Source: Skermanella mucosa (GTDB lineage: Bacteria > Pseudomonadota > Alphaproteobacteria > Azospirillales > Azospirillaceae). From it: a DNA stretch of 64,000 nucleotides. A program made the translations under genes and the position numbers. Below are positions 1-64,000 of the stretch, piece by piece. Within the stretch, counting starts at the first letter, position 1. The number at the start of each line of letters is the position of its first letter. The stretch is taken from NCBI RefSeq assembly GCF_016765655.2, contig NZ_CP086106.1:404001-468000 (forward strand). Direction: 5' to 3'. The notes under the pieces are model-generated. The model was not told the origin of the DNA. It saw only the letters and a list, made by a program, of their open reading frames with translations, and ran no database searches.

Positions 1-786
1 CTGAGGGGATATCTCGACCATCTCAGCGGGCTGGACGGCGGGACCGCGGTCCGCACGATCGCCCGGCGGCTGTCGGCGCTTCGGCAGTTCTACCGGTTCC
101 TGTGCTCGGAGGGGCTGCGCACCGACGATCCGGCGGCGACCATCGACAGCCCCAAGCAGGGCCGCCCGCTGCCCAAGATCCTGACCGAGGTCGAGGTCGA
201 GACGCTGCTGGCGGCGGCCCAGCGCCGCGGCGGCCCGGACGGCATCCGGCTGGTGGCGCTGCTGGAAGTGCTCTACGCCACCGGCCTGCGCGTGTCGGAA
301 CTGGTCGGGCTGCCGCTGACCGGCATCGCGCGGGACGCCCGCTGCCTGATCGTCAAGGGCAAGGGCGGCAAGGAGCGCATGGTGCCCCTGTCCGAGCCGG
401 CGCGCGAGGCGCTGTCCGCCTACATGCCGCTGCGCAAGGCCTTCATGGTGCCGGGGCGGGAGCAGCGCCAGGCCGGGTTCCTGTTCCCGTCCCGCACGTC
501 GGAGGACGGGCACCTGACCCGCCAGCGCTTCGCCCAGCTGCTCAAGGAACTGGCGATCGACGCCGGGATCGAGCCGCGCAAGGTCAGCCCCCACGTGCTT
601 CGCCACGCCTTCGCGACCCATCTGCTGGACCATGGCGCCGACCTGCGCAGCGTCCAGAAGATGCTGGGCCACGCAGACATCGCGACGACCCAGATCTATA
701 CCCATGTGGTCGGCGACCGCCTGAGGCGAGTCGTCAACGACCACCACCCCCTCGCGCGGCAAAAGAAACTCGCCGGCGCCGACTGA
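1..786 (+). CDS. xerD: Tyrosine recombinase XerD, 5' end missing
   Basis: Site-specific recombinase that, with XerC, resolves chromosome dimers at dif during division. The frame is open from base 1, so the N-terminus lies outside the window; 261 residues remain, against about 300 in the full family. The end of the SAM-like core-binding domain is followed by the catalytic domain with every expected signature: the first Arg in TGLRVSEL, the beta-hairpin Lys in GKGGKER, the [12 protein letters not shown] box, the second His in [12 protein letters not shown], and the nucleophilic Tyr of IYTHV. XerD is preferred over XerC from the overall sequence feel and the lack of division-gene neighbours; this choice is an inference. 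It is not linked to any integrase-borne element here. Confidence 0.93.
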
Positions 787-888
787 GCGTCCTTCGGGCG
801 ATTCGAACGATATCGACTGTTCTTTTCCGATCCTTTGGCGCTTTCGTTTGTTTGCTGTACGGACAGGGATGGAAACGAGGAAGACTCC

Positions 889-3003
889 ATGACCGGGAGG
901 GCGGAGCAGCGCCTGGAGAAGACCAACGCCCGCCTGCGATGTCTTTCGGAGGCGATGGAGCGGATCCAGTCGGCCGGGTCGCGCGACGCGGTCATGAGCT
1001 CGATCCGCGAGGCCGCCGGCCAGCTCTGCGGAGCCGATGGAGTGGCGGTCGTCCTTCGGGCCGGCGACCAGTGCCATTACGTAGACGAGCATGCCATCGG
1101 CCCGCTTTGGCGTGGGCAGCGGTTTCCGCTGGAGTCCTGCATCTCCGGGTGGTCCATGCTGAACGGGCGGACCGCCGTGGTCCCCGATGTCTACCGGGAC
1201 GACCGCGTTCCCGCAGAACCCTACCGCCCGACTTTCGTCAGGAGCCTGATCACCGTTCCGATCGGGCGGGATGACCCCGACTCGGCGGTCGGGGTCTACT
1301 GGTCCGAGGTCCGGACCCCGGACGCTGAGGAGGTCGCCGCGTTGGAGACCCTGGCCCGCGCGGCCGCGACGGCGCTTCGCGGGATCGGGCTGTTCCAGTC
1401 GCTCAGTGCCGCGAAGGACCAGGCCGAACGGTCCCACGCGCAGGCGCTGGCGGGGCTCGCCGAGCGGGAGAAGGCCGAAGCCGCGCTGCGCACCAGCGAG
1501 GCGCGCTTCCGCACCCTGAGCGAGGCGATTCCCCAGCTCGTCTGGACGGCGGTCGGCCAGGGAGACTGGACCTGGGCCAGCCGCCAGTGGATCGCCTTCA
1601 CCGGGCAGGACGGCGCCGACGCGCTCCATTGGGGATGGCTTGAACCTGTCCATCCGGACGACCGCCCGGCGACCCGTGCCGCCTGGAAGGCGGCGTCGCG
1701 GCAGGGCTTCCTGGACATCGACCATCGGCTCCGGCGGAACGACGGCGAATTCCGCTGGTTCCAGACCCGGGCCCTGCCGGTCCGCGGCGACGGCGGCGAT
1801 ATCGCCCAGTGGTGCGGCACCAGCACCGACGTGAGCGCCCTGAAGGAGGTCGAGGCCGCCATGCGGCAGGCGCGCGACGAGGCGGAGAGGGCCAACCGCG
1901 CCAAGTCGCATTTCCTGGCGACCGCCAGCCACGACCTTCGCCAGCCCGTGACGGCTGCGTGCCTCTACATGGACCTGCTGAACCGCCGCCTGACGGACCC
2001 GGACGCCAGGGCGCTGTCCGACATGGTGGAGCTGTCGCTGCACGGCCTGCGCGGCCTGCTCAACGGCCTGCTGGAGCTTGCCCGCCTGGAGGCCGGCGTC
2101 GTCCGGCCGGAGGTGTCGGCCTTCCCGCTGGACGCTCTCCTCCAGCGGCTCGCCGGCGAGTTCGCCGGGCAGGCCCGGGCGACCGGGCTGAGGTTCGAGG
2201 TCTCGGCGACGCCGGCCATGGTCCTGACCGACCGGATGCTGTTGGAGCTGATCCTGCGGAACCTGATCGGCAACGCGCTGAAATACACGGTTCGGGGCGG
2301 CATCCTGGTGGAAGCCGCCGACGAGGACGGCGACATCGTCAGGATCGACGTGCGCGATACCGGCCGGGGCATCCCGGCGGACCAGCTCGCCCGGATCTTC
2401 GACGATTATTACCAGGGCGGCGATCCGGCGGCCCTGACGGGGGGATTCGGCATCGGCCTCGCCACGGTCCGGCGGATCGCCGACATGCTCGGGCTGAGGA
2501 TCGGCGTGAGATCCAGGGTCTCGCACGGATCGACCTTTTCGGTCCGGGTGCCGCGGGCGGATGCGGCGTCGGTCCGGCCCGCGGCGGTCCCGGCCCCGGA
2601 AGCCGGGGAGCTGCGGCCGTGCTCCGTCCTGATGGCCGAGGACGATCCCATCATCGCCGCCGCCCTGCTCATGGAGATGCGGGAATGGGGCCTGGAGGTC
2701 ACCAGGGTCTCGGGCCTGGGCGAGCTTCGCGCCTGCATCGCCGGGCGCGGGTCGGCATTCGACCTGATCGTCTCGGATTACCGGCTCGGCGACGGCAGCG
2801 GTTTCGAGGCGGTCGCCGCGGTCCGGGAGAAATGGCCGATCCCGGCGATACTCCTGACCGGGGATACCGCGCCGGAGGTGCTCCGGCGGGCCGACCAGGA
2901 GGGTATCCGGCTGCTCCACAAGCCGCTCGCGGGGGCGGATCTCAAGCAGGCCATCGCCGGATTGCTGGATGCCGGGCCGCCGGGGGCGGTCAGCGCGGAG
3001 TGA
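889..3003 (+). CDS. Hybrid sensor histidine kinase (GAF-PAS-HisKA-HATPase-REC)
   Basis: Soluble two-component hybrid kinase of about 704 residues with no membrane segment, so it should sense a cytoplasmic or diffusible signal. Order: GAF (about 20-170), PAS (about 205-320, containing GWLEPVHPDDR), HisKA with the phospho-acceptor His348 in SHDLRQP, HATPase with NLIGNALKYT, DTGRGIP and GGFGIGLATV, and a C-terminal receiver with Asp630 in VSDYRLG and Lys in LHKPL. An in-frame ATG exists at 835, but ATG 889 has a GAGGA ribosome site seven bases upstream and is chosen. The receiver has no DNA-binding output, so it probably passes phosphate on or self-regulates. The 3' end overlaps the convergent nth-like gene by 14 bases. 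Signal and partner are unknown. Confidence 0.92.
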   Translation: MTGRAEQRLEKTNARLRCLSEAMERIQSAGSRDAVMSSIREAAGQLCGADGVAVVLRAGDQCHYVDEHAIGPLWRGQRFPLESCISGWSMLNGRTAVVPDVYRDDRVPAEPYRPTFVRSLITVPIGRDDPDSAVGVYWSEVRTPDAEEVAALETLARAAATALRGIGLFQSLSAAKDQAERSHAQALAGLAEREKAEAALRTSEARFRTLSEAIPQLVWTAVGQGDWTWASRQWIAFTGQDGADALHWGWLEPVHPDDRPATRAAWKAASRQGFLDIDHRLRRNDGEFRWFQTRALPVRGDGGDIAQWCGTSTDVSALKEVEAAMRQARDEAERANRAKSHFLATASHDLRQPVTAACLYMDLLNRRLTDPDARALSDMVELSLHGLRGLLNGLLELARLEAGVVRPEVSAFPLDALLQRLAGEFAGQARATGLRFEVSATPAMVLTDRMLLELILRNLIGNALKYTVRGGILVEAADEDGDIVRIDVRDTGRGIPADQLARIFDDYYQGGDPAALTGGFGIGLATVRRIADMLGLRIGVRSRVSHGSTFSVRVPRADAASVRPAAVPAPEAGELRPCSVLMAEDDPIIAAALLMEMREWGLEVTRVSGLGELRACIAGRGSAFDLIVSDYRLGDGSGFEAVAAVREKWPIPAILLTGDTAPEVLRRADQEGIRLLHKPLAGADLKQAIAGLLDAGPPGAVSAE

Positions 3004-3667
3004 CCACGCCGACCTGGCGGCACATGGACAGCAGCGGGCAGGCCGTGCATTTCGGGCGGGCCGCCGTGCAGACGAACTTGCCGAACGGAACCAGGCGCTC
3101 GTTGATCTCGATCCAGTAGCGTTCGGGCAGCTTCCTTTCCAGTTCCCGCATGGTGCGTTCCGGGGCCGTGGTCGCGACATAGCCCCAGCGGTTGGCGATG
3201 CGGTGGACATGGACGTCGACCGCCACCGCAGGGCGGCCGAAACCCACCGCGAGCGTCAGGGCCGCGATCTTGGGGCCGACGCCGCGGAACGCGGTCAGCG
3301 CCTCCAGGCTGCCGGGGACCTCGCCCCCATGTTCCCCGACGATCCGCCGGGCGATCTCCTTCAGGTCGCGGGCCTTGGGCTCTGGGAACGTGGCACCGTC
3401 GAGCAGGGCGGCGAGCCGGTCCTCGGGCAGGCGCACGAAGTCCTCCGGGGTGCGCGCCTCGGCGAACAGCCGCAGGCAGACCACCACCGTCGTCTCGTCG
3501 CGGGTGCGGGCGGAGATCAGGCTGCCGACGAGCTGCTCGAACGGCGTGCCGTAGCCCCGGTCGCGCAGGTCGAACATGGCAGCCTTGGGCAGGCCGGACA
3601 CCGCCCGGCGCAGCCGCTCGAACACCGCGTCGATATCGATCGGTTCCTTGTCGTCCCTGTCCGCCAT
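2990..3667 (-). CDS. nth: Endonuclease III family DNA glycosylase/AP lyase
   Basis: HhH-GPD base-excision repair enzyme of 225 residues that removes oxidised pyrimidines and cuts at abasic sites. The helix-hairpin-helix FRGVGPKIAALTL carries the catalytic Lys, and the catalytic Asp is in AVAVDVHVHRI. The C-terminal 4Fe-4S cluster loop is complete, with Cys spaced 6, 2 and 5 residues apart (CTAARPKCTACPLLSMC). This may be a second, Nth-like paralogue rather than the classical Nth, since the motif spacing matches but the flanking sequence is divergent. It is convergent with the hybrid kinase gene and overlaps its 3' end. Confidence 0.88.
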   Translation of the reverse strand: MADRDDKEPIDIDAVFERLRRAVSGLPKAAMFDLRDRGYGTPFEQLVGSLISARTRDETTVVVCLRLFAEARTPEDFVRLPEDRLAALLDGATFPEPKARDLKEIARRIVGEHGGEVPGSLEALTAFRGVGPKIAALTLAVGFGRPAVAVDVHVHRIANRWGYVATTAPERTMRELERKLPERYWIEINERLVPFGKFVCTAARPKCTACPLLSMCRQVGVVTPR

Positions 3668-3712
3668 GGAAGCCCAACCGCCCGGCGGGCGGCCGGGTTC
3701 CCCGCATCGGCG

Positions 3713-4882
3713 TCAGGCGTTGCCGGTCAGGTACTCCATCGCCGCCTGGACGCCGCCCCGCTCGACCGGCACGCCGTGGGTCACCAGGCCCATCTCGACG
3801 CCGGACAGGGTCGCGCACAGCATCAGGTCGTTGAAGGAGCCCAGGTGGCCGATGCGGAACACCTTGCCCTTCAGCCGGCCCAGCCCGTTGCCGAGCGACA
3901 TGTCGAACCGCTCCAGGATGGTTTGGCGCAGCGCGTCGGCATCGACCCCGTCGGGCACCATGACGGCGGTCAGTGAGCTGGAATATTCCCGCGCGTCCGC
4001 CGCCAGGACCTCCAGGCCCCAGGCGCGGACGGCCCGGCGGGTCGCCTCGGCATGGCGGTCGTGGCGGGCGAAGACGTTGTCCAGCCCTTCCTCCATAAGC
4101 ATGTCGATGGCGGCGTCCAGACCGAACAGCAGGTTGGTCGCGGGCGTGTAGGGGAAGTAGCCGGTCCCGTTGACGGAGATCATTGCCTCCCAGTCCCAGT
4201 AGGAGCGGGGCAGGCGGGCCGACTTGGCCGCCGCGCGGGCCTTGTCGCTGACGGCGTTGAAGCTGAGGCCGGGCGGCAGCATCAGCCCCTTCTGCGAGCC
4301 GCCGACCGTGACGTCCACGCCCCACTCGTCATGGCGGTAGTCGATCGAGCCCAGGGAGGAGATGGTGTCCACCAGGAACAGCGCCGGATGGCCGGCGCGG
4401 TCGATCGCGGCCCGGATCTCCGGGATGCGGCTGGCGACGCCGGTCGAGGTCTCGTTGTGGACGACGCAGACCGCCTTGATGGCATGTTCGCGGTCCTCGG
4501 CGAGCCGCGCCTCGATCGCGGCGGGGTCGGCGCCGTGGCGCCAGTCGCCGGGCAGGAACTCCGGTTCCAGCCCCAGGCGGGCCGCCAGTTCGCGCCACAG
4601 GCTGGCGAAATGCCCCGTCTCCGCCATCAGGACGCGGTCGCCGGGGGAGAGGGTATTGACCAGCGCCGCTTCCCAGGCGCCTGTTCCCGACGCGGGATAT
4701 ATGACCACCGGCGACGCCGTGCGGAAGATCCCCTTGATGCCGTCCAGCACCTTCGCGCCGAGCCGGCCGAAATCCGGCCCGCGATGGTCGATGGTCGGGT
4801 GGTCGATCGCCCGCAGGATGCGGTCCGGGACGTTGGTCGGGCCGGGGATCTGAAGGAAGTGACGTCCGCTGTGCGCCGGCAT
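3713..4882 (-). CDS. Serine-glyoxylate/alanine-glyoxylate type aminotransferase
   Basis: Fold-type I, class V PLP aminotransferase of 389 residues. The N-terminus contains HFLQIPGPTNVPDRIL, typical of serine-glyoxylate aminotransferase (SgaA), and the PLP Lys lies in VGGSQKGLMLPPG. The probable reaction is serine (or alanine) plus glyoxylate to hydroxypyruvate (or pyruvate) plus glycine. ATG 4882 is chosen over the upstream ATG at 4936 because AGAGGAG lies five bases before it and the family begins here. It is divergent from an FAD/Fe-S hydroxyacid dehydrogenase and shares an operator-like palindrome with it, which supports a role in glyoxylate or glycolate metabolism. The exact amino donor cannot be read from sequence. 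Confidence 0.85.
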   Translation of the reverse strand: MPAHSGRHFLQIPGPTNVPDRILRAIDHPTIDHRGPDFGRLGAKVLDGIKGIFRTASPVVIYPASGTGAWEAALVNTLSPGDRVLMAETGHFASLWRELAARLGLEPEFLPGDWRHGADPAAIEARLAEDREHAIKAVCVVHNETSTGVASRIPEIRAAIDRAGHPALFLVDTISSLGSIDYRHDEWGVDVTVGGSQKGLMLPPGLSFNAVSDKARAAAKSARLPRSYWDWEAMISVNGTGYFPYTPATNLLFGLDAAIDMLMEEGLDNVFARHDRHAEATRRAVRAWGLEVLAADAREYSSSLTAVMVPDGVDADALRQTILERFDMSLGNGLGRLKGKVFRIGHLGSFNDLMLCATLSGVEMGLVTHGVPVERGGVQAAMEYLTGNA

Positions 4883-4924
4883 GGCGGCTCCTCTCTTATG
4901 AATCGATGGTTTCCTCGCCTGCAA

Positions 4925-4953
4925 TGCATTATACATTGATAATTATGAATGCA
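4925..4953. promoter_or_regulatory. Palindromic operator and minus-strand -10 between aminotransferase and dehydrogenase
   Basis: Seen: TGCATT (4925-4930) and AATGCA (4948-4953) form an inverted repeat with a 17-base spacer. Inside it lies a second repeat, ATTAT (4928-4932) and ATAAT (4939-4943). On the minus strand a perfect TATAAT occupies 4933-4928, well placed to start the aminotransferase mRNA with a leader of about 40 bases. The palindrome also covers the ATG at 4945 of the plus-strand gene. The dehydrogenase is co-transcribed with a GntR/FCD regulator, a class that usually autoregulates, so this is the obvious candidate operator (inference). Confidence 0.5.
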
Positions 4954-7905
4954 AAATCAAAACGGGATCCAGCCCGCCGGGCCGGGGGAGAGAAGCTGGT
5001 GCGTGACACGGGACTTGCCAGGAGACTGCAGGGCGCGATCGAGGGCGAGGTGCTGTTCGGTGCCTTCGACCGGGGGCGCTATGCCACCGACGCGTCGATC
5101 TACCAGGTCCAGCCGATCGGGGTGGTGGTACCGCGCACGGTCGCGGACGTCGCGGCGACCCTGGAGATCGCCCGGGAGCAGGGCGTGCCGGTGCTGCCGC
5201 GCGGCGGCGGCACCTCCCAGAACGGCCAGACCGTCGGCGAGGCGCTGGTCGTCGATGTCAGCCGGCACCTGAACGCCATCGCGGAGTTCGACGCGGAGTC
5301 GCGCCGGGTGGCGGTGGAACCCGGCATCGTGCTGGACAGGCTCAATGGTTTCCTGCGGAAGAACGGCCTGTTCTTCCCGGTCGAGCCGTCCACCGCCAGC
5401 CGCTGCACGATCGGCGGCATGACGGGCAACAATTCCTGCGGCGCGCGCTCGCTCCGCTACGGCAAGATGGTCGACAACGTGCTGTCGATCGACGCGATCC
5501 TGCCCGACGGGGAAGCGATGCGCTTCGGCCCTGTGCCGGGCAACCCCGACGCCGCCGCCGGCTCGCCCGGGTTCCTGGACCTGGTGCGGCGGGTCCGCGC
5601 CGTGGCGGGGCGGGAGGCGGCGGAGGTCGAAGCCCGCTTCCCCAAGGTCCAGCGCCGGGTCGGCGGCTACAACCTGGACAGCGTGGTGCCGGGCGACGGC
5701 CTCGGCGGCAACAACATGGCCCACCTGCTGGTAGGGTCCGAAGGCACGCTGGCCTTCACCACGCGGGTCGAGCTGGAGGTCCAGCCGGTGCCGACGCACC
5801 GGGTGCTGGGCGTCTGCCATTTCCCGACCTTCCGCTCGGCGATGGTCGCGACCCGGCATCTGGTGGAACTGGGGCCGGTCGCGGTCGAGCTGGTGGACCG
5901 CAACATCATCGAGCTGGGCCGCGCGATCCCGCAGTTCAACGCGACGCTCGGCAGGTTCGTGCGCGGCGAGCCCGATTCGCTGCTGCTGGTCGAGTTCGCC
6001 GGCGCCGACCGGGACGCGCTGGTCCGCGAGCTGAAGCGGCTGGACCAGGCCATGGCCGACCTGGGTTTCCCCGACGCTGTGGTGGAGGTGGTCGACCCGG
6101 TGCAGCAGCGCTCGATCTGGGAGGTGCGCGAGGCCGGGCTGAACATCATGATGTCCATGAAGGGTGACGGCAAGCCGGTCTCCTTCATCGAGGACTGCGC
6201 GGTGCCGCTGGAGCATCTGGCCGACTATACCGATGAGCTGAACGAGGTCTTCGCCCGGCACGGCACGACCGGGACCTGGTACGCCCATGCCTCCGTCGGG
6301 TGCCTGCATGTCCGCCCGATCCTGAACCTGAAGGAGGCCGACGGCGCGCGCAGGATGCGGGCCATCGCGGAGGAGGCCTTCGCGCTGGTGCGGGCCTACA
6401 AGGGGTCCCATTCGGGCGAGCACGGCGACGGGATCTCCCGCTCGGAATTCCACGAGAGCATGTTCGGCACGCGGCTGGTCCGGGCCTTCGAAGAGATCAA
6501 GGACACCTTCGACCCGAAGGGAATGATGAACCCGGGCAAGATCGTCCGGGCGCCGCGCATGGACGACCGGACGCTGTTCCGCTACGGCCCGGATTACGCG
6601 CCCCAACCCCTGGAGCCGGCGCTGGACTGGTCCGAGTGGGGCGGCTGGTCGCGCGCGATCGAGATGTGCAACAACAACGGCACCTGCCGGAAGTCCAACC
6701 CCGGGGTGATGTGCCCGTCGTTCAGGGCAACCCGGGACGAAAAGCACGTGACGCGCGGGCGGGCCAACTCGCTGCGGCTGGCGCTGACCGGCCAGCTCGG
6801 GCCGGACGCCCTGGTCTCGGACGAGATGTACGAGACCATGGACCTGTGCGTGAGCTGCAAGGGCTGCAAGCGCGAATGCCCGACCGGCGTCGACATGGCG
6901 CGGATGAAGATCGAGTTCCTGCACCACTACCGCAAGCGCCACGGCCTGCGGCCGATGGACAGGCTGGTCGCGTTCCTGCCGCGCTACGCCGCCAAGGCGG
7001 CCCGGCTGGGCGGCATAGCCGGCCTGCGCGACCGGGTGCCGGCGCTGGCCCGGCTGAGCGAGCGGATGCTGGGCTTCAGCGCCCGGCGCAGCCTGCCGGC
7101 GTGGCGGCGCGACTGGTTCCGGGCTGACGAGACCGGGCGCAATCCCGGCGGGCCGGAGGTCGTGCTGCTGGCCGACACCTTCGACACCTATTTCGAGCCG
7201 GAGAACCTGCGGGCGGCGCGGGCCGTGCTGGAGGCCGGCGGCTACCGGGTGCGCACCGCGCGTGCCGGCGGAGAGAGCCGGCCTCTGTGCTGCGGGCGGA
7301 CCTTCCTGGCCTCAGGGCTGGTTGAGGAGGCGCGGGCCGAGGCCCGGCGCACGGTCGCGGCGCTGGCCCCCTTCGTGGCGCGCGGCGTCCCGGTGATCGG
7401 GCTGGAGCCGAGCTGCCTGCTGACGCTCCGCGACGAGTTCAAGGCGCTGCTGCCGGGGGAGGATACCGACGCGCTGGCCGGACAGGCGCTGCTTCTGGAG
7501 GAGTTCCTGGCGCGGGAGGACGCGGCGGGCCGGCTGAAGCTGCCGCTGAAACCCTTGGCGGAGAAGCGCGCGCTGGTCCACGGCCACTGCCACCAGAAGG
7601 CTTTCGGTGCCATGGGCTCTGTCGAGAAGGCCCTGCGGCTGGTGCCGGGGCTGGAGGTCGAGGTCATCGACAGCGGCTGTTGCGGCATGGCGGGGGCTTT
7701 CGGCTTCGACGCGAAGCATTATGATGTGTCCATGAAGATGGCCGAGCTTTCCCTCCTGCCGGCGGTCCGGGCGGCCGACGCGGAGACCCTGATCGTCGCC
7801 GACGGCACCAGCTGCCGTCACCAGATCCACGACGGCGCCCGGCGCTCCGCGATCCATGTCGCGCGGGTGCTCGAACGGGCGCTTGGGCAGGAGGCACGGG
7901 CATGA
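4945..7905 (+). CDS. FAD-binding and Fe-S D-2-hydroxyacid dehydrogenase (GlcD-GlcF fusion type)
   Basis: 986-residue fusion of an FAD oxidase and an iron-sulfur electron-transfer module, likely oxidising a D-2-hydroxy acid (D-lactate, glycolate or D-2-hydroxyglutarate class) and feeding electrons to the respiratory chain. The FAD_binding_4 domain (about 45-190) includes VLPRGGGTSQNGQ and TGNNSCGARS, followed by the FAD-oxidase C domain. The Fe-S part has Cys575 (CNNNGTC) and the classical C635-x2-C638-x2-C641-x3-C645 motif, then a CCG domain with Cys912-Cys913 in SGCCGMAGAFGFD. ATG 4945 is preferred to the upstream 4906 start, which would run into the divergent promoter. It overlaps the GntR gene by four bases (ATGA). 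Substrate is not determined; the neighbouring aminotransferase suggests glycolate/glyoxylate. Confidence 0.88.
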   Translation: MNAKSKRDPARRAGGEKLVRDTGLARRLQGAIEGEVLFGAFDRGRYATDASIYQVQPIGVVVPRTVADVAATLEIAREQGVPVLPRGGGTSQNGQTVGEALVVDVSRHLNAIAEFDAESRRVAVEPGIVLDRLNGFLRKNGLFFPVEPSTASRCTIGGMTGNNSCGARSLRYGKMVDNVLSIDAILPDGEAMRFGPVPGNPDAAAGSPGFLDLVRRVRAVAGREAAEVEARFPKVQRRVGGYNLDSVVPGDGLGGNNMAHLLVGSEGTLAFTTRVELEVQPVPTHRVLGVCHFPTFRSAMVATRHLVELGPVAVELVDRNIIELGRAIPQFNATLGRFVRGEPDSLLLVEFAGADRDALVRELKRLDQAMADLGFPDAVVEVVDPVQQRSIWEVREAGLNIMMSMKGDGKPVSFIEDCAVPLEHLADYTDELNEVFARHGTTGTWYAHASVGCLHVRPILNLKEADGARRMRAIAEEAFALVRAYKGSHSGEHGDGISRSEFHESMFGTRLVRAFEEIKDTFDPKGMMNPGKIVRAPRMDDRTLFRYGPDYAPQPLEPALDWSEWGGWSRAIEMCNNNGTCRKSNPGVMCPSFRATRDEKHVTRGRANSLRLALTGQLGPDALVSDEMYETMDLCVSCKGCKRECPTGVDMARMKIEFLHHYRKRHGLRPMDRLVAFLPRYAAKAARLGGIAGLRDRVPALARLSERMLGFSARRSLPAWRRDWFRADETGRNPGGPEVVLLADTFDTYFEPENLRAARAVLEAGGYRVRTARAGGESRPLCCGRTFLASGLVEEARAEARRTVAALAPFVARGVPVIGLEPSCLLTLRDEFKALLPGEDTDALAGQALLLEEFLAREDAAGRLKLPLKPLAEKRALVHGHCHQKAFGAMGSVEKALRLVPGLEVEVIDSGCCGMAGAFGFDAKHYDVSMKMAELSLLPAVRAADAETLIVADGTSCRHQIHDGARRSAIHVARVLERALGQEARA

Positions 7906-8576
7906 CCGACGCGCTTATGGAACCGGCCGGCCGGATCGCGCGGCGCTCGCTCCACGACGAGGTGGTCGAGCGGGTGCGCGGGCTGGTGCTGGAGGGCGAG
8001 CTGGCGCCGGGCAGCCGGGTGCCGGAAAAGCAGCTGTGCGAGCAGTTCGGCATCTCGCGCACGCCGCTGCGCGAGGCGCTGAAGGTGCTGGCCTCCGAAG
8101 GGCTGCTGGAGTTGCTGCCCAACCGCGGCGCCGTGGTGACCAAGCTGACCGCCCGCGACGTGGACGAGATGTTCGAGGTGATGGGCGCGCTGGAGGCGCT
8201 GTCAGGCGAACTGGCCTGCGCCCGGATCGGCGACGCCGGCATATCCTCGATCCGCGCCCTCCACGAGCGCATGGTCGAGCATTACCGGCGGGGCGAGCTG
8301 CCGGATTATTTCCGGCTGAACCAGCGCATCCACGAAGGCATCATGGACGCCTCCGGCAATGCCACGCTGCGCACCCTTTACGACGGCCTCGCCACCCGCA
8401 TCCGCCGCGCCCGCTACATGGCGAACATGTCGGACGCCCGGTGGAAGCAGGCGGTGGACGAGCACGAGGAGATCCTGGCGCTCCTGGAGCGCCGCGACGG
8501 CGTCGGGCTGGGAGCGGCGCTGCGGCGGCACCTGAGCAACAAATGCGAGGTCGTGAAGGCGGCGTTCACGGATTAG
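7902..8576 (+). CDS. GntR family regulator with FCD domain
   Basis: 224-residue transcription factor. The N-terminal winged helix-turn-helix (about residues 20-80) contains PEKQLCEQFGISRTPLREAL, and the rest is an all-helical FCD (FadR C-terminal) ligand-binding domain with the His-bearing segments LNQRIHEGIMDASGN and EHEEIL. FCD regulators sense organic acids. The start overlaps the dehydrogenase stop (ATGA), so the two are translationally coupled and this is almost certainly the local regulator of the hydroxyacid/glyoxylate genes. A strong terminator follows at 8625. Confidence 0.92.
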   Translation: MTDALMEPAGRIARRSLHDEVVERVRGLVLEGELAPGSRVPEKQLCEQFGISRTPLREALKVLASEGLLELLPNRGAVVTKLTARDVDEMFEVMGALEALSGELACARIGDAGISSIRALHERMVEHYRRGELPDYFRLNQRIHEGIMDASGNATLRTLYDGLATRIRRARYMANMSDARWKQAVDEHEEILALLERRDGVGLGAALRRHLSNKCEVVKAAFTD

Positions 8577-8598
8577 GATCACAGAGGGAATATCCCTG

Positions 8599-8620
8599 TC
8601 CATCCGCGTTCATCTGTGGA
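8599..8620. repeat. Half copy of an intergenic repeat (ttcatctgtgg type)
   Basis: The 22 bases here, read on the minus strand, match the arm of the inverted repeat at 54249-54329 at 19 of 22 positions (core CCACAGATGAACG, then GATGG). Both copies lie between genes, just after the end of a coding region. This looks like a dispersed short intergenic element; only two places in the window carry it. Confidence 0.55.
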
Positions 8621-8624
8621 CTAT

Positions 8625-8668
8625 GGAACGAGAAAAGCCGCCCCTCGCAGGGCGGCTTTTCTCGTTCC
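8625..8668. terminator. Bidirectional hairpin terminator
   Basis: A perfect 19-base inverted repeat (8625-8643 and 8650-8668) with a six-base loop CTCGCA. The stem has a GC-rich tip and an A-run on one side with a T-run on the other (AAAAGCCGCCC/GGGCGGCTTTT), so it can end transcription from both the GntR gene and the convergent secretion adaptor gene that stops at 8685. Confidence 0.88.
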
Positions 8669-8684
8669 CATATGCCGTCGCCCG

Positions 8685-10052
8685 CTATTCGCGCATGGCG
8701 CGGACGAAGGTGTCCTGCATCGGCTGGATCAGGTAGGAGAGCAGCGTGCGCTCACCCTTCTTGATCACCACTTCGGCCGGCATGCCGGGGATGATGTTCA
8801 GGCCGGAGATGCTCTGCTTGCTCTTCTCGTCCACCAGCACGCGCACGTTGAAGTACGGCATGTTGGTCTTGGGGTCGACCAGCCGGTCGGCGGAGACGGT
8901 CTTGAGCTGGCCATGGATCATCGGCGTGGTGCGCTGGTTGAAGGCCGGGAAGCGGATCTCCGCCTCCATGCCGACCTGGAGCCCGTCGATGTCGGCCGGA
9001 CGGATCTGGGCATCCACGACGAGCTGGTCGTTCTGCGGCACGATGTCCATGATGCGGCCGCCCGGGCTGATCACGCCGTCCACCGTGTGGAACGCCATGT
9101 CCACCACGACGCCGGTCTCCGGCGCGCGCACTTCCATGCGGCTCAGCTCGGCCGTCGTGGCGTGCAGGCGCTCGGCCGACTCGAACAGGCGGGCCTGGGT
9201 CGTGCGCAGGTCGGTCTCGACCTGTTCCAGGAAGGTCTTCTGCGCCTGGGTGATCTGAAGCTCGGCCTCGCCGATCTGCTGGCGGACGCTGGCGATGCGC
9301 GACAGGATCTCGCCGCGCTCGGCGGTCAGCTCCTCGACCTCGCGCTCGTACTGCAGGACCTTGTTGGCCGGCGCGTTGCCGCGGTCGGCCAGTTCGCGCA
9401 GGCCGTTCAGCTCCTTGTCGAGCAGGGCGCTCTGGCGCAGCTTGGCCTTCTCCTGGATCTCCATGCCGTTGATCTGTTCGAGCGACTGGGCGATCCGGTT
9501 GCGCAGGATCGAGGTCTGGCCGATCAGGCTCTCGCGGCGTGCCTCGAAGATGCGCTTCTGCCCGGCCATGGTCTCGGCCAGGTCCCGTTCGGTCCGGGCG
9601 CGCTCGATCATGTCGGCGGGGAAGCGGATGTCGGGGAGGCCGTCGCGCTCGGCCAGCATACGGGCCTCCTCGGCCTTCGCCAGGTCGACCTGGGCGCGCA
9701 GCATCTGGGCCAGCGACCGGGTCTGGGTCGGGTCCAGGCGGACCAGCACGTCGCCGGCCTGGACCTTCTGGCCGTCGCGCACCAGTATGTCCTGGATGAT
9801 CCCGCCCTGCAGGTGCTGCACCGACTTGCGGTAGCTATCCACCACGACCGTGCCGCTGGCGATGGCGGCGGTGCTCAGCGGGGCCAGCGCCGACCAGGCG
9901 GCAAGGCTGCCGAAGCCGGCCAGGATCACCAGCCAGCCGGCGGTGATCGTGCCGTTGTAGGAGGTCGGGAAATTGGGCTTGGCCTTCGCTCCGCGGCCGG
10001 CGGCGGGCTTCGCGGGCAGGAGGCCGGGGTTGGTCTCGATCAGACTGGTCAT
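8685..10052 (-). CDS. Type I secretion periplasmic adaptor (HlyD/PrtE family)
   Basis: 455-residue membrane-fusion protein that bridges the inner-membrane ABC transporter and an outer-membrane TolC channel. It has a short cytoplasmic N-terminus, one membrane span at about 35-60, a biotinyl-lipoyl half (GTVVVDSYRKSVQHLQGGII), a long alpha-helical hairpin (about 130-300) and the C-terminal beta barrel (PGMPAEVVIKKGERTLLSYL). It starts one base after the stop of the ABC transporter gene, so they form an operon. No tolC-like gene or secreted RTX-type substrate is present in this window. Confidence 0.92.
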   Translation of the reverse strand: MTSLIETNPGLLPAKPAAGRGAKAKPNFPTSYNGTITAGWLVILAGFGSLAAWSALAPLSTAAIASGTVVVDSYRKSVQHLQGGIIQDILVRDGQKVQAGDVLVRLDPTQTRSLAQMLRAQVDLAKAEEARMLAERDGLPDIRFPADMIERARTERDLAETMAGQKRIFEARRESLIGQTSILRNRIAQSLEQINGMEIQEKAKLRQSALLDKELNGLRELADRGNAPANKVLQYEREVEELTAERGEILSRIASVRQQIGEAELQITQAQKTFLEQVETDLRTTQARLFESAERLHATTAELSRMEVRAPETGVVVDMAFHTVDGVISPGGRIMDIVPQNDQLVVDAQIRPADIDGLQVGMEAEIRFPAFNQRTTPMIHGQLKTVSADRLVDPKTNMPYFNVRVLVDEKSKQSISGLNIIPGMPAEVVIKKGERTLLSYLIQPMQDTFVRAMRE

Positions 10053-10053
10053 G

Positions 10054-11784
10054 TCAGGAAGCCTGCTGGGCGGTCAGGCCCGGCTGGGCCGGGGTGGATG
10101 CGGACGCCACGACGGGGCGGGTGAAGCGGGACAGGACTTCGTTCCGGTTGCCGAACATCCGGACGCCGCCGTCGGCCAGCACCAGGATCTGGTCGGTGGC
10201 GCTCAGGATGCTGGGCCGGTGGGAGATGATGATCACCGTCGTGCCGGCGCGCTTCAATTCCGAGATGGCGTGGACCAGGGCCGACTCGCCCTCGTCGTCC
10301 AGGTTGGAGTTCGGCTCGTCCAGGATCACCAGCGCCGGGCCGCCATAGACCGCGCGGGCCAGGCCGATGCGCTGGCGCTGGCCGCCGGACAGCGCGCAGC
10401 CGCCGGTGCCGATCGGGGTGTCGTAGCCCTGGGGCAGCCGCAGGATCATGTCGTGGACGCCGGCCCGCCGGGCGGCGGCGACGATCGCCTCGCTGTCCAG
10501 CTCGCCGAACCGGGCGATGTTCTCCGAGACCGAGCCGTCGAACAGCTCGACGTCCTGGGGCAGGTAGCCCATGAAGCTGCCGCGCCGCTCCGGGTCCCAG
10601 TTGTGCAGGTCGGCGCCGTCGATCCGCACGGTGCCGGCATAGGGCCGCCAGGCGCCGACCAGCAGCCGGGCGAGGGTGGACTTGCCGGCGCCGCTCGGGC
10701 CGATCACGCCCAGCACCTGACCGGCGGCCAGGTCGAAGCTGACCCGCGACAGGGTCGGGGCCGAGCCGCCGGGGGGCACCACCACGACCGTCTCCACCTT
10801 CAGGTCGCCGACCGGGCGGGGCAGCTCGGTGCGCGGCACCGCCTTGGGAATGCGGTTCAGCAGCTCGTTCAGGCGGCGATAGGCGATCCGGGCGCCGACG
10901 AACTGCTTCCAGGTGCCGATCGCCTGCTCGACCGGGGCCAGCGCGCGGCCCATCAGGATCGAGGCGGCGATGATCACGCCGGGGGAGATCTGCTCGTGGA
11001 TGGCCAGCCAGGCGCCGCCGCCCAGGATCGCGGTCTGCAGCAGCAGGCGCAGATACTTGGTCAGGCCCATGATGACGCCGGCGCGGTCGCTGGCGATCGC
11101 CTGGAGGCGCAGGATCTCCTCGCGCCGGCCCGACCAGCGGCGGCGGAAGTTGCCGAACATGCCCATCGCCTCGAGCACTTCGGCGTTGCGCATGCTGCTC
11201 TCGATGGCGCCCGCCGCCACGACCGCGTTGCGGTTGGCCTCCTCCAGCGGCTTCTTGGTCACCGCCTCGTTGACGATGGCCAGGGCGAACAGGAGGATGC
11301 CGCCGACAAGCGCGATCAGGCCCAGCATGGGATGGAAGATGAAGATGACCGCCAGGATCAGCGGCGTCCAGGGAGCGTCGAAGAAAGCGAAGATGCCCGA
11401 CCCGGTCAGGAACTGGCGGACCGTGTCGAAGTCGCGGCTGGCCTGCGCCGGATTGCTGCCGACCCGGTGCAGGCTGGCCTGGAACTGCGCGGACAGGATC
11501 CGTTCGCTCATTTCCTGGTCGAGCCGCCCGCCGACGCGGACCAGCACGCGGGACCGGACCACCTCCAGCAGGGCCATCACGCCCAGCAGGCCGACCGTGA
11601 TCAGGGTCAGCATCAGCAGGGTCGCCTCGCTCCGGCTGTGCAACACCCGGTCGTAGACCTGCATCATGTACATTGGCGACACGAGCATCAGCAGGTTGAT
11701 GAACGCGCTGAACGCCGCCGTCATGACGAAGGCATTGCGGCAGGTGGCGAGGGCCGCCCTCACTTCCGATTTCTTTTCAGTCAT
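10054..11784 (-). CDS. Type I secretion ABC transporter, permease plus ATPase (PrtD family)
   Basis: 576-residue inner-membrane exporter half. The membrane domain (about 20-300) holds the hallmark VSPMYMMQVYDRVLHSR of PrtD/AprD transporters. The nucleotide-binding domain has Walker A GPSGAGKST, signature LSGGQRQRIGLARA and Walker B ALVILDEP. There is no N-terminal peptidase C39 domain, as expected for RTX protein exporters rather than bacteriocin exporters. It is first in a two-gene operon with the HlyD-type adaptor. The upstream gap of about 540 bases separates it from a divergent sugar transferase gene. Confidence 0.93.
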   Translation of the reverse strand: MTEKKSEVRAALATCRNAFVMTAAFSAFINLLMLVSPMYMMQVYDRVLHSRSEATLLMLTLITVGLLGVMALLEVVRSRVLVRVGGRLDQEMSERILSAQFQASLHRVGSNPAQASRDFDTVRQFLTGSGIFAFFDAPWTPLILAVIFIFHPMLGLIALVGGILLFALAIVNEAVTKKPLEEANRNAVVAAGAIESSMRNAEVLEAMGMFGNFRRRWSGRREEILRLQAIASDRAGVIMGLTKYLRLLLQTAILGGGAWLAIHEQISPGVIIAASILMGRALAPVEQAIGTWKQFVGARIAYRRLNELLNRIPKAVPRTELPRPVGDLKVETVVVVPPGGSAPTLSRVSFDLAAGQVLGVIGPSGAGKSTLARLLVGAWRPYAGTVRIDGADLHNWDPERRGSFMGYLPQDVELFDGSVSENIARFGELDSEAIVAAARRAGVHDMILRLPQGYDTPIGTGGCALSGGQRQRIGLARAVYGGPALVILDEPNSNLDDEGESALVHAISELKRAGTTVIIISHRPSILSATDQILVLADGGVRMFGNRNEVLSRFTRPVVASASTPAQPGLTAQQAS

Positions 11785-12327
11785 CCCGTCAGCTTCATAA
11801 GTTGATCAATGGCGCATGTTGGAAATCCACTGGTTTCCTGTGGAAAACACACCGCCGCCATGAGGCTTTCTAACGCCAGAAGTACATGATTCAGCGTTAA
11901 AGAGTCATTAAACCATCGCCGGAAGCTTCTGTAACATTTGTGGAAAGCTCGATGGAACAATTATGAGGCACTGCAACATAAGACATTTCTGCATTGCGTG
12001 ATGGCCGCCGATAGTAATGAATTATCCTCAAAACGCGCTGGATTTGTAACTAGGCGAAAGGTTCCCTCGCTCCCCCGTTCGATCGATGCCCCGGCGGCGT
12101 CAAAGTTCCCGCGCAAACCCAATTTCTCCTTTCGGGACAAGGCGGTACGTCAAAAGGTTTGCCTATTTCATGCACAAGAACGAGTTTCCGGCGGTCAACC
12201 GGTGCTATCCTCCGCGCCAAGAACTCATTCAGCGGACCTCGGTCAATGCGCGCTTTTTCATGAAAATTTATAGAATTCTTTCAAAAAGGCGCTTTTGGAC
12301 AGAAAACCGGGTGGGGGGCAGTTCAAT
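11785..12327. other. Long AT-richer intergenic region, probable divergent promoters
   Basis: About 540 bases between two divergent genes, visibly richer in A and T than its surroundings. It holds TTGATCAA at 11802-11809, a TAACGC/GCGTTA inverted pair around 11870-11901, and a CAAAA/TTTTG pair flanking GGCGC near 12284. An open frame of 111 codons (11938-12273) has no recognisable protein character and is not called. It most likely carries promoters and regulator sites for the secretion operon and the sugar transferase. Confidence 0.4.
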
Positions 12328-13713
12328 ATGATCCGCGTTTTCAACATGTTCATTCCAACTTCTTTCCTTTTCCTGGCTCTTGCCGATGTGGGCGTTCTGG
12401 CAAGCGCCATGATCCTGTGTCTCAGCCTGAGCTACGCAACACTCGACATCGTTCTCACGAACCAGGAGGGACATCTTCATCAGACCGTCGTCTTCACGGC
12501 TATGACGATCCCTTGCCTGTTCATGATGGGCCTGTACGAGCGCAAATACCTCCTGACCATCAAGGTGCTCTATCTGCGCATCCTGATCGGGCTCGGCCTC
12601 TCGTTCCTGTGCCTGATGACGATCTTCTACGTGGTTCCCGGCAGCAGGATCTGGATGAGCGCGCTGTTTCCGGCGCTGGCCCTCGCTTCGGCGGGGCTGC
12701 TCGGCAACCGCGCGGTGCTGACCCGGATCGCCAGCATCCAGTCCCTGAAGAACCGGGTGCTCGTGCTGGGGACCGGGCCGCAGGCGCAGCGGATCGAGCG
12801 GGCGGAGCGGGAACTTCGGCCGGCCAACTTCATCGTGCTGGGCTTCGCGCCGGTCGAGCCGTGCGCCACCTGCGTGACCGAGAGCCGGGTGGTGCGGGCG
12901 AACGACCTGCTGTCCCTGTGTGAGACGCTGAACGCCGACGAGGTGGTCGTGGCCCTGGAACATCCGGAACAGAGCGTCCCGCGCGAGACGCTGCTCCAGT
13001 TCCGCCTGAGGGGCATCCGCATCCTGGACACCGCGACCTTCTTCGAGCGGGAGTTCGGCCAGCTCGAGATCGACCGCCCCTATCCCAACTGGCTTCTGTT
13101 CTCCAACGGCAGCACCATGGGGCGGTTCGAGACGGCGGTGAAGCGCACCTTCGACGTCGCGGTCAGCCTGGCGTTCCTGCTGTTCGCGCTGCCGCTGCTG
13201 TGCTTCACGGCGCTGGCGGTCAAGCTGGAGGACGGCGGGCCGGTCTTCTACCGGCAGGAGCGCGTCGGGCTGAACGGGCGCAAGTTCTCGGTCATCAAGT
13301 TCCGCAGCATGCGGGTCGACGCGGAGAAGGACGGCGTCGCCCGCTGGGCGTCGGTCGACGACCCCCGCGTGACCTTCATCGGCGGCATCATCCGCAAGAT
13401 CCGGATCGACGAGATCCCGCAGATCTTCAACGTGCTGAGCGGCGAGATGAGCTTCGTCGGCCCCCGGCCGGAGCGGCCCACCATCGTCAACGACCTGGTC
13501 AAGGACATGTCCTGCTATCCCTATCGGCACATCGTGAAGCCGGGGATCACCGGATGGGCCCAGGTCAACTATCCCTACGGCGCGTCGATCGCCGACGCGC
13601 GCGAGAAGCTGAAGTTCGACCTCTACTACGTTAAGAACTGCAGCCTGATGCTCGACCTGATCATCCTGCTCCAGACCGTCCGCGTGGTGATCTGGCCCCA
13701 GGGCGTGCGCTGA
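12328..13713 (+). CDS. Exopolysaccharide sugar transferase (EpsB/PEP-CTERM-associated type)
   Basis: 461-residue membrane glycosylphosphotransferase that would attach the first sugar phosphate to undecaprenyl phosphate for exopolysaccharide assembly. The N-terminus MIRVFNMFIPTSFLFLALA resembles the PEP-CTERM-system sugar transferases; hydrophobic spans follow, then a CoA-binding-like region, then the C-terminal bacterial sugar transferase domain with KRTFDVAVSLAFLLFALPLL, FYRQERVGLNGR and PGITGWAQVNYPYG. ATG 12328 follows a GGGGGG ribosome site; a TTG at 12295 is possible but less likely. No other polysaccharide gene is nearby, so it is isolated from its pathway here. Confidence 0.88.
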   Translation: MIRVFNMFIPTSFLFLALADVGVLASAMILCLSLSYATLDIVLTNQEGHLHQTVVFTAMTIPCLFMMGLYERKYLLTIKVLYLRILIGLGLSFLCLMTIFYVVPGSRIWMSALFPALALASAGLLGNRAVLTRIASIQSLKNRVLVLGTGPQAQRIERAERELRPANFIVLGFAPVEPCATCVTESRVVRANDLLSLCETLNADEVVVALEHPEQSVPRETLLQFRLRGIRILDTATFFEREFGQLEIDRPYPNWLLFSNGSTMGRFETAVKRTFDVAVSLAFLLFALPLLCFTALAVKLEDGGPVFYRQERVGLNGRKFSVIKFRSMRVDAEKDGVARWASVDDPRVTFIGGIIRKIRIDEIPQIFNVLSGEMSFVGPRPERPTIVNDLVKDMSCYPYRHIVKPGITGWAQVNYPYGASIADAREKLKFDLYYVKNCSLMLDLIILLQTVRVVIWPQGVR

Positions 13714-13750
13714 CGGGACCCGGGCCGGCCTGGATCAAACTGCGCGGGCG

Positions 13751-14437
13751 TCACTCCAGGACATCGTCCTGGAGGTTCTGCAGGATCTCCGCCGCGTCCT
13801 CGTCGCCCCGCTCGACCGCGGCTTCCAGCAGGTCCACGATCGTGACCTCGTCCGGCGGGTCCTGGTCGGTCATGTAGAGCACCGCGAGCCGGGTCATGGC
13901 CGCGGCCTCGCCCCCGTCGGCGGCGATCCGGTAGAACCGCTTGGCGGCGTCGCGGTCGACCGCCTGGCCCAGCATCCCCTGGTCGTAGGCGAGACCCACA
14001 TTATAGGCGGCCTTGGCGTTGCCGTACTCCGCCGCCAGCAGGTAGTGGCCGAAGCCGGCATCGGGGTCGGCCGACACGCCGGCTCCCCGGATGTAGCAGT
14101 CGCCGATCATGCCGTGGGCCAGCCCGGACAGGGTGTGCTCCGGGTGCTCGGGGTCGTCGGTCTGGTCGGCGGCGTCCTGGAGCAGGGCCAGCGCCCGTTC
14201 GGGATCGGTTTCACCCATGACGGGGTCGAGCAGCATGGCGGCGCGGTTGATCAGGGCCGACGGCTCGGCCGAGATCTCGATCAGGGCGTCCAGCACGGCG
14301 GCGATCCGCTCGTGGTCAGGCTCCGGGTCCTGCACCAGCAGGCTGGCCAGCAGCTTGGCGGCATTGGTGTAGCGTCCGGCGGCGACGCAATCCTCCGCCG
14401 CTTCGTAGACACGTTGAAGATGGGCCGATCCGAGCAT
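13751..14437 (-). CDS. Sel1-like repeat protein
   Basis: 228-residue protein made of short alpha-helical repeats. At least three Sel1-type units are visible in the second half (GDCYIRGAGVSADPDAGFGHYL, then NAKAAYNVGLAYDQG, then AAAMTRLAVLYMTDQD are the diagnostic stretches). The protein is very acidic and has no signal peptide, so it is probably a cytoplasmic scaffold. ATG 14437 is used because the upstream extension to 14599 is proline/arginine-rich shadow sequence. It lies downstream of the acetyltransferase gene on the same strand. Specific role unknown. Confidence 0.75.
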   Translation of the reverse strand: MLGSAHLQRVYEAAEDCVAAGRYTNAAKLLASLLVQDPEPDHERIAAVLDALIEISAEPSALINRAAMLLDPVMGETDPERALALLQDAADQTDDPEHPEHTLSGLAHGMIGDCYIRGAGVSADPDAGFGHYLLAAEYGNAKAAYNVGLAYDQGMLGQAVDRDAAKRFYRIAADGGEAAAMTRLAVLYMTDQDPPDEVTIVDLLEAAVERGDEDAAEILQNLQDDVLE

Positions 14438-14514
14438 CAGGGTTCCAGGACAGTGGGGGCAGCCCCTTATGTGGGGACTGGGTCGGCGGAGCGGGAGGGG
14501 CGCCGGCGTGTACG

Positions 14515-15174
14515 TCAGGTTGCCGCCGCCAGCGCGTCCGGGTCGCCTCCGCTGATCGCGGGGATGTTCCGGGTGATTTTCTCCGCGTCCCAGTCCCACC
14601 AGCGCAGCCGCAGCAGCCGCTCGACATCGTGCGGGCCGTAGCGCATGCGGACCACCCGGGCCGGGTTTCCGGCGACCACCGCATAGGGCGGCACGTCCCG
14701 CGTCACCACTGCCCGGGCGGCGACGATCGCACCGTCGCCGACGGTGACGCCCGGCAGGATCGTGCTTTTCCAGCCGGTCCAGACGTCGTTGCCGACCACG
14801 GTGTCGCCGCGGTCCGGGAACTCGGCCTCGCCGTCGAAGCGCCCGGCCCAGGCGCCCCCGAAGATCAGGAAGGGATAGCTGGACGGTGCAGCGGTCCGGT
14901 GGTTGCCGCCGTTCATCAGGAACGCCGTCCCGGTCGCGAGGGCGCAGAACCGGCCGATCCGGAGCCGGTCGCCGGTGAACTCGTAATGGTACAGGACGTT
15001 CCGGAGGAAGGCTTCCGGCCCCTCCGGGTCGTCGTAATAGGTGTAGGCGCCGATCTCCACGTTGGGCGGGAGCGGCAGGTTCCGGACGAACATCACCCGG
15101 GGGTGTTCCGCCAGCGGGTGCAGGGCGTCGGGGTCGGGTCCGAAGCGCGGATCGTGCCGCCGCTCGCCTGTCAT
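14515..15174 (-). CDS. Vat/CatB-like xenobiotic acetyltransferase
   Basis: 219-residue left-handed beta-helix (hexapeptide repeat) acyltransferase. It carries the family signatures [28 protein letters not shown] with the catalytic His, SSYPFLIFG, and the repeat region [17 protein letters not shown] followed by [13 protein letters not shown]. Members include streptogramin (VatD) and CatB chloramphenicol acetyltransferases, but many chromosomal homologues have unknown substrates. ATG 15174 has GGAGGAGG six bases upstream; a start at 15201 would overlap the antiporter gene. A resistance role is possible but is not shown by the sequence. Confidence 0.85.
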
Positions 15175-15187
15175 CGGCGCCTCCTCC

Positions 15188-16174
15188 TCAGGCGAGGCCA
15201 ACCAGCGCCCGGGCCCCGGGCGATAGCTGGACCGCGAGGTAGGCCGCGTAGCAGCCCAGGAGTGCGACCCCTTCCCAGCGGTTGACGCGCCAGCCGGTGA
15301 CGGCGAACGCCACCAGCAGCAGGGCCGTCGCGAGCATCACCCAGATGTCGAAGCCGGCGATCTCGGGCGGGATCGAGATCGGCGTGACGACGGCGGTGAC
15401 GCCGGCGATGCCCAGGATGTTGAAGATGTTGCTGCCCATGATGTTGCCGAAGGCGACGTCCGTGTGCTTCCGGATCGCGGCCATGACCGAGGTGACCAGT
15501 TCCGGCAGCGACGTGCCGACCGCCACCAGCGTCAGGCCGATGACCGCCTCGGACAGCCCGGCGGCCCGGGCGATCACCAGGGCCGCGTCGACCAGCAGGC
15601 TCGCCCCGTAGACCACGCCGGCGATGCCGCCCACGATGAGCAGCGCCCCCAGCCCGAACCCGATGCCGCGCGGCGGCCGGTCGGCGGCATCGTTCGCCTC
15701 GTCGGCGTGGACCTTGGCGGAGGGGCTCCCGCTCTCCCGCTCGGTGAAATAGGTGTAGACGGTGTAGGCGGCGAGCAGAACCAGGAAGACGATGCCGACC
15801 CAGCGGGCGAGCGATCCGGCAAGCACCGCCGCCACCATCAGCACGCTGACCCCCACCAGCACCGGCCCGTCGCGCCGGAAGGCCTCCTTGGTCGTCGCCA
15901 TCGGCAGGATGATCGCGGAGACGCCCAGGATCAGCAGGATGTTGGCGATGTTGCTGCCGACGATGTTGCCGATCGCCACCCCCGGCGCGCCGATCATTGC
16001 CGCTTGAAGGCTGGTGACCAGTTCCGGGGTGGAGGTGCCGAAGCCGACCAGCGTCAGCCCGATCAGCATGGGCGAGACGCCCAGGCGCTGCGCCACCGCC
16101 ACGCTGCCCCTGACCAGGGCCTCGCCCCCGGCCACCAGGAGCACCAGGCCGAACAGGAGTTGAAGGATCGTCAT
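15188..16174 (-). CDS. Calcium/sodium antiporter (CaCA family)
   Basis: 328-residue integral membrane cation exchanger of the YrbG type. Two inverted alpha repeats each carry the ion-binding signature: [17 protein letters not shown] in the N-half and [17 protein letters not shown] in the C-half, both with GNIVGSN/GNIMGSN helices. About ten membrane spans are visible, with a short hydrophilic central loop ([19 protein letters not shown]). It lies between queG and the acetyltransferase gene on the same strand. Confidence 0.93.
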
Positions 16175-16252
16175 GCCGGAGTCTCTCCCAAGGGGCCTGA
16201 AGTCAGGGGCCGTGGATGTCCGCTATCGGTCTGACGCGAAGCCGCTTCATGG

Positions 16253-17335
16253 TCAAAGGGAAATTTCCGGGGCCGTCCCGCCCAGCCGCTCCAGCGCCCA
16301 GCGGGCGGCGTCGCGCACCAGATCCGAGGCGTCGCGGGTCAGCGGCTCCACCACCCGGATGGCGGAGGGATCGCCGCTGTTGCCCAAGGCGGTCAGCACG
16401 TTGCGCACGAATCGGTCCCGGCCGATCCGCTTGATCGGGGAGCCGGAGAAGACCTGGCGGAACCCGGCGTCGTCCAGCTGGGCCAGGTCGGCCAGCCGGG
16501 GCGCCGTCAGCTCGGCGCGCGGCAGGAAGGCCGCTTCCCGCGTGCGGCGGGCGAACTTGTTCCACGGGCAGGCGGCCAGGCAGTCGTCGCAGCCATAGAT
16601 CCGGTTGCCCATCAGGGGCCTCAGTTCCTCCGGGATCGGGCCCTTGTGCTCGATCGTCAGGTAGGAGATGCAGCGGCGCGCGTCGAGCCGGTAGGGTTCG
16701 GGGAACGCCGCCGTGGGGCAGGCGTCCTGGCAGCGCCGGCAGGAGCCGCAGGCGTCCTTGCCCTGTGCGTCCGGCGGCAGGTCCAGCGCGGTGTAGACCT
16801 CCCCCAGGAACAGCCAGGAACCATGCTCGCGTGACACCAGGTTGGTGTGCTTGCCCTGCCAACCCAGCCCGGCCCGCTCGGCCAGCGGCTTCTCCATGAC
16901 CGGGGCGGTATCGACGAAGACCTTGACCTCCGCCGCGAACTCCCGGTGGACCCACTGGGCGAGCGCCTTCAGCCGGCCCTTGACCACGTCATGGTAGTCG
17001 CGCCCGCGGGCATAGACCGAGACGACGCCGCGGTCGGGATGCTCCAGCAGTCCCCTCGGGTCCTCGTGCGGCGCGTAGGACATGCCGAGCGCTATGACGG
17101 TGCGGGCTTCCGGCCACAAGACCTGGGGATCGCCCCGGCGGTCGGCCTTCTCCACCATCCAGCCCATGTCGCCGTGCATGCCCCGGGCCAGGAACTCGGC
17201 CAGCCGCTCGCGGGCCTCGTCGCCCAGCCCGGCGGGAGCGAACCCGACCGCGTCGAACCCGAGGCCCAGCGCCCGGTCGCGGATCGCTTCCCGGATCCCC
17301 TCGGGTGTCCTTTGGCTGGTCTCAGCCGCGGCCAC
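16253..17335 (-). CDS. queG: Epoxyqueuosine reductase QueG
   Basis: 360-residue cobalamin- and Fe-S-dependent enzyme that makes the last step of tRNA queuosine synthesis, reducing epoxyqueuosine to queuosine. Two 4Fe-4S cluster motifs are seen: [13 protein letters not shown] and the later [14 protein letters not shown]. The family motifs [25 protein letters not shown] and [10 protein letters not shown] are present, and a HEAT-like tail ends the protein. Its start overlaps the queF stop by 14 bases, placing it last in the queA-tgt-queF-queG series. Confidence 0.95.
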
Positions 17336-17786
17336 GGTAGGGGGCCACGCCCTGGTCGGGGATCCAGACGCCGTCCGGAGCCGGTCCGGTCTGGTAGAAC
17401 ACGTCGATCGGGATGCCGCCGCGCGGGTACCAGTAGCCGCCGATCCGCAGCCAGGAAGGATTCAGCTCCGCCTCCAGCCGCTTGGCGATGCCGACGGTGC
17501 AGGCCTCGTGGAAGGCGCCGTGGTTGCGGAACGAGGTCAGGAACAGCTTCAGCGACTTGCTTTCGACCAGCCAGTCGCCCGGCACATAGTCGATCACCAG
17601 GTGCGCGAAGTCGGGCTGGCCGGTGATCGGGCACAGCGAGGTGAACTCGGGGGCGGCGAAGCGCACCAGATAGGCCGTGCCGGGGTGCGGGTTCGGCACG
17701 CGCTCCAGCACCGCCTCCTCGGGCGAGGCCGGCTGGGCGGTGTTGCCGCCGAGCTGGGTCAGGCCGTCATAGATCGACTGGGACAC
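17322..17786 (-). CDS. queF: NADPH-dependent preQ0 reductase QueF
   Basis: 154-residue single-domain (type I) nitrile reductase that converts 7-cyano-7-deazaguanine (preQ0) to preQ1. The nucleophilic Cys lies in [14 protein letters not shown], with the downstream Asp in the same loop, and the QueF motif [17 protein letters not shown] follows. Length matches the short form, not the 280-residue E. coli type. It overlaps tgt by 20 bases and queG by 14, indicating tight translational coupling. Confidence 0.95.
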
Positions 17787-18987
17787 TCGAGCTCTCCTCG
17801 GGAACGACGGGTATTTTCAGGGAATCGGCCAGGGGATCGGTGACCGCGGGCAGGTCGCCGAGCGCCAGCCCGGCCTCCAGCTCGGCCGCGCGCCGCTCGA
17901 AGCAGCCTTCCTCGATGGCGCGCCGCAGCTCCGCCATCAGGTCCTGGTAATAGGTCAGGTTGTGCCAGGTCAGCAGCATCGGCCCCAGCATCTCGCCGGC
18001 CCGGAACAGGTGGTGCAGGTATCCGCGGGTGTAGTCGCGGCAGGCGGGGCAGCGGCAGTCCTCGTCCAGCGGACGGGTGTCGTGGGCATGGCGGGCGTTC
18101 CGCATGTTCAGCACGCCGCGCCGGACGAAGGCCTGCCCCGTTCGCCCCGACCGGGTCGGCATGACGCAGTCGAACATGTCGATGCCGCGCCGGACCGCGC
18201 CGATCAGGTCGCTCGGCCGGCCGACGCCCATCAGGTAGCGGGGGCGGTCCGCCGGCATCAGCGGCGTGGTGAAGTCCAGCACGTCGAACATGGTCTGCTG
18301 GCCCTCGCCGACCGCCAGCCCGCCGACCGCGTAGCCGTCGAACCCGATGCCGGTCAGCGCCTCGACCGATTCCGCCCGCAGGTCGGGATAGACGCCGCCC
18401 TGCACGATGCCGAACAGCCCGTAGCCCGGCCGCTCCACGAAGGCGTCGCGCGAGCGCCGCGCCCAGCGCATGCTGAGCCTCATCGACTTCTCCGCCACCT
18501 CGTGGGTGGCCGGGAAGGGCGTGCACTCGTCCAGGCACATGGTCACGTTGCTGTCCAGCAGGTGCTGGATCCGCATGGACCGCTCCGGCGTCAGGCGGTG
18601 GCGCCGCCCGTCCAGGTGCGATTTGAAGGTGACGCCGTCCTCGTCCATGGTCCGCAGGTCGGACAGGGACATCACCTGGAAGCCGCCGGAGTCGGTCAGG
18701 ATCGGGCCATCCCAGTTCATGAACCTGTGCAGCCCGCCGAACTGGGCCACCCGTTCGGCGGTCGGGCGGAGCATCAGGTGGTAGGTGTTGCCCAGCAGGA
18801 TCTGCGCGCCGGTCTCCTTCACCGATCCGGGCAGCATGCCCTTGACCGTGCCGACCGTGCCGACGGGCATGAAGGCCGGCGTCTCGACGCTGCCGTGCGC
18901 GGTCGTCAGGCGGCCGCGCCGGGCGGCGCCCTCGGTCTTCAGCAGTTCGAAACCAAGGCCCGTCGTCAAACCCGTGGAGGCGGTCAT
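17767..18987 (-). CDS. tgt: tRNA-guanine transglycosylase Tgt
   Basis: 406-residue TIM-barrel enzyme that swaps guanine 34 of GUN-anticodon tRNAs for preQ1. Key motifs are [12 protein letters not shown] (catalytic/substrate Asp), [26 protein letters not shown], the nucleophile Asp in [17 protein letters not shown], and the zinc site C-R-C-P-x-C with the later His in YLHHL. ATG 18987 begins at [16 protein letters not shown] and overlaps the queA stop by four bases; a long open extension upstream is a shadow of queA. The length is slightly above the usual 375, mostly at the C-terminus. Confidence 0.96.
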
Positions 18988-20021
18988 TCCCGAGGTGCCC
19001 TTTCCAGCAGCGAGGTGTCGCCGTAGGAATAGAACCGGTACCCCGAGGCGATGGCGTGGGCATAGGCGGCGCGCATGCGGTCGAGCCCGGCGAAGGCCGA
19101 GACCAGCATGAACAGCGTCGAGCGGGGGAGATGGAAGTTGGTCAGCAGCAGGTCCACGATCTTGAAACGGTATCCGGGGGTGATGAAGATGTCGGTGTCG
19201 CCGCTGAACGGCGCAAGCGTTCCGTCCTCGGCCGCCGCACTTTCCAGCAGCCGGAGCGACGTGGTGCCGACCGCGACGACCCGCCCGCCGGCCCGCCTGG
19301 CCTCCGCGACGGCCTCCGCCGTTTCCCGCCCGATCTCGCCCCATTCGGCATGCATGCGGTGGTCGCGGATGTCCTCGACCTTGACCGGCAGGAAGGTGCC
19401 GGCCCCGACATGGAGCGTCACCGGAACCCGGCGGATGCCGCGCTCGTCCAGCCGGGCCAGCAGGCCGGGCGTGAAATGCAGCCCGGCGGTCGGCGCGGCG
19501 ACGGCGCCCTCCCGGGCGGCGAACACCGTCTGGTAATCGTCGCGGTCCGCAGCATCCTCCCCGTCGGGCCGGCGGATATAGGGGGGCAGGGGCATCACGC
19601 CGTGGCGGTGCAGCGCCGCCATCAGGTCCGACCCGGCGACGGAGAAGCGCAGCTCGACGTCGCCGCCCTCGCGCTTGCCCCGCACCTCCGCCGACAGGTC
19701 GGGCGCGAAAGCGATGGTGTCGCCGACGCGCAGCCGCTTGCCCGGCTTGGCGAAGGCGTGCCAGGTGTCGGCGCCTTCGCGCTTGTGCAGCGTGACCTCC
19801 ACGCGGACCTCGCCGCGCCGGCCGGTCAGGCGCGCCGGGATCACCCGCGTGTCGTTGTAGACCAGCAGGTCGCCGGGGTTCAGCAGGCCGGGCAGGTCGC
19901 GCACGATATGGTCGGCGAAGGTGTCCCCGACATGGAGCAGGCGCGCGGCGTCGCGCGGGCGCGCCGGCTGGTCGGCGATCCTGTCGGGCGGCAGATCGAA
20001 ATCGAAATCGGCGGTTCTCAT
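18984..20021 (-). CDS. queA: SAM:tRNA ribosyltransferase-isomerase QueA
   Basis: 345-residue enzyme that transfers and isomerises the ribose of S-adenosylmethionine onto preQ1 in tRNA, giving epoxyqueuosine. It begins [20 protein letters not shown] and carries [40 protein letters not shown] and [19 protein letters not shown], all diagnostic. It is first in the minus-strand queuosine operon and divergent from yhhQ. No Shine-Dalgarno sequence precedes the ATG; instead a TATATG -10 element lies 11 bases upstream, so the mRNA may have an extremely short leader. Confidence 0.96.
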
Positions 20022-20037
20022 GGAGAGCGGCCATATA
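20019..20037 (-). promoter_or_regulatory. Possible queA promoter giving a leaderless or very short-leader mRNA
   Basis: On the minus strand TATATG (20037-20032) is preceded after 16 bases by TTCGCT, a weak -35. Initiation about seven bases after the -10 would fall within about five bases of the queA ATG (20021-20019). The sequence just before the ATG is CTCTCC, the opposite of a ribosome-binding site. Inference only; no transcript data. Confidence 0.35.
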
Positions 20038-20080
20038 GTGGATCGAGGGCCGAAGCGAAAGCCCCAACAGGCCGCCGGCA

Positions 20081-20109
20081 TTGACAGGTGCCGCGGCGGC
20101 CGGCATAGG
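20081..20109 (+). promoter_or_regulatory. Sigma70-type promoter for yhhQ
   Basis: TTGACA (20081-20086, perfect consensus), a 17-base spacer, then CATAGG (20104-20109) as -10. The start site would be near 20116, giving a leader of about 23 bases to the ATG at 20139. No preQ1 riboswitch fold could be recognised in this short leader. Confidence 0.45.
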
Positions 20110-20138
20110 GCGCGTTTTGCAGCTTCCCCGGAACAATC

Positions 20139-20798
20139 ATGTCCAGATCGCCGACACCCGGCCATTCTTCCAGCTTTGTCCTGGTCGTCGCCCTGTTCGT
20201 GACCTGCCTGATCGTCTCCAACGTCGCGGCGGTCAAGCTGATCATGGTCGGCGGGCTGGTCCTGCCGGCCGCCGTCCTGATCTTCCCCGTCAGCTACATC
20301 ATCGGCGACGTCCTGACGGAGGTCTACGGCCTGGATGCCGCCCGCCGGGTGATCTGGCTGGGCTTCCTGTGCAACATCCTGGCGGTCGCGGCCTTCGCGC
20401 TGGCGCTGGCACTGCCCGCCGCCCCCTTCTGGCACGACCAGGCGGCGTTCGAGGCGATCCTGGGCGCCACGCCGCGCCTGCTGCTGGCGTCCTTCGCGGC
20501 CTATCTGGCGGGGGAGTTGGTCAACGCCCATGTCCTGGCCTGGCTGAAGCGCCGGACCGGCGGCCGGCTGCTGTGGGTCCGCACCATCGGCTCGACCCTG
20601 GTCGGGCAATTCCTGGACTCCGCCGTGTTCATGACCGTCGCCTTCGCCGGCGTGCTGCCGGCCGAGGCGCTGGCCGGCGCCGCCGTCACCCAGTGGCTGG
20701 TCAAGTCGGGCTTCGAGGCGGCCGCGACGCCGTTGACATACCTGGTCGTGGGATACCTGAACCGGACCGAGAACCGGACCGGGCGCTTGCCGGCCTGA
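20139..20798 (+). CDS. yhhQ: Queuosine precursor transporter (YhhQ/VUT family)
   Basis: 219-residue integral membrane protein with about six hydrophobic spans, of the family that imports preQ0/preQ1. The diagnostic segments [32 protein letters not shown], the [15 protein letters not shown] loop and [18 protein letters not shown] are present. It is divergent from queA, which strengthens the assignment. With QueF, Tgt, QueA and QueG here, imported preQ0 could be taken all the way to queuosine. It ends exactly where the convergent membrane-anchored protein gene ends. Confidence 0.92.
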
Positions 20799-21545
20799 TC
20801 AGCGCAGCCGGACCGGCAAGGTCGTGGTCATCGCCAGGCTTTCCGGCGACCTGGCGTCGAGGCTGCCGTCCGGCCGCGCCGACAGGATGACGTAGCGGCG
20901 GGACCCGCCCCGGTCGATCCGGGCCGCGATGTCCTCCCGCCCGTCGCCGGAGAAGCTGCCCGAGGCCAGGATCGTCATGGACCAGGAACCGTCCGCCGAC
21001 GAAATCAGGAGATTCTCTTCATCGACGACATAGCGCGGGCGGAACGGCGAGTTGTCGTCCTTGGCCTCCAGCGGCGGGCGGAACTCCGCCGGAAGGGTCG
21101 CCACGTCCAGGCGCTCGGCGATGGTTCCCGCCAGATGGGACAGCGGCGCCAGATACGTGTCGGGCTGGCGCGCCTGTCGGAGCAGGAACAGGACAGGGCA
21201 GCTCCGGTAGGCGTCGAGCACATCGTCCGGCTCGCCCGCCGCGGCGCGCACGCCCTGGTTCAGCAATTTCATATAGTCGGAGCAATTGCTGACGGTGCGG
21301 GTACCCTGCGGCGTGGACGCGGTGAAGACCGCGCGCGTCTCGGTCACCGAGGTGCCGTATTCGCTCAGGGCCACGCGCAGCGCCGGATCGAAGATGGCGG
21401 CCTTGGGCAGGGGATCGTTCCGCGGGATCAGCGCCCCCCAGATCAGGTGGAACCCGATCGCGACGATCAGGCCCGCCGCGGCGATGCCGGCCAGGAACAC
21501 GAAGGTCCGGGTATCGTCTGATCTTTCCGGGCCGTTCATGAACAT
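20799..21545 (-). CDS. Membrane-anchored hypothetical protein
   Basis: About 248 residues. A cytoplasmic start is followed by one membrane span (about residues 12-33, TFVFLAGIAAAGLIVAIGFH) and an extracytoplasmic domain with two Cys (SNCSDYMKLL and YRSCPVLFLL) that could pair. The C-terminal part has a lipocalin-like or C2-like repeating strand pattern with SGDGREDIAARIDRGGSRRY. I do not recognise the family. Start is uncertain: ATGs at 21611, 21587, 21545 and 21539 are all in frame; 21545 keeps the span at the N-terminus and has GGTGGAA upstream. No functional link to the convergent yhhQ is evident. Confidence 0.65.
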   Translation of the reverse strand: MFMNGPERSDDTRTFVFLAGIAAAGLIVAIGFHLIWGALIPRNDPLPKAAIFDPALRVALSEYGTSVTETRAVFTASTPQGTRTVSNCSDYMKLLNQGVRAAAGEPDDVLDAYRSCPVLFLLRQARQPDTYLAPLSHLAGTIAERLDVATLPAEFRPPLEAKDDNSPFRPRYVVDEENLLISSADGSWSMTILASGSFSGDGREDIAARIDRGGSRRYVILSARPDGSLDARSPESLAMTTTLPVRLR

Positions 21546-21645
21546 TCCGATGCCGTTTCCACCCTGCCGACACTGCCTCCGCCCCATGATGGCATAAGAA
21601 GCTTTGGTCATGCACGGTTTTTGGACAGGAAAGGCGCCGCGGTTC

Positions 21646-22152
21646 TCAGGCGGCCGGGGGATGTAGCCGGGTGTCGAGCGCGAACCGTTCCTGCGAACGG
21701 AGGGAATAGGATCCTGCCGCGCCGGAGGCGACGAAGAGCAGGTTCCAACTCCGGGATGAAACCGCGCTGGGTATCACGACGAACTTGTGCCGGCTCAACA
21801 ACTCGTCCCCGAATTGCTGCTGGCCGGCGCTCGGGATGCCCGGCCTCAGCCAGCTAGCGTTGGGGAGGGTCGATGGATCGACGACATGAATGCTGGACGG
21901 GTCGGTAACGGCCATCGCCGTCAGCACATGCGGCACGGTGTCCAGCGCCTTGAAGCCTTTGTGCACCGCGACCTCCAGGATGGCAGTCGCCGGATCGATG
22001 GAGCAATAGACGGCCCGCACGCCCCTGCTGTTCCACCGGCCGCCGACCAGGTACGCGCCCTCGCCGCTGTCCCAGGTCGAGGCATATCCGGCCTGGTCCA
22101 GGCGCCATGCGACGATTTCACCACCGCCCAGCGCGGCCGGCAAGGGAGTCAC
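21646..22152 (-). CDS. RES-domain toxin (NAD-depleting)
   Basis: 168-residue RES-family toxin. The family residues are visible: Arg in VAWRLDQ, Tyr and Arg in YLVGGRWNSRG, the YCS...ATAILE segment with the conserved Glu, and SRSWNLLF near the end. Known RES toxins degrade NAD+. The start is a GTG at 22152 that overlaps the antitoxin stop as GTGA, so toxin translation depends on the antitoxin message. The longer frame up to 22272 overlaps the antitoxin and is not used. It is the second gene of a two-gene module. Confidence 0.85.
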   Translation of the reverse strand: MTPLPAALGGGEIVAWRLDQAGYASTWDSGEGAYLVGGRWNSRGVRAVYCSIDPATAILEVAVHKGFKALDTVPHVLTAMAVTDPSSIHVVDPSTLPNASWLRPGIPSAGQQQFGDELLSRHKFVVIPSAVSSRSWNLLFVASGAAGSYSLRSQERFALDTRLHPPAA

Positions 22153-22634
22153 GTGTAGACGCCGTATTCCAGTCGATGCAGGAAGTCCTGAACCATCTCC
22201 ACGCCGGCCGGCGTCGCGAGCAGGTCGATCGGGCGACGCTGGTCCAGGCCGGTGGCGGGCCGGTCCAGCCATTGTTCCGCCTCCTCCTGCGAACCGAATA
22301 CCTCGGTCGCCTTGGCGAGGATCTCGGCGAACTTCCAGGCCCGGCCGCTCTGCTCCTGGCCAAGCGGCTTTTCAGGGGATTCCCGTCGCCGCTGCAGGGT
22401 GCGCAGGCTCATCCCGACGGCCCTGTCGAGTGAGTTGGATCTTTTGAGAACCACAAGATTTCCGAAAAGATGGTCGAGCGCCCGACCCGGCAGCCCTTGC
22501 ATGAGCATGTCGTGCGCCTCCAGCGGCGTCCTGAGCTCATGGCGGAAAACCCTGGACCCGCCGAGCAACTCCACGACCCGCTGCACATCTTCCCTGCCGG
22601 ACGCTGCCGGATACCGGTCGGCCGGGTCAGCCAT
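22149..22634 (-). CDS. Xre/MbcA/ParS-type antitoxin (DUF2384) of the RES pair
   Basis: 161-residue antitoxin with an N-terminal Xre-like helix-turn-helix (about 40-90, containing LDRAVGMSLRTLQRRR) and the C-terminal toxin-binding DUF2384 domain (EILAKATEVFGSQEEAEQWLDRPATGL, shown here only as its recognisable parts RAWKFAEILAKATEVFG and RRPIDLLATPAGVEMV). It neutralises the RES toxin and normally represses its own promoter. GGAGGAAG precedes the ATG by about five bases. The antitoxin-first order and four-base overlap are standard for this class. Confidence 0.87.
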   Translation of the reverse strand: MADPADRYPAASGREDVQRVVELLGGSRVFRHELRTPLEAHDMLMQGLPGRALDHLFGNLVVLKRSNSLDRAVGMSLRTLQRRRESPEKPLGQEQSGRAWKFAEILAKATEVFGSQEEAEQWLDRPATGLDQRRPIDLLATPAGVEMVQDFLHRLEYGVYT

Positions 22635-22801
22635 CGTCTTCCTCCGCCAAGTGTCGCTCCAGAAATGACAGGTGACGCAGGCGGTTTCAAGCGCTACATG
22701 CCATGCCCTGCCGGATCACCGCCCCTCCCGCCCCGGTGGACTCCCGCACCCCGCCGGCCTAGGTTAGCTCTTCAGGATCCAGCGGCATCAGGCCAGCCTT
22801 C

Positions 22802-24637
22802 ATGAGCGTCACCGACACGACCCGCTTCACCCGTGCCAAAAAGCTGGGGGAGCGGGAGACCATCCGTTCCCTGCTGCCCTACCTCTGGCCCCGCGGCGAG
22901 ACCGAGCTGCGGGTCCGCGTCGTCGCCGCGATGGCCTGCCTGATCGTCGCCAAGCTGGCGAACGTCTACGTCCCGATCCTCTACAAGCAGGCGGTCGACG
23001 CGCTGGGCGCCACGGGGGCCGCGGCGGTGGCGCTGCCGGTCGGGCTGATCCTGGCCTACGGCCTCGCCCGCGTGCTGGCCCTGGCGTTCGGGGAACTGCG
23101 CGACGCGATCTTCGCCAAGGTGGCGCAAAGGTCGATCCGGTCGGTGGCGCTCAACGTCTTCCGGCACCTGCACGCGCTGTCGCTGCGATTCCACCTGGAA
23201 CGCCAGACCGGCGGGCTGTCGCGCTCGATCGAGCGGGGCACGCGGGCGATCCAGACGCTGCTGTCCTTCATGCTGTTCAACATCCTGCCGACCCTGCTGG
23301 AGATCCTGCTGGTCTGCGCGATCCTGTGGGGCATGTTCAACGTCTGGTTCGCGCTGGCGACCTTCCTGACGGTGGTCGCCTACATCGCCTACACCCTGGT
23401 CATCACCGAGTGGCGGATGAAGTTCCGCCGCGAGATGAACGAGATGGACAACCAGGCCAACACCAAGGCGATCGACAGCCTGCTCAACTACGAGACGGTC
23501 AAGTATTTCGGCAACGAGGACCACGAGGCCCGGCGCTACGACGGCGCGCTCCGCTCCTACGAGTCGGCGGCGGTACGCAGCCAGACCAGCCTGTCCCTGC
23601 TGAACATCGGCCAGGCGGCGATCATCTCGGTCGGGCTGACCATCGTGATGTACATGGCGGCGCGCGGCATCATGAACGGGACCATGACGCTGGGCGACTT
23701 CGTGCTGGTCAACACCTACCTGCTCCAGCTCTACCAGCCGCTCAACTTCTTCGGCTTCGTCTACCGCGAGATCAAGCAGAGCCTCGCCGACATGGAGAAG
23801 ATGTTCGAGCTGCTCGACATCGACCGGGAGGTCGCCGACGCTGACGACGCCAGGCCGCTGGCGGTGGAGGGCGCCACCGTCGCGTTCGAGGGGGTGGAGT
23901 TCGGCTACGATCCCCGGCGCCCCATCCTCAAGGGCGTATCGCTGGCCGTGCCCGCCGGCCGCACCGTCGCGATCGTCGGTCCCAGCGGCGCCGGCAAGTC
24001 GACCATCAGCCGGCTGCTGTTCCGGTTCTACGATCCGGGCGCCGGCCGCATCCTGATCGACGGGCAGGACATTTCGAAAGTGACCCAGGCGTCGCTCCGC
24101 GCCGCGATCGGCATCGTCCCCCAGGATACGGTGCTGTTCAACGACACGATCTTCTACAACATCGCCTACGGCCGCCCCGGCGCCACGGTGGAGGAGGTCG
24201 AGCAGGCCGCCCGCCTCGCCCATATCCACGATTTCATCACCCGGTTGCCCGACGGCTACAAGTCCATGGTCGGGGAACGCGGGCTGAAGCTGTCGGGCGG
24301 CGAGAAGCAGCGTGTCGCGATCGCGCGGACCATCCTGAAGCGGCCGGCGATCCTGCTGTTCGACGAGGCGACCTCGGCGCTCGACACCCACACCGAGCGG
24401 GAGATCCAGGCCAACCTGCGCGAGGTCAGCCGGGGCCGCACCACCCTGGTGATCGCGCACCGGCTGTCCACCGTGATCGACGCCGACGAGATCATCGTGC
24501 TGGAGGACGGCCGCATCGTCGAGCGCGGGCGCCACGCCGACCTGCTGGCCGGCGGCGGCGCCTATTCCGCCATGTGGACCCGACAGCAGGAGGCAGCCGG
24601 GGAGAAGGCGATCGAGCGCATGCCGGTGACCTTCTGA
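22802..24637 (+). CDS. Atm1-type ABC exporter, fused permease and ATPase
   Basis: 611-residue homodimeric exporter. The membrane domain (about 40-330) includes SLLNYETVKYFGNEDHE, a signature of the Atm1/ABCB7 group that exports glutathione-linked sulfur or heavy-metal conjugates. The ATPase has Walker A GPSGAGKST, signature LSGGEKQRVAIARTI and Walker B ILLFDEATSALD. No accessory gene is adjacent; the next gene downstream is the heme oxygenase, about 95 bases away and with its own promoter-like signal. Confidence 0.92.
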   Translation: MSVTDTTRFTRAKKLGERETIRSLLPYLWPRGETELRVRVVAAMACLIVAKLANVYVPILYKQAVDALGATGAAAVALPVGLILAYGLARVLALAFGELRDAIFAKVAQRSIRSVALNVFRHLHALSLRFHLERQTGGLSRSIERGTRAIQTLLSFMLFNILPTLLEILLVCAILWGMFNVWFALATFLTVVAYIAYTLVITEWRMKFRREMNEMDNQANTKAIDSLLNYETVKYFGNEDHEARRYDGALRSYESAAVRSQTSLSLLNIGQAAIISVGLTIVMYMAARGIMNGTMTLGDFVLVNTYLLQLYQPLNFFGFVYREIKQSLADMEKMFELLDIDREVADADDARPLAVEGATVAFEGVEFGYDPRRPILKGVSLAVPAGRTVAIVGPSGAGKSTISRLLFRFYDPGAGRILIDGQDISKVTQASLRAAIGIVPQDTVLFNDTIFYNIAYGRPGATVEEVEQAARLAHIHDFITRLPDGYKSMVGERGLKLSGGEKQRVAIARTILKRPAILLFDEATSALDTHTEREIQANLREVSRGRTTLVIAHRLSTVIDADEIIVLEDGRIVERGRHADLLAGGGAYSAMWTRQQEAAGEKAIERMPVTF

Positions 24638-24689
24638 AAGGGTCGCGGGCTCCGCCCAGCGTCAAGTTGCCCCGATCGGAAGTATCGAT

Positions 24690-24719
24690 TTGGTGGTGCA
24701 TACCAACTCTTCATATTGT
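24690..24719 (+). promoter_or_regulatory. Promoter-like elements immediately before the heme oxygenase start
   Basis: TTGGTG (24690-24695), 18-base spacer, TATTGT (24714-24719). A start about seven bases on would lie only around five bases before the ATG at 24731. The stretch TTGGT (24690-24694) and ACCAA (24702-24706) also forms an inverted repeat over the -35, a possible operator. Inference from consensus matching by eye. Confidence 0.35.
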
Positions 24720-24730
24720 AACCTTGTTTA

Positions 24731-25378
24731 ATGGTTGAAACAGAGCCTTTCCATACCCGGAATGTTGAACAGCCCGTTCCGCCCACTGCCGAGAACGTTG
24801 TGCGGCGGATGAGGGAGGCCACGTGGCCGGTGCATGAAAGACTGCATCTCCACCCCGTCCTTCGCCCGCTCACGCAACGCCACCCGGCACCGGAAGGCTA
24901 TCTGGGCGCCGTACGTGCGCTGTACGGGTTCGTCATCCCGATGGAGCCGCTGCTCGGCGCCGAAGCCGAGGGACGGACCGCCCGGGCGCCGCTGCTCGCC
25001 GCCGACCTGGAATGCCTCGCGGAGGGCGGCGCCGACAGGCCGGAGCCGCCGCTCGCCGGGGACCTCCCGAACCCCGCCACGGCGGCGGCCCGGCTCGGCT
25101 GCCGCTGGGTGCTGGACGGTTCGGCCCATGGGGGCCGGGCGATGCTGCCCCATCTCCAGCGCAGCCTTGGCGTCGGCCCCGACCGCGGCGCCGCCTATTT
25201 CGCTTCCGCCGGCCTCGACCTGGCGGCGGAACGCCGGTCGCTCCAGGCATTGCTGGACCGTTTCGTCACCACCGAAGACACCTGCCGGGAAGCGATCGAG
25301 GCGGCGGGAGCGACGTTCTCCGCTCTCGAACGCTGGCTCGACCAGCTTCGCGATTCCTGCGGGACTCCCCGACCATGA
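24731..25378 (+). CDS. bphO: Biliverdin-producing heme oxygenase BphO
   Basis: 215-residue all-helical heme oxygenase that opens heme to biliverdin, iron and CO. The probable proximal His is in ATWPVHERLHLHPVLRPL; the distal helix region contains YFASAGLDLAAERRSLQ, weaker than in classical HmuO. It overlaps the phytochrome start by four bases (ATGA), the usual bphO-bphP arrangement, so its product supplies the chromophore. There is no ribosome site before ATG 24731; a leaderless mRNA is suggested, while GTG 24800 or ATG 24809 remain as alternative starts. Confidence 0.87.
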   Translation: MVETEPFHTRNVEQPVPPTAENVVRRMREATWPVHERLHLHPVLRPLTQRHPAPEGYLGAVRALYGFVIPMEPLLGAEAEGRTARAPLLAADLECLAEGGADRPEPPLAGDLPNPATAAARLGCRWVLDGSAHGGRAMLPHLQRSLGVGPDRGAAYFASAGLDLAAERRSLQALLDRFVTTEDTCREAIEAAGATFSALERWLDQLRDSCGTPRP

Positions 25379-28143
25379 CCGATCTAGTCCCGACCGCGAT
25401 CCCCGCGCCGGAAGCGCCGTCGCTCAGCGATTGCGCCCGGGAGCCGATCCATATTCCGGGCGCGGTCCAGGCGCACGGCACGCTGCTGGTGCTCGCGGAG
25501 CCGGACCTGACGGTGACCCACGCGGCGGCCAACCTGGCCCGCTACCTGGGCGTCCCCCTGGAGGAGGTGCTGGGTTTCCCGCTGGAGCGGAGTTGCCCGG
25601 CCGGCGCCGCGGCGCTACGGGCGGCCCTCGCGGAAGAGGCCCGCGGCATCGGTCCGGCGGTCCGCTTCGATTTCGAGCCCCCTGCCGGCCGGCCGGTGCT
25701 GGAGGCCCGCTTCCATCGCCATGACGGCCGGGCGCTGCTCGAGCTCGAACCACCCGGGGAGGACGCTCCGGGCGGCGCCGGGCCGCCGGATCTCGCCGGC
25801 TTCATCGAATACCTCGAAGGCTGCGCCACCCGATACGACATCGCCCGGCGGACCGCGGACCTGGTCTCGCGGTCCACAGGGTTCGACCGGGTGATGGTAT
25901 ACCGTTTCCTGCCGGACTGGAGCGGGGACGTCATCGCCGAGGTCAGGCACGCCACCGAACCGGCCTACCTAGGCCTCCATTTCCCGGCCAGCGACATCCC
26001 GCTGCAGGCGCGCGAGCTCTACCGCGTGAACCTGCTTCGGTCCATCGCCGACGTCCGTGGCGAGGTGGTGCCGCTGGTCGCCGACCCCACCGGGCGCGAC
26101 GTCGCCCGGCCGGTCGACCTGGGCCGAAGCAACCTGCGGGCGGTCTCGCCGATCCATCTGGAATACCTGCGCAACATGGGCGTCGGCGCCACCCTGGTCG
26201 CCTCGCTCATGGTCGGAGGGCGGCTATGGGGCTTGATCGCCTGCCACCACGCGACCGGGCGGAGGTGCGGCGCCGGGACGCGCGACCTGCTGTCCCGCAT
26301 CGCCCTGATCGCCGCCGGAGCGCTGGAGCGCAGCATCGCCGCCGACATCGCGCAGGCCCGCCGGCGCACCGAAGCCCGCTTGGCGGCGCTCGACGGCGTC
26401 TTCGACAGCGGACGGGACAGCGTCGCGGCGCTGCTCTGCGGCGACCGCGGCCTGCGCGACCTCGGCATGGCGGATGGCGTGGCCCTCTATGTGGACGGTG
26501 CGGTGGCCGCGTTCGGCCGCACGCCGGACACCCACGAGATCCGTCACCTGGTCGAGCGCCACGGCACTTCCGCGCCCGGCGGGACCTGCGGCGCCGTGGT
26601 CGCCACCGACTGCCTGGACGAGCTGGAGCCGCAGGCGAGCGCGTTCGACGAGACCGTCGCCGGAATGCTCATGGTCGAGCTCGCGGCGCGGCCAAGGCTG
26701 GTGGCGCTGGCTTTCCGGCGGGAGGTCATCCAGGAGATCTTCTGGGGCGGCGATCCGCAGAAGCCCGCCTCCGCCGAGGATGGCCGGCTCAGCCCGCGCA
26801 AGAGCTTCGAGCGCTGGCGCCAGACCGTCACGGGCCGCTGCCCGCCCTGGTCGCCCGAGGTGGTGGACGGCTGGGGGGAACTGCCCGCGCGGCTGGTCGC
26901 CGCGGCGGGCGGTGCGGACCGGCTGGCCGACCGGCTGGTGGGCGACATCCGGCGCTTCCATACCTGGACCCGGTTCGACGAGCCCGCCGTCCACGGCCTG
27001 ATCGACGTGCTGCCGGGGGCGGTGCTGGTGGCGCGCCGGGCGGCCGGGGACTCGGTCTTTCACGCCTTCACCATGAACCGGGAGTTCCGGCGCATCTTCG
27101 ACATCGTCCCGGACGAGGTGGCCGGCCGCCGGATCGACGACGTGCTGAGCCTGCTCGGCGTGCCTCCGGCGATCCGCGCCATGATTCCGGGCGCCAGCGC
27201 GGAGACCACCCTGATGGCGTCGGCCGCCGGCGAGCGCACCGTCTCGATCAGCCGGCGGTCGCTGCTCAAGGTCGATACCGAGGACGACGGCACCGCCCTG
27301 TCGGCCTGGGTGTTCCAGGACATCACCAGCCACCGCCGGACGGAGGAGGCGCTGCGCACCGCGCGCGACCAGGCGCTGGTCGCCAGCCGCTCCAAATCCG
27401 CCTTCCTGGCCAACATGAGCCACGAACTGCGCACGCCGCTCAACGCGATCATCGGGTTTTCCGAATTGCTGGCGGACGAGTTGTTCGGGCCGCTGGGCGA
27501 CGCCAAGTACAAGGAATACGTCAACGACATCCGCCACGCCGGCGAGCACCTGCTGTCGCTGATCAGCGACCTGCTCGACATCTCCAAGATCGAGGCCGGG
27601 CGGCGCACGATCAACGAGGACCTGATCGATCTCGGCTCCCTGGTGGCGCGGTGCTGCTCGATGATCTCCGACCTGGCGCGCCGGGGCGACGTCCAGCTGG
27701 AGTGGCATATTCCTGCGACGGCGCCCAACCTGCACGCCGATGCCCGGGCGGTGCGGCAGATCGTCGTCAACCTGCTGTCCAACGCGGTGAAGTTCACGCC
27801 TGCCGGCGGCACCGTCACCTGCCGTACCCTGGCCTTGCAGGACGGCGGCGTCGCGATCGAAGTCCAGGACACCGGCATCGGCATCGCGGAAGAGCACCTC
27901 GACCGCGTGCTGGAACCGTTCTACCAGGTGGACAACAGCCTGACCCGCCAGGTCGGCGGCACCGGACTCGGCCTGTCGCTGGTCAACGCGATCGCCAACC
28001 TGCACCAGGGCCGGCTGGTGCTGGAAAGCAAGGTCGGCTGCGGAACAACGGCGCGGGTGGAATTCCCGCCCTGGCGCACCGTCCCCGCCCAGGACGGGCA
28101 TTCCCGGGCCGGGCTCGCGGTCCAGGCGGCGCCGGCCGCTTGA
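25375..28143 (+). CDS. bphP: Bacteriophytochrome histidine kinase BphP
   Basis: 922-residue red/far-red photoreceptor kinase. The N-terminal PAS carries Cys20 in SLSDCAREPIHIPGAVQ, the biliverdin attachment Cys of BphPs. The GAF domain has FPASDIP with Asp207, the chromophore-contacting Asp, and the PHY domain has the tongue motif PRKSF at 474-478. A further PAS-like domain (about 545-660) lies before the kinase. HisKA His683 is in NMSHELRTPLNAI, and the HATPase has NLLSNAVKFTP, DTGIGI and GGTGLGLSLV. A longer open frame upstream to 25012 is a shadow of bphO. No cognate response regulator lies next to it. Confidence 0.95.
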   Translation: MTDLVPTAIPAPEAPSLSDCAREPIHIPGAVQAHGTLLVLAEPDLTVTHAAANLARYLGVPLEEVLGFPLERSCPAGAAALRAALAEEARGIGPAVRFDFEPPAGRPVLEARFHRHDGRALLELEPPGEDAPGGAGPPDLAGFIEYLEGCATRYDIARRTADLVSRSTGFDRVMVYRFLPDWSGDVIAEVRHATEPAYLGLHFPASDIPLQARELYRVNLLRSIADVRGEVVPLVADPTGRDVARPVDLGRSNLRAVSPIHLEYLRNMGVGATLVASLMVGGRLWGLIACHHATGRRCGAGTRDLLSRIALIAAGALERSIAADIAQARRRTEARLAALDGVFDSGRDSVAALLCGDRGLRDLGMADGVALYVDGAVAAFGRTPDTHEIRHLVERHGTSAPGGTCGAVVATDCLDELEPQASAFDETVAGMLMVELAARPRLVALAFRREVIQEIFWGGDPQKPASAEDGRLSPRKSFERWRQTVTGRCPPWSPEVVDGWGELPARLVAAAGGADRLADRLVGDIRRFHTWTRFDEPAVHGLIDVLPGAVLVARRAAGDSVFHAFTMNREFRRIFDIVPDEVAGRRIDDVLSLLGVPPAIRAMIPGASAETTLMASAAGERTVSISRRSLLKVDTEDDGTALSAWVFQDITSHRRTEEALRTARDQALVASRSKSAFLANMSHELRTPLNAIIGFSELLADELFGPLGDAKYKEYVNDIRHAGEHLLSLISDLLDISKIEAGRRTINEDLIDLGSLVARCCSMISDLARRGDVQLEWHIPATAPNLHADARAVRQIVVNLLSNAVKFTPAGGTVTCRTLALQDGGVAIEVQDTGIGIAEEHLDRVLEPFYQVDNSLTRQVGGTGLGLSLVNAIANLHQGRLVLESKVGCGTTARVEFPPWRTVPAQDGHSRAGLAVQAAPAA

Positions 28144-28174
28144 GCGCCGCCGTGCCGCCCTGTAGGTTGAAGCC

Positions 28175-29221
28175 ATGATGCGCAGATCCTCCTCCGCCTC
28201 CCGCGCCGCCTCCCGCGCCGCCGTGCCGCCCGCCGCCGAAACCGCGGAGGCGATCCGCTCGGGCGACCGGCGCGCCCTGGCCCGCGCCATCACGATGATC
28301 GAGTCGAGCCGGCCCGACCACCGCGAGCGCGCCGAGGCGCTTCTGGCCGAGCTTCTGCCCCATACCGGCAGGTCGGTGCGGATCGGCATCTCGGGCGTGC
28401 CGGGCGTCGGCAAGTCCACCTTCATCGAGACCTTCGGCCTTCACGTGATCGGGCAGGGGCACCGGATCGCGGTGCTGGCGGTGGATCCGTCCTCCCAGCG
28501 CACCGGCGGCTCGATCCTGGGCGACAAGACCCGGATGGAGGAGCTGACCCGCAACCCTGCCGCCTTCATCCGGCCGTCGCCCAGCGGCGGCACCCTGGGC
28601 GGCGTCGCCCGGCGCACCCGGGAAGCCATGCTCGCCTGCGAGGCGGCCGGCTACGACGTCGTCGTGGTCGAGACGGTCGGCGTCGGCCAGTCGGAAACCG
28701 CCGTGGCTGACATGGTCGACCTGTTCATGCTCCTGCTGCTGCCCGGCGGCGGCGACGAGCTCCAGGGCATCAAGAAGGGGATCGTCGAGCTGGCCGACCT
28801 GATTGTGGTCAACAAGGCCGACGGCGCCCTGGTCGACGCGGCCCGCCACGCCGTCGCCGAGTACCGGCACGCGCTGGCGCTGCTGCGCTCGCCGTCGAAG
28901 GACTGGAAGGTGCCTGTGCTGACCTGCTCGGCCGCGACCGGAACCGGCGTGCCGGAGATCTGGGAGACCGTCGGGCGCTACCGGGGCACCCTGTCCGCCT
29001 CCGGCGCCCTGGACGCCCGCCGGGCCGAGCAGGCGCGCGCCTGGATGTGGAGCGAGATCGCCGAAACCCTGACCGACGCCTTCCGCCGCCACCCCGCCGT
29101 CCGCGCGGAACTGCCCTGCGCCGAGCAGGCGGTGACCCATGCCGAGACGACCCCGACCGCGGCGGCCCGCGCCCTGCTGGAGAAGTTCCTGGGCTCCTCG
29201 GGGGCCGGAGGGGGCTGCTAA
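28175..29221 (+). CDS. meaB: Methylmalonyl-CoA mutase-associated GTPase MeaB
   Basis: 348-residue G3E-family GTPase that loads and protects the B12 cofactor of methylmalonyl-CoA mutase. It has the P-loop [28 protein letters not shown], the switch region [27 protein letters not shown] and the base-specificity NKAD motif. The N-terminal Ala/Arg/Ser-rich stretch (about 25 residues) is longer than usual. No mutase subunit gene is in the window. It ends a few bases into the convergent DUF1223 gene and starts 31 bases after bphP, so it may be read through from the photoreceptor operon. Confidence 0.94.
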
Positions 29222-30021
29222 AGCGGAGTCGCCCCGCCGCCGCGGCTCGCCCGGACCATGCGGGTGACCGCCTCCCACGGATCGGCGCCAACCCCCAGGA
29301 GGCTGCGTTCCTGGCGCGCCGCGCCCAGGATGGCGGCCGGACGGCCCGCCTCGTCGAGTTCCTGGACCAGCACGGCCACCCCCTGGCCAGCCGGCGCCGG
29401 CAATGTGCGCAGCCGGCAGGAGTCGCCTGTCCAGGCGCCCAGATCGGTCACGTCGCGCACCACATGGCTGTGGGAAAGCCGGCGGCCGCGGTTCTCGCCC
29501 GCCTTTACCAGGACGCCGCGCCGCAGATCGTAGCGCACCGCAAGGATGCGGGTCTCGCGCTTCCGGTGGCCGGCGGGAATCGTGATGTCCAGTCCGCCGG
29601 CCTGCTCCCGGAGGCCGACGCCGGTCCTGCTTCGCCGTGTCTGCCCGTGCGCAGCGCGCCGCGCCGCGACGGCCTGGCCGACCAGGCGGGCGTTGCCGCC
29701 GAACACCTCGGCCGATCCGTCGATCACCATCTGCGGCGTGTAGACCGAGGACCGGCCGAGGGCGTCGTTGTAGTCGCGCTGGCGCCGGGTCGCCCAGTCC
29801 GTGGCGAACGGGTCGGCCCAGCCGAGATCGTCCCAGCAATCCACATGGAATGACAGCGCCAGGACGTCGGGCCGGCCGGCCAGCTCGTTCAGCAGCACGT
29901 CTGCCGCCGGCGATGACGAGCATCCTTCCGACGTGAACAGTTCCACCACGGTCGGCCGGTCGGCGCAGCCCGAGCCGAACAGGAACCCCATCGGCATTGC
30001 GACGGCGGCGATCCCCAACAT
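29218..30021 (-). CDS. DUF1223 thioredoxin-like secreted protein
   Basis: 267-residue protein with an N-terminal hydrophobic leader ([18 protein letters not shown], possibly a lipobox-like end) and the DUF1223 start [17 protein letters not shown]. Family members normally have CSSCPPAD here, a CxxC redox motif; this copy reads C-S-S-S, so the second Cys is missing. Further family segments are [20 protein letters not shown] and ILAVRYDL. Function of the family is not established. It is convergent with meaB. Confidence 0.85.
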
Positions 30022-30238
30022 GTCCTAGTCCCCCGGTCTTCTGCCCGGTCCGTTGGCAGAAGCCTTCATGAGAAAAAAACTTCCGGTTCCGGCGCGATCA
30101 TAGCCGGTCAGGAGCGTGTTCCGTCAGTGACCCGGCCGGTGTTACGACCAAAGAGAGGCAAATGCTTCCATCGGCATTGCCCGCCGCCTCTCCTCTCCGT
30201 ACGGCTTTTCTTCCAACGGAAGCCGGGATGTCACATTT

Positions 30239-30267
30239 TTGACACCCTCTCCAAATGTTTCCATAAC
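30239..30267 (+). promoter_or_regulatory. Strong sigma70-type promoter for the 76-aa gene
   Basis: Perfect TTGACA (30239-30244), 17-base spacer, CATAAC (30262-30267, four of six to TATAAT). Transcription would start near 30274, about 24 bases before the ATG at 30298, with GGGGGAGG between them. Confidence 0.6.
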
Positions 30268-30297
30268 TAGCATCGCCCGGTATGGGGGAGGATCGAC

Positions 30298-30528
30298 ATG
30301 AACAACGGACTCGGATTCGACATGAACGTGCTGATACGCCGGATTGCCGGCGAGCGTATGATGTCGCGGTTTTCGGAAGGCCCCGAAGAGCAGTTGCCCG
30401 TCCAGATGCAGGCGATCCTGGCGCTGACCGCCGCCGTCGCCTGCTGGGGCTTCGTCGGCGCCGTGTTCTACCTGGGCATTTCCGCGTTGCGCACCGCGGT
30501 CGGGCCGCTCAGCACCTTGATCGTCTGA
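30298..30528 (+). CDS. Small membrane protein, 76 aa, unknown
   Basis: The first half is hydrophilic with paired Arg (VLIRRIAGERMMSRF), then one membrane span (about residues 38-62, ILALTAAVACWGFVGAVFYL) and a short tail. A strong promoter and a GGGGGAGG ribosome site ending about six bases before the ATG support it as a real gene. Its last 61 bases overlap the 3' end of the convergent SGNH hydrolase gene. I recognise no family; it could be a small regulatory or membrane-complex subunit. Confidence 0.6.
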   Translation: MNNGLGFDMNVLIRRIAGERMMSRFSEGPEEQLPVQMQAILALTAAVACWGFVGAVFYLGISALRTAVGPLSTLIV

Positions 30529-31298
30529 CCGGCGGGCGGCTGGACCGCCGGAATCGTCGCCGGGACGATGGCGTCGGCCATCAGTTCCGCAAGGCAGCGA
30601 TAGCTCGCGTCGGTCATGTGCAGCTGGTCGCTGGACAGCATGGTGGCCGGGGTGAACTGCTTGTTGTCCAGCCAGTGTTTCATCACCTCGCTGCGGCGGA
30701 ACACGGGGATGCCGTGCGCCGCTCCCAGGGCGCGGACCGCGTCCACATATGCGGCGTAGGTCGCGTTGCCCGCCTGCTTGGGCAGGAACTGCGGCTCCAG
30801 CAGCATCAGGTCGGCGCCCGCCTCCCGGATACGCCGGATACCTTCCGTCGCCTGGATACCGAAGAGCTTCGCGTCGACCTTGCCCAGCGCGTCGTTGGTG
30901 CCTAGCTGCCAGATCACCAGGTCGGGCTTCAGCGCCAGCACGTCGCGGTCGAGCCGGGCCAGGGTCCCCGCCGCCTTCTCGCCCCCGATCCCCTTGTTCA
31001 CCACCTCGATCTTCACGCCGGGAAAGCGGGCTTCCAGGATCCGGTCGAGCTGCGCGGGATAGGTCATGGCCGGTCCCGAGCTGCCCGTCCCCTGGGTGCT
31101 CGAAGAGCCGACCGCGACGATGCGCAAATCCTTCTTGCGGCTGAGCGCCGCGCTGGTCCTTGGCAGCTCGCGCGCCGAGGCGGGGATCATCAGCGACGGG
31201 GCGGCACACTGCTCGGGAGCCTGTCCCGCGGCGCTCCCGGCCATCATGCCGATCCAGACGATAGCGGACAGAACTGCGGGGAAGACTTGCCTGGCCAT
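30468..31298 (-). CDS. Secreted SGNH/GDSL hydrolase
   Basis: 276-residue exported esterase-type enzyme. A signal peptide (MARQVFPAVLSAIVWIGMMA, cut after about GSAAGQA) precedes the hydrolase. Block I is VAVGSSSTQGTG with the catalytic Ser, block II is NKGIGGEKA, block III is GTND and block V is SSDQLHMTD with the catalytic Asp and His. The substrate is probably an acyl ester on polysaccharide or lipid, but cannot be named. An upstream ATG at 31343 would add 15 residues and lengthen the leader; neither start has a clear ribosome site. A divergent OpgC gene lies upstream. Confidence 0.85.
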   Translation of the reverse strand: MARQVFPAVLSAIVWIGMMAGSAAGQAPEQCAAPSLMIPASARELPRTSAALSRKKDLRIVAVGSSSTQGTGSSGPAMTYPAQLDRILEARFPGVKIEVVNKGIGGEKAAGTLARLDRDVLALKPDLVIWQLGTNDALGKVDAKLFGIQATEGIRRIREAGADLMLLEPQFLPKQAGNATYAAYVDAVRALGAAHGIPVFRRSEVMKHWLDNKQFTPATMLSSDQLHMTDASYRCLAELMADAIVPATIPAVQPPAGQTIKVLSGPTAVRNAEMPR

Positions 31299-31654
31299 GG
31301 TTCGGAAGCGCTCGCTCGGCTGCTGTTGCTGTGACGCCGCCATGAGCCTGGCGGGATGCCCGGCGACGGCAGAGCCTATCGGTTCCAATCGTGGCCGAAG
31401 TGTGAATTGCAGGGCGCGCGGATCATTCCCGGCGGCGGTGTTGCCGATGCGCAACCAAGGCAAACGCCCGGCGGAAGCGGAACGGTTCCCTCCGGCGCAG
31501 AGCGATCGGCTCGATCCCTTCGCTGCCCTTTGAACTCAAAGGGGTATTGAAAGACCCCCCTGGGAATGAACATGATCAGCAACGGTTCATTCGACCTGTA
31601 TAAATCAAATTTCCTGTAAACAAGAACGCAGTCGCCCCGGGCGCGGAGTGTGCC

Positions 31655-32881
31655 ATGAAGCGTTTTGCAATCCTCGACGGTTTGCGCGGTTATTTCCTCG
31701 TATTTATGATGATTAACCATTTACCTTTCCAGGGCGACCTGTTGCTCGCGCTCTTCAACCACTGCGAACTGGGTTATGTCGAAGATGCCCAGGGGTTCGT
31801 CTTCATCTCCGGCGTCATCATTGGGCTCTACTACACGCGCATGATCGCGAAGGGGCAGACGTCCCTGATGGACGCCAAGATCCTCAATCGGGCCTACGAA
31901 CTCTATGTCTACGCGGTCGTCGTGCTGGCGCTGGTCCTGTTCCTGGCCGTGCTGGTGCCCAACTCCCGCCCTCTCTGGGGCCATTACATGTGGGAGATGT
32001 ACCAGACGCCGACCCTGACCGCCGTCTCGGCGTTCCTGCTGCTTTACCAGCCCACCTTCATGGACATCCTGCCGCAGTACATCGCCTATCTGGTCGCGTC
32101 GCCGCTGCTGCTGCGCTGGGTCGCGCGCGGTTACTGGCGCGAGGTGCTGGGCGGCAGCGTCCTGCTGTGGATGATGGTTCAGCTGGGGATCCATCTGCCG
32201 GCGATCCGGATCTTCCAGGAGACGGTCGGAGCCTTCGCCCCCGGCTTCGTGCTGCGCGGCCACTTCAACCCGCTCGGCTGGCAGATCGTGTTCGTCACCG
32301 GGCTGCTGCTCGGCGCGGCCGACGCCCGGGGCAAGCTGGATTGGGACCGCTGGTTCTCGCCCCGGCGCACCGACCTGCTGAAGGTCTCGATCGTGCTGGT
32401 CCTGCTGTTCATGGCCTTCAGGCTGGGCTTCACCAACGGCCTCGTGCCCGACAGCATGGCGCTGCGGTTCGACCTCTACAACAACCGGGGAGAGTTCGCC
32501 CTCGTCTACCTGCTGAACTTCGCGGGGCTGGCCTACCTGGTCGCCTGGCTGCTGGTCGCCGGTCGCGAGGCGGCATCGCCGGTCGCGCGGACCGCCGGCA
32601 TCTGGCTGAACCGGCTGTTCACGTGGCGGTTCCTGACCTTCATCGGCAAGCATTCGCTCCAGGTCTATGCTTTCCATGTGGTGGTGGTGTACGTGATCCT
32701 CGGGTTCGACGGCAGGATCGGCCCCTTCGCCGAAGGGACCAAGACGGCGATCGCGCTGCTGGCCATCGCCAGCCTGATGATCCCCGCCTGGATCCATGCC
32801 AACCATGCCGCCTGGATCGACCAGGGCGGCGGCCTGGCGCCCCAGCCCCGGACCGCCGCCGGGGGGCGTACCCGGAACTAA
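31655..32881 (+). CDS. OpgC-type membrane acyltransferase/succinyltransferase
   Basis: 408-residue polytopic membrane protein of the OpgC domain family, with about ten spans. The start MKRFAILDGLRGYFLVFMMI contains the acyltransferase-3-like DGLRG motif, and the C-terminal part has WRFLTFIGKHSLQVYAFHV. OpgC adds succinyl groups to periplasmic glucans; the specific acceptor here is inferred. GGAG lies about eight bases before the ATG. A secreted SGNH hydrolase is encoded divergently, and such pairs often act on the same acylated glycan, but that link is a guess. Confidence 0.87.
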   Translation: MKRFAILDGLRGYFLVFMMINHLPFQGDLLLALFNHCELGYVEDAQGFVFISGVIIGLYYTRMIAKGQTSLMDAKILNRAYELYVYAVVVLALVLFLAVLVPNSRPLWGHYMWEMYQTPTLTAVSAFLLLYQPTFMDILPQYIAYLVASPLLLRWVARGYWREVLGGSVLLWMMVQLGIHLPAIRIFQETVGAFAPGFVLRGHFNPLGWQIVFVTGLLLGAADARGKLDWDRWFSPRRTDLLKVSIVLVLLFMAFRLGFTNGLVPDSMALRFDLYNNRGEFALVYLLNFAGLAYLVAWLLVAGREAASPVARTAGIWLNRLFTWRFLTFIGKHSLQVYAFHVVVVYVILGFDGRIGPFAEGTKTAIALLAIASLMIPAWIHANHAAWIDQGGGLAPQPRTAAGGRTRN

Positions 32882-32951
32882 CGGGGGACCGGGTGGTTTG
32901 CAGGAGAAGGCGGCAGGAAGAGCCGCGACTCAATGCAATGGAAGGCTGGAG

Positions 32952-33593
32952 ATGGCGAACACGGACCAAAGGACCCCGGAGCAGATCGAACGGGAAATCG
33001 AACAGACCCGGCAGAATACCGCCGCGACCCTTGCGGCCATCGAGGACCGTCTCTCGCCGGGCCGCATGATGGACGAGGTCTGGGGCTATCTGCGCAGCAG
33101 CGGCCAGGGTCAGACCTTCGTGTCGAATCTCTCGACGACCGTGCGTGACAACCCGATCCCCGTGGCGCTGCTGGCGATCAGCGTCGCCTGGCTTGCCATC
33201 GCCGGGTCGCGCGGCGAGAAGCGGCGCGACCGCTGGACTCCGGAGCGGGCGGGGCGGCTCGAAGAGTTCGATTACGACGACGCGGTGCTGACCGAGGATG
33301 CGTTCGACTACGGCGCTCCCGCCCATGGCGGCCCCCGGTACGGCGGGGCGGAGCGGCACAGGGTGGACTATGTCGATCCCGACACCCACCACCAGCATGT
33401 CTCGTCTTCGCGCCCCGGCGCCCCGGAAGGCAACGCCCCGTCCCCGGACACGCTGCTCGGCCGCGATACCGCTTCGATCAAGGCCCGCGACGCCGCGAAG
33501 GTGTTCGAGGCGCCGAACGGACCGGGCCTGAGTTCGGGCTCTCCCGCCAGGGCCGAGACGACCACCACGGTGACTCCGCAGACCCGTCCCTGA
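32952..33593 (+). CDS. DUF3618 membrane protein
   Basis: 213 residues. The N-terminal DUF3618 segment (TPEQIEREIEQTRQNTAATL then AIEDRLSPGRMMDEVWGYL) precedes one membrane span (about 78-95, IPVALLAISVAWLAIAG) and a long, low-complexity hydrophilic tail rich in Asp, Pro and Arg. DUF3618 proteins are often found with stress or envelope genes; the function is unknown. ATG 32952 is chosen because the domain starts there; the frame upstream is the end of the OpgC gene read in another phase. A strong terminator follows. Confidence 0.85.
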   Translation: MANTDQRTPEQIEREIEQTRQNTAATLAAIEDRLSPGRMMDEVWGYLRSSGQGQTFVSNLSTTVRDNPIPVALLAISVAWLAIAGSRGEKRRDRWTPERAGRLEEFDYDDAVLTEDAFDYGAPAHGGPRYGGAERHRVDYVDPDTHHQHVSSSRPGAPEGNAPSPDTLLGRDTASIKARDAAKVFEAPNGPGLSSGSPARAETTTTVTPQTRP

Positions 33594-33610
33594 CGTCGGC
33601 GCGGCACACG

Positions 33611-33657
33611 CGTGAAAAAGCCCGCCCCCCCCGATCGGGGAGGCGGGCTTTTTCACG
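33611..33657. terminator. Bidirectional hairpin terminator
   Basis: Arms CGTGAAAAAGCCCGCC (33611-33626) and its reverse complement (33642-33657) form a perfect 16-base stem, with a further CCCC-GATC-GGGG pairing in the loop. A-run and T-run on opposite flanks let it serve both the DUF3618 gene and the convergent coiled-coil gene ending at 33667. Confidence 0.88.
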
Positions 33658-33666
33658 CCGTCTTCC

Positions 33667-34953
33667 TTACTGCTGCGCCGGCGCCTGTTCCGGCTGCTGC
33701 TGCTGGGGGGCCGCCTCGCCGCCGGGCTGCTGGATCCCCTCCATCCGGCGCTGCTCCAGCGCCTGGAGCTGGGCGGTCTGTTCGGCCACCTGGTCGCGGA
33801 GCTGCGCCAGCCCCTGCTGCTCCTGCTGAAGGGTCTGGCGGGCCTCCTGGATGCGCTGCTCGACCGCCTGGAGCTCGCCGGTGCGGCCGGTCACGTCGTC
33901 GCTCAGCCGGGCGACGTTGCGGCGGGCTTCCACCTCGGCCTCGCGCGCCTGCCGGGCGCTCTCGACCACTTCCTCAAGGCGGGCCTGCTGGGCGTCGGCC
34001 CGGGCCGTAAGGTCGGCGAGCCGCTGGTCGGCCGAGCCCAGCTCGGCGTTGCGCTGCTCGATCTGCTGAACGATCCCGGCCAGCTCCTGACGGCGCTGCT
34101 CGATCTCGGCGGCCGCCTGCTGGTTTTGCTGGACCGTCTGCTCCAGCTCGCGGCGGGCGTTCTCCAGTTCCTGCCGGGCGCCGGTGAGCTGGTCGTTGGC
34201 ATCGGCCAACTCCTGGCGGACCCGATTCAGCTCCTGCCGGGACTGGTCGAGCTGGGCGACCGCGGCCTCGGCCTGCTGGGCGGCCTGAGCCGCCTGGTCG
34301 GCTTTCGTGGCGGACTCCTGGCTGAGCGCCGCGACGCTGTCGCGGAGCTGCGCTTCCTGCTGGCGGACCTCGGCGACGCGCTGGGCGATCTGCTCGGCCT
34401 CCGACGTCCGCTGGGCGACCTGGTCGGTCATCGCGGCCAGCTGGTCGCGGATGGCGGCCTGCTGCTGTCCGGACTCGGCGACCTGGGCCTGGGTCCGTTC
34501 CAGCTGCTGGGTCTGCTGGCGAAGCTGCTCGACGACCTGCGCCGTCTGCTGCTCGGCCTCGGCGCGCTGCTGCAGGATCGCCTGGGTCTCGGCCTGGGCC
34601 GCTTCCCTCTGGGAGTTGAGCTCCTGGAGCTGTTGCTGGGCGGACTGGATCTCCTGGCCCAGCCGGTTCACCTCGCCGGCCAGCCGGCGCTCGTCCTCCA
34701 CGGTGGTGCGCAGCCGCTCCAGGTCGCCCTGGAAGGCTTGCCGCTCCTCGCGGGCCGTGTCGCGCTCGCCCGTCACGGCGGCGAGGGTCTGCTGGTGTTC
34801 CCGCTCGCGCTGGGCGAGCTGTTCCTCCAGCCTGCTGCTCTGGACCCCGAAGGAGATTGCCGCGATCACCGCGATGACCGCCACCACGGCCAGTCCCAAC
34901 AGGTAGTACCGCAAGTTCCCCCGACGCGCGTCGGGTTCATGCGAGCTGGTCAT
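33667..34953 (-). CDS. Membrane-anchored long coiled-coil protein
   Basis: 428 residues. Residues about 15-37 form one membrane span (YYLLGLAVVAVIAVIAAISF), and almost everything after it is heptad-patterned coiled coil rich in Gln, Glu, Ala and Arg up to about residue 400. The last 25 residues are Gln/Pro/Ala-rich (QQQQPEQAPAQQ). No enzymatic domain is seen. The topology suggests a rod reaching into the periplasm or a cytoplasmic scaffold, but it matches no family I can name with confidence. The gene stands alone between two terminator or gap regions. Confidence 0.8.
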   Translation of the reverse strand: MTSSHEPDARRGNLRYYLLGLAVVAVIAVIAAISFGVQSSRLEEQLAQREREHQQTLAAVTGERDTAREERQAFQGDLERLRTTVEDERRLAGEVNRLGQEIQSAQQQLQELNSQREAAQAETQAILQQRAEAEQQTAQVVEQLRQQTQQLERTQAQVAESGQQQAAIRDQLAAMTDQVAQRTSEAEQIAQRVAEVRQQEAQLRDSVAALSQESATKADQAAQAAQQAEAAVAQLDQSRQELNRVRQELADANDQLTGARQELENARRELEQTVQQNQQAAAEIEQRRQELAGIVQQIEQRNAELGSADQRLADLTARADAQQARLEEVVESARQAREAEVEARRNVARLSDDVTGRTGELQAVEQRIQEARQTLQQEQQGLAQLRDQVAEQTAQLQALEQRRMEGIQQPGGEAAPQQQQPEQAPAQQ

Positions 34954-35114
34954 GGATGTCCTCTTCGTGCTTGCTGGTCGCCCGGAGCCGTCCCCTGGAG
35001 TCCTGCCGGCTCCGGGCCTCCGTCGGCGTCGGCATCCAAACGCCGCAGCGGCAGGACTTGTTGCCGCCTACTCCTCCGATACCGCGCCCTCCGGACCCGG
35101 GCGCCCCGCGTGGT

Positions 35115-35828
35115 TCAGACGCGCCGAAGGGTCCGCGCCAGCATGTCCAGTCCCAGCCTGCCGGCCGCCTCGACGATATCGGCGGTGGCGCCGTGGAAGA
35201 GGCCGAAGCTCTCGGCCGCGATACCCGGAAAAGTCCCGCGCCCGGCGCCGAGCCGGTCCAGCGCGTCCCAGGCCCATTCGAAATGGGTCTCCTCGTCGCG
35301 GGCGGCCCGCTTCAGCATCGCCTCCACGTCGGCCGGATGGTCGCCCCGGGCATGGCGGCGGTACTTGTCGCGGGCCTGTCCCTCGTTGGTGACGAAGGCC
35401 AGCAGCACCGCGCGGTCGCCGCCGGCCAGGCTTCCGGCCGACCCGCCGGCCTGGACCAGCAGCTTGAACAGGCCGGTCGGGAAGTGCGGCAGCCGGATCG
35501 GCACGCCGTCCCGCGTCCTGATCAGATCGATCAGATCGGCGATGTGCCGCTCGTGGTCCTCGCGGTACTGGGCCAGCCGGTCGCGCAGGCCGCCGTCGCG
35601 CAGCGCCGCGATCGCCAGCGTATAGGCTCCCACCGCGTCGCAGTCGAGCTGCAGAAGGTCGTTCAGTTCCGCTATAAGCGCCACGTCGCGCCCGCCCGCG
35701 GTATTGAAGGAGTGGAACCCCAGTCCTGCCGCGTTCCATCCCGGCATATTCGGGCCGCCCGCCAGGGGAGCCGGGAAGAGGCCGGCGGTCATGCGCCGGG
35801 CGATCTGGGAGCTGCTGGTGTCTGTCAT
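35115..35828 (-). CDS. Ferritin-like domain protein
   Basis: 237 residues, mostly helical. Possible di-iron ligands are spread over ELNDLLQLDCDAVGAYTLA, YREDHERHIADL, FVTNEGQARDKYRRHA and ARDEETHFEWAWDAL, the four-helix pattern of ferritin-like (DUF2383-like) proteins. The N-terminus (about 50 residues) is irregular, with a Gly/Pro-rich stretch. It is probably an iron- or stress-related protein. Neighbouring genes (coiled-coil, orphan receiver) give no further clue. Confidence 0.78.
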   Translation of the reverse strand: MTDTSSSQIARRMTAGLFPAPLAGGPNMPGWNAAGLGFHSFNTAGGRDVALIAELNDLLQLDCDAVGAYTLAIAALRDGGLRDRLAQYREDHERHIADLIDLIRTRDGVPIRLPHFPTGLFKLLVQAGGSAGSLAGGDRAVLLAFVTNEGQARDKYRRHARGDHPADVEAMLKRAARDEETHFEWAWDALDRLGAGRGTFPGIAAESFGLFHGATADIVEAAGRLGLDMLARTLRRV

Positions 35829-36027
35829 GTCGCCGATCCTCGAACTGTTGGCTCCGGCCGCGGCAGCGGCTTCACCCCTCCCTCAACCGCCGGGCTGCGA
35901 CATTGCTCCCGCCCGATATGCGACTGTCGCGCTTGCCGTCTGAAAACGGCATGTCATTCTCATGACCATGACCAAGCTCATATGACCGCTGCCGAACCAA
36001 CGGGAGCGACGATCGCGGATTGATTGA

Positions 36028-36987
36028 ATGATCGCCAGGGCGCACCGGCCGAAGATCGGCATTCTGATGGGGGAGGGCAACCTCTCGGTCCGCATCGCCC
36101 TCAAATCCCTCCTCCAGGCGGAGGGTTTCTCGGGGATCGTCGACGTTCCCGACATCCGGTCGCTCCGCGCACTGCTGGAGGAGGGGCGTGACACGCCCGA
36201 CGTGGTCGTGCTCGACGCCGACCTGGAGGGCGAGGACCCATGCGGGCTTGTCCGCTCGATCCGCCACGGCAAGTTGGGGCGGAATCCTTTCGTGACCGTG
36301 ATCATGACGACCTCGATCGCCAGCAACGAGCGCGTCCGCGCGATCGTCGAGAGCGGGGCCGACGGCCTGCTGGTGAAGCCCCTGTCGGTCAATGCCGTCA
36401 TGGAGCGGCTGATAGGATTGGTCCGCCAGCGCAAGCCCTTCATCGTCACCTCGGCCTATATCGGCCCCGACCGCCGCAAGGACCCGGCGCGCGGCCCCAG
36501 CTCGATCCCGCTGTTCGACGTGCCCAACACCCTGCGCGCCAAGGCTGAGGGCCGCTCCGCCGAGCTCGCCGCCATGGACGAGGTGATCGCCCGCGCCCAG
36601 TGCCAGATCGACGAGGAGAAGCGACGCCGCGACGCCTTCCAGGTGACTTTCCTGGCCGGCCTGATCGTCTCCGGCACGCCCGCCCTGAACGACGATGCCG
36701 CCAACCGCGAATACCTGGAATCCCTGATAGACGCCTGCGATGACCTGCTCGACCGGCTGCCCGGCACGCCCTATGCGGCGCTCGTGGAGATGGTGACCGA
36801 ACTGCGCAACCTGGGCCAGCGGATGGTGAACAGCGGCCGGGTCAGCGAACCCGCGGCGCTCCGCCTGCTGCGACCCCTGTCCGACGCCATCATGGCGGGC
36901 CTCAACCCCGACCGCGCGCCGGCTGACCTGTCGGACCAGGTCAACGCCGCGATCCGCAAGTACCGCGAGCGGGTGCCGGTGGGGTAG
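36028..36987 (+). CDS. Orphan response-regulator receiver protein
   Basis: 319 residues. The N-terminal receiver (about 8-130) has the phospho-acceptor Asp in VVVLDADLEG, the Thr in MTTS and the Lys in LVKPLSV. The acidic pocket normally formed by two adjacent acids at the end of strand 1 is reduced to a single Glu (ILMGEGN), so phosphorylation may be altered. The remaining 190 residues are helical with no recognised output domain and no helix-turn-helix. There is no adjacent kinase gene. No clear ribosome site precedes the ATG. PilZ- or chemotaxis-type roles are possible but unproven. Confidence 0.83.
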   Translation: MIARAHRPKIGILMGEGNLSVRIALKSLLQAEGFSGIVDVPDIRSLRALLEEGRDTPDVVVLDADLEGEDPCGLVRSIRHGKLGRNPFVTVIMTTSIASNERVRAIVESGADGLLVKPLSVNAVMERLIGLVRQRKPFIVTSAYIGPDRRKDPARGPSSIPLFDVPNTLRAKAEGRSAELAAMDEVIARAQCQIDEEKRRRDAFQVTFLAGLIVSGTPALNDDAANREYLESLIDACDDLLDRLPGTPYAALVEMVTELRNLGQRMVNSGRVSEPAALRLLRPLSDAIMAGLNPDRAPADLSDQVNAAIRKYRERVPVG

Positions 36988-37014
36988 GGGGGCGCCGGCC
37001 GCCGCCCCGCTCCC

Positions 37015-37206
37015 TCAGCCCGCCCGCTCGCGGGACAGGCGGGCGAACTCGTCGGCGAAGAAGCTGCCGCTGTTCGCCAGGGTCTGGATCTCGTCGCTGA
37101 TCTCGGCATAGCCGGCCTGGCGGAGGCGCTCGGCGACCCTGGAAAGCTCCTTCACGGCGAAGGACAACTGGTTGGCGATGGCTTCGGATTCGGTCTTCTT
37201 GGCCAT
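37015..37206 (-). CDS. Small hypothetical protein, 63 aa
   Basis: A 63-residue helical, acidic protein starting MAKKTESEAIANQLSFAVKE with no membrane span. The ATG at 37206 gives a natural soluble start; the frame continues open to 37284 but that extension is the promoter region of the gene. It is convergent with the receiver gene, 27 bases apart. I do not recognise the family. Codon use is like that of its neighbours. Confidence 0.6.
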   Translation of the reverse strand: MAKKTESEAIANQLSFAVKELSRVAERLRQAGYAEISDEIQTLANSGSFFADEFARLSRERAG

Positions 37207-37780
37207 GGACTGGTCTCTATCGACGGCATGTTGCGACTGCGGGTGCTCGGCCGCCCACGCCGAACATACCCATAAGGATACCACTTTTCCCGAGGCTGTT
37301 CACGGGACGGGTTGCATGCCCCAGTCTTCCCCCGGCCGGCATGCGGCGAAAGCGCACACCATGTGCGTCATCATGGATGCTGCCCCGCCGTCCTTCCGCC
37401 GAACCGCGCCAGTCCTGCCAAGGATCCTCGGATTATGCAGAAAATATAGCCAAATCAGACGGATCGGTCCGCTGCGTCAAGTTGACGCCGGGGATGTCGA
37501 GCGCGTATGTAAAAACCATGATCTTTGAGCGGGATCAATTCAGGCGCACCTGCGACGATATGTACCTCCCTGATCGGGAGCGCCGGTTGATCGGGTCATG
37601 AACAAACAGGTATGTTCAGCCGCACGGCGGTCTCCGGCGCCGGGGCACGCGGGTCCATCCGTGCGTTCCCCGGGGCGGCCGGAAGGAGCCGGCCACAAGA
37701 ATCACCCCGCGCGAAGCGGGGGACGGGTTTCGTCAGACATGCGGAGCGGGCGGCTCCGCCGCAAGGAAGAGTGGTTAGGG
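37207..37780 (+). promoter_or_regulatory. Control region upstream of the aa3 oxidase operon
   Basis: About 575 bases without a convincing gene. It contains a perfect palindrome GCGTCAA-G-TTGACGC (37474-37488), an FNR/FixK-like box TTGAG-CGGG-ATCAA (37525-37538; consensus TTGAT-N4-ATCAA, one mismatch), and a further TTGAT half-site near 37587. An open frame runs from 37598 into coxB, but its first 61 codons look like non-coding sequence, and ATG 37781 is the real start. Oxygen or redox control of the oxidase is a natural guess. Confidence 0.45.
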
Positions 37781-38677
37781 ATGAATGTGCACAGGATAGG
37801 CGCCGTCTTGACGGCCTTTTTGTTTTCCGTATTCGGCAGCGCCGGTGCCGCCCTGGCCCAGGGTCAACCCGCTGTCGGGGAGCCGCACTCCTGGCAGCTC
37901 GGCCTCCAGGCGTCGGCCTCCCCCGTCAAGGAGCAGCTGACGGACTTCCACAATCTGCTCCTGGTGGTCATCACCGGCATCACCCTGCTGGTGCTGGCGC
38001 TGCTCATCTACGTCATGGTCCGCTTCAACGCCAAGGCGAACCCGAACCCGACCCGGACCTCCCACAACACGATCCTGGAAGTCGCCTGGACCGTGCTGCC
38101 GGTGGTCATCCTGGTCGTGATCGCGGTGCCGTCGTTCAAGGTCCTGTACTTCATGGACAAAGCCGAGAACGCCGAGATGACCCTGAAGGTCATCGGCCAC
38201 CAGTGGTACTGGGAGTACCAGTATCCGGACCATGAGGACCTGACCTTCAGCAGCTACATGATCCCGGACGAGGACATCCAGCCCGGCCAGCGCCGCCTGC
38301 TCGAGGTGGACAACCGGATCGTGCTGCCGGTCGACACCAACATCCGCATCATCGTCACCGCGGGCGACGTGCTGCACAGCTGGGCCATGCCGTCCCTGGG
38401 CATCAAGAAGGACGCCATCCCCGGCCGCCTGAACGAGACCTGGGCGCGGATCGACCGCGAAGGCGTCTATTACGGCCAGTGCTCGGAGATCTGCGGCACC
38501 AACCACGGCTACATGCCGATCGCGATCGAGGCGGTCTCCAAGGAGCGGTTCGCCCAGTGGCTGGTCGAGGCCAAGGAGGAGTTCGCCTCCAACGCCCCGA
38601 AGGCTCCGGCGGTCCAGGTCGCCCAGGTGCCGGCCGTTCCGGCCCCCGCCGCTCAGGCCCCTGCCGCGCGGGAATGA
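37781..38677 (+). CDS. coxB: Cytochrome c oxidase subunit II
   Basis: 298-residue subunit II of an aa3-type oxidase, which accepts electrons from cytochrome c at its CuA centre. A signal peptide (ending SAGAALAQ) and two membrane spans (about 55-75 and 100-120) precede the periplasmic cupredoxin domain. The aromatic electron-entry motif GHQWYWEYQYPD and CuA ligands C-S-E-I-C-x3-H-x2-M (GQCSEICGTNHGYMP) are intact. The C-terminus is an Ala/Pro/Val tail. The ATG at 37781 is preceded by AAGGAAGAG and AGGG. It leads the oxidase operon. Confidence 0.96.
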   Translation: MNVHRIGAVLTAFLFSVFGSAGAALAQGQPAVGEPHSWQLGLQASASPVKEQLTDFHNLLLVVITGITLLVLALLIYVMVRFNAKANPNPTRTSHNTILEVAWTVLPVVILVVIAVPSFKVLYFMDKAENAEMTLKVIGHQWYWEYQYPDHEDLTFSSYMIPDEDIQPGQRRLLEVDNRIVLPVDTNIRIIVTAGDVLHSWAMPSLGIKKDAIPGRLNETWARIDREGVYYGQCSEICGTNHGYMPIAIEAVSKERFAQWLVEAKEEFASNAPKAPAVQVAQVPAVPAPAAQAPAARE

Positions 38678-38760
38678 CCGGCACCAGGAACAATCAGCGC
38701 GGCGGCACCGCGCCGGCCCCAGGCCGCGCCGCCGCCCGCGCAACGACAACCCGAGGGTAA

Positions 38761-40377
<1,617 letters not shown>

Positions 40378-40456
40378 GCGCGGCGTCCGGCGGGGGACGA
40401 TCACGGGGCCTCGGACGGGTCCCGTGATCCCATGGACCAGGGGAAGACGTGAAGAG

Positions 40457-41386
40457 ATGACTGACATCACCATGCGGCCGGACGCCCAGGCGCCGGTCCA
40501 GGGCTTCGCCACCGGCGGGGTCCGCGACTATTTCGAACTGCTGAAGCCCCGGGTCATGTCCCTGGTGGTGTTCAGCGGCTTCGCCGGGATGATCGTGGCC
40601 CCCGGCCACATCCACCCGGTGCTGGCGCTGACCGCCATCCTCTGCATCGCCGTCGCCGCCGGCGCGTCCGGCGCCATCAACATGTGGTACGAGCGCGACA
40701 TCGACCGCATGATGCAGCGCACCCGCAACCGCCCCCTGCCCGAGGGCAGGGTGGACCCCGACGAGGCGCTCAGCTTCGGCGTGGTCCTGACCATCGGCTC
40801 GGTCATGCTGATGGGTCTGGCGGTCAACTGGGTCGCGGCCGGCCTGCTGGCGCTGGCCTCCTTCGTCTATGTCTTCGTCTACACGATCTGGCTGAAGCGC
40901 CGCACGCCGCAGAACATCGTGATCGGCGGCGCGTCCGGCGCCTTCCCGCCGATGATCGGCTGGGCCGCGGTGACCGGCGACGTCAGCCTCGCCTCGATCA
41001 TCCTGTTCCTGCTGATCTTCATGTGGACGCCGCCGCATTTCTGGGCGCTGGCCCTGTTCCGCAACGGCGACTACGCCAATGCGGGCGTGCCGATGCTGCC
41101 GGTCGTCTCCGGCGAGCGCGAGACCAAGAAGCAGATGCTGATCTACACGCTTCTGCTGTTCCCCATCGCGGTCGCCCCCTATTTCGTCGGCATCGCCGGC
41201 CTGGCCTATCTGGCCGGCTCGGTCGTCCTGGGCGGCCTGTTCGTGGTCCTGGCGGTCCAGGTCTGGTACGACAGGACGGACAAGGCGGCCAAGCAGATGT
41301 TCGTCTTTTCGATCCTCTATCTCTTCCTGCTGCTGTCGCTGCTTATCGGCGAGCAGCTCACCGGGCCGCTGGCCCGGCTTTCGTAA
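40457..41386 (+). CDS. ctaB: Protoheme IX farnesyltransferase
   Basis: 309-residue UbiA-family membrane enzyme that farnesylates heme b to heme o, the precursor of heme a. It shows DYFELLKPRVMSLVVFSGFA, the first Asp-rich motif NMWYERDIDRMMQRTRNRPL, and the second one (WTPPHFWALALF). ATG 40457 has GAAGAG just upstream; the frame from 40424 is longer but starts inside the gap. It serves the neighbouring oxidase. Confidence 0.96.
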   Translation: MTDITMRPDAQAPVQGFATGGVRDYFELLKPRVMSLVVFSGFAGMIVAPGHIHPVLALTAILCIAVAAGASGAINMWYERDIDRMMQRTRNRPLPEGRVDPDEALSFGVVLTIGSVMLMGLAVNWVAAGLLALASFVYVFVYTIWLKRRTPQNIVIGGASGAFPPMIGWAAVTGDVSLASIILFLLIFMWTPPHFWALALFRNGDYANAGVPMLPVVSGERETKKQMLIYTLLLFPIAVAPYFVGIAGLAYLAGSVVLGGLFVVLAVQVWYDRTDKAAKQMFVFSILYLFLLLSLLIGEQLTGPLARLS

Positions 41387-41423
41387 AGCCAGTTCCCGTA
41401 AAGCAAGCCATCGCGTGGGTCCC

Positions 41424-41573
41424 ATGAATGCCAACCGCCTTCCCGGCCATCAGCTGACCGACGAGCAGAAGCGCCGACAGCGCGGCAAGAACATCGCCGT
41501 GCTGCTGGCGCTCCTGGCCCTGGTGGCCTTGCTCTACGTCATCACCCTGGTCCGCATCGGAGGGAACGCATGA
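41424..41573 (+). CDS. Small membrane protein in the oxidase operon, 49 aa (CoxF-like position)
   Basis: Reads MNANRLPGHQLTDEQKRRQR and then a single membrane span of about 22 residues rich in Leu, Ala and Val (AVLLALLALVALLYVITL), ending TLVRIGGNA. Its stop overlaps the ctaG start as ATGA, which strongly supports translation. Small proteins occur at this position, between ctaB and ctaG, in many alphaproteobacteria. A basic cytoplasmic N-terminus plus one span suggests an assembly helper or small subunit; the exact role is not known. Confidence 0.8.
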   Translation: MNANRLPGHQLTDEQKRRQRGKNIAVLLALLALVALLYVITLVRIGGNA

Positions 41574-42166
41574 CCCCGGGCAAGGACCCCCGCACCCACG
41601 GGGACACGCGGCGCAAGAACCTGATCCTCATGGGCAGCCTGTTCGGGCTGGTCTTCGGCATGATCGGCCTGTCCTTCGCCGCAGTGCCGCTCTACAGCCT
41701 GTTCTGCCAGGTCACCGGGTTCGGCGGCACCACCCAGCGGGCGGAGGGGCCGGCCGGGGAGATCCTGGACCGCACGGTCAAGGTCCGCTTCAACGCCGAC
41801 GTCAACGGCGCGCTGCCCTGGGGTTTCCAGCCGGAGATCCACCAGATGGAAGTGCGGATCGGCGAGTCCGCGATGACCAGCTACCGCGCCGTCAACCATT
41901 CCGACGAGCCGATCGTCGGAACCGCGACCTACAACGTCACGCCGGACAAGGCCGGGATCTATTTCAACAAGATCCAGTGCTTCTGCTTCACCGAGCAGCG
42001 GCTGGAGCCGGGCCAGAGTGTTGACATGCCGGTCTATTTCTTCGTGGACCCGGCCATGGCCGACGATCCCAAGCTGGACGACGTCAAAACCATAACCCTG
42101 TCCTACACCTTCTTCCGCGCCCATGACGGCGGGGCGGCGGGACAGGTAACGTCAATCAACGAATAA
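41570..42166 (+). CDS. ctaG: Cytochrome c oxidase assembly protein CtaG/Cox11
   Basis: 198-residue copper chaperone that delivers copper to the CuB site of subunit I. One N-terminal span (about 20-40) is followed by a periplasmic immunoglobulin-like domain. The copper-binding motif CFCFTEQRL is intact, as are the LYSLFCQVTGFGG and FNADVNGALPWGFQP segments. Its ATG overlaps the 49-aa gene by four bases. It is followed by ctaE. Confidence 0.96.
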   Translation: MTPGKDPRTHGDTRRKNLILMGSLFGLVFGMIGLSFAAVPLYSLFCQVTGFGGTTQRAEGPAGEILDRTVKVRFNADVNGALPWGFQPEIHQMEVRIGESAMTSYRAVNHSDEPIVGTATYNVTPDKAGIYFNKIQCFCFTEQRLEPGQSVDMPVYFFVDPAMADDPKLDDVKTITLSYTFFRAHDGGAAGQVTSINE

Positions 42167-42191
42167 GAGCATAGAACGAGGGTTACACAGC

Positions 42192-43004
42192 ATGGCCGAG
42201 ACTAACGCGCATGCCACCGGGGGCGGTCACAGCCACCCATACCATCTGGTCGATCCCAGCCCCTGGCCGTTGCTCGGCGCCTTTTCCGGCGGCCTGCTGG
42301 CGGTCGGCGCCATCCTGTTCATGCATGGCAGCGGCTGGCTGCTGCTGGCGCTCGGCTTCGTCGCCGTCCTGGCCGTCATGGCCGGCTGGTGGCGCGACGT
42401 CCTGAAGGAGGCGGTCCGCCAGAAGGCCCACACCCCCGTCGTCAAGCTGGGCCTGCGCTACGGCATGGCGCTGTTCATCGCGTCGGAGGTGATGTTCTTC
42501 GCGGCCTTCTTCTGGGCCTTCTTCGACGCCAGCCTGTTCCCCAAGGAGGCGATCGGCGGGGTCTGGCCGCCCCAGAACATCGAGACGTTCAACGCCTTCC
42601 ACCTGCCGCTGATGATGACGCTGATCCTGCTGCTGTCGGGCACGACGGTGACCTGGGCGCACCACGCGATCATCGAAGGCGACCGGCGGACGGCCAGCGT
42701 GGCGCTCGGCCTGACCGTGCTGCTGGGCGTGCTGTTCAGCGGCTTCCAGATCTACGAATACACCCACGCCCATTTCGGCTTCACCGACGGCATCTATCCG
42801 TCGACCTTCTTCATGGCGACCGGCTTCCACGGTTTCCACGTCATCATCGGCACGATCTTCCTGGCGGTCTGCTGGTGGCGCACGGTGGCCGGGCACTTCA
42901 CGCCCAAGAGCCATTTCGGCTTCGAGGCGGCGGCCTGGTACTGGCACTTCGTCGACGTGGTCTGGCTGTTCCTGTTCGTGTCCATCTACTGGTGGGGAGC
43001 CTGA
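42192..43004 (+). CDS. ctaE: Cytochrome c oxidase subunit III
   Basis: 270-residue, seven-span subunit III that stabilises the oxidase. Recognised from HPYHLVDPSPWPLLGAFSGG, FFAAFFWAFFDASLFP, GTTVTWAHHAIIEGDR, the GFHGFHVIIGTIFLAVCW segment and the terminal WYWHFVDVVWLFLFVSIYWW. It lies 25 bases after ctaG. The DUF983 gene appears to start five bases after its stop, using a ribosome site within the last codons of this gene. Confidence 0.96.
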   Translation: MAETNAHATGGGHSHPYHLVDPSPWPLLGAFSGGLLAVGAILFMHGSGWLLLALGFVAVLAVMAGWWRDVLKEAVRQKAHTPVVKLGLRYGMALFIASEVMFFAAFFWAFFDASLFPKEAIGGVWPPQNIETFNAFHLPLMMTLILLLSGTTVTWAHHAIIEGDRRTASVALGLTVLLGVLFSGFQIYEYTHAHFGFTDGIYPSTFFMATGFHGFHVIIGTIFLAVCWWRTVAGHFTPKSHFGFEAAAWYWHFVDVVWLFLFVSIYWWGA

Positions 43005-43008
43005 CGCC

Positions 43009-43413
43009 CTGACGCGAACCCGGCAACCTCGGGTCTCTCCCCTCGCCGCGGCACTGAAGTGCCGGTGCCCGCGGTGCGGGGAGGGGCGTCTGTACAAGGG
43101 CTTCCTGTCCGTCTCGGACCGGTGCGAGGTCTGCGGCCTCGCGCTTGCCCGCGGCGACAGCGGCGACGGTCCCGCCGTGTTCCTGACCTTCATCCTGGGT
43201 TTCACGGTGGTTCCCGTCGCGCTGTGGGTCGCCATGTCGGTCGATTGGCCGCTCTGGCTCCACGCCGTCGTCTGGACCGTGGTGATCCTGGGGCTGGCGC
43301 TGGGGATGCTCCGGCCCGCCAAGGCCTACCTGATGGCCCTCCAGTTCCGCCATCGCGCCAGCGAATACGATATCCCCGAGACACCGGAGTCTCGGGCCGA
43401 CCCCCGGAATTGA
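43009..43413 (+). CDS. DUF983 zinc-ribbon membrane protein, probable CTG start
   Basis: 134 residues. After a short N-terminus comes a double zinc knuckle: C-R-C-P-R-C-G at the start and C-E-V-C-G later, then two membrane spans around 55-75 and 80-100. DUF983 genes belong to oxidase operons. No ATG, GTG or TTG lies in frame ahead of the zinc motif; the first in-frame GTG (43177) would cut off the knuckles. CTG at 43009 is preceded by GGTGGGGAG (42991-42999) at nine bases, and the reading LTRTRQPRVSPLAAALKCRC fits the family start, so a CTG initiator is proposed. A sequence error is the alternative. Confidence 0.72.
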   Translation: MTRTRQPRVSPLAAALKCRCPRCGEGRLYKGFLSVSDRCEVCGLALARGDSGDGPAVFLTFILGFTVVPVALWVAMSVDWPLWLHAVVWTVVILGLALGMLRPAKAYLMALQFRHRASEYDIPETPESRADPRN

Positions 43414-43419
43414 GGACTT

Positions 43420-44160
43420 ATGGCTGCCCTTGCTGACAAGAGCGGGCGGCGTTTCCGCCCCGGTCTCGGCGCCACCCTGTCCACCCTGGTGGCCGTCGCG
43501 ATCATGGTCGGCCTCGGCACCTGGCAGGTCGAGCGCCTCTCCTGGAAGAACGACCTGATCGAGCGGATCGAGGCCGGCCTGAACGCCGACCCGGCCCCAT
43601 TGCCGCCCCGCATCGACGACCCCGCGGGATGGGATTTCCGCCGCGTCTCGGTCACCGGCGAATTCCTCCACGACCAGGAACTGAACCTCGCCGCCCGCAG
43701 CTTCAACGGCCGGATCGGCTACCATGTCGTGACGCCGCTGCGGCGCGACGACGGCACCACGGTACTGGTCAACCGCGGCTGGGTACCGACGGAGGCGCGC
43801 GACCCCGCGGCCCGTCCCGACGGTCTGCCCGCCGGGACCGTCACGGTCGACGGCATCGCCCGCGTGCCGCCGGGGCCGGGCTGGATGCAGCCGGACAACG
43901 ACGCCGCCGCCAACATGTGGTTCTGGTACGACATCCCGGCCATGGCCGTCACGGCCGGCGCGGACAACGCGCTGCCGCTGGTGGTCGAGGCGGGACCGGC
44001 CGCCAACCCCGGCGGCCTGCCGGTCGGCGGCCAGACCAACGTCACCATCCCCAACAACCACCTCCAGTACGCCGTCACCTGGTATGGGCTGGCGCTGACG
44101 CTGCTCGCCGTCTATGTCGCCTCCCAGTGGCGGCGCGACCCCGACCGGGAGCCGCGCTGA
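43420..44160 (+). CDS. SURF1 family protein
   Basis: 246-residue heme a/oxidase assembly factor with an N-terminal span (about 14-34) and a C-terminal span (about 215-235) around a periplasmic domain. Family segments are VGLGTWQVERLSWKNDLI, DPAGWDFRRVSVTGEFLHD, VTPLRRDDGTTVLVNRGWV and the terminal NNHLQYAVTWYGLALTLL. AGGA precedes the ATG by five bases. It closes the aa3 oxidase cluster. Confidence 0.95.
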   Translation: MAALADKSGRRFRPGLGATLSTLVAVAIMVGLGTWQVERLSWKNDLIERIEAGLNADPAPLPPRIDDPAGWDFRRVSVTGEFLHDQELNLAARSFNGRIGYHVVTPLRRDDGTTVLVNRGWVPTEARDPAARPDGLPAGTVTVDGIARVPPGPGWMQPDNDAAANMWFWYDIPAMAVTAGADNALPLVVEAGPAANPGGLPVGGQTNVTIPNNHLQYAVTWYGLALTLLAVYVASQWRRDPDREPR

Positions 44161-44210
44161 CACCGCCCCGATAGCCGCCCTCATCCTTCGCCTTCAGGGA
44201 AGCCGCAATC

Positions 44211-45704
44211 ATGTCCGCCTATCAGACGCTCGAACGCCGCTTCGCCCGCATCGCCGCCATCTCCGACGCGCTGGGCATCCTGCAATGGGACACCGAGACG
44301 CTGATGCCGCCCGGCGCCGCCGACGGCAGGGCGGAACAGCTCGCGACCCTGAAGGTGATCAGCCACGAGCTGCTGACCGACGAGGACAACGCCGACCTGC
44401 TGGCCGACGCCGAGCACCAGACCGACCTTTCCGACTGGCAGGCGGCGAACCTGCACGAGATGCACCGGGCCTACCTGCACGCCACGGCCGTGCCGACCGA
44501 CCTGGTGGAGGCGAATTCCCGGGCCGTCTCCCGCTGCGAGATGGTCTGGCGCGACGCCCGGCCGGCCGGCGACTTCGCGATGCTCCTGCCGAGCCTGTCG
44601 GAGGTGCTGAACCTCCAGCGGAAGATCGCCGACGCCAAGGCCGAGGCGCTGGGCTGCCAGCCCTACGAGGCGCTGCTCGACACCTACGAGCCGAGCGGCA
44701 ACACCGACACCATCGACCGCCTGTTCGCGGATCTTCGCCAATTCCTGCCGGGCTTCCTGGCGCAGGTGCTGGAACGCCAGGCCCGCCGGCCGGAGGTGCT
44801 GCCGCTCCAGGGGCCGTTCCCGGTGGAGACCCAGCGGGCGCTCGGCGTCCGGATGATGCAGGCGGCCGGGTTCGACTTCAGCCGCGGCCGGCTCGATATC
44901 AGCCTGCACCCCTTCTGCGGCGGCGCCACCCACGACGTCCGCCTGACCACCCGCTACGACGAGGCGGATTTTGCCAAGGCGCTGATGGGCGTGCTGCACG
45001 AGACCGGCCACGCCCTCTACGAGCAGGGCCGCCCGGCCGAGTGGCTGGGCCAGCCGGTCAGCGAGGCCCGCGGCATGAGCCTGCACGAGAGCCAGTCCTT
45101 GCTGATCGAGATGCAGGCCTGCCGCAGCCGCGCCTTCCTGGAATTCGCCGCCCCGGTGATGCGCGAGAGCTTCGGCGGCACCGGTCCGGCCTGGGACGCC
45201 GACAACCTGTACCGGCTCTATACCCGGGTCGAGCCCGGCTTCATCCGGGTCGATGCCGACGAGGTCACGTACCCCGCCCATATCCTGATCCGCTACGAAC
45301 TGGAAAAGGCGCTGATCGCCGGCGACATGACGCTGAACGACCTGCCCGGCGCCTGGAACGACGGCATGCGCGACCTGCTGGGCCTCAAGGTCCCCAACGA
45401 CCGCCTCGGCTGCCTTCAGGACATCCACTGGCCGGGCGGCGCCTGGGGCTATTTCCCCACATACACCCTGGGCGCCATGACCGCCGCCCAACTGTTCGAC
45501 GCCGCCTGCCGCGCCGACGACGCCGTGCTTCCCGGCATCGCGAAGGGCGACTTCTCCCCGCTGCTGGGCTGGCTCCGCACCAACATCCATTCCAAGGGCA
45601 GCCTGCTCCCCGCCGACGAACTGCTCAAGCAGGCCACCGGCCGTCCCTTGGACGCCAGCGTTTACCAGCAGCACCTGCGCCGGCGGTACCTGGAGGAGGC
45701 GTGA
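44211..45704 (+). CDS. M32 family carboxypeptidase
   Basis: 497-residue thermostable-carboxypeptidase-type metalloenzyme removing C-terminal residues. The zinc site HETGH is at 263-267 (VLHETGHALYEQGRP), with the third ligand Glu in MSLHESQSLL, and the family box HPFCGGATHDVRLTTRY and TYPAHILIRYELEKALI are present. It ends with PLDASVYQQHLRRRYLEEA. It starts 51 bases after the SURF1 gene and is not functionally linked to it. Confidence 0.94.
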   Translation: MSAYQTLERRFARIAAISDALGILQWDTETLMPPGAADGRAEQLATLKVISHELLTDEDNADLLADAEHQTDLSDWQAANLHEMHRAYLHATAVPTDLVEANSRAVSRCEMVWRDARPAGDFAMLLPSLSEVLNLQRKIADAKAEALGCQPYEALLDTYEPSGNTDTIDRLFADLRQFLPGFLAQVLERQARRPEVLPLQGPFPVETQRALGVRMMQAAGFDFSRGRLDISLHPFCGGATHDVRLTTRYDEADFAKALMGVLHETGHALYEQGRPAEWLGQPVSEARGMSLHESQSLLIEMQACRSRAFLEFAAPVMRESFGGTGPAWDADNLYRLYTRVEPGFIRVDADEVTYPAHILIRYELEKALIAGDMTLNDLPGAWNDGMRDLLGLKVPNDRLGCLQDIHWPGGAWGYFPTYTLGAMTAAQLFDAACRADDAVLPGIAKGDFSPLLGWLRTNIHSKGSLLPADELLKQATGRPLDASVYQQHLRRRYLEEA

Positions 45705-46221
45705 GGGCGGGGGAGTTGTAGTTCCGACCAGGACCCTCGTCTCTCGTCGGTCGGACGCCGCTTCGCTGTACACGACCTGCATGGCCGCTGCTACGATCCG
45801 CGACGTTGCTTCGTCCAACCTCACGGAAAGACCCGATGACCCTATCCCGCGAGGATCTGGACGCCGGCCGGATCACTCGCCGCGTTGCGTTGGGCCACGG
45901 CCCAACCTACGGTTTGATGTAGGGCGGAGGTGATGCGGGTCGTCGATCGTAGGTCGGGCCGTGGCCCAACGCGTCGGCCCGGCTTTTCCAGGCGGGTCAA
46001 GCTGATCGGGTTTTGCTCTAGCCCGGCGATCAAGGAACACGGCGACAACCGCATTGTCGAGCCTGCCTCATGTGTCCCTCCGGCCTGTCGGAGTCGATCG
46101 CGAAAGCAGGAAAGCAAACTCCGCGCCGAGGTGCCGATATTCTTCAGTAACGGTGGATTGATCGCCGTCCGATGCGGAGTTGTAGAATCGCGTGACGGCC
46201 TCGGATGGGATGGGCCTGATT
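45705..46221. other. Intergenic region with inverted repeats and possible gene remnants
   Basis: About 517 bases with no convincing gene. It includes a short frame of 28 codons (45836-45922) whose end runs into the left arm of the repeat; it could be a remnant and is not called. The repeat itself is listed separately. The remaining bases (45974-46221) show no gene; a small hairpin-rich stretch precedes the GNAT stop. Confidence 0.35.
45887..45973. repeat. Long inverted repeat, GTAGGTTGGGCCGTGGCCCA type
   Basis: Left arm 45887-45911 and right arm 45948-45973 match as reverse complements with one mismatch over about 25 bases, and each arm is itself near-palindromic (TTGGGCCACGGCCCAA). The 36-base spacer is GC-rich. 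It resembles dispersed REP/ERIC-like intergenic elements of high-GC alphaproteobacteria. Another use as a transcription end for the M32 gene is possible. Confidence 0.65.
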
Positions 46222-46701
46222 TCAGCCGAGCGACTTTTCCAGGCAGACATGGCCTTCGTGGCCGGCATAGCTGCCGTAATTGTCGCGCCGGCGATAGCCG
46301 TGGCGGGTGTAGAAAGCCAGGGCTTCGGCGTTGGTCGCCAGGGTCTCCAGCCAGATCGCGCGGTACCCGCGCAGCTTGGCTTCCTGTTCCAGCGCCAGCA
46401 GCACCGCCGAGCCGATGCCGCGGCGGCTTGGCTTCGCGTACATCCGCTTGATCTCCGCCACACCGGGCTCTTCCGGGATCGGCCGGATCGCGCCGCACCC
46501 GACCGCCTCGTCCCCATCCCGTGCCAGCAGGAAGACCGAACCCGGGTCATCCGGATCCCAGCCGGCGAAGGAACCGCGGCCGTCCTGTCCGAAGCGCCGC
46601 AGCAGTTCGGCCGAGAGCGCGTCGATCAGCGGGACCGCGGCGGGATCGTCCGGCGTGCCGCGGACGATCGTCAGCCCGTCCCGCTGAAGCGTTTCCGTCA
46701 T
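46222..46701 (-). CDS. GNAT family N-acetyltransferase
   Basis: 159-residue acyl-CoA transferase. The acetyl-CoA binding loop shows as RRGIGSAVLLALEQEA with the R/Q-x-x-G-x-G/A pattern, after the strand EIKRMYAKPSRRG; the end has LAFYTRHGYRRRDNYG and CLEKSLG. The substrate is unknown. The start overlaps the DUF1127 stop by four bases, so the two are one operon, expressed divergently from the LysR gene. Confidence 0.9.
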   Translation of the reverse strand: MTETLQRDGLTIVRGTPDDPAAVPLIDALSAELLRRFGQDGRGSFAGWDPDDPGSVFLLARDGDEAVGCGAIRPIPEEPGVAEIKRMYAKPSRRGIGSAVLLALEQEAKLRGYRAIWLETLATNAEALAFYTRHGYRRRDNYGSYAGHEGHVCLEKSLG

Positions 46702-46946
46702 CGCAGCCCCCGCCGACGCGCCGATGCCCGGGCGATGTCGGCGCGCGTGACGCCAATATCGCGCAGGAGCGAGTCGTCCGCATCCATCAGGCGGCGGTAG
46801 TCGCGCCGGATCCGGCGACTCTCGCGGAAAGCCGCCAGCAGGCCGGCGTCCAGCGCCAGCATCGCCCGCCCGATGCCCTCGATCGCGTCCGCCAGCGGCG
46901 GGTGGTCCGCCAAGGCGGGTCTTCGCAGGATTGCCGACGTCTTCAT
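46698..46946 (-). CDS. DUF1127 small protein
   Basis: 82 residues, Arg-rich. The C-terminus carries the DUF1127 signature (YRRLMDADDSLLRDIGVTRA) typical of small alphaproteobacterial proteins, some of which bind RNA or affect phosphate or carbon responses. GAGGAGG precedes the ATG by about six bases. It is translationally coupled to the GNAT gene. Confidence 0.82.
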   Translation of the reverse strand: MKTSAILRRPALADHPPLADAIEGIGRAMLALDAGLLAAFRESRRIRRDYRRLMDADDSLLRDIGVTRADIARASARRRGLR

Positions 46947-46989
46947 CCCAGCCTCCTCTCAGCCAGTCCCGTAAGGTTGCCGGTAGAGA

Positions 46990-47015
46990 TTGCGACGAAA
47001 TGTCTATTAGCGCAA
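46990..47015. promoter_or_regulatory. Candidate LysR operator
   Basis: TTGCG (46990-46994) and CGCAA (47011-47015) are inverted with a 16-base spacer in the gap between the DUF1127-GNAT pair and the divergent LysR gene. LysR regulators usually bind such interrupted dyads at their own divergent promoter. Inference. Confidence 0.4.
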
Positions 47016-47054
47016 ATTGGATCCTTGGATGAAAACCATAAGGAAAACCTTGGG

Positions 47055-47945
47055 ATGAGGAGCCTGAATCTCGACCAGCTCCGGACCCTGGTCGAAGTGG
47101 TGGAAGGCGGCAGCTTCTCCGCAGCGGCGCGCCGGCTCAACCTCAGCCAGCCGGCGGTCAGCCAACAGATCCGCGAGCTGGAAGGCCGCTTCGGCGTCCA
47201 GCTGGTCGAGCGGCTGGGCAAGCGGGCCTTCGCCACCCCTGCCGGCCGCGATCTGGTCGAGCATGCCCATCGCCTGGCGCACGAGGCCGATCTGGCGGCC
47301 GCCGCCATGAGGCGGCACCGGGAAGGCTGGCTGGGCCGGGTGAGGATCGGCACCGGCGCGACCTACCTGGCTTATTTCTTCACGCCGATCCTGCGGAAGC
47401 TTCGCGAGCAGCATCCGAACATCGAGCTGGTCATCACCGTGGGCACCACCCAGGGCATCGTCGACGGCATGCTGCGCAACGAGATCGACATCGGGGCCGT
47501 GACCCTGCCGGTGGACGAGCGCCTGTTCGAGGTGACCTATATCCGCAGCGATCCCATGCAGGCCGTCCTGCCGACCAGCTACCCGGACATCCCGGAGACG
47601 GTCACGCCCGACTACATGGCGCGCCAGCCGCTGATCCTGGAGTATGCCAAGGCGACCACCGGCATGATGGTCCGGCAATGGCTTGCCGCCTCGGGGACGC
47701 CGCCGCGTCCCGCCATGGAGCTGGACATGATCGAGGCGATCAAGACCACCGTGGCGGCCGGCCTGGGCGTATCGATCCTGCCGTTCGAGGCGGTCCTGCG
47801 CCGTCCCCTGCCGGAGGGAATGGCGGTCCGCCCGCTGTCGCCGCCGGTCCACCGCCGGCTGGGCCTGATCCGGCGCCGGGACAAGGAGGCCGACCCGGCG
47901 CTGCGCCAAGTCCGGGAAGCGCTGCTGGAACTGGCGAACACCTGA
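47055..47945 (+). CDS. LysR family transcriptional regulator
   Basis: 296-residue regulator. The helix-turn-helix (about 4-63) is SFSAAARRLNLSQPAVSQQI with the following recognition helix; the effector domain (about 90-290) is of the type-2 periplasmic-binding fold, with YLAYFFTPILRKLREQHPNI and AGLGVSILPFEAV. The ATG at 47055 starts the conserved MRSLNLDQLRTLVEVVEGGS and has AAGGAAAA upstream; the frame to 46521 is not used. It is divergent from the DUF1127-GNAT genes, its probable targets. Ligand unknown. Confidence 0.92.
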   Translation: MRSLNLDQLRTLVEVVEGGSFSAAARRLNLSQPAVSQQIRELEGRFGVQLVERLGKRAFATPAGRDLVEHAHRLAHEADLAAAAMRRHREGWLGRVRIGTGATYLAYFFTPILRKLREQHPNIELVITVGTTQGIVDGMLRNEIDIGAVTLPVDERLFEVTYIRSDPMQAVLPTSYPDIPETVTPDYMARQPLILEYAKATTGMMVRQWLAASGTPPRPAMELDMIEAIKTTVAAGLGVSILPFEAVLRRPLPEGMAVRPLSPPVHRRLGLIRRRDKEADPALRQVREALLELANT

Positions 47946-47969
47946 TCCCGCGCCCCGGCCGCCTCCGCC

Positions 47970-48905
47970 TCACTGCGCCTGCTTGAACAGGATGATCGAA
48001 ATCCTCCGGTTGCGCGGGTCGTTCGGATTCTCCGGGAACAGCGGGTCCACCTCCGCGCGGCCGCTGACGTCGGCGATGCGGCCGGGGTTCAGGCCCATGG
48101 CGGACAGCGCCCGCAGCGTGGCGCCGGCGCGCTGGCTGGACAGGTCCCAGTTGCCCTGGGGATTGTTGGCGAACGGGGTGGCGTCGGTGTGGCCGCGGAT
48201 CGCGACTTTGTTGGGCAGCGGTCCGATCGCCTGGACGACACGGGCCAGCAGCTTGCGCATGTCTTCGTTCATCTGGGTGCTGCCGAGCGCGAACATGCTC
48301 TTGCCCTCGGCATCGACGATCTGCACCCGCATGCCTTCCGGCGTCTGGTCCACCAACAGGTTGTTCTTCAGGCCCTGGAGGTCGGGGGAGTTCTCGATCG
48401 CCTTCTTCAGCTCCTCCGCCGCGCGGTCGAACTGGCGCTTCTCGCGCTGTTCCGGCGTCAGGGACGGCGGGGCGCCGGGCTTGGGCGGGGCGCCGGCCGC
48501 CTGCTGGCCGGACCCGCTGTCCTCGCCCTCCGCCCCCTCGCCGGCGCCCTGGCTGTCGCCGTCGTTCTCGGTCGGGGCGACCAGCGTGCTCGGCGCGCTC
48601 TCCTGGGCGGTGAAGGCGGCGTTGGGCGAGGAGAGGCTGCCCGGCACGGATATGGTGACGCCGCCCAGCAGCCCGCCGGAGCCGCTGTTGGAACTGGAGA
48701 CCGCCGGGCTCGGCGAGAAATAGTCGGCCAGGCTCTTGCGCTGGTCCTCGGTGGTCGAGCCGAGCAGCCACAGCAGCAGGAAGAACGCCATCATGGCGGT
48801 CACGAAGTCGGCATAGGCCACCTTCCAGGCGCCGCCGTGGTGGCCGCCACCGCTGATCTCGATCCTCTTGATGATGATGGGACGCTCGCCGCCGCCCTTG
48901 GCCAT
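47970..48905 (-). CDS. motB: Flagellar motor stator protein MotB
   Basis: 311-residue stator subunit. The N-terminal cytoplasmic stretch and the single span YADFVTAMMAFFLLLWLLGS carry the proton-carrying Asp; a long periplasmic linker rich in Gly, Ala and Pro follows. The C-terminal OmpA/MotB peptidoglycan-binding domain includes VAIRGHTDATPF and NWDLSSQRAGATLRAL. AGGTGAGT precedes the ATG. It is divergent from motA across about 150 bases instead of following it as in the classical motAB operon. Confidence 0.93.
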   Translation of the reverse strand: MAKGGGERPIIIKRIEISGGGHHGGAWKVAYADFVTAMMAFFLLLWLLGSTTEDQRKSLADYFSPSPAVSSSNSGSGGLLGGVTISVPGSLSSPNAAFTAQESAPSTLVAPTENDGDSQGAGEGAEGEDSGSGQQAAGAPPKPGAPPSLTPEQREKRQFDRAAEELKKAIENSPDLQGLKNNLLVDQTPEGMRVQIVDAEGKSMFALGSTQMNEDMRKLLARVVQAIGPLPNKVAIRGHTDATPFANNPQGNWDLSSQRAGATLRALSAMGLNPGRIADVSGRAEVDPLFPENPNDPRNRRISIILFKQAQ

Positions 48906-49058
48906 GACTCACCTGAATGACGAAATATTAAGACTTCCACGACACCATGCGCTGGTCTTGTGCTGGTTCTGCGGCAAAACCGCGCGCCGTCCTGCGTGAC
49001 CTTGCAGAATACCTAGCCCGAGAATGTGAAGAATTCTTTATCGGCAAGTCGGACGATC

Positions 49059-49925
49059 ATGCTCGCAATCGGTGGTCTCGTTTTTCTTTTCATTTGCGTG
49101 TTCGGCGTCTACGCGATGACGGGCGGCAACATGGCGATCGTCATGGGCGCCTTGCCGCACGAGATGGCGACCATCGGCGGGGCGGCGGTCGGCACCTTCC
49201 TGATCTCCAACAGCGGGCACGTGATCAAGCACTCGCTGAAGGACATGGCCAAGGTCATCAAGGGGGCCAAGTTCAAGAAGTCCGACTACATGGACATCCT
49301 GACCCTGATGTTCCAACTGCTGAAACTGGCCAAGAACAAGGGCACCGTCGCGATCGAGCCGCATATCGAGAAGCCGAGCGAGAGCCCGATCTTCCAGGCC
49401 TATCCCAAGATCACCCACGACCATTTCGCGCAGGACCTGATCTGCGACTATCTGCGCATGGTCTCCATGAGCCAGGACGACCCCCACCAGGTCGAGGACA
49501 TCATGGACCGCGAGATCAAGGGCTTCCTGGCCGAGGGCGACCACGTGGCCCACGCGTTCCAGGGCATGGCCGACGCCCTGCCGGCGCTCGGCATCGTCGC
49601 GGCGGTGCTGGGCGTGGTGAAGACCATGGGCTCGCTGAACGAGCCGCCGCCCGTGCTCGGCAAGATGATCGGCGGCGCGCTGGTCGGCACCTTCCTGGGC
49701 GTGCTCCTGGCCTACGGCATCTTCGGCCCGATCGCCACGCGGCTGAAGGGCATCTACGAGGACGAAATCAAGTTCTACCACGTGATCCGGGTGATCATCA
49801 CCGCGCACCTGCACGGGCAGGCGCCGCAGATCAGCGTGGAGACCGGCCGGAAGGCCATTTCCCACGAATACATGCCGAGCTTCGCCGAAGTCGAGGAGAA
49901 GCTGAACAGCCTGCCGCCGGTGTGA
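49059..49925 (+). CDS. motA: Flagellar motor stator protein MotA
   Basis: 288-residue stator subunit with four membrane spans and a large cytoplasmic loop. The start MLAIGGLVFLFICVFGVYAM is span 1, followed by GALPHEMATIGGAAVGTFLI as span 2, the loop with VAIEPHIEKPSES, and the last spans around PALGIVAAVLGVVKTMG and GALVGTFLGVLLAYGIFGPI. The conserved charged loop residues and the Pro in span 3 needed for torque are present. ATG 49059 is used; a GTG at 49026 is in frame but would add a non-family extension. Confidence 0.92.
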   Translation: MLAIGGLVFLFICVFGVYAMTGGNMAIVMGALPHEMATIGGAAVGTFLISNSGHVIKHSLKDMAKVIKGAKFKKSDYMDILTLMFQLLKLAKNKGTVAIEPHIEKPSESPIFQAYPKITHDHFAQDLICDYLRMVSMSQDDPHQVEDIMDREIKGFLAEGDHVAHAFQGMADALPALGIVAAVLGVVKTMGSLNEPPPVLGKMIGGALVGTFLGVLLAYGIFGPIATRLKGIYEDEIKFYHVIRVIITAHLHGQAPQISVETGRKAISHEYMPSFAEVEEKLNSLPPV

Positions 49926-49940
49926 TCCGCCGGCGGCAGG
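49910..49940. terminator. Hairpin at the motA end
   Basis: An 11-base GC-rich inverted repeat (49910-49920 and 49930-49940) with a nine-base loop, spanning the motA stop codon. It has no following T-run, so Rho-independent termination is uncertain. Confidence 0.4.
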
Positions 49941-49968
49941 CGACTTTCCGGAACCCCGCCCGGCCCGC

Positions 49969-51360
49969 TCAGCCCGCGGTCTTGGTCACTTTCGGCTGGG
50001 CCGGCGGCTGCGCCGGAAGCTGGCGGAAAAGCGAGGTTCCGACCAGCAGGTCGACCGCGCGGCGGAGCTGGTAGTCCTCGGCGCTGCCGGGAACGGCGGG
50101 AGCGGCCGGGGCCGGCGCGGCACCGGGGGCGGGTGTGGCGGCCGGCGGCTGTCCGCGCGGCGCGTCCTTGGACAGCGTGTCGTTGGACAGGGCGCCGCGC
50201 AGGTCCGATTCCTTCCGGCCCGGCGTCTGGGCGACCTGCTCCAGCTTGGCCTGCTCCACCGTGATGTCGGGGGTGACGCCGAGCGCCTGGATCGACCGGC
50301 CCGACGGGGTGTAGTAGCGGGCGGTGGTGATCTTCATGGCCTTCTGGTCGGGCAGCGGCATGATCGTCTGGACCGATCCCTTGCCGAAGGTCTGGGTGCC
50401 CATCAGGACGGCCCGGTGCTGATCCTGGAGCGCGCCCGCCACGATCTCCGACGCGGAGGCCGAGCCGCCGTTGACCAGGACCACGATCGGCAGGCCCTTG
50501 GTCAGGTCGCCGGACGTGGCGTCGAACCGCTGGGTCTCCACCCCGTCGCGGCCCCGGGTCGAGACGATGTTGCCCTTGTCCAGGAAGCTGTCGGCGACCG
50601 AGACCGCCTGGTCCAGCAGGCCGCCGGGGTTGTTGCGCAGGTCGACCACATAGCCGATCAGCCGGTTGCCGAGCTGCTGCTGGAGCGACTGCACGGCCTT
50701 CTCCAGCCCCGGCTGGGTCTGGCGGCTGAAGCCGGTGATGCGGATATAGCCGACGTCGCCCTCCGCCCGCGACTTGACCGGCTGGCTCCTGATCACCTCG
50801 CGCGTCAGGTTCACTTCGAACGGCGCCGCCTCGGCCGCGCCGCGGCGGACCATGACCTTGATCGGCTGGCCGACCGGGCCGCGCATCCGCTCGACCGCCT
50901 GCTTGAGGGTCAGGCCCTGGACCGGCTCGCCGTCGATCTGGGTGATCAGGTCGCCGCTCTGGAACCCGGCGCGCGCCGCCGGAGTGTCGTCGATCGGCGA
51001 GATCACCTTGACGTAGCCGTTCTCCAGCGTGACCTCGATGCCCAGCCCGCCGAACTCGCCGCGGGTCTGCACCTGCATCTCGGCGAAGTCCTCGGTGTCG
51101 AGGAAGCTGGAATGGGGATCGAGCGAGGTCAGCATGCCCTCGATCGCGGCCTTGACGAGCTGCTCGTCGGTCATCTTCTCGACATACTGCCCCCGGACCC
51201 GTTCGAACACCTCGCTGAACAGGTTCAGCGCCCGCTCATCGACCGAAGTTTGGGCGGGCGCCGCCTTGGCCGGTGTCGCCGCCGGGGGCTGCGCCAGGAC
51301 CGGCAGCGGCGCCATGAGCACCAGCGACATGAAGGCGGCGGAGACGAATTTCTGCGGCAT
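49969..51360 (-). CDS. S41 C-terminal processing peptidase
   Basis: 463-residue exported protease. A signal peptide (cut near LPVLAQ) precedes a regulatory region, a PDZ domain (about 80-170, GGLGIEVTLENGYVKVISPI), and the S41 catalytic core with the Ser in VNGGSASASEIVAGAL and the Lys in GTQTFGKGSVQT. The C-terminus is a Pro/Ala-rich linker ending in RRAVDLLVGTSLFR. ATG 51360 has AGGA about nine bases upstream; the frame from 51549 is longer but lacks a signal at its start. CtpA-type enzymes process or degrade periplasmic proteins. Confidence 0.93.
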   Translation of the reverse strand: MPQKFVSAAFMSLVLMAPLPVLAQPPAATPAKAAPAQTSVDERALNLFSEVFERVRGQYVEKMTDEQLVKAAIEGMLTSLDPHSSFLDTEDFAEMQVQTRGEFGGLGIEVTLENGYVKVISPIDDTPAARAGFQSGDLITQIDGEPVQGLTLKQAVERMRGPVGQPIKVMVRRGAAEAAPFEVNLTREVIRSQPVKSRAEGDVGYIRITGFSRQTQPGLEKAVQSLQQQLGNRLIGYVVDLRNNPGGLLDQAVSVADSFLDKGNIVSTRGRDGVETQRFDATSGDLTKGLPIVVLVNGGSASASEIVAGALQDQHRAVLMGTQTFGKGSVQTIMPLPDQKAMKITTARYYTPSGRSIQALGVTPDITVEQAKLEQVAQTPGRKESDLRGALSNDTLSKDAPRGQPPAATPAPGAAPAPAAPAVPGSAEDYQLRRAVDLLVGTSLFRQLPAQPPAQPKVTKTAG

Positions 51361-51666
51361 GCGGGCGTGATCCTGTGACGGGCTTGCGGTGAGCCTGGGG
51401 GCTGGTTGATGAAACAGGGGTGCTGGCACGGGCTGCTCTATCGATACGATACACCAAACGGGCCGCGATAAAGAGAACAGGAATATGGTTAATGTAAGGT
51501 TATGAAAAATGCGGCCCGGCGGCCCGGCGGGGCTTTCATGCCCCTTCACAGCACGGTGATGCTGTGGAACACTCCGCAGGCCGCCGCATGCCGCACTGCA
51601 TCATCCCGCAGGCATCATCCGGTACGGCCAAGAATCGAGCGGTGCTAGAGACAGGAAGGTTCTGCG

Positions 51667-52620
51667 ATGATGAGACGATGCTTCGGCGTATTGTCGGCCC
51701 TGGCCATGGCGGTCGCCGCCTCCACCTCGGCGCTGGGAGCCGATTTGCCCAAGGTGACCCTGGCGATGAGCGGCTGGACCGGCTTCGCCCCGATCACCCT
51801 GGCGCAGAAGGCCGGCATCTTCGAGCGCAACGGCGTCCAGGTCGAGATCAAGAAGATGCCGACCTCCAACCGGCACCAGGCGATGGCGTCGGGCGACGTG
51901 CAGGCGATCACGACCACGGTCGATACCCACATCCTGTACGCGTCGAGCGGCGTCCCGGTCACGCAGGTGCTGGTGCTCGACACCTCCTCCGGCGGCGACG
52001 GCATCGCCGCGCGGGACGGCATCGGGTCGCTAAAGGACGCCAAGGGCAAGTCGGTGGCGGTGCAGTTCGGCGGCGTCCCGCAGTTCTGGCTGGCCTACCT
52101 TCTCAAGCAGCAGGGCATGAAGCTCGACGACCTCAAGCTGACCAACCTGGAGCCCAAGGACGCGGCCAGCGCCTTCGTCGCCGGCCAGTTCGACCTGGCC
52201 GTCACGTACGAGCCGTACCTGTCCACGGTGCGGGCCAACAATGCCGGCAAGATCATCGTCACCTCGGCCGAGACGCCCGGCGTGATCGTCGATACCCTGG
52301 CGTTCCAGCCGGACTACATCGCGTCGAACCCCAAGGTCGTCCAGGCCATGGTCAAGTCCTGGTTCGAGGCGCTCGACATGATCAAGGCGCAGCCGGAGGA
52401 GGCCTACCGCATCATGGGCGCCGACGTTAACCAGACGCCCGAGCAGTTCCAGGCCTCCGCCAAGTTCGTGCAATGGTACGACCGCGACATGAACCGGACC
52501 TACATGGCCGAGACCCTGCCGAAATTCCTGAAGGAGGCCAACGACGTCATGGTGGAGGCCAGGCTGGTGCGCCGGCCGGCCGACGTCTCGACCATGGTCG
52601 ACGCATCCTTCGTGAAGTAG
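51667..52620 (+). CDS. NitT/TauT-type ABC transporter substrate-binding protein
   Basis: 317-residue periplasmic binding protein. The signal peptide ends near STSALGADLPK; the mature protein has VTLAMSGWTGFAPITLAQKA and a two-domain PBP type-2 fold with MASGDVQAITTTVDTHILYA and GQFDLAVTYEPYLSTV. This family binds nitrate, sulfonates, aromatic or pyrimidine-precursor compounds; the ligand is not indicated. AGGAAGG lies upstream of the ATG. It heads a three-gene import operon with permease and ATPase. Confidence 0.9.
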   Translation: MMRRCFGVLSALAMAVAASTSALGADLPKVTLAMSGWTGFAPITLAQKAGIFERNGVQVEIKKMPTSNRHQAMASGDVQAITTTVDTHILYASSGVPVTQVLVLDTSSGGDGIAARDGIGSLKDAKGKSVAVQFGGVPQFWLAYLLKQQGMKLDDLKLTNLEPKDAASAFVAGQFDLAVTYEPYLSTVRANNAGKIIVTSAETPGVIVDTLAFQPDYIASNPKVVQAMVKSWFEALDMIKAQPEEAYRIMGADVNQTPEQFQASAKFVQWYDRDMNRTYMAETLPKFLKEANDVMVEARLVRRPADVSTMVDASFVK

Positions 52621-52636
52621 GCGCGCAGCCGTTTCG

Positions 52637-53419
52637 ATGCCGGATCTTTTCAATCCCCTCAAGCCGGTGCCCCCCGGGCGCCGGATAGCGCTTGGCGTCC
52701 TGGGGTTCGTCACGGTGGTGGCCCTGTGGTGGGCCGTCACCGCCAGCGGCCTCGTCAAGCCTCTGTTCCTGGCCGGCCCCTGGGACACGCTGAAGGCTGG
52801 ATACGCCCTGTTCTTCGAGTTCGGCTTCGCCGGCGACGTCGCCGTGACGGTCGGGCGGGTGTTCGGCGGCTTCCTGATCGCCACGGCGGTCGCGGTGCCG
52901 CTCGGCATCCTGATGGGCGCGTTCAAGCCGGTCGAAGCCTTCTTCGAGCCGCTGATCTCCTTCGCGCGCTACCTGCCGGCCTCTGCCTTCATCCCGCTGC
53001 TGATCCTGTGGGCGGGGGTGGGCGAGGCGCAGAAGCTGTCCGTGATCTTCATCGGCGCGGTCTTCCAGATCTGCCTGATGGTCGCGGTGATCGTCGGCGG
53101 CACCCGCGCCGAACTGGTCGAGGCGGCCTATACCCTGGGGGCGAAGAACCGCGGGGTCGTGCTCCGGGTCATGCTGCCGGCGGCGGCGCCCCAGATCTTC
53201 GAGACCCTGCGGCTGGTGCTGGGCTGGGCCTGGACCTACGTGATCGTCGCCGAGCTGATCGGGGCCAGCGCCGGCATCGGCTTCATGATCATCGACGCCC
53301 AGCGTTTCCTGGACACCGGGCAGATGATCTTCGGCATCTTCGTGATCGGGGTGATCGGGCTGGTTTCCGACTTCCTGTTCAAGCAGGTGAACCGGCACCT
53401 GTTCTCCTGGGCCAGCTGA
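52637..53419 (+). CDS. NitT/TauT-type ABC transporter permease
   Basis: 260-residue inner-membrane permease with six spans. The EAA-type loop that contacts the ATPase is around VEAAYTLGAKNRGVVLRVML, and the opening spans and GRVFGGFLIATAVAVPLGIL match SsuC/TauC-like proteins. It lies between the binding-protein and ATPase genes, with 16-base gaps on each side. Confidence 0.93.
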   Translation: MPDLFNPLKPVPPGRRIALGVLGFVTVVALWWAVTASGLVKPLFLAGPWDTLKAGYALFFEFGFAGDVAVTVGRVFGGFLIATAVAVPLGILMGAFKPVEAFFEPLISFARYLPASAFIPLLILWAGVGEAQKLSVIFIGAVFQICLMVAVIVGGTRAELVEAAYTLGAKNRGVVLRVMLPAAAPQIFETLRLVLGWAWTYVIVAELIGASAGIGFMIIDAQRFLDTGQMIFGIFVIGVIGLVSDFLFKQVNRHLFSWAS

Positions 53420-53435
53420 TGGCGGCGTAATCGTA

Positions 53436-54230
53436 ATGAGCACCTTGGATATCGACGGCGTCGGGCGGGTCTTTCCCCCGGCACGGCGGGGCGGCGCGGC
53501 TACCGTGGCACTCCAGCCGACCGACCTGGCCGTGGCGGACAACGACTTCATCACGATCCTGGGACCGTCCGGCTGCGGCAAGTCCACCCTGCTGCGCATC
53601 GTCGCCGGCCTGGACCTGCCCAGCCAGGGCCGGGTGCTGATGGACGGCCGGCCGGTCGGCGGGCCTGGACCCGACCGCGGCATGGTCTTCCAGTCCTACA
53701 GCCTTTTCCCCTGGATGACGGTGCGCGACAATATCTGCTTCGGGCTGCGCGAGAAGGGCTTGCCGAAGGCCCGGCAGAAGGAGATCTCCGACTATTTCCT
53801 GGAGCGCGTCGGCCTGCGCCAGTTCGCCGACCATTTCCCCAAGACGCTGTCCGGCGGCATGAAGCAGCGCACGGCGCTGGCCCGGGCGCTCGCCAACGAC
53901 CCCAAGGTGCTGCTGCTGGACGAGCCGTTCGGGGCCCTGGACCACCAGACCCGGGCGCTGATGCAGGAGCTTCTGCTGGGCATCTGGGAGGCCGACCAAA
54001 AGACCGTCCTGTTCGTCACCCACGACATCGACGAGGCGATCTTCCTGGCGAACCGCGTGGTCGTCATGACGGCGCGGCCCGGCCGGATCAAATGCGACAT
54101 CCCGATCGACCTGCCGCACCCCCGCACCTACACGATCAAGACGACGCCGCGGTTCGCCGAGTACAAGGCCCGCCTTACCGAGGAAATCCGGGTGGAGACG
54201 ATCCGGGCGGACGCCATGGTGGCGGGGTAG
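53436..54230 (+). CDS. NitT/TauT-type ABC transporter ATP-binding protein
   Basis: 264-residue SsuB/TauB-type ATPase. Walker A is GPSGCGKST, the Q-loop is VFQSYSLFPWMTV, the signature is LSGGMKQRTALARAL, Walker B is VLLLDEPFGALD and the switch His is in VTHDIDEAI. It is the last gene of the importer operon. The terminal residues are followed by the inverted repeat at 54249. Confidence 0.94.
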   Translation: MSTLDIDGVGRVFPPARRGGAATVALQPTDLAVADNDFITILGPSGCGKSTLLRIVAGLDLPSQGRVLMDGRPVGGPGPDRGMVFQSYSLFPWMTVRDNICFGLREKGLPKARQKEISDYFLERVGLRQFADHFPKTLSGGMKQRTALARALANDPKVLLLDEPFGALDHQTRALMQELLLGIWEADQKTVLFVTHDIDEAIFLANRVVVMTARPGRIKCDIPIDLPHPRTYTIKTTPRFAEYKARLTEEIRVETIRADAMVAG

Positions 54231-54248
54231 GATCGGTATTCATTGTTT

Positions 54249-54329
54249 GGCCACAGATGAACGGCGATGGAATCAGATCAGAGATGAACCATGCGTCATA
54301 TCTGCTTTCATCGCCGTTCATCTGTGGCC
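54249..54329. repeat. Inverted repeat between importer and WD40 genes
   Basis: Arms 54249-54272 and 54306-54329 are reverse complements with one mismatch in 24 bases (ends GGCCACAGATGAACGGCGAT), loop 33 bases. The same unit occurs once at 8599-8620 with three differences. It may work as a hairpin terminator or be a mobile intergenic element. Confidence 0.65.
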
Positions 54330-54431
54330 CGAAACATATCGTCCGACGCATAAAGCGCTGGCGGGCTGGATTTGACCGTCGCCGGTCAACCATGCATGTT
54401 GACGGGATCTGGACAGAACGGAGCAACCGCA

Positions 54432-55754
54432 GTGCCCTTCGCACCGCCAACCATCGGCCGCTTCCTGATCGCGGCCGCAGCGCTGCTGGTCGCCGCGATG
54501 CCGGCGCGGGCGCAGCTTGTCGGCCATGGCGGCATGGTCAAGGGGGTGGCCGTCTCGGCCGACGGCAGCCGCGCCGCGAGCGCCGGGTTCGATTATTCGG
54601 TGATGCTGTGGGACCCCAAGGCGGCGGCGGCCGTGGCGCTGATGCACGGGCACGAGGCGGCGGTCAACGCGGTCGCCTTCACGCCCGACGGAAGCCGCGT
54701 CGTCAGCGGCGGGGACGACGGGAAGGTGATCCTCTGGCGGCTGGGGCAGGGCGCTCCGGAGCGGGTCATGGCCGGCCACAAGGGGCGGGTCGCCGCCGTC
54801 GCGGTGGCGCCGGACGGGCTGACGGCGGCTTCGGCGGCCTGGGACCGCACGGTCCGGCTGTGGGACCTGGAGAGCGGCGCCCAACTGGCCGAACTGACGG
54901 GACATGCCGGCAACGTCAACGCCGTGGCCTTCACGCCCGACGGTGCACGGCTGGTCAGCGCCGGGGAGGACGGCACGGTCCGCCTCTGGAACCGGTCAGA
55001 CGGAACGGAGATCAAGGCGCTGGGTAGTGGCCTGCCTGTCAACGCCCTGGCGCTGACTCCCGACGGCGCGCGTGCCGTGGCGGGCGGGATCGACGGTACC
55101 GTCCGGATCTGGAACCTGGAAACCGGGACCGAGGAGGCCGGTCCCGTGGTCGGCGATCCGGCCCCGGTGCTCGCGGTGGCGGTCTCGCCCGACGGCTCCC
55201 TCGGTGCGGTTTCCGGAGTGACCGGCGGCATCACCGTGTGGGCGCCGGCGGACGGGCGCGTGCTCCATGCCCTGGCGGGGCATCGCGGCCCGGTCTGGGC
55301 GCTGGCCTTCGAACCGGACGGGAAGCGGCTGCTGACTGCGGGGGGAGACGGGGCGATCCGCCTCTGGGATGCCGCGACCGGGCAGGAAATCCGCACCGGC
55401 GCCTCCCGGCTGGCGGCCTCCGACGTGCCGCGGGACGCGCAGGGGGAACGCGGGGCGGAGCTGTTCCGCCGGTGCAGCGCCTGCCACACGGTCACTCCCG
55501 ACGGCGGCAATCGGGCGGGGCCGACGCTCTACGGCGTGTTCGGCCGCCGGGTCGGCACCGTTCCGGGCTATCCCTACTCGCCGGCGCTCCGGGACGGGAC
55601 CATCGTGTGGACCGCCGAGACTGTCGGCGACCTGTTCAAGCGCGGGCCTGACGTTGTGACGCCGGGCACCAAGATGCCGGTCCAGACCATCGGCAACGAC
55701 GCGGAGCGGGAAGAGCTGATCCGCTGGCTGGAAAAAGTAACGGCGCCCCGCTGA
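54432..55754 (+). CDS. WD40 repeat protein fused to a c-type cytochrome
   Basis: 440-residue exported protein. A GTG start at 54432 with GGAG eight bases upstream leads into a signal peptide (FLIAAAALLVAAMPARAQ). Residues about 25-330 carry seven WD40-like blades, for example WDRTVRLWDLESGAQLAEL and DGTVRLWNRSDGTEI. The C-terminal 110 residues form a class I cytochrome c with the CSACH heme site and the axial Met in GTKMPVQTI. The fusion suggests a periplasmic electron carrier with a protein-docking propeller; its partner is unknown. A TTG at 54372 and ATG at 54396 are alternative starts. Confidence 0.85.
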   Translation: MPFAPPTIGRFLIAAAALLVAAMPARAQLVGHGGMVKGVAVSADGSRAASAGFDYSVMLWDPKAAAAVALMHGHEAAVNAVAFTPDGSRVVSGGDDGKVILWRLGQGAPERVMAGHKGRVAAVAVAPDGLTAASAAWDRTVRLWDLESGAQLAELTGHAGNVNAVAFTPDGARLVSAGEDGTVRLWNRSDGTEIKALGSGLPVNALALTPDGARAVAGGIDGTVRIWNLETGTEEAGPVVGDPAPVLAVAVSPDGSLGAVSGVTGGITVWAPADGRVLHALAGHRGPVWALAFEPDGKRLLTAGGDGAIRLWDAATGQEIRTGASRLAASDVPRDAQGERGAELFRRCSACHTVTPDGGNRAGPTLYGVFGRRVGTVPGYPYSPALRDGTIVWTAETVGDLFKRGPDVVTPGTKMPVQTIGNDAEREELIRWLEKVTAPR

Positions 55755-55765
55755 ACGGGGCGCCG
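55741..55765 (-). terminator. typA terminator inside the convergent WD40 gene end
   Basis: Arms CGGCGCCCCG (55741-55750) and its reverse complement (55756-55765), loop CTGAA. On the minus strand the hairpin is followed by TTACTTTTT, the usual form of a Rho-independent terminator, so it should end typA mRNA. The WD40 stop codon TGA (55752-55754) sits in the loop. Confidence 0.75.
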
Positions 55766-55795
55766 CATACCAGTTGCCTCAGGAAAACCGGGCGA

Positions 55796-57628
55796 TCAGC
55801 TCGCCTCGGCCTGCTTCTGGGCGCGCTTGCGCTCGTTGGGGTCGAGGTGGCGCTTGCGCAGCCGGATCGACTTCGGCGTCACTTCCAGCAGCTCGTCGTC
55901 GGCGATGTAGGACATCGCCTTCTCCAGCGTCATCACGATCGGGTTGGTCAGGCGGACCGCCTCGTCCTTGCCGGCGGCGCGGATGTTGGTCAGCTGCTTG
56001 CCCTTGAGGACGTTGACTTCCAGGTCGTTGCCGCGGGTGTGCTCGCCGATGATCATGCCCTGGTAGACCGGGACGCCCGGCTCGATCATCATCGGGCCGC
56101 GGTCTTCCAGGTTCCACAGGGCATAGGCCACCGCGGTGCCGTCGCCGTTGGAGATCAGCACGCCGGTGTGGCGCGACGCGATCGGACCCTTGTACGGGGC
56201 GTAGCCGTGGAACAGCCGGTTCATCAGGCCGGTGCCGCGGGTGTCCGTCAGGAACTCGCTCTGATAGCCGATCAGGCCGCGCGACGGCACGTGGAACACC
56301 AGGCGCGACTTGCCGGCGCCCGAAGGCTTCATCTCGATCAGGTCGCCCTTGCGCTCGGAGACCTTCTGGACGACGGTTCCGGAGAACTCCTCGTCCACGT
56401 CGATCACCACTTCCTCGATCGGCTCCTGGCGCTGGCCGGTGATCGGGTCGCTCTGGAACAGCACGCGCGGGCGGGAGATCGACAGCTCGAACCCTTCGCG
56501 GCGCATGGTCTCGATCAGGATGCCGAGCTGAAGCTCGCCGCGGCCGGCGACCTCGTAGGCGTCGGTGCCGTCGGTCTCGCTGACCTTCAGCGCCACGTTG
56601 CCCTCGACCTCGCGGAACAGCCGGTCGCGGATCATGCGGCTGGTCACCTTGTCGCCCTCGCGTCCGGCCAGCGGGCTGTCGTTGACCGAGAAGGTCATCG
56701 CCAGCGTCGGCGGGTCGATCGGCTGGGCCGGCAGGGCGGTCTCGACGCCGGGATCGCAGATGGTGTCGGCGACGGTTGCCTTGGTCAGGCCGGCGATGGC
56801 GACGATGTCGCCCGCCTGGGCCTCGTCGACGCCGACCCGCTCCAGGCCGCGGAAGGCCAGCAGCTTGGAGATGCGACCGGTCTCGATCACCTTGCCGTCG
56901 CGGGACAGCGCCTTGATCTGCATGTTGGCGCGGGCGGTGCCGGTCTCGATGCGGCCGGTCAGGATGCGGCCCAGATAGGGGTTCGCCTCCAGCGTCGTCA
57001 CCAGCATGGTGAAGTTGGCGTCGTCCTTGTTGGCGGCGACCTTGGGAGCGGGAACGTGCCGGCGGACCAACTCGAACAGCGGCTTCATGTCGACCCGCTC
57101 GGCTTCCAGGCTCTCCGCCGCCCAGCCGTTGCGGCCCGAGGCGAACAGCGTCGGGAAATCGAGCTGCTCGTCGCTGGCTTCCAGCGCCGCGAACAGATCG
57201 AACACCTCGTCATGGACCTCGTGCGGACGGGCGTCCGGGCGGTCCACCTTGTTGATCACGACGATCGGGCGCAGGCCCAGCTTCAGCGCCTTGCCGACCA
57301 CGAACTTGGTCTGGGGCAGCGGGCCCTCGGCCGCGTCCACCAGCACCACGACGCCGTCGACCATGCTCAGGATGCGCTCGACCTCGCCGCCGAAGTCGGC
57401 GTGGCCGGGGGTGTCGACGATGTTGATCCGGGTGCCGTCCCACAGGACGGACGTGCACTTGGCAAGGATGGTGATGCCGCGCTCACGTTCCAGGTCGTTG
57501 CTGTCCATCGCCCGTTCGGCGACCTGCTGGTTCTCGCGAAACGAACCGGACTGGCGAAGCAACACGTCGACAAGGGTGGTCTTGCCATGGTCGACGTGCG
57601 CGATGATGGCGATATTCCGCAGATCCAT
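55796..57628 (-). CDS. typA: Ribosome-associated GTPase TypA/BipA
   Basis: 610-residue translational GTPase. The G domain shows [31 protein letters not shown] and [10 protein letters not shown], followed by EF-Tu-like domain 2, EF-G-like domains and the BipA-specific C-terminal domain ([20 protein letters not shown]). It assists 50S assembly and stress adaptation. ATG 57628 has AGAGAAG upstream; the long frame to 58108 is not used. A terminator follows at 55765-55741 and a promoter candidate lies about 115 bases upstream. Confidence 0.96.
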
Positions 57629-57962
57629 ACCGAACTTCTCTGATGTCCCGGGTTGAGCCGCGGCGTACCGCGGGCAAACAAAAATGCCCGGATAAACACC
57701 TGGAGAATGGATCGCAGCCCTTCTCAGTGCCCGGGTCATGTTGCGGCGCAGTATACAGTTTGCGCCATGAACTACAAGCGGAACCGCCTGCGGCCATCTG
57801 TTCACAGAATGGCAGGCCGTCCCGCCTGGAAGCTTAGAATGGGGAGGGAACCCAACGGTTTCAAGGGCAAGTCCCGAAAACCCGCCCGTATGGGGGGTTG
57901 CCTTAAGGAACATCGTCCGGCACCACTGTGTTTGCCAACCACCGTTCGAACGGAGAGACCCC
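57629..57962. other. Divergent gap between typA and tamA
   Basis: About 330 bases. It holds the typA promoter candidate described separately and the GGAGAG ribosome site for tamA at 57952-57957. The frame of tamA stays open through this whole gap, but there is no ATG, GTG or TTG in phase. Confidence 0.4.
57745..57777 (-). promoter_or_regulatory. Possible typA promoter with an overlapping dyad
   Basis: On the minus strand TTGTAG (57777-57772), 16-base spacer, TATACT (57755-57750). The dyad GGCGCA (57745-57750) and TGCGCC (57761-57766) overlaps the -10 and spacer and may be a regulator site. The leader to the typA ATG would be about 115 bases. Confidence 0.35.
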
Positions 57963-59861
57963 CTGAAGTCCGGCCTGCCCCCTTTCCGCAGTTCCAAGCG
58001 CCTTGCCAGACCTCCCGGTGGACTGCCCGGTGGGCTGCGGCCCCGCTCCCGGGCGGCCATCACGCGCGGCGTCATCGGCTTGGCCCTGATCCTCGCGGTG
58101 GGCGGCATCGTCGCGGCGCCGGTCGTGGCGCAGCAGACTCCCTACGAGGTCAGCCTGACCGGGGTGGAGGACGGATCGCTCCGGGAACTGCTGGAGGGCA
58201 CGGCGACCCTGTTCCGCCTGGCCGAGCAGCCGCCGCCGAGCCCGATCGGCCTGCGCCGCCGGGCCGACGCCGATCGGGAACGGCTCCAGACGGCCCTGCG
58301 CTCGGTGGGATACTACGATGCCCGGGTCGAGATCGCGGTCGATACCTCGGTGGAACCCGCCAAGGTGGCGGTGACCGTGACGCCGGGGCCGGTCTACCGG
58401 TTCGACCGCATCGCCGTGGCCGGAGCCGGCGGCACGCCGCTCGAAGGAGCCCCGATCACCGCCGAGGACATCGGCATCCAGGTCGGCGACCCCGCCCTGT
58501 CGGCGACCGTCGTCGATGCCGAGACCCGGCTGACCGGCCAGCTGGCAGCGCGCGGCTTCGCCTTCGCCAAGATCGCCGAGCGCCGCGCCGTGGTCGACCA
58601 CGAGGCCCGGACCATGGACGTGACCTATACGGTCGATCCGGGACCGTTGACCCGCTTCGGGGAGGTCAGCGTCGAGGGGTTGGACCAGGTCTATGAACAG
58701 CTCGTGCGCAACCGGATCCCCTGGGACCAGGGCGAGGAGTACCGGCCGGACGCGATCGAGGACGCCCGGCAGTCGATCTCCGACCTCAACGTGTTCTCGT
58801 CGGTCCGGGTCGGGCTGGCGCGCGAACCCGGGCCGGACGGGGTGACTCCGGTGACCGTCACCGTCGAGGAGCGGCCGCGCCGGGTGATCGGTGCCGGCTT
58901 CAGCTATTCGACCGAGGACGGCTTCGCGACCAACGTCTATTGGGGCCACCGCAACCTGTTCGGCGGCGCCGAACAGTTCCGACTGTCCGCCACCGTTTCG
59001 CGGATCGGCGAGAACGACCTGACCGATACCGAGGCCCGGCTGAACGCGAACTTCCGCAAGCCGGATTTCCTGACCTTGAACCAGGCGCTGATCCTGGACG
59101 CGAGCCTGATCCGCGAGCGGCCCGATGCCTATGATCGCGACGCCATCGTGCTGTCGGCCCTGCTGGAGCGCGAGCTGAGCGACCGGTTGACGGTATCCGG
59201 CGGCGTCACGCTCGAACAGTCGCGGGTCGTCGATCCGCCGGACACGACCACCGAGAGCACCCTGGTGGGCGTCCCGCTGACGCTCCGGTACGATACCACC
59301 AACGATCTGCTCAACCCGACCAGCGGGTTCCGCACCGATCTGCTCCTGACGCCCTATCAGCAGATCGGCGGCGCCGACGCGGCCTTCACCATCGCCCGCC
59401 TCACCAACAGCGCCTATTACGATTTCCGCGGGGACGGATGGTACGTCGCGGCGGGGCGGCTGTCGGTCGGCAGCATCTTCGGTTCCAGCACCACGGACAT
59501 TCCGGCGGACAAGCGTTTCTATGCCGGCGGCGGCGGCTCGATTCGCGGTTACGGCTTCCAGGATGTCGGACCGCGCGACGCGTCCGGCGATCCTGCGGGC
59601 GGGCGCAGCCTGATCGAGGTCGGCGCGGAGATGCGGGTCAAGGTGACCGATACCATCGGCATCGTTCCCTTCATCGACGGTGGCAACGTTTACGAGAACT
59701 CGACGCCGGACTTCTCCGAAGAGCTGCGCTGGGGCGCCGGCATCGGCGCCCGCTACTATACCGGATTCGGCCCCCTGCGGCTGGACGTGGCCGTGCCCCT
59801 GAACAAGCGGCCCGGCGATTCCAGCTGGCAGCTCTATATCAGCATCGGACAGGCCTTTTAG
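57963..59861 (+). CDS. tamA: Outer-membrane assembly protein TamA (BamA/TamA family), start uncertain
   Basis: About 632 residues if started at CTG 57963. POTRA domains (about 60-340) precede a 16-strand beta barrel ending VAVPLNKRPGDSSWQLYISI, with the terminal GQAF. TamA with TamB inserts autotransporters and similar barrels. The only in-frame standard start is TTG 58080, but it has no ribosome site and would drop the Arg-rich region (SRAAITRGVIG) that forms the n-region of the signal sequence ALILAVGGIVAAPVVAQQ. CTG 57963 has GGAGAG five bases upstream and gives a complete signal, so it is preferred. No tamB gene follows. Confidence 0.8.
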   Translation: MKSGLPPFRSSKRLARPPGGLPGGLRPRSRAAITRGVIGLALILAVGGIVAAPVVAQQTPYEVSLTGVEDGSLRELLEGTATLFRLAEQPPPSPIGLRRRADADRERLQTALRSVGYYDARVEIAVDTSVEPAKVAVTVTPGPVYRFDRIAVAGAGGTPLEGAPITAEDIGIQVGDPALSATVVDAETRLTGQLAARGFAFAKIAERRAVVDHEARTMDVTYTVDPGPLTRFGEVSVEGLDQVYEQLVRNRIPWDQGEEYRPDAIEDARQSISDLNVFSSVRVGLAREPGPDGVTPVTVTVEERPRRVIGAGFSYSTEDGFATNVYWGHRNLFGGAEQFRLSATVSRIGENDLTDTEARLNANFRKPDFLTLNQALILDASLIRERPDAYDRDAIVLSALLERELSDRLTVSGGVTLEQSRVVDPPDTTTESTLVGVPLTLRYDTTNDLLNPTSGFRTDLLLTPYQQIGGADAAFTIARLTNSAYYDFRGDGWYVAAGRLSVGSIFGSSTTDIPADKRFYAGGGGSIRGYGFQDVGPRDASGDPAGGRSLIEVGAEMRVKVTDTIGIVPFIDGGNVYENSTPDFSEELRWGAGIGARYYTGFGPLRLDVAVPLNKRPGDSSWQLYISIGQAF

Positions 59862-59913
59862 GGCCGCGGCTCTGCTATGATCCGGATGCGGGGAGGCAGT
59901 TCGGGTCACGCCA

Positions 59914-61236
59914 GTGTTGCGACACCATCTTGCTGAATTTTACTATATCGAACGGCTGCGGGAAGACCTGCCGCGCTGGGTAGAGCGGGGCTGGATCCGC
60001 CCGGAGGACGCGGAAGCGGCCCTGGCCGACGCGAAGGCGGCGCGGCTTCGGCGGATCGCGCTGCCCAACCTGCTGGCGCTGTTCGGTACCATCCTCGTCG
60101 CGGTGGGCGCGTTCCTGTTCATCGCGGCCAATTGGCAGGGCATGGGGCGCCTGGCCAAGCTTGCCGTGCTGTTCGGATCGCTCTGGGGGACGCACGCCGC
60201 CGCCTGGGCCGCGCTGCGGGCCGGCATGGGCCGCTTCGCCGAGGCGCTGCTGCTGTTCGGCGTGCTTCTGTTCGGCGTGGGCATCATGCTGGTCGGGCAG
60301 ATCTATCACCTGCCCGCGGATCCGCCCGCCGGCGTCCTGATGTGGGCGCTGGGCGCGATCCTGGCGGCGTGGGCCTGGCCCAGCGAGTGGGCGGCGTGCG
60401 CCGCGCTGGCCCTGGTGACGGTCTGGTTCAGCCTGGCCGCCCCCGATTCTCCCCTGCCGGTCTTTCTTCCGTTCATCCCGGTCTGGGCAGCACTGCTGCC
60501 GCCGATCCTGCGCATGCGCTGGATCATCGGTTATCATGCCGCCCTGGCGTCGCTGGCCTGGTTCATCCTGGTGACCCTGGCATCGCTGTTCTCCACCGCC
60601 GACGCGGCGGAGGGGGATGTGTTGCGGCTGGGCAGTGCCATCTCGGCGGCGCTGCTGGCCGTCGGCGGCGTCCTGTCGGGCCGGCCCCTGACGGCGGAGT
60701 TCGGGACGCCCCTGGAACGGCTCGCGCTGATGGGCCTCGTCGTGGGCGCGTCGCTGCTGGCGCTGCCGGCGCTTCAGACCGACCTGTCCGCCATCGGCGA
60801 GCCGGCCTGGGCCGGACTGGCTTTGCCGCCCCTGCTGGTCGCGGCGGCGGGGGCCGCGGTGGTCTGGCGCCGGGACGGCGGACTGCTGGCCGGTGGCGCC
60901 GCGGCGCTGGCCGCCATCCTGCTCGCCGACGCGCTGGTTCCGCCGGAGAGCCACGGGATCTCGCTGATCCTGCTGAACCTGGTCCTGGTCGGGGCGCTGA
61001 TCGGCATGATCGCCGAGGGATATCGCCGCGAGGACCGCTTCACAGTCAACCTGGGCTTCCTGGCCTTCGCGCTGACCCTGCTGCGGCTCTATTTCGACAC
61101 CTTCTGGCTGCTGCTGGACCGGGCGCTGTTCTTCATCTTCGGCGGACTGCTTGTCATGGCGCTGGGATGGCTGTTCGAGCGCAAGCGCCGGCTGCTGGTC
61201 GGCGGCGGGGGCAGCAAACGGAGTGCCGCGGCATGA
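59914..61236 (+). CDS. DUF2157 membrane protein
   Basis: 440-residue protein with an N-terminal cytoplasmic helix (FYYIERLREDLPRWVERGWI) typical of DUF2157, then about 11-12 membrane spans. The starting GTG at 59914 has only a distant GGGGAGG (59890-59896). It overlaps the next gene as ATGA. DUF2157 and GDYXXLXY proteins are commonly encoded as a pair; the function is not known. Confidence 0.83.
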   Translation: MLRHHLAEFYYIERLREDLPRWVERGWIRPEDAEAALADAKAARLRRIALPNLLALFGTILVAVGAFLFIAANWQGMGRLAKLAVLFGSLWGTHAAAWAALRAGMGRFAEALLLFGVLLFGVGIMLVGQIYHLPADPPAGVLMWALGAILAAWAWPSEWAACAALALVTVWFSLAAPDSPLPVFLPFIPVWAALLPPILRMRWIIGYHAALASLAWFILVTLASLFSTADAAEGDVLRLGSAISAALLAVGGVLSGRPLTAEFGTPLERLALMGLVVGASLLALPALQTDLSAIGEPAWAGLALPPLLVAAAGAAVVWRRDGGLLAGGAAALAAILLADALVPPESHGISLILLNLVLVGALIGMIAEGYRREDRFTVNLGFLAFALTLLRLYFDTFWLLLDRALFFIFGGLLVMALGWLFERKRRLLVGGGGSKRSAAA

Positions 61237-61823
61237 CCCGCGGCGGACGCCTGCTGACCCTGGCGCTGGCGCAGACCGCCGTGCTGGCCGGCCTGATCGG
61301 CTTCCGGCAATGGACGCTGGAGACCGGGACCCCGGTCGTGCTGTCGATCCGCCCGGTCGATCCGCGCTCGCTGTTCCAGGGCGACTATGTCGAGTTCAGC
61401 TACGACATCGGGAACCTCCGCCTGGACCGGCTGGTCGGCGACGACGACCTGGAGAGGGGCGAGACGGTCTACGTGGACATCCAGCCGGGCCGCCCCGCCT
61501 GGCAGGCCACCGGCGTCTGGCGCCGGCGCCCGGCCGCGACGCCGACCGGCGTCGTCCTTCGCGGACAGGTCAGATGGGTGGCCGAGCAGCAGTGCGAGGA
61601 GTCCGGCTCCGGGGAATCCGCCGCGATCGTCCCCTGCCGCATCGCCGGCATCCGCTACGGCATCGAGGACTACTTCGTCCCGGAAGGGACGGGAGCCGCC
61701 CTGGAGCGCCCGGAGGAGGGCGAGCGGATCGACATCCGCGTCGCGGTCAACCGGGCCGGCACGCCGGCGATTTCGGCCATCCTGGTCAACGGCGAGGTCC
61801 GCCACCAGGAGGGGTTGTTCTGA
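61233..61823 (+). CDS. GDYXXLXY-domain membrane-anchored protein
   Basis: 196 residues. One N-terminal span (LLTLALAQTAVLAGLIGF) precedes an extracytoplasmic domain whose landmark is FQGDYVEFSYDIGNL, matching GDYXXLXY, and FVPEGTGAALERP follows. Two Cys (QQCEESG and VPCRIAG) could form a disulfide. The ATG overlaps the DUF2157 stop by four bases, so they form one operon. Confidence 0.85.
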   Translation: MTRGGRLLTLALAQTAVLAGLIGFRQWTLETGTPVVLSIRPVDPRSLFQGDYVEFSYDIGNLRLDRLVGDDDLERGETVYVDIQPGRPAWQATGVWRRRPAATPTGVVLRGQVRWVAEQQCEESGSGESAAIVPCRIAGIRYGIEDYFVPEGTGAALERPEEGERIDIRVAVNRAGTPAISAILVNGEVRHQEGLF

Positions 61824-61914
61824 GGGTTCCGCTGCCGGCCTGCGGCCCCGGTGCGGAGGGGCGGCGTCCCGCCGCCCAAGGTGCGCGGGACGCGCACCCT
61901 CCCACGAGGCGCCA

Positions 61915-62628
61915 TCACATCTTCTCCGGCAGCTTGAACGCCTCCTTGCGCTCGCTGTAGCGGTCGACCAGATAATCGGCCCGGTCGCGCAGCAGCCAGG
62001 TGAAGCGCACAAGCTCCTCCATCACGTCCACCACCCGGTCGTAGAGCGGCCCTGGAAGCATCCGGCCGGCCTCGTCGAACTGCTCGTAGGCCTTCGGCAC
62101 GCTCGACTGGTTGGGGATGGTGACCATGCGCATCCAGCGGCCCAGGATGCGCAGCGTGTTCACCGCGTTGAAGCTCTGCGAACCGCCGGAGACCTGCATC
62201 ACCGCCAGGGTGCGGCCCTGGGTCGGCCGGACCGAGCCCTCCGACAGGGGGAGCCAGTCGATCTGGTTCTTGAACACGCCGGTCACGGTCCCGTGCATCT
62301 CGGGGCTGCACCAGACCTGGCCTTCCGACCAGATCGACAGGTCCCGCAATTCCCGCACCTTGGGATGGTCGGGGCCGACGCTGTTGGCCATCGGCAGCTC
62401 GCGCGGGTCGAAGATGCGCGTCTCGGCCCCCATCGCCCGCAGCAGCCGATCCGCCTCCTCGACCAGCAGCCGGCTGTAGGAGCGCTCCCGCAGCGATCCG
62501 TAGAGCAGCAGGATGCGCGGCGGATGGGTCATCCGCGCGGCCGGTTCCAGCCGCGCGGGGTCGGGCTGCCTCAGCAGTTCCGGCTTGAGGGCGGGCAGCG
62601 TGTCGGGGGGAGGGGCGAGGTCATCCAT
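61915..62628 (-). CDS. arsH: Arsenical resistance flavoprotein ArsH
   Basis: 237-residue NADPH-dependent FMN reductase associated with arsenic resistance. The FMN phosphate loop is [15 protein letters not shown], followed by [18 protein letters not shown] and [20 protein letters not shown]. Family length is about 230-240. It overlaps arsC by eight bases. No arsR, arsB or acr3 gene is in the window; the pair may be all that remains here or other ars genes may lie elsewhere. Confidence 0.93.
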
Positions 62629-63055
62629 GGCCCGGTCCGATCCGGCGGCCCTGCTCGTCCACGACAGGCTCGCCGTCCTCCTTGGCGAAGGCGCCCCGCT
62701 GCGGCGAGGGCAGGATGTCCAGCACGGTTTCCGACGGGCGGCACAGCTTCACGCCCAGGGGAGTGACGACGATCGGGCGATTGATCAGGATCGGGTGCGC
62801 CATCATGGCGTCGAGCAGCCGGTCGTCGTCCAGGTCCGGATCGTCCAGGCCCAGCTCGTCGTAGGGCGTGCCTTTCCGGCGCAGCACGTCGCGCACGGCC
62901 ACGCCCATCCGGCGGATCAGGTCCTTCAGCTCGTCGCGGCTTGGCGGCGACTTCAGGTACTCGATCACCACCGGCTCCTCCCCGCTGTTGCGGATCAAGG
63001 CCAGGGTGTTGCGCGAGGTGCCGCACTTGGGGTTGTGGTAGATCGTGACGGTCAC
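62621..63055 (-). CDS. arsC: Glutaredoxin-dependent arsenate reductase ArsC
   Basis: 144-residue reductase of the thioredoxin-fold ArsC class. The catalytic Cys11 is in [14 protein letters not shown], and the arginine-bearing region [18 protein letters not shown] is present. It reduces arsenate to arsenite using glutaredoxin. GTG 63055 has AGGA five bases upstream and begins directly at the domain; an ATG at 63076 would add seven residues. It is co-oriented with arsH and probably in one operon. Confidence 0.92.
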
Positions 63056-63088
63056 GAGTCCTGCTCCCGTAGCCAAGTCCGCGGGCGG

Positions 63089-64000
63089 TCAGTTCTGCGC
63101 CGGCGGCGATGCCGGCGGCGCCGGCTGGCCGGCCTGGGGCGGCTGTTCCGAACCGAGCTTGCGGACGACCTGGGTCAGCCCGTCGCGCGCCTTCCTGGCC
63201 AGCTCCACGTCGGCGTCGGACGCCTCGTGGAAGAAGACGTTGAAGACGTTGTCCTGGCTCTTGAAGAACAGGATCGCGACGTTGATCTTGCCCTCGGGCG
63301 GGGTGCAGGTGACCATGGCGGTCCGCAGGGTCACGCGCGGCAGGGTCTCGACCGCGGCGGGATCGGCGTTGAACTCACCGCCGCAACGCTGCTTCAGGGC
63401 GTCCAGGTAGTTGGTCGTGAGCGTCGCGAAATCCGCGTCCGGCGGGGCCCGGTGACCGCGCACGCCGCCGAATACCGGTCCCAGCCGCCACGCGAAATCG
63501 GCCGGGCGGCGGTCCTCCGGGACGTTCGCCAGCGACAGCGGCACCGCCTGGCGCAGGCCGGCGGCGTCGAGCAGCGCCCGTAGCCCTTCCGGCAGGATGA
63601 CCGCGACCGGCTTGGCGCCGCCCTGGGCGCCCGGCTTCGGCCCGCCCCCCGAGACCCCCTGCTGGACGCAGCTGCGCAGGTCGCCCAGCGCCTTGGCCGT
63701 ACCGCGGAGCTGGAAGATCGCCGTGTCGGTCGGCCCCTGCATGATCAGGCGGCTACCCTTGCGCATGCCCTCGTACAGCTCGTCGTCCTTGCCGGTGGGG
63801 ACCACCAGCAGGTCCGGCTCCATCGCGACGGCGGTGAAGTTCCGCCTGAGCGTCTCGTCGACCCGGACGCTCATGGGGAACTTGGTCCCCTGGGTCATGC
63901 CGGCGCCGGGGATGCCGATCAGGATGTTGGTCTCCCCGTTGGGATTGCGGGCGAACACCAGGGCCAGCTTGTTGTCGAAGCGGTTCTCCGCGACGCAATA
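63089..64000 (-). CDS. Hypothetical envelope protein, N-terminus outside the window
   Basis: The frame runs past base 64000, so the protein is partial; 303 residues are visible. The sequence CVAENRFDNKLALVFARNPN with the later IPGAGMTQGTKFPMSVRVDE resembles repeats of invasion-associated-locus-B-like proteins, with several Cys (TCTPPEG, RSCVQQG). A second, similar-length half follows a Gly/Pro linker (VSGGGPKPGAQGGAKP). The C-terminus is a Pro/Ala/Gln tail. Likely secreted or periplasmic; the family assignment is tentative. Confidence 0.6.
   Translation of the reverse strand, partial: YCVAENRFDNKLALVFARNPNGETNILIGIPGAGMTQGTKFPMSVRVDETLRRNFTAVAMEPDLLVVPTGKDDELYEGMRKGSRLIMQGPTDTAIFQLRGTAKALGDLRSCVQQGVSGGGPKPGAQGGAKPVAVILPEGLRALLDAAGLRQAVPLSLANVPEDRRPADFAWRLGPVFGGVRGHRAPPDADFATLTTNYLDALKQRCGGEFNADPAAVETLPRVTLRTAMVTCTPPEGKINVAILFFKSQDNVFNVFFHEASDADVELARKARDGLTQVVRKLGSEQPPQAGQPAPPASPPAQN

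Follow-up and report, generated by a model that had tools for sequence, protein, structure and literature searches.

The question raised by this locus is at which codon translation of the DUF983 gene in the aa3 oxidase operon of Skermanella begins. Within the window, by which we mean the whole 64,000-nucleotide stretch of Skermanella mucosa DNA analyzed here, open reading frames and a Pfam profile search give the operon order UbiA-type (ctaB-like), CtaG/Cox11, ctaE/COX3, DUF983 and SURF1. The ctaE gene, which encodes cytochrome c oxidase subunit III, lies on the forward strand at 42192..43004 (open reading frame; Pfam COX3, 6.8e-100) and ends in YWWGA followed by TGA, and SURF1, the next operon gene after DUF983, occupies 43420..44160 of the same strand (Pfam SURF1, 1.8e-57). 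Between them, at 43009..43413 of the forward strand, is a frame under purifying selection that encodes a small zinc-ribbon-like protein of 134 amino acids (Pfam DUF983, 4.4e-28). With ctaE on one side and SURF1 on the other, this gene shares its operon place and its Pfam match with the DUF983 (PF06170) genes of bacterial COX operons as described in the available text of PMC4013037, which also reports COX4-like sequence signatures in DUF983. Two further DUF983 matches in the same genome are distant (36% and 30% identity), indicating that the gene under study is the oxidase-operon copy. Its protein carries two knuckles, CRCPRCG (43060..43080, forward strand) and CEVCG (43123..43137, forward strand), which are probably metal-binding and whose cysteines, in codons counted from CTG 43009, are C18xC20xxC23 and C39xxC42.

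An ORF scan reveals that the DUF983 frame is open from an in-frame TGA at 42712 and that ATG, GTG or TTG is first encountered at GTG 43177 (43177..43179, forward strand; codon 57), where the mechanical ORF list of the window truncates the gene. A start at this GTG would cost the protein both CxxC knuckles, as the initial annotation had stated, and re-reading the frame for an upstream ATG or GTG yielded none back to the stop at 42712. The same annotation had proposed that the gene starts instead at a CTG (43009..43011, forward strand) lying five bases after the ctaE stop. The closeness is as described, although the exact count needs amending: four bases intervene between TGA 43002-43004 and CTG 43009-43011, and five is reached only by counting to the C of the codon. 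The DUF983 frame is shifted relative to that of ctaE and is open through the ctaE end. When compared with PF06170 (cut-off 22.6 bits), the CTG-started protein scores 97.9 bits and covers profile positions 1-85 of 85, while the protein started at GTG 43177 scores 46.4 bits from profile position 29.

We compared this arrangement among five Skermanella genomes (G000-G004), the other four of which have DUF983 proteins 86-99% identical to that of the window. Since G000 and G003 are 99% identical at DUF983, the sample amounts to about four well-separated sequences, and the five genomes, being related, do not count as independent events. All five share the common ctaE end, TGA, four variable bases and CTG (TGA-N4-CTG), and the CTG is also present in public records of S. 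stibiiresistens (L016) and S. aerolata (L017). The CTG is constant across the five genomes, whereas not one of the 12 codons from 2 to 13 is invariant; within codons 1-17, identity in all five is confined to codon 1 (CTG) and codon 14 (GCG). This combination of a fixed CTG and variable neighboring codons excludes, for practical purposes, the explanation that an ATG, GTG or TTG was misread as CTG in sequencing or assembly, a concern raised at the outset to which the same codon in five genomes is the answer. In S. stibiiresistens (G004; L006), five extra codons lie between the CTG and the shared segment, and the CTG is still in place.

The lack of a standard start able to give the conserved protein holds for the window and for four of the five Skermanella genomes. 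The exception is G004, where a start at either of two in-frame codons, the GTG at codon 14 or the TTG at codon 21, would leave both knuckles intact. An ATG occurs at codon 38 of G002, downstream of the first knuckle, and G001 has no standard start anywhere in its first 57 codons, codon 57 being GTT. The first knuckle is identical in all five genomes, and both cysteines of the second are likewise kept in all five (CECCG in G001). Pairwise dN/dS values, summed over the ten pairs of the five Skermanella sequences, are 0.38 for codons 2-17, 0.12 for codons 18-56 and 0.14 for codons 57-134, indicating that the stretch from the first knuckle to GTG 43177 is as constrained as the rest of the protein. 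Translation from GTG 43177, giving a protein without knuckles, is thus very improbable: the codon is the first standard start in the frame and the truncated piece still lies above the Pfam cut-off, but such a start is at odds with purifying selection on codons 18-56, with the retained knuckle cysteines and with the GTT that replaces the codon in G001.

Within codons 1-17, a start-like NTG is found in all five genomes at codon 1 (CTG in each) and at codon 16 (CTG in four, TTG in one). Translation could therefore be imagined to begin at codon 16, CTG 43054, just before the first knuckle, and in some distant relatives an ATG does lie close to this position, although further ATGs precede it. However, codon 16 is preceded by little Shine-Dalgarno complementarity (+1.9 in four of the five genomes, -2.9 in one), and the dN/dS of 0.38 over codons 2-17, together with a YPRVSP-type segment shared with Azospirillaceae, suggests that the stretch before codon 16 is probably translated. 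We consider a start at codon 16 very improbable, if slightly less so than one at GTG 43177.

The position of CTG 43009 was compared with the DUF983 starts of the family. A DUF983 match was obtained in 77 of 82 family genomes, and the best locus was read in 73 (five Skermanella and 68 others); weak matches (G035, G062, G070 and G071) and genomes with no match (G051-G055) were left out, and duplicates were not counted (L094 repeats G059, read as L046; L095 and L099 come from family genomes that were in the count already). An order-level search returned the same 82 genomes and added nothing. The end of ctaE lies at most 400 bases upstream in 67 of the 68 non-Skermanella loci. A standard start is present 36-75 bases before the first knuckle in 68/68 of these loci, whereas it is present in 0/5 Skermanella, the 68 including 44 genomes of one genus (g3), which make up most of them, so that these counts are not independent events. 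Taking the candidate nearest to -49 gives 33 TTG, 32 GTG and 3 ATG, and when the tally is confined to loci offering one candidate (55 of 68), it is 31 TTG, 22 GTG and 2 ATG. By the nearest-candidate pick, an ATG start is therefore rare for DUF983 in this family (3/68; L026-L093). In eight family loci (L058-L063, L065 and L066), the first cysteine of the first knuckle is absent, the motif reading RSVCPRCG or RSACPRCG.

Alignment of the starts with those of homologues, a check suggested in the initial annotation, favors the CTG, with which the starts of sister genera align. In L030, a TTG at -51 opens LTETHYPRVSP, which aligns with LTRTRYPRVSP from the CTG of Skermanella G003, so that the residues following the two starts resemble each other. 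In L070, the ctaE stop is followed by four bases and then a TTG at -51; this is the only family or class locus with the Skermanella layout. Several sister loci (L069, L071 and L075) have an in-frame stop a few codons before the TTG start, which ties the start to that place. Judged from these alignments, the Skermanella CTG occupies the start position of its sisters and is one base change from their TTG or GTG. Thus, the CTG is kept in close relatives and is aligned with the standard starts of farther ones, and DUF983, which begins with CTG in Skermanella, begins with TTG, GTG or ATG in the rest of the family loci that were read. The ctaE C-terminus ends right after WWGA in Skermanella and has a further tail in many relatives; with this variation in the C-terminus, the distance from the ctaE stop to the DUF983 start varies widely.

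The Shine-Dalgarno-like stretch GGTGGGGAG lies inside the ctaE end at 42991..42999 on the forward strand, nine bases before the CTG, with an anti-Shine-Dalgarno duplex energy of -7.0 that is equal in all five Skermanella genomes. Its position is as the initial annotation had given it. Its value as evidence is weaker than was implied, because GGTGGGGAG coincides with the coding sequence for the WWGA end of ctaE and because 6.7% of 3000 random window positions score equally, so that by this measure CTG 43009 does not stand out clearly. When the 100 bases surrounding the start are folded as RNA, part of the stretch falls in a stem, a result that we do not rely upon.

An SD-like stretch also precedes the stop at the RF2 frameshift site. 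The resemblance of the sequence just before the ctaE TGA to that site, together with a DUF983 frame that is shifted relative to ctaE and open through its end, would be consistent with DUF983 being made as a CtaE fusion, by a +1 frameshift at GCC-TGA and with no separate start. We regard such a fusion as very unlikely. By our reasoning, an Ala tRNA slipping from GCC to CCU would pair poorly there; the sister loci L064, L069, L071 and L075 start after in-frame stops; and the base after the ctaE TGA is not kept among the Skermanella genomes, being C in three and G in two.

We also examined a class sample of 240 alphaproteobacterial genomes, of which 119 have a DUF983 match. Three of these belong to the family, 87 loci were read, and 29 were left out (28 weaker matches, and G177, whose match begins at contig base 39). 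All 87 loci were placed by anchoring with tblastn, and the ctaE end lies at most 400 bases upstream in 78 of them; a few may be other DUF983 copies. A standard start is found 15-90 bases before the knuckle in 84 of the 87, the exceptions being L103 (G151), L146 (G205) and L147 (G121). Combined with the family, 152 of 155 non-Skermanella loci (68 family and 87 class) have a standard start in this interval, which is a further argument against GTG 43177. A rough nearest-candidate pick gives 36 ATG, 22 GTG and 13 TTG for 71 class loci in which a placement that missed 13 of the 87 located a standard start.

In each of the three class loci without a standard start, a CTG lies at the ctaE stop. In L103 and L146 the two codons overlap as CTGA, and in L147 the CTG lies one base past the ctaE TAA; the ctaE ends and DUF983 frames were checked in all three. 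L146 is the best of them, because its CTG directly follows an in-frame TAG that leaves only 15 codons before the knuckle. Among nine scored loci from relatives of G205, a standard start is found in 8/8 that are uncut. G121 is assembled in two contigs with 100% completeness. G151 is fragmented and 82% complete, so that a sequence error is possible there; neither G121 nor G151 has another member of its family in the genome set. As a control, we counted the standard-start loci in which a CTG also occurs between -4 and +6 bases of the ctaE stop; there are 22 among 142 (family and class, ctaE end found). Such a CTG thus often arises by chance, and the CTGA overlaps of L103 and L146, considered as a telling sign, are weakened accordingly. 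Recurrence of a CTG start at the ctaE/DUF983 junction in G121, G151 and G205 is therefore no more than a lead. A broader reading is that the alphaproteobacterial junction has been selected for weak, coupled non-AUG starts that keep DUF983 far below the oxidase subunits, with CTG adopted independently in at least four lineages (Skermanella, G121, G151 and G205), recurrently and not by accident. The control makes this reading less likely, and we regard it as unlikely.

Start-codon picks were also made for the neighboring genes in the 30 family loci with flanks (five Skermanella and 25 others). For ctaE, these are 26 ATG, 3 GTG and 1 TTG, with L046 misplaced; for SURF1, they are 13 ATG, 16 GTG and 1 TTG. 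DUF983 has zero ATG picks in the 25 non-Skermanella flanked loci. ATG starts are therefore fewer in DUF983 than in ctaE, but this shortage is not peculiar to DUF983, as SURF1 is also GTG-rich.

Taken together, the comparisons make it very probable that the Skermanella DUF983 gene between ctaE and SURF1 starts at CTG 43009, as originally proposed; the codon is present in 5/5 Skermanella and aligned with the TTG and GTG starts of sister genera. Among the points against it, CTG is a common codon and could be kept simply as an encoded leucine, and the GTG at codon 14 and the TTG at codon 21 of G004 are other possible starts. On balance, the CTG is conserved and very probably a real start, and its coupling to ctaE is probable.

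Genes at coupled junctions have overlapping or near stop and start codons, such as ATGA, and the Skermanella junction likewise puts its start very close behind a stop codon. It differs in that the start is a CTG, four bases after the TGA; what is directly observed is this TGA-N4-CTG geometry. In the mechanism that we infer, ribosomes ending ctaE at TGA 43002 could reach both GGTGGGGAG and the CTG four bases downstream, and some of them would initiate at the CUG with fMet-tRNA, helped by GGTGGGGAG. The product would be the full-length 134-amino-acid protein with both CxxC knuckles and a methionine as its first residue, made at a level below that of ctaE. In E. coli complexes, first-position CUG pairing is weak with a variant initiator tRNA, and CUG complexes are less stable with the wild-type initiator tRNA as well, according to the available text of PMC11497404. 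Weak pairing and lower complex stability would lead one to expect low output from such a start.

CTG starts are rare yet already known. In ribosome profiling of Caulobacter crescentus, also an alphaproteobacterium, 74.3% of starts are ATG, 14.5% GTG, 10.3% TTG and 0.7% CTG, as given in the available text of PMC4117421. The CTG starts of Caulobacter are measured, and in one species, whereas that of Skermanella is deduced from sequence, is conserved across the genus and always has the same spacing to the ctaE stop. Among the papers listed in our literature searches, no title announces a comparison of conserved bacterial CTG starts; a search on DUF983 yielded one paper, and among the matches listed in a further search none mentions Skermanella.

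The finding is thus, on solid grounds, a correction to annotation and not a new kind of biology. Gene finders limited to ATG, GTG and TTG would truncate the Skermanella DUF983 gene, with the loss of its probable metal-binding knuckles. The additional interest is mild and lies in the genus-wide conservation and in the possibility, so far unproven, that CTG starts recur at this junction. A comparatively supported CTG start that keeps its spacing to the preceding stop throughout a genus is also a clean natural test case of how far coupling could rescue a weak start codon.
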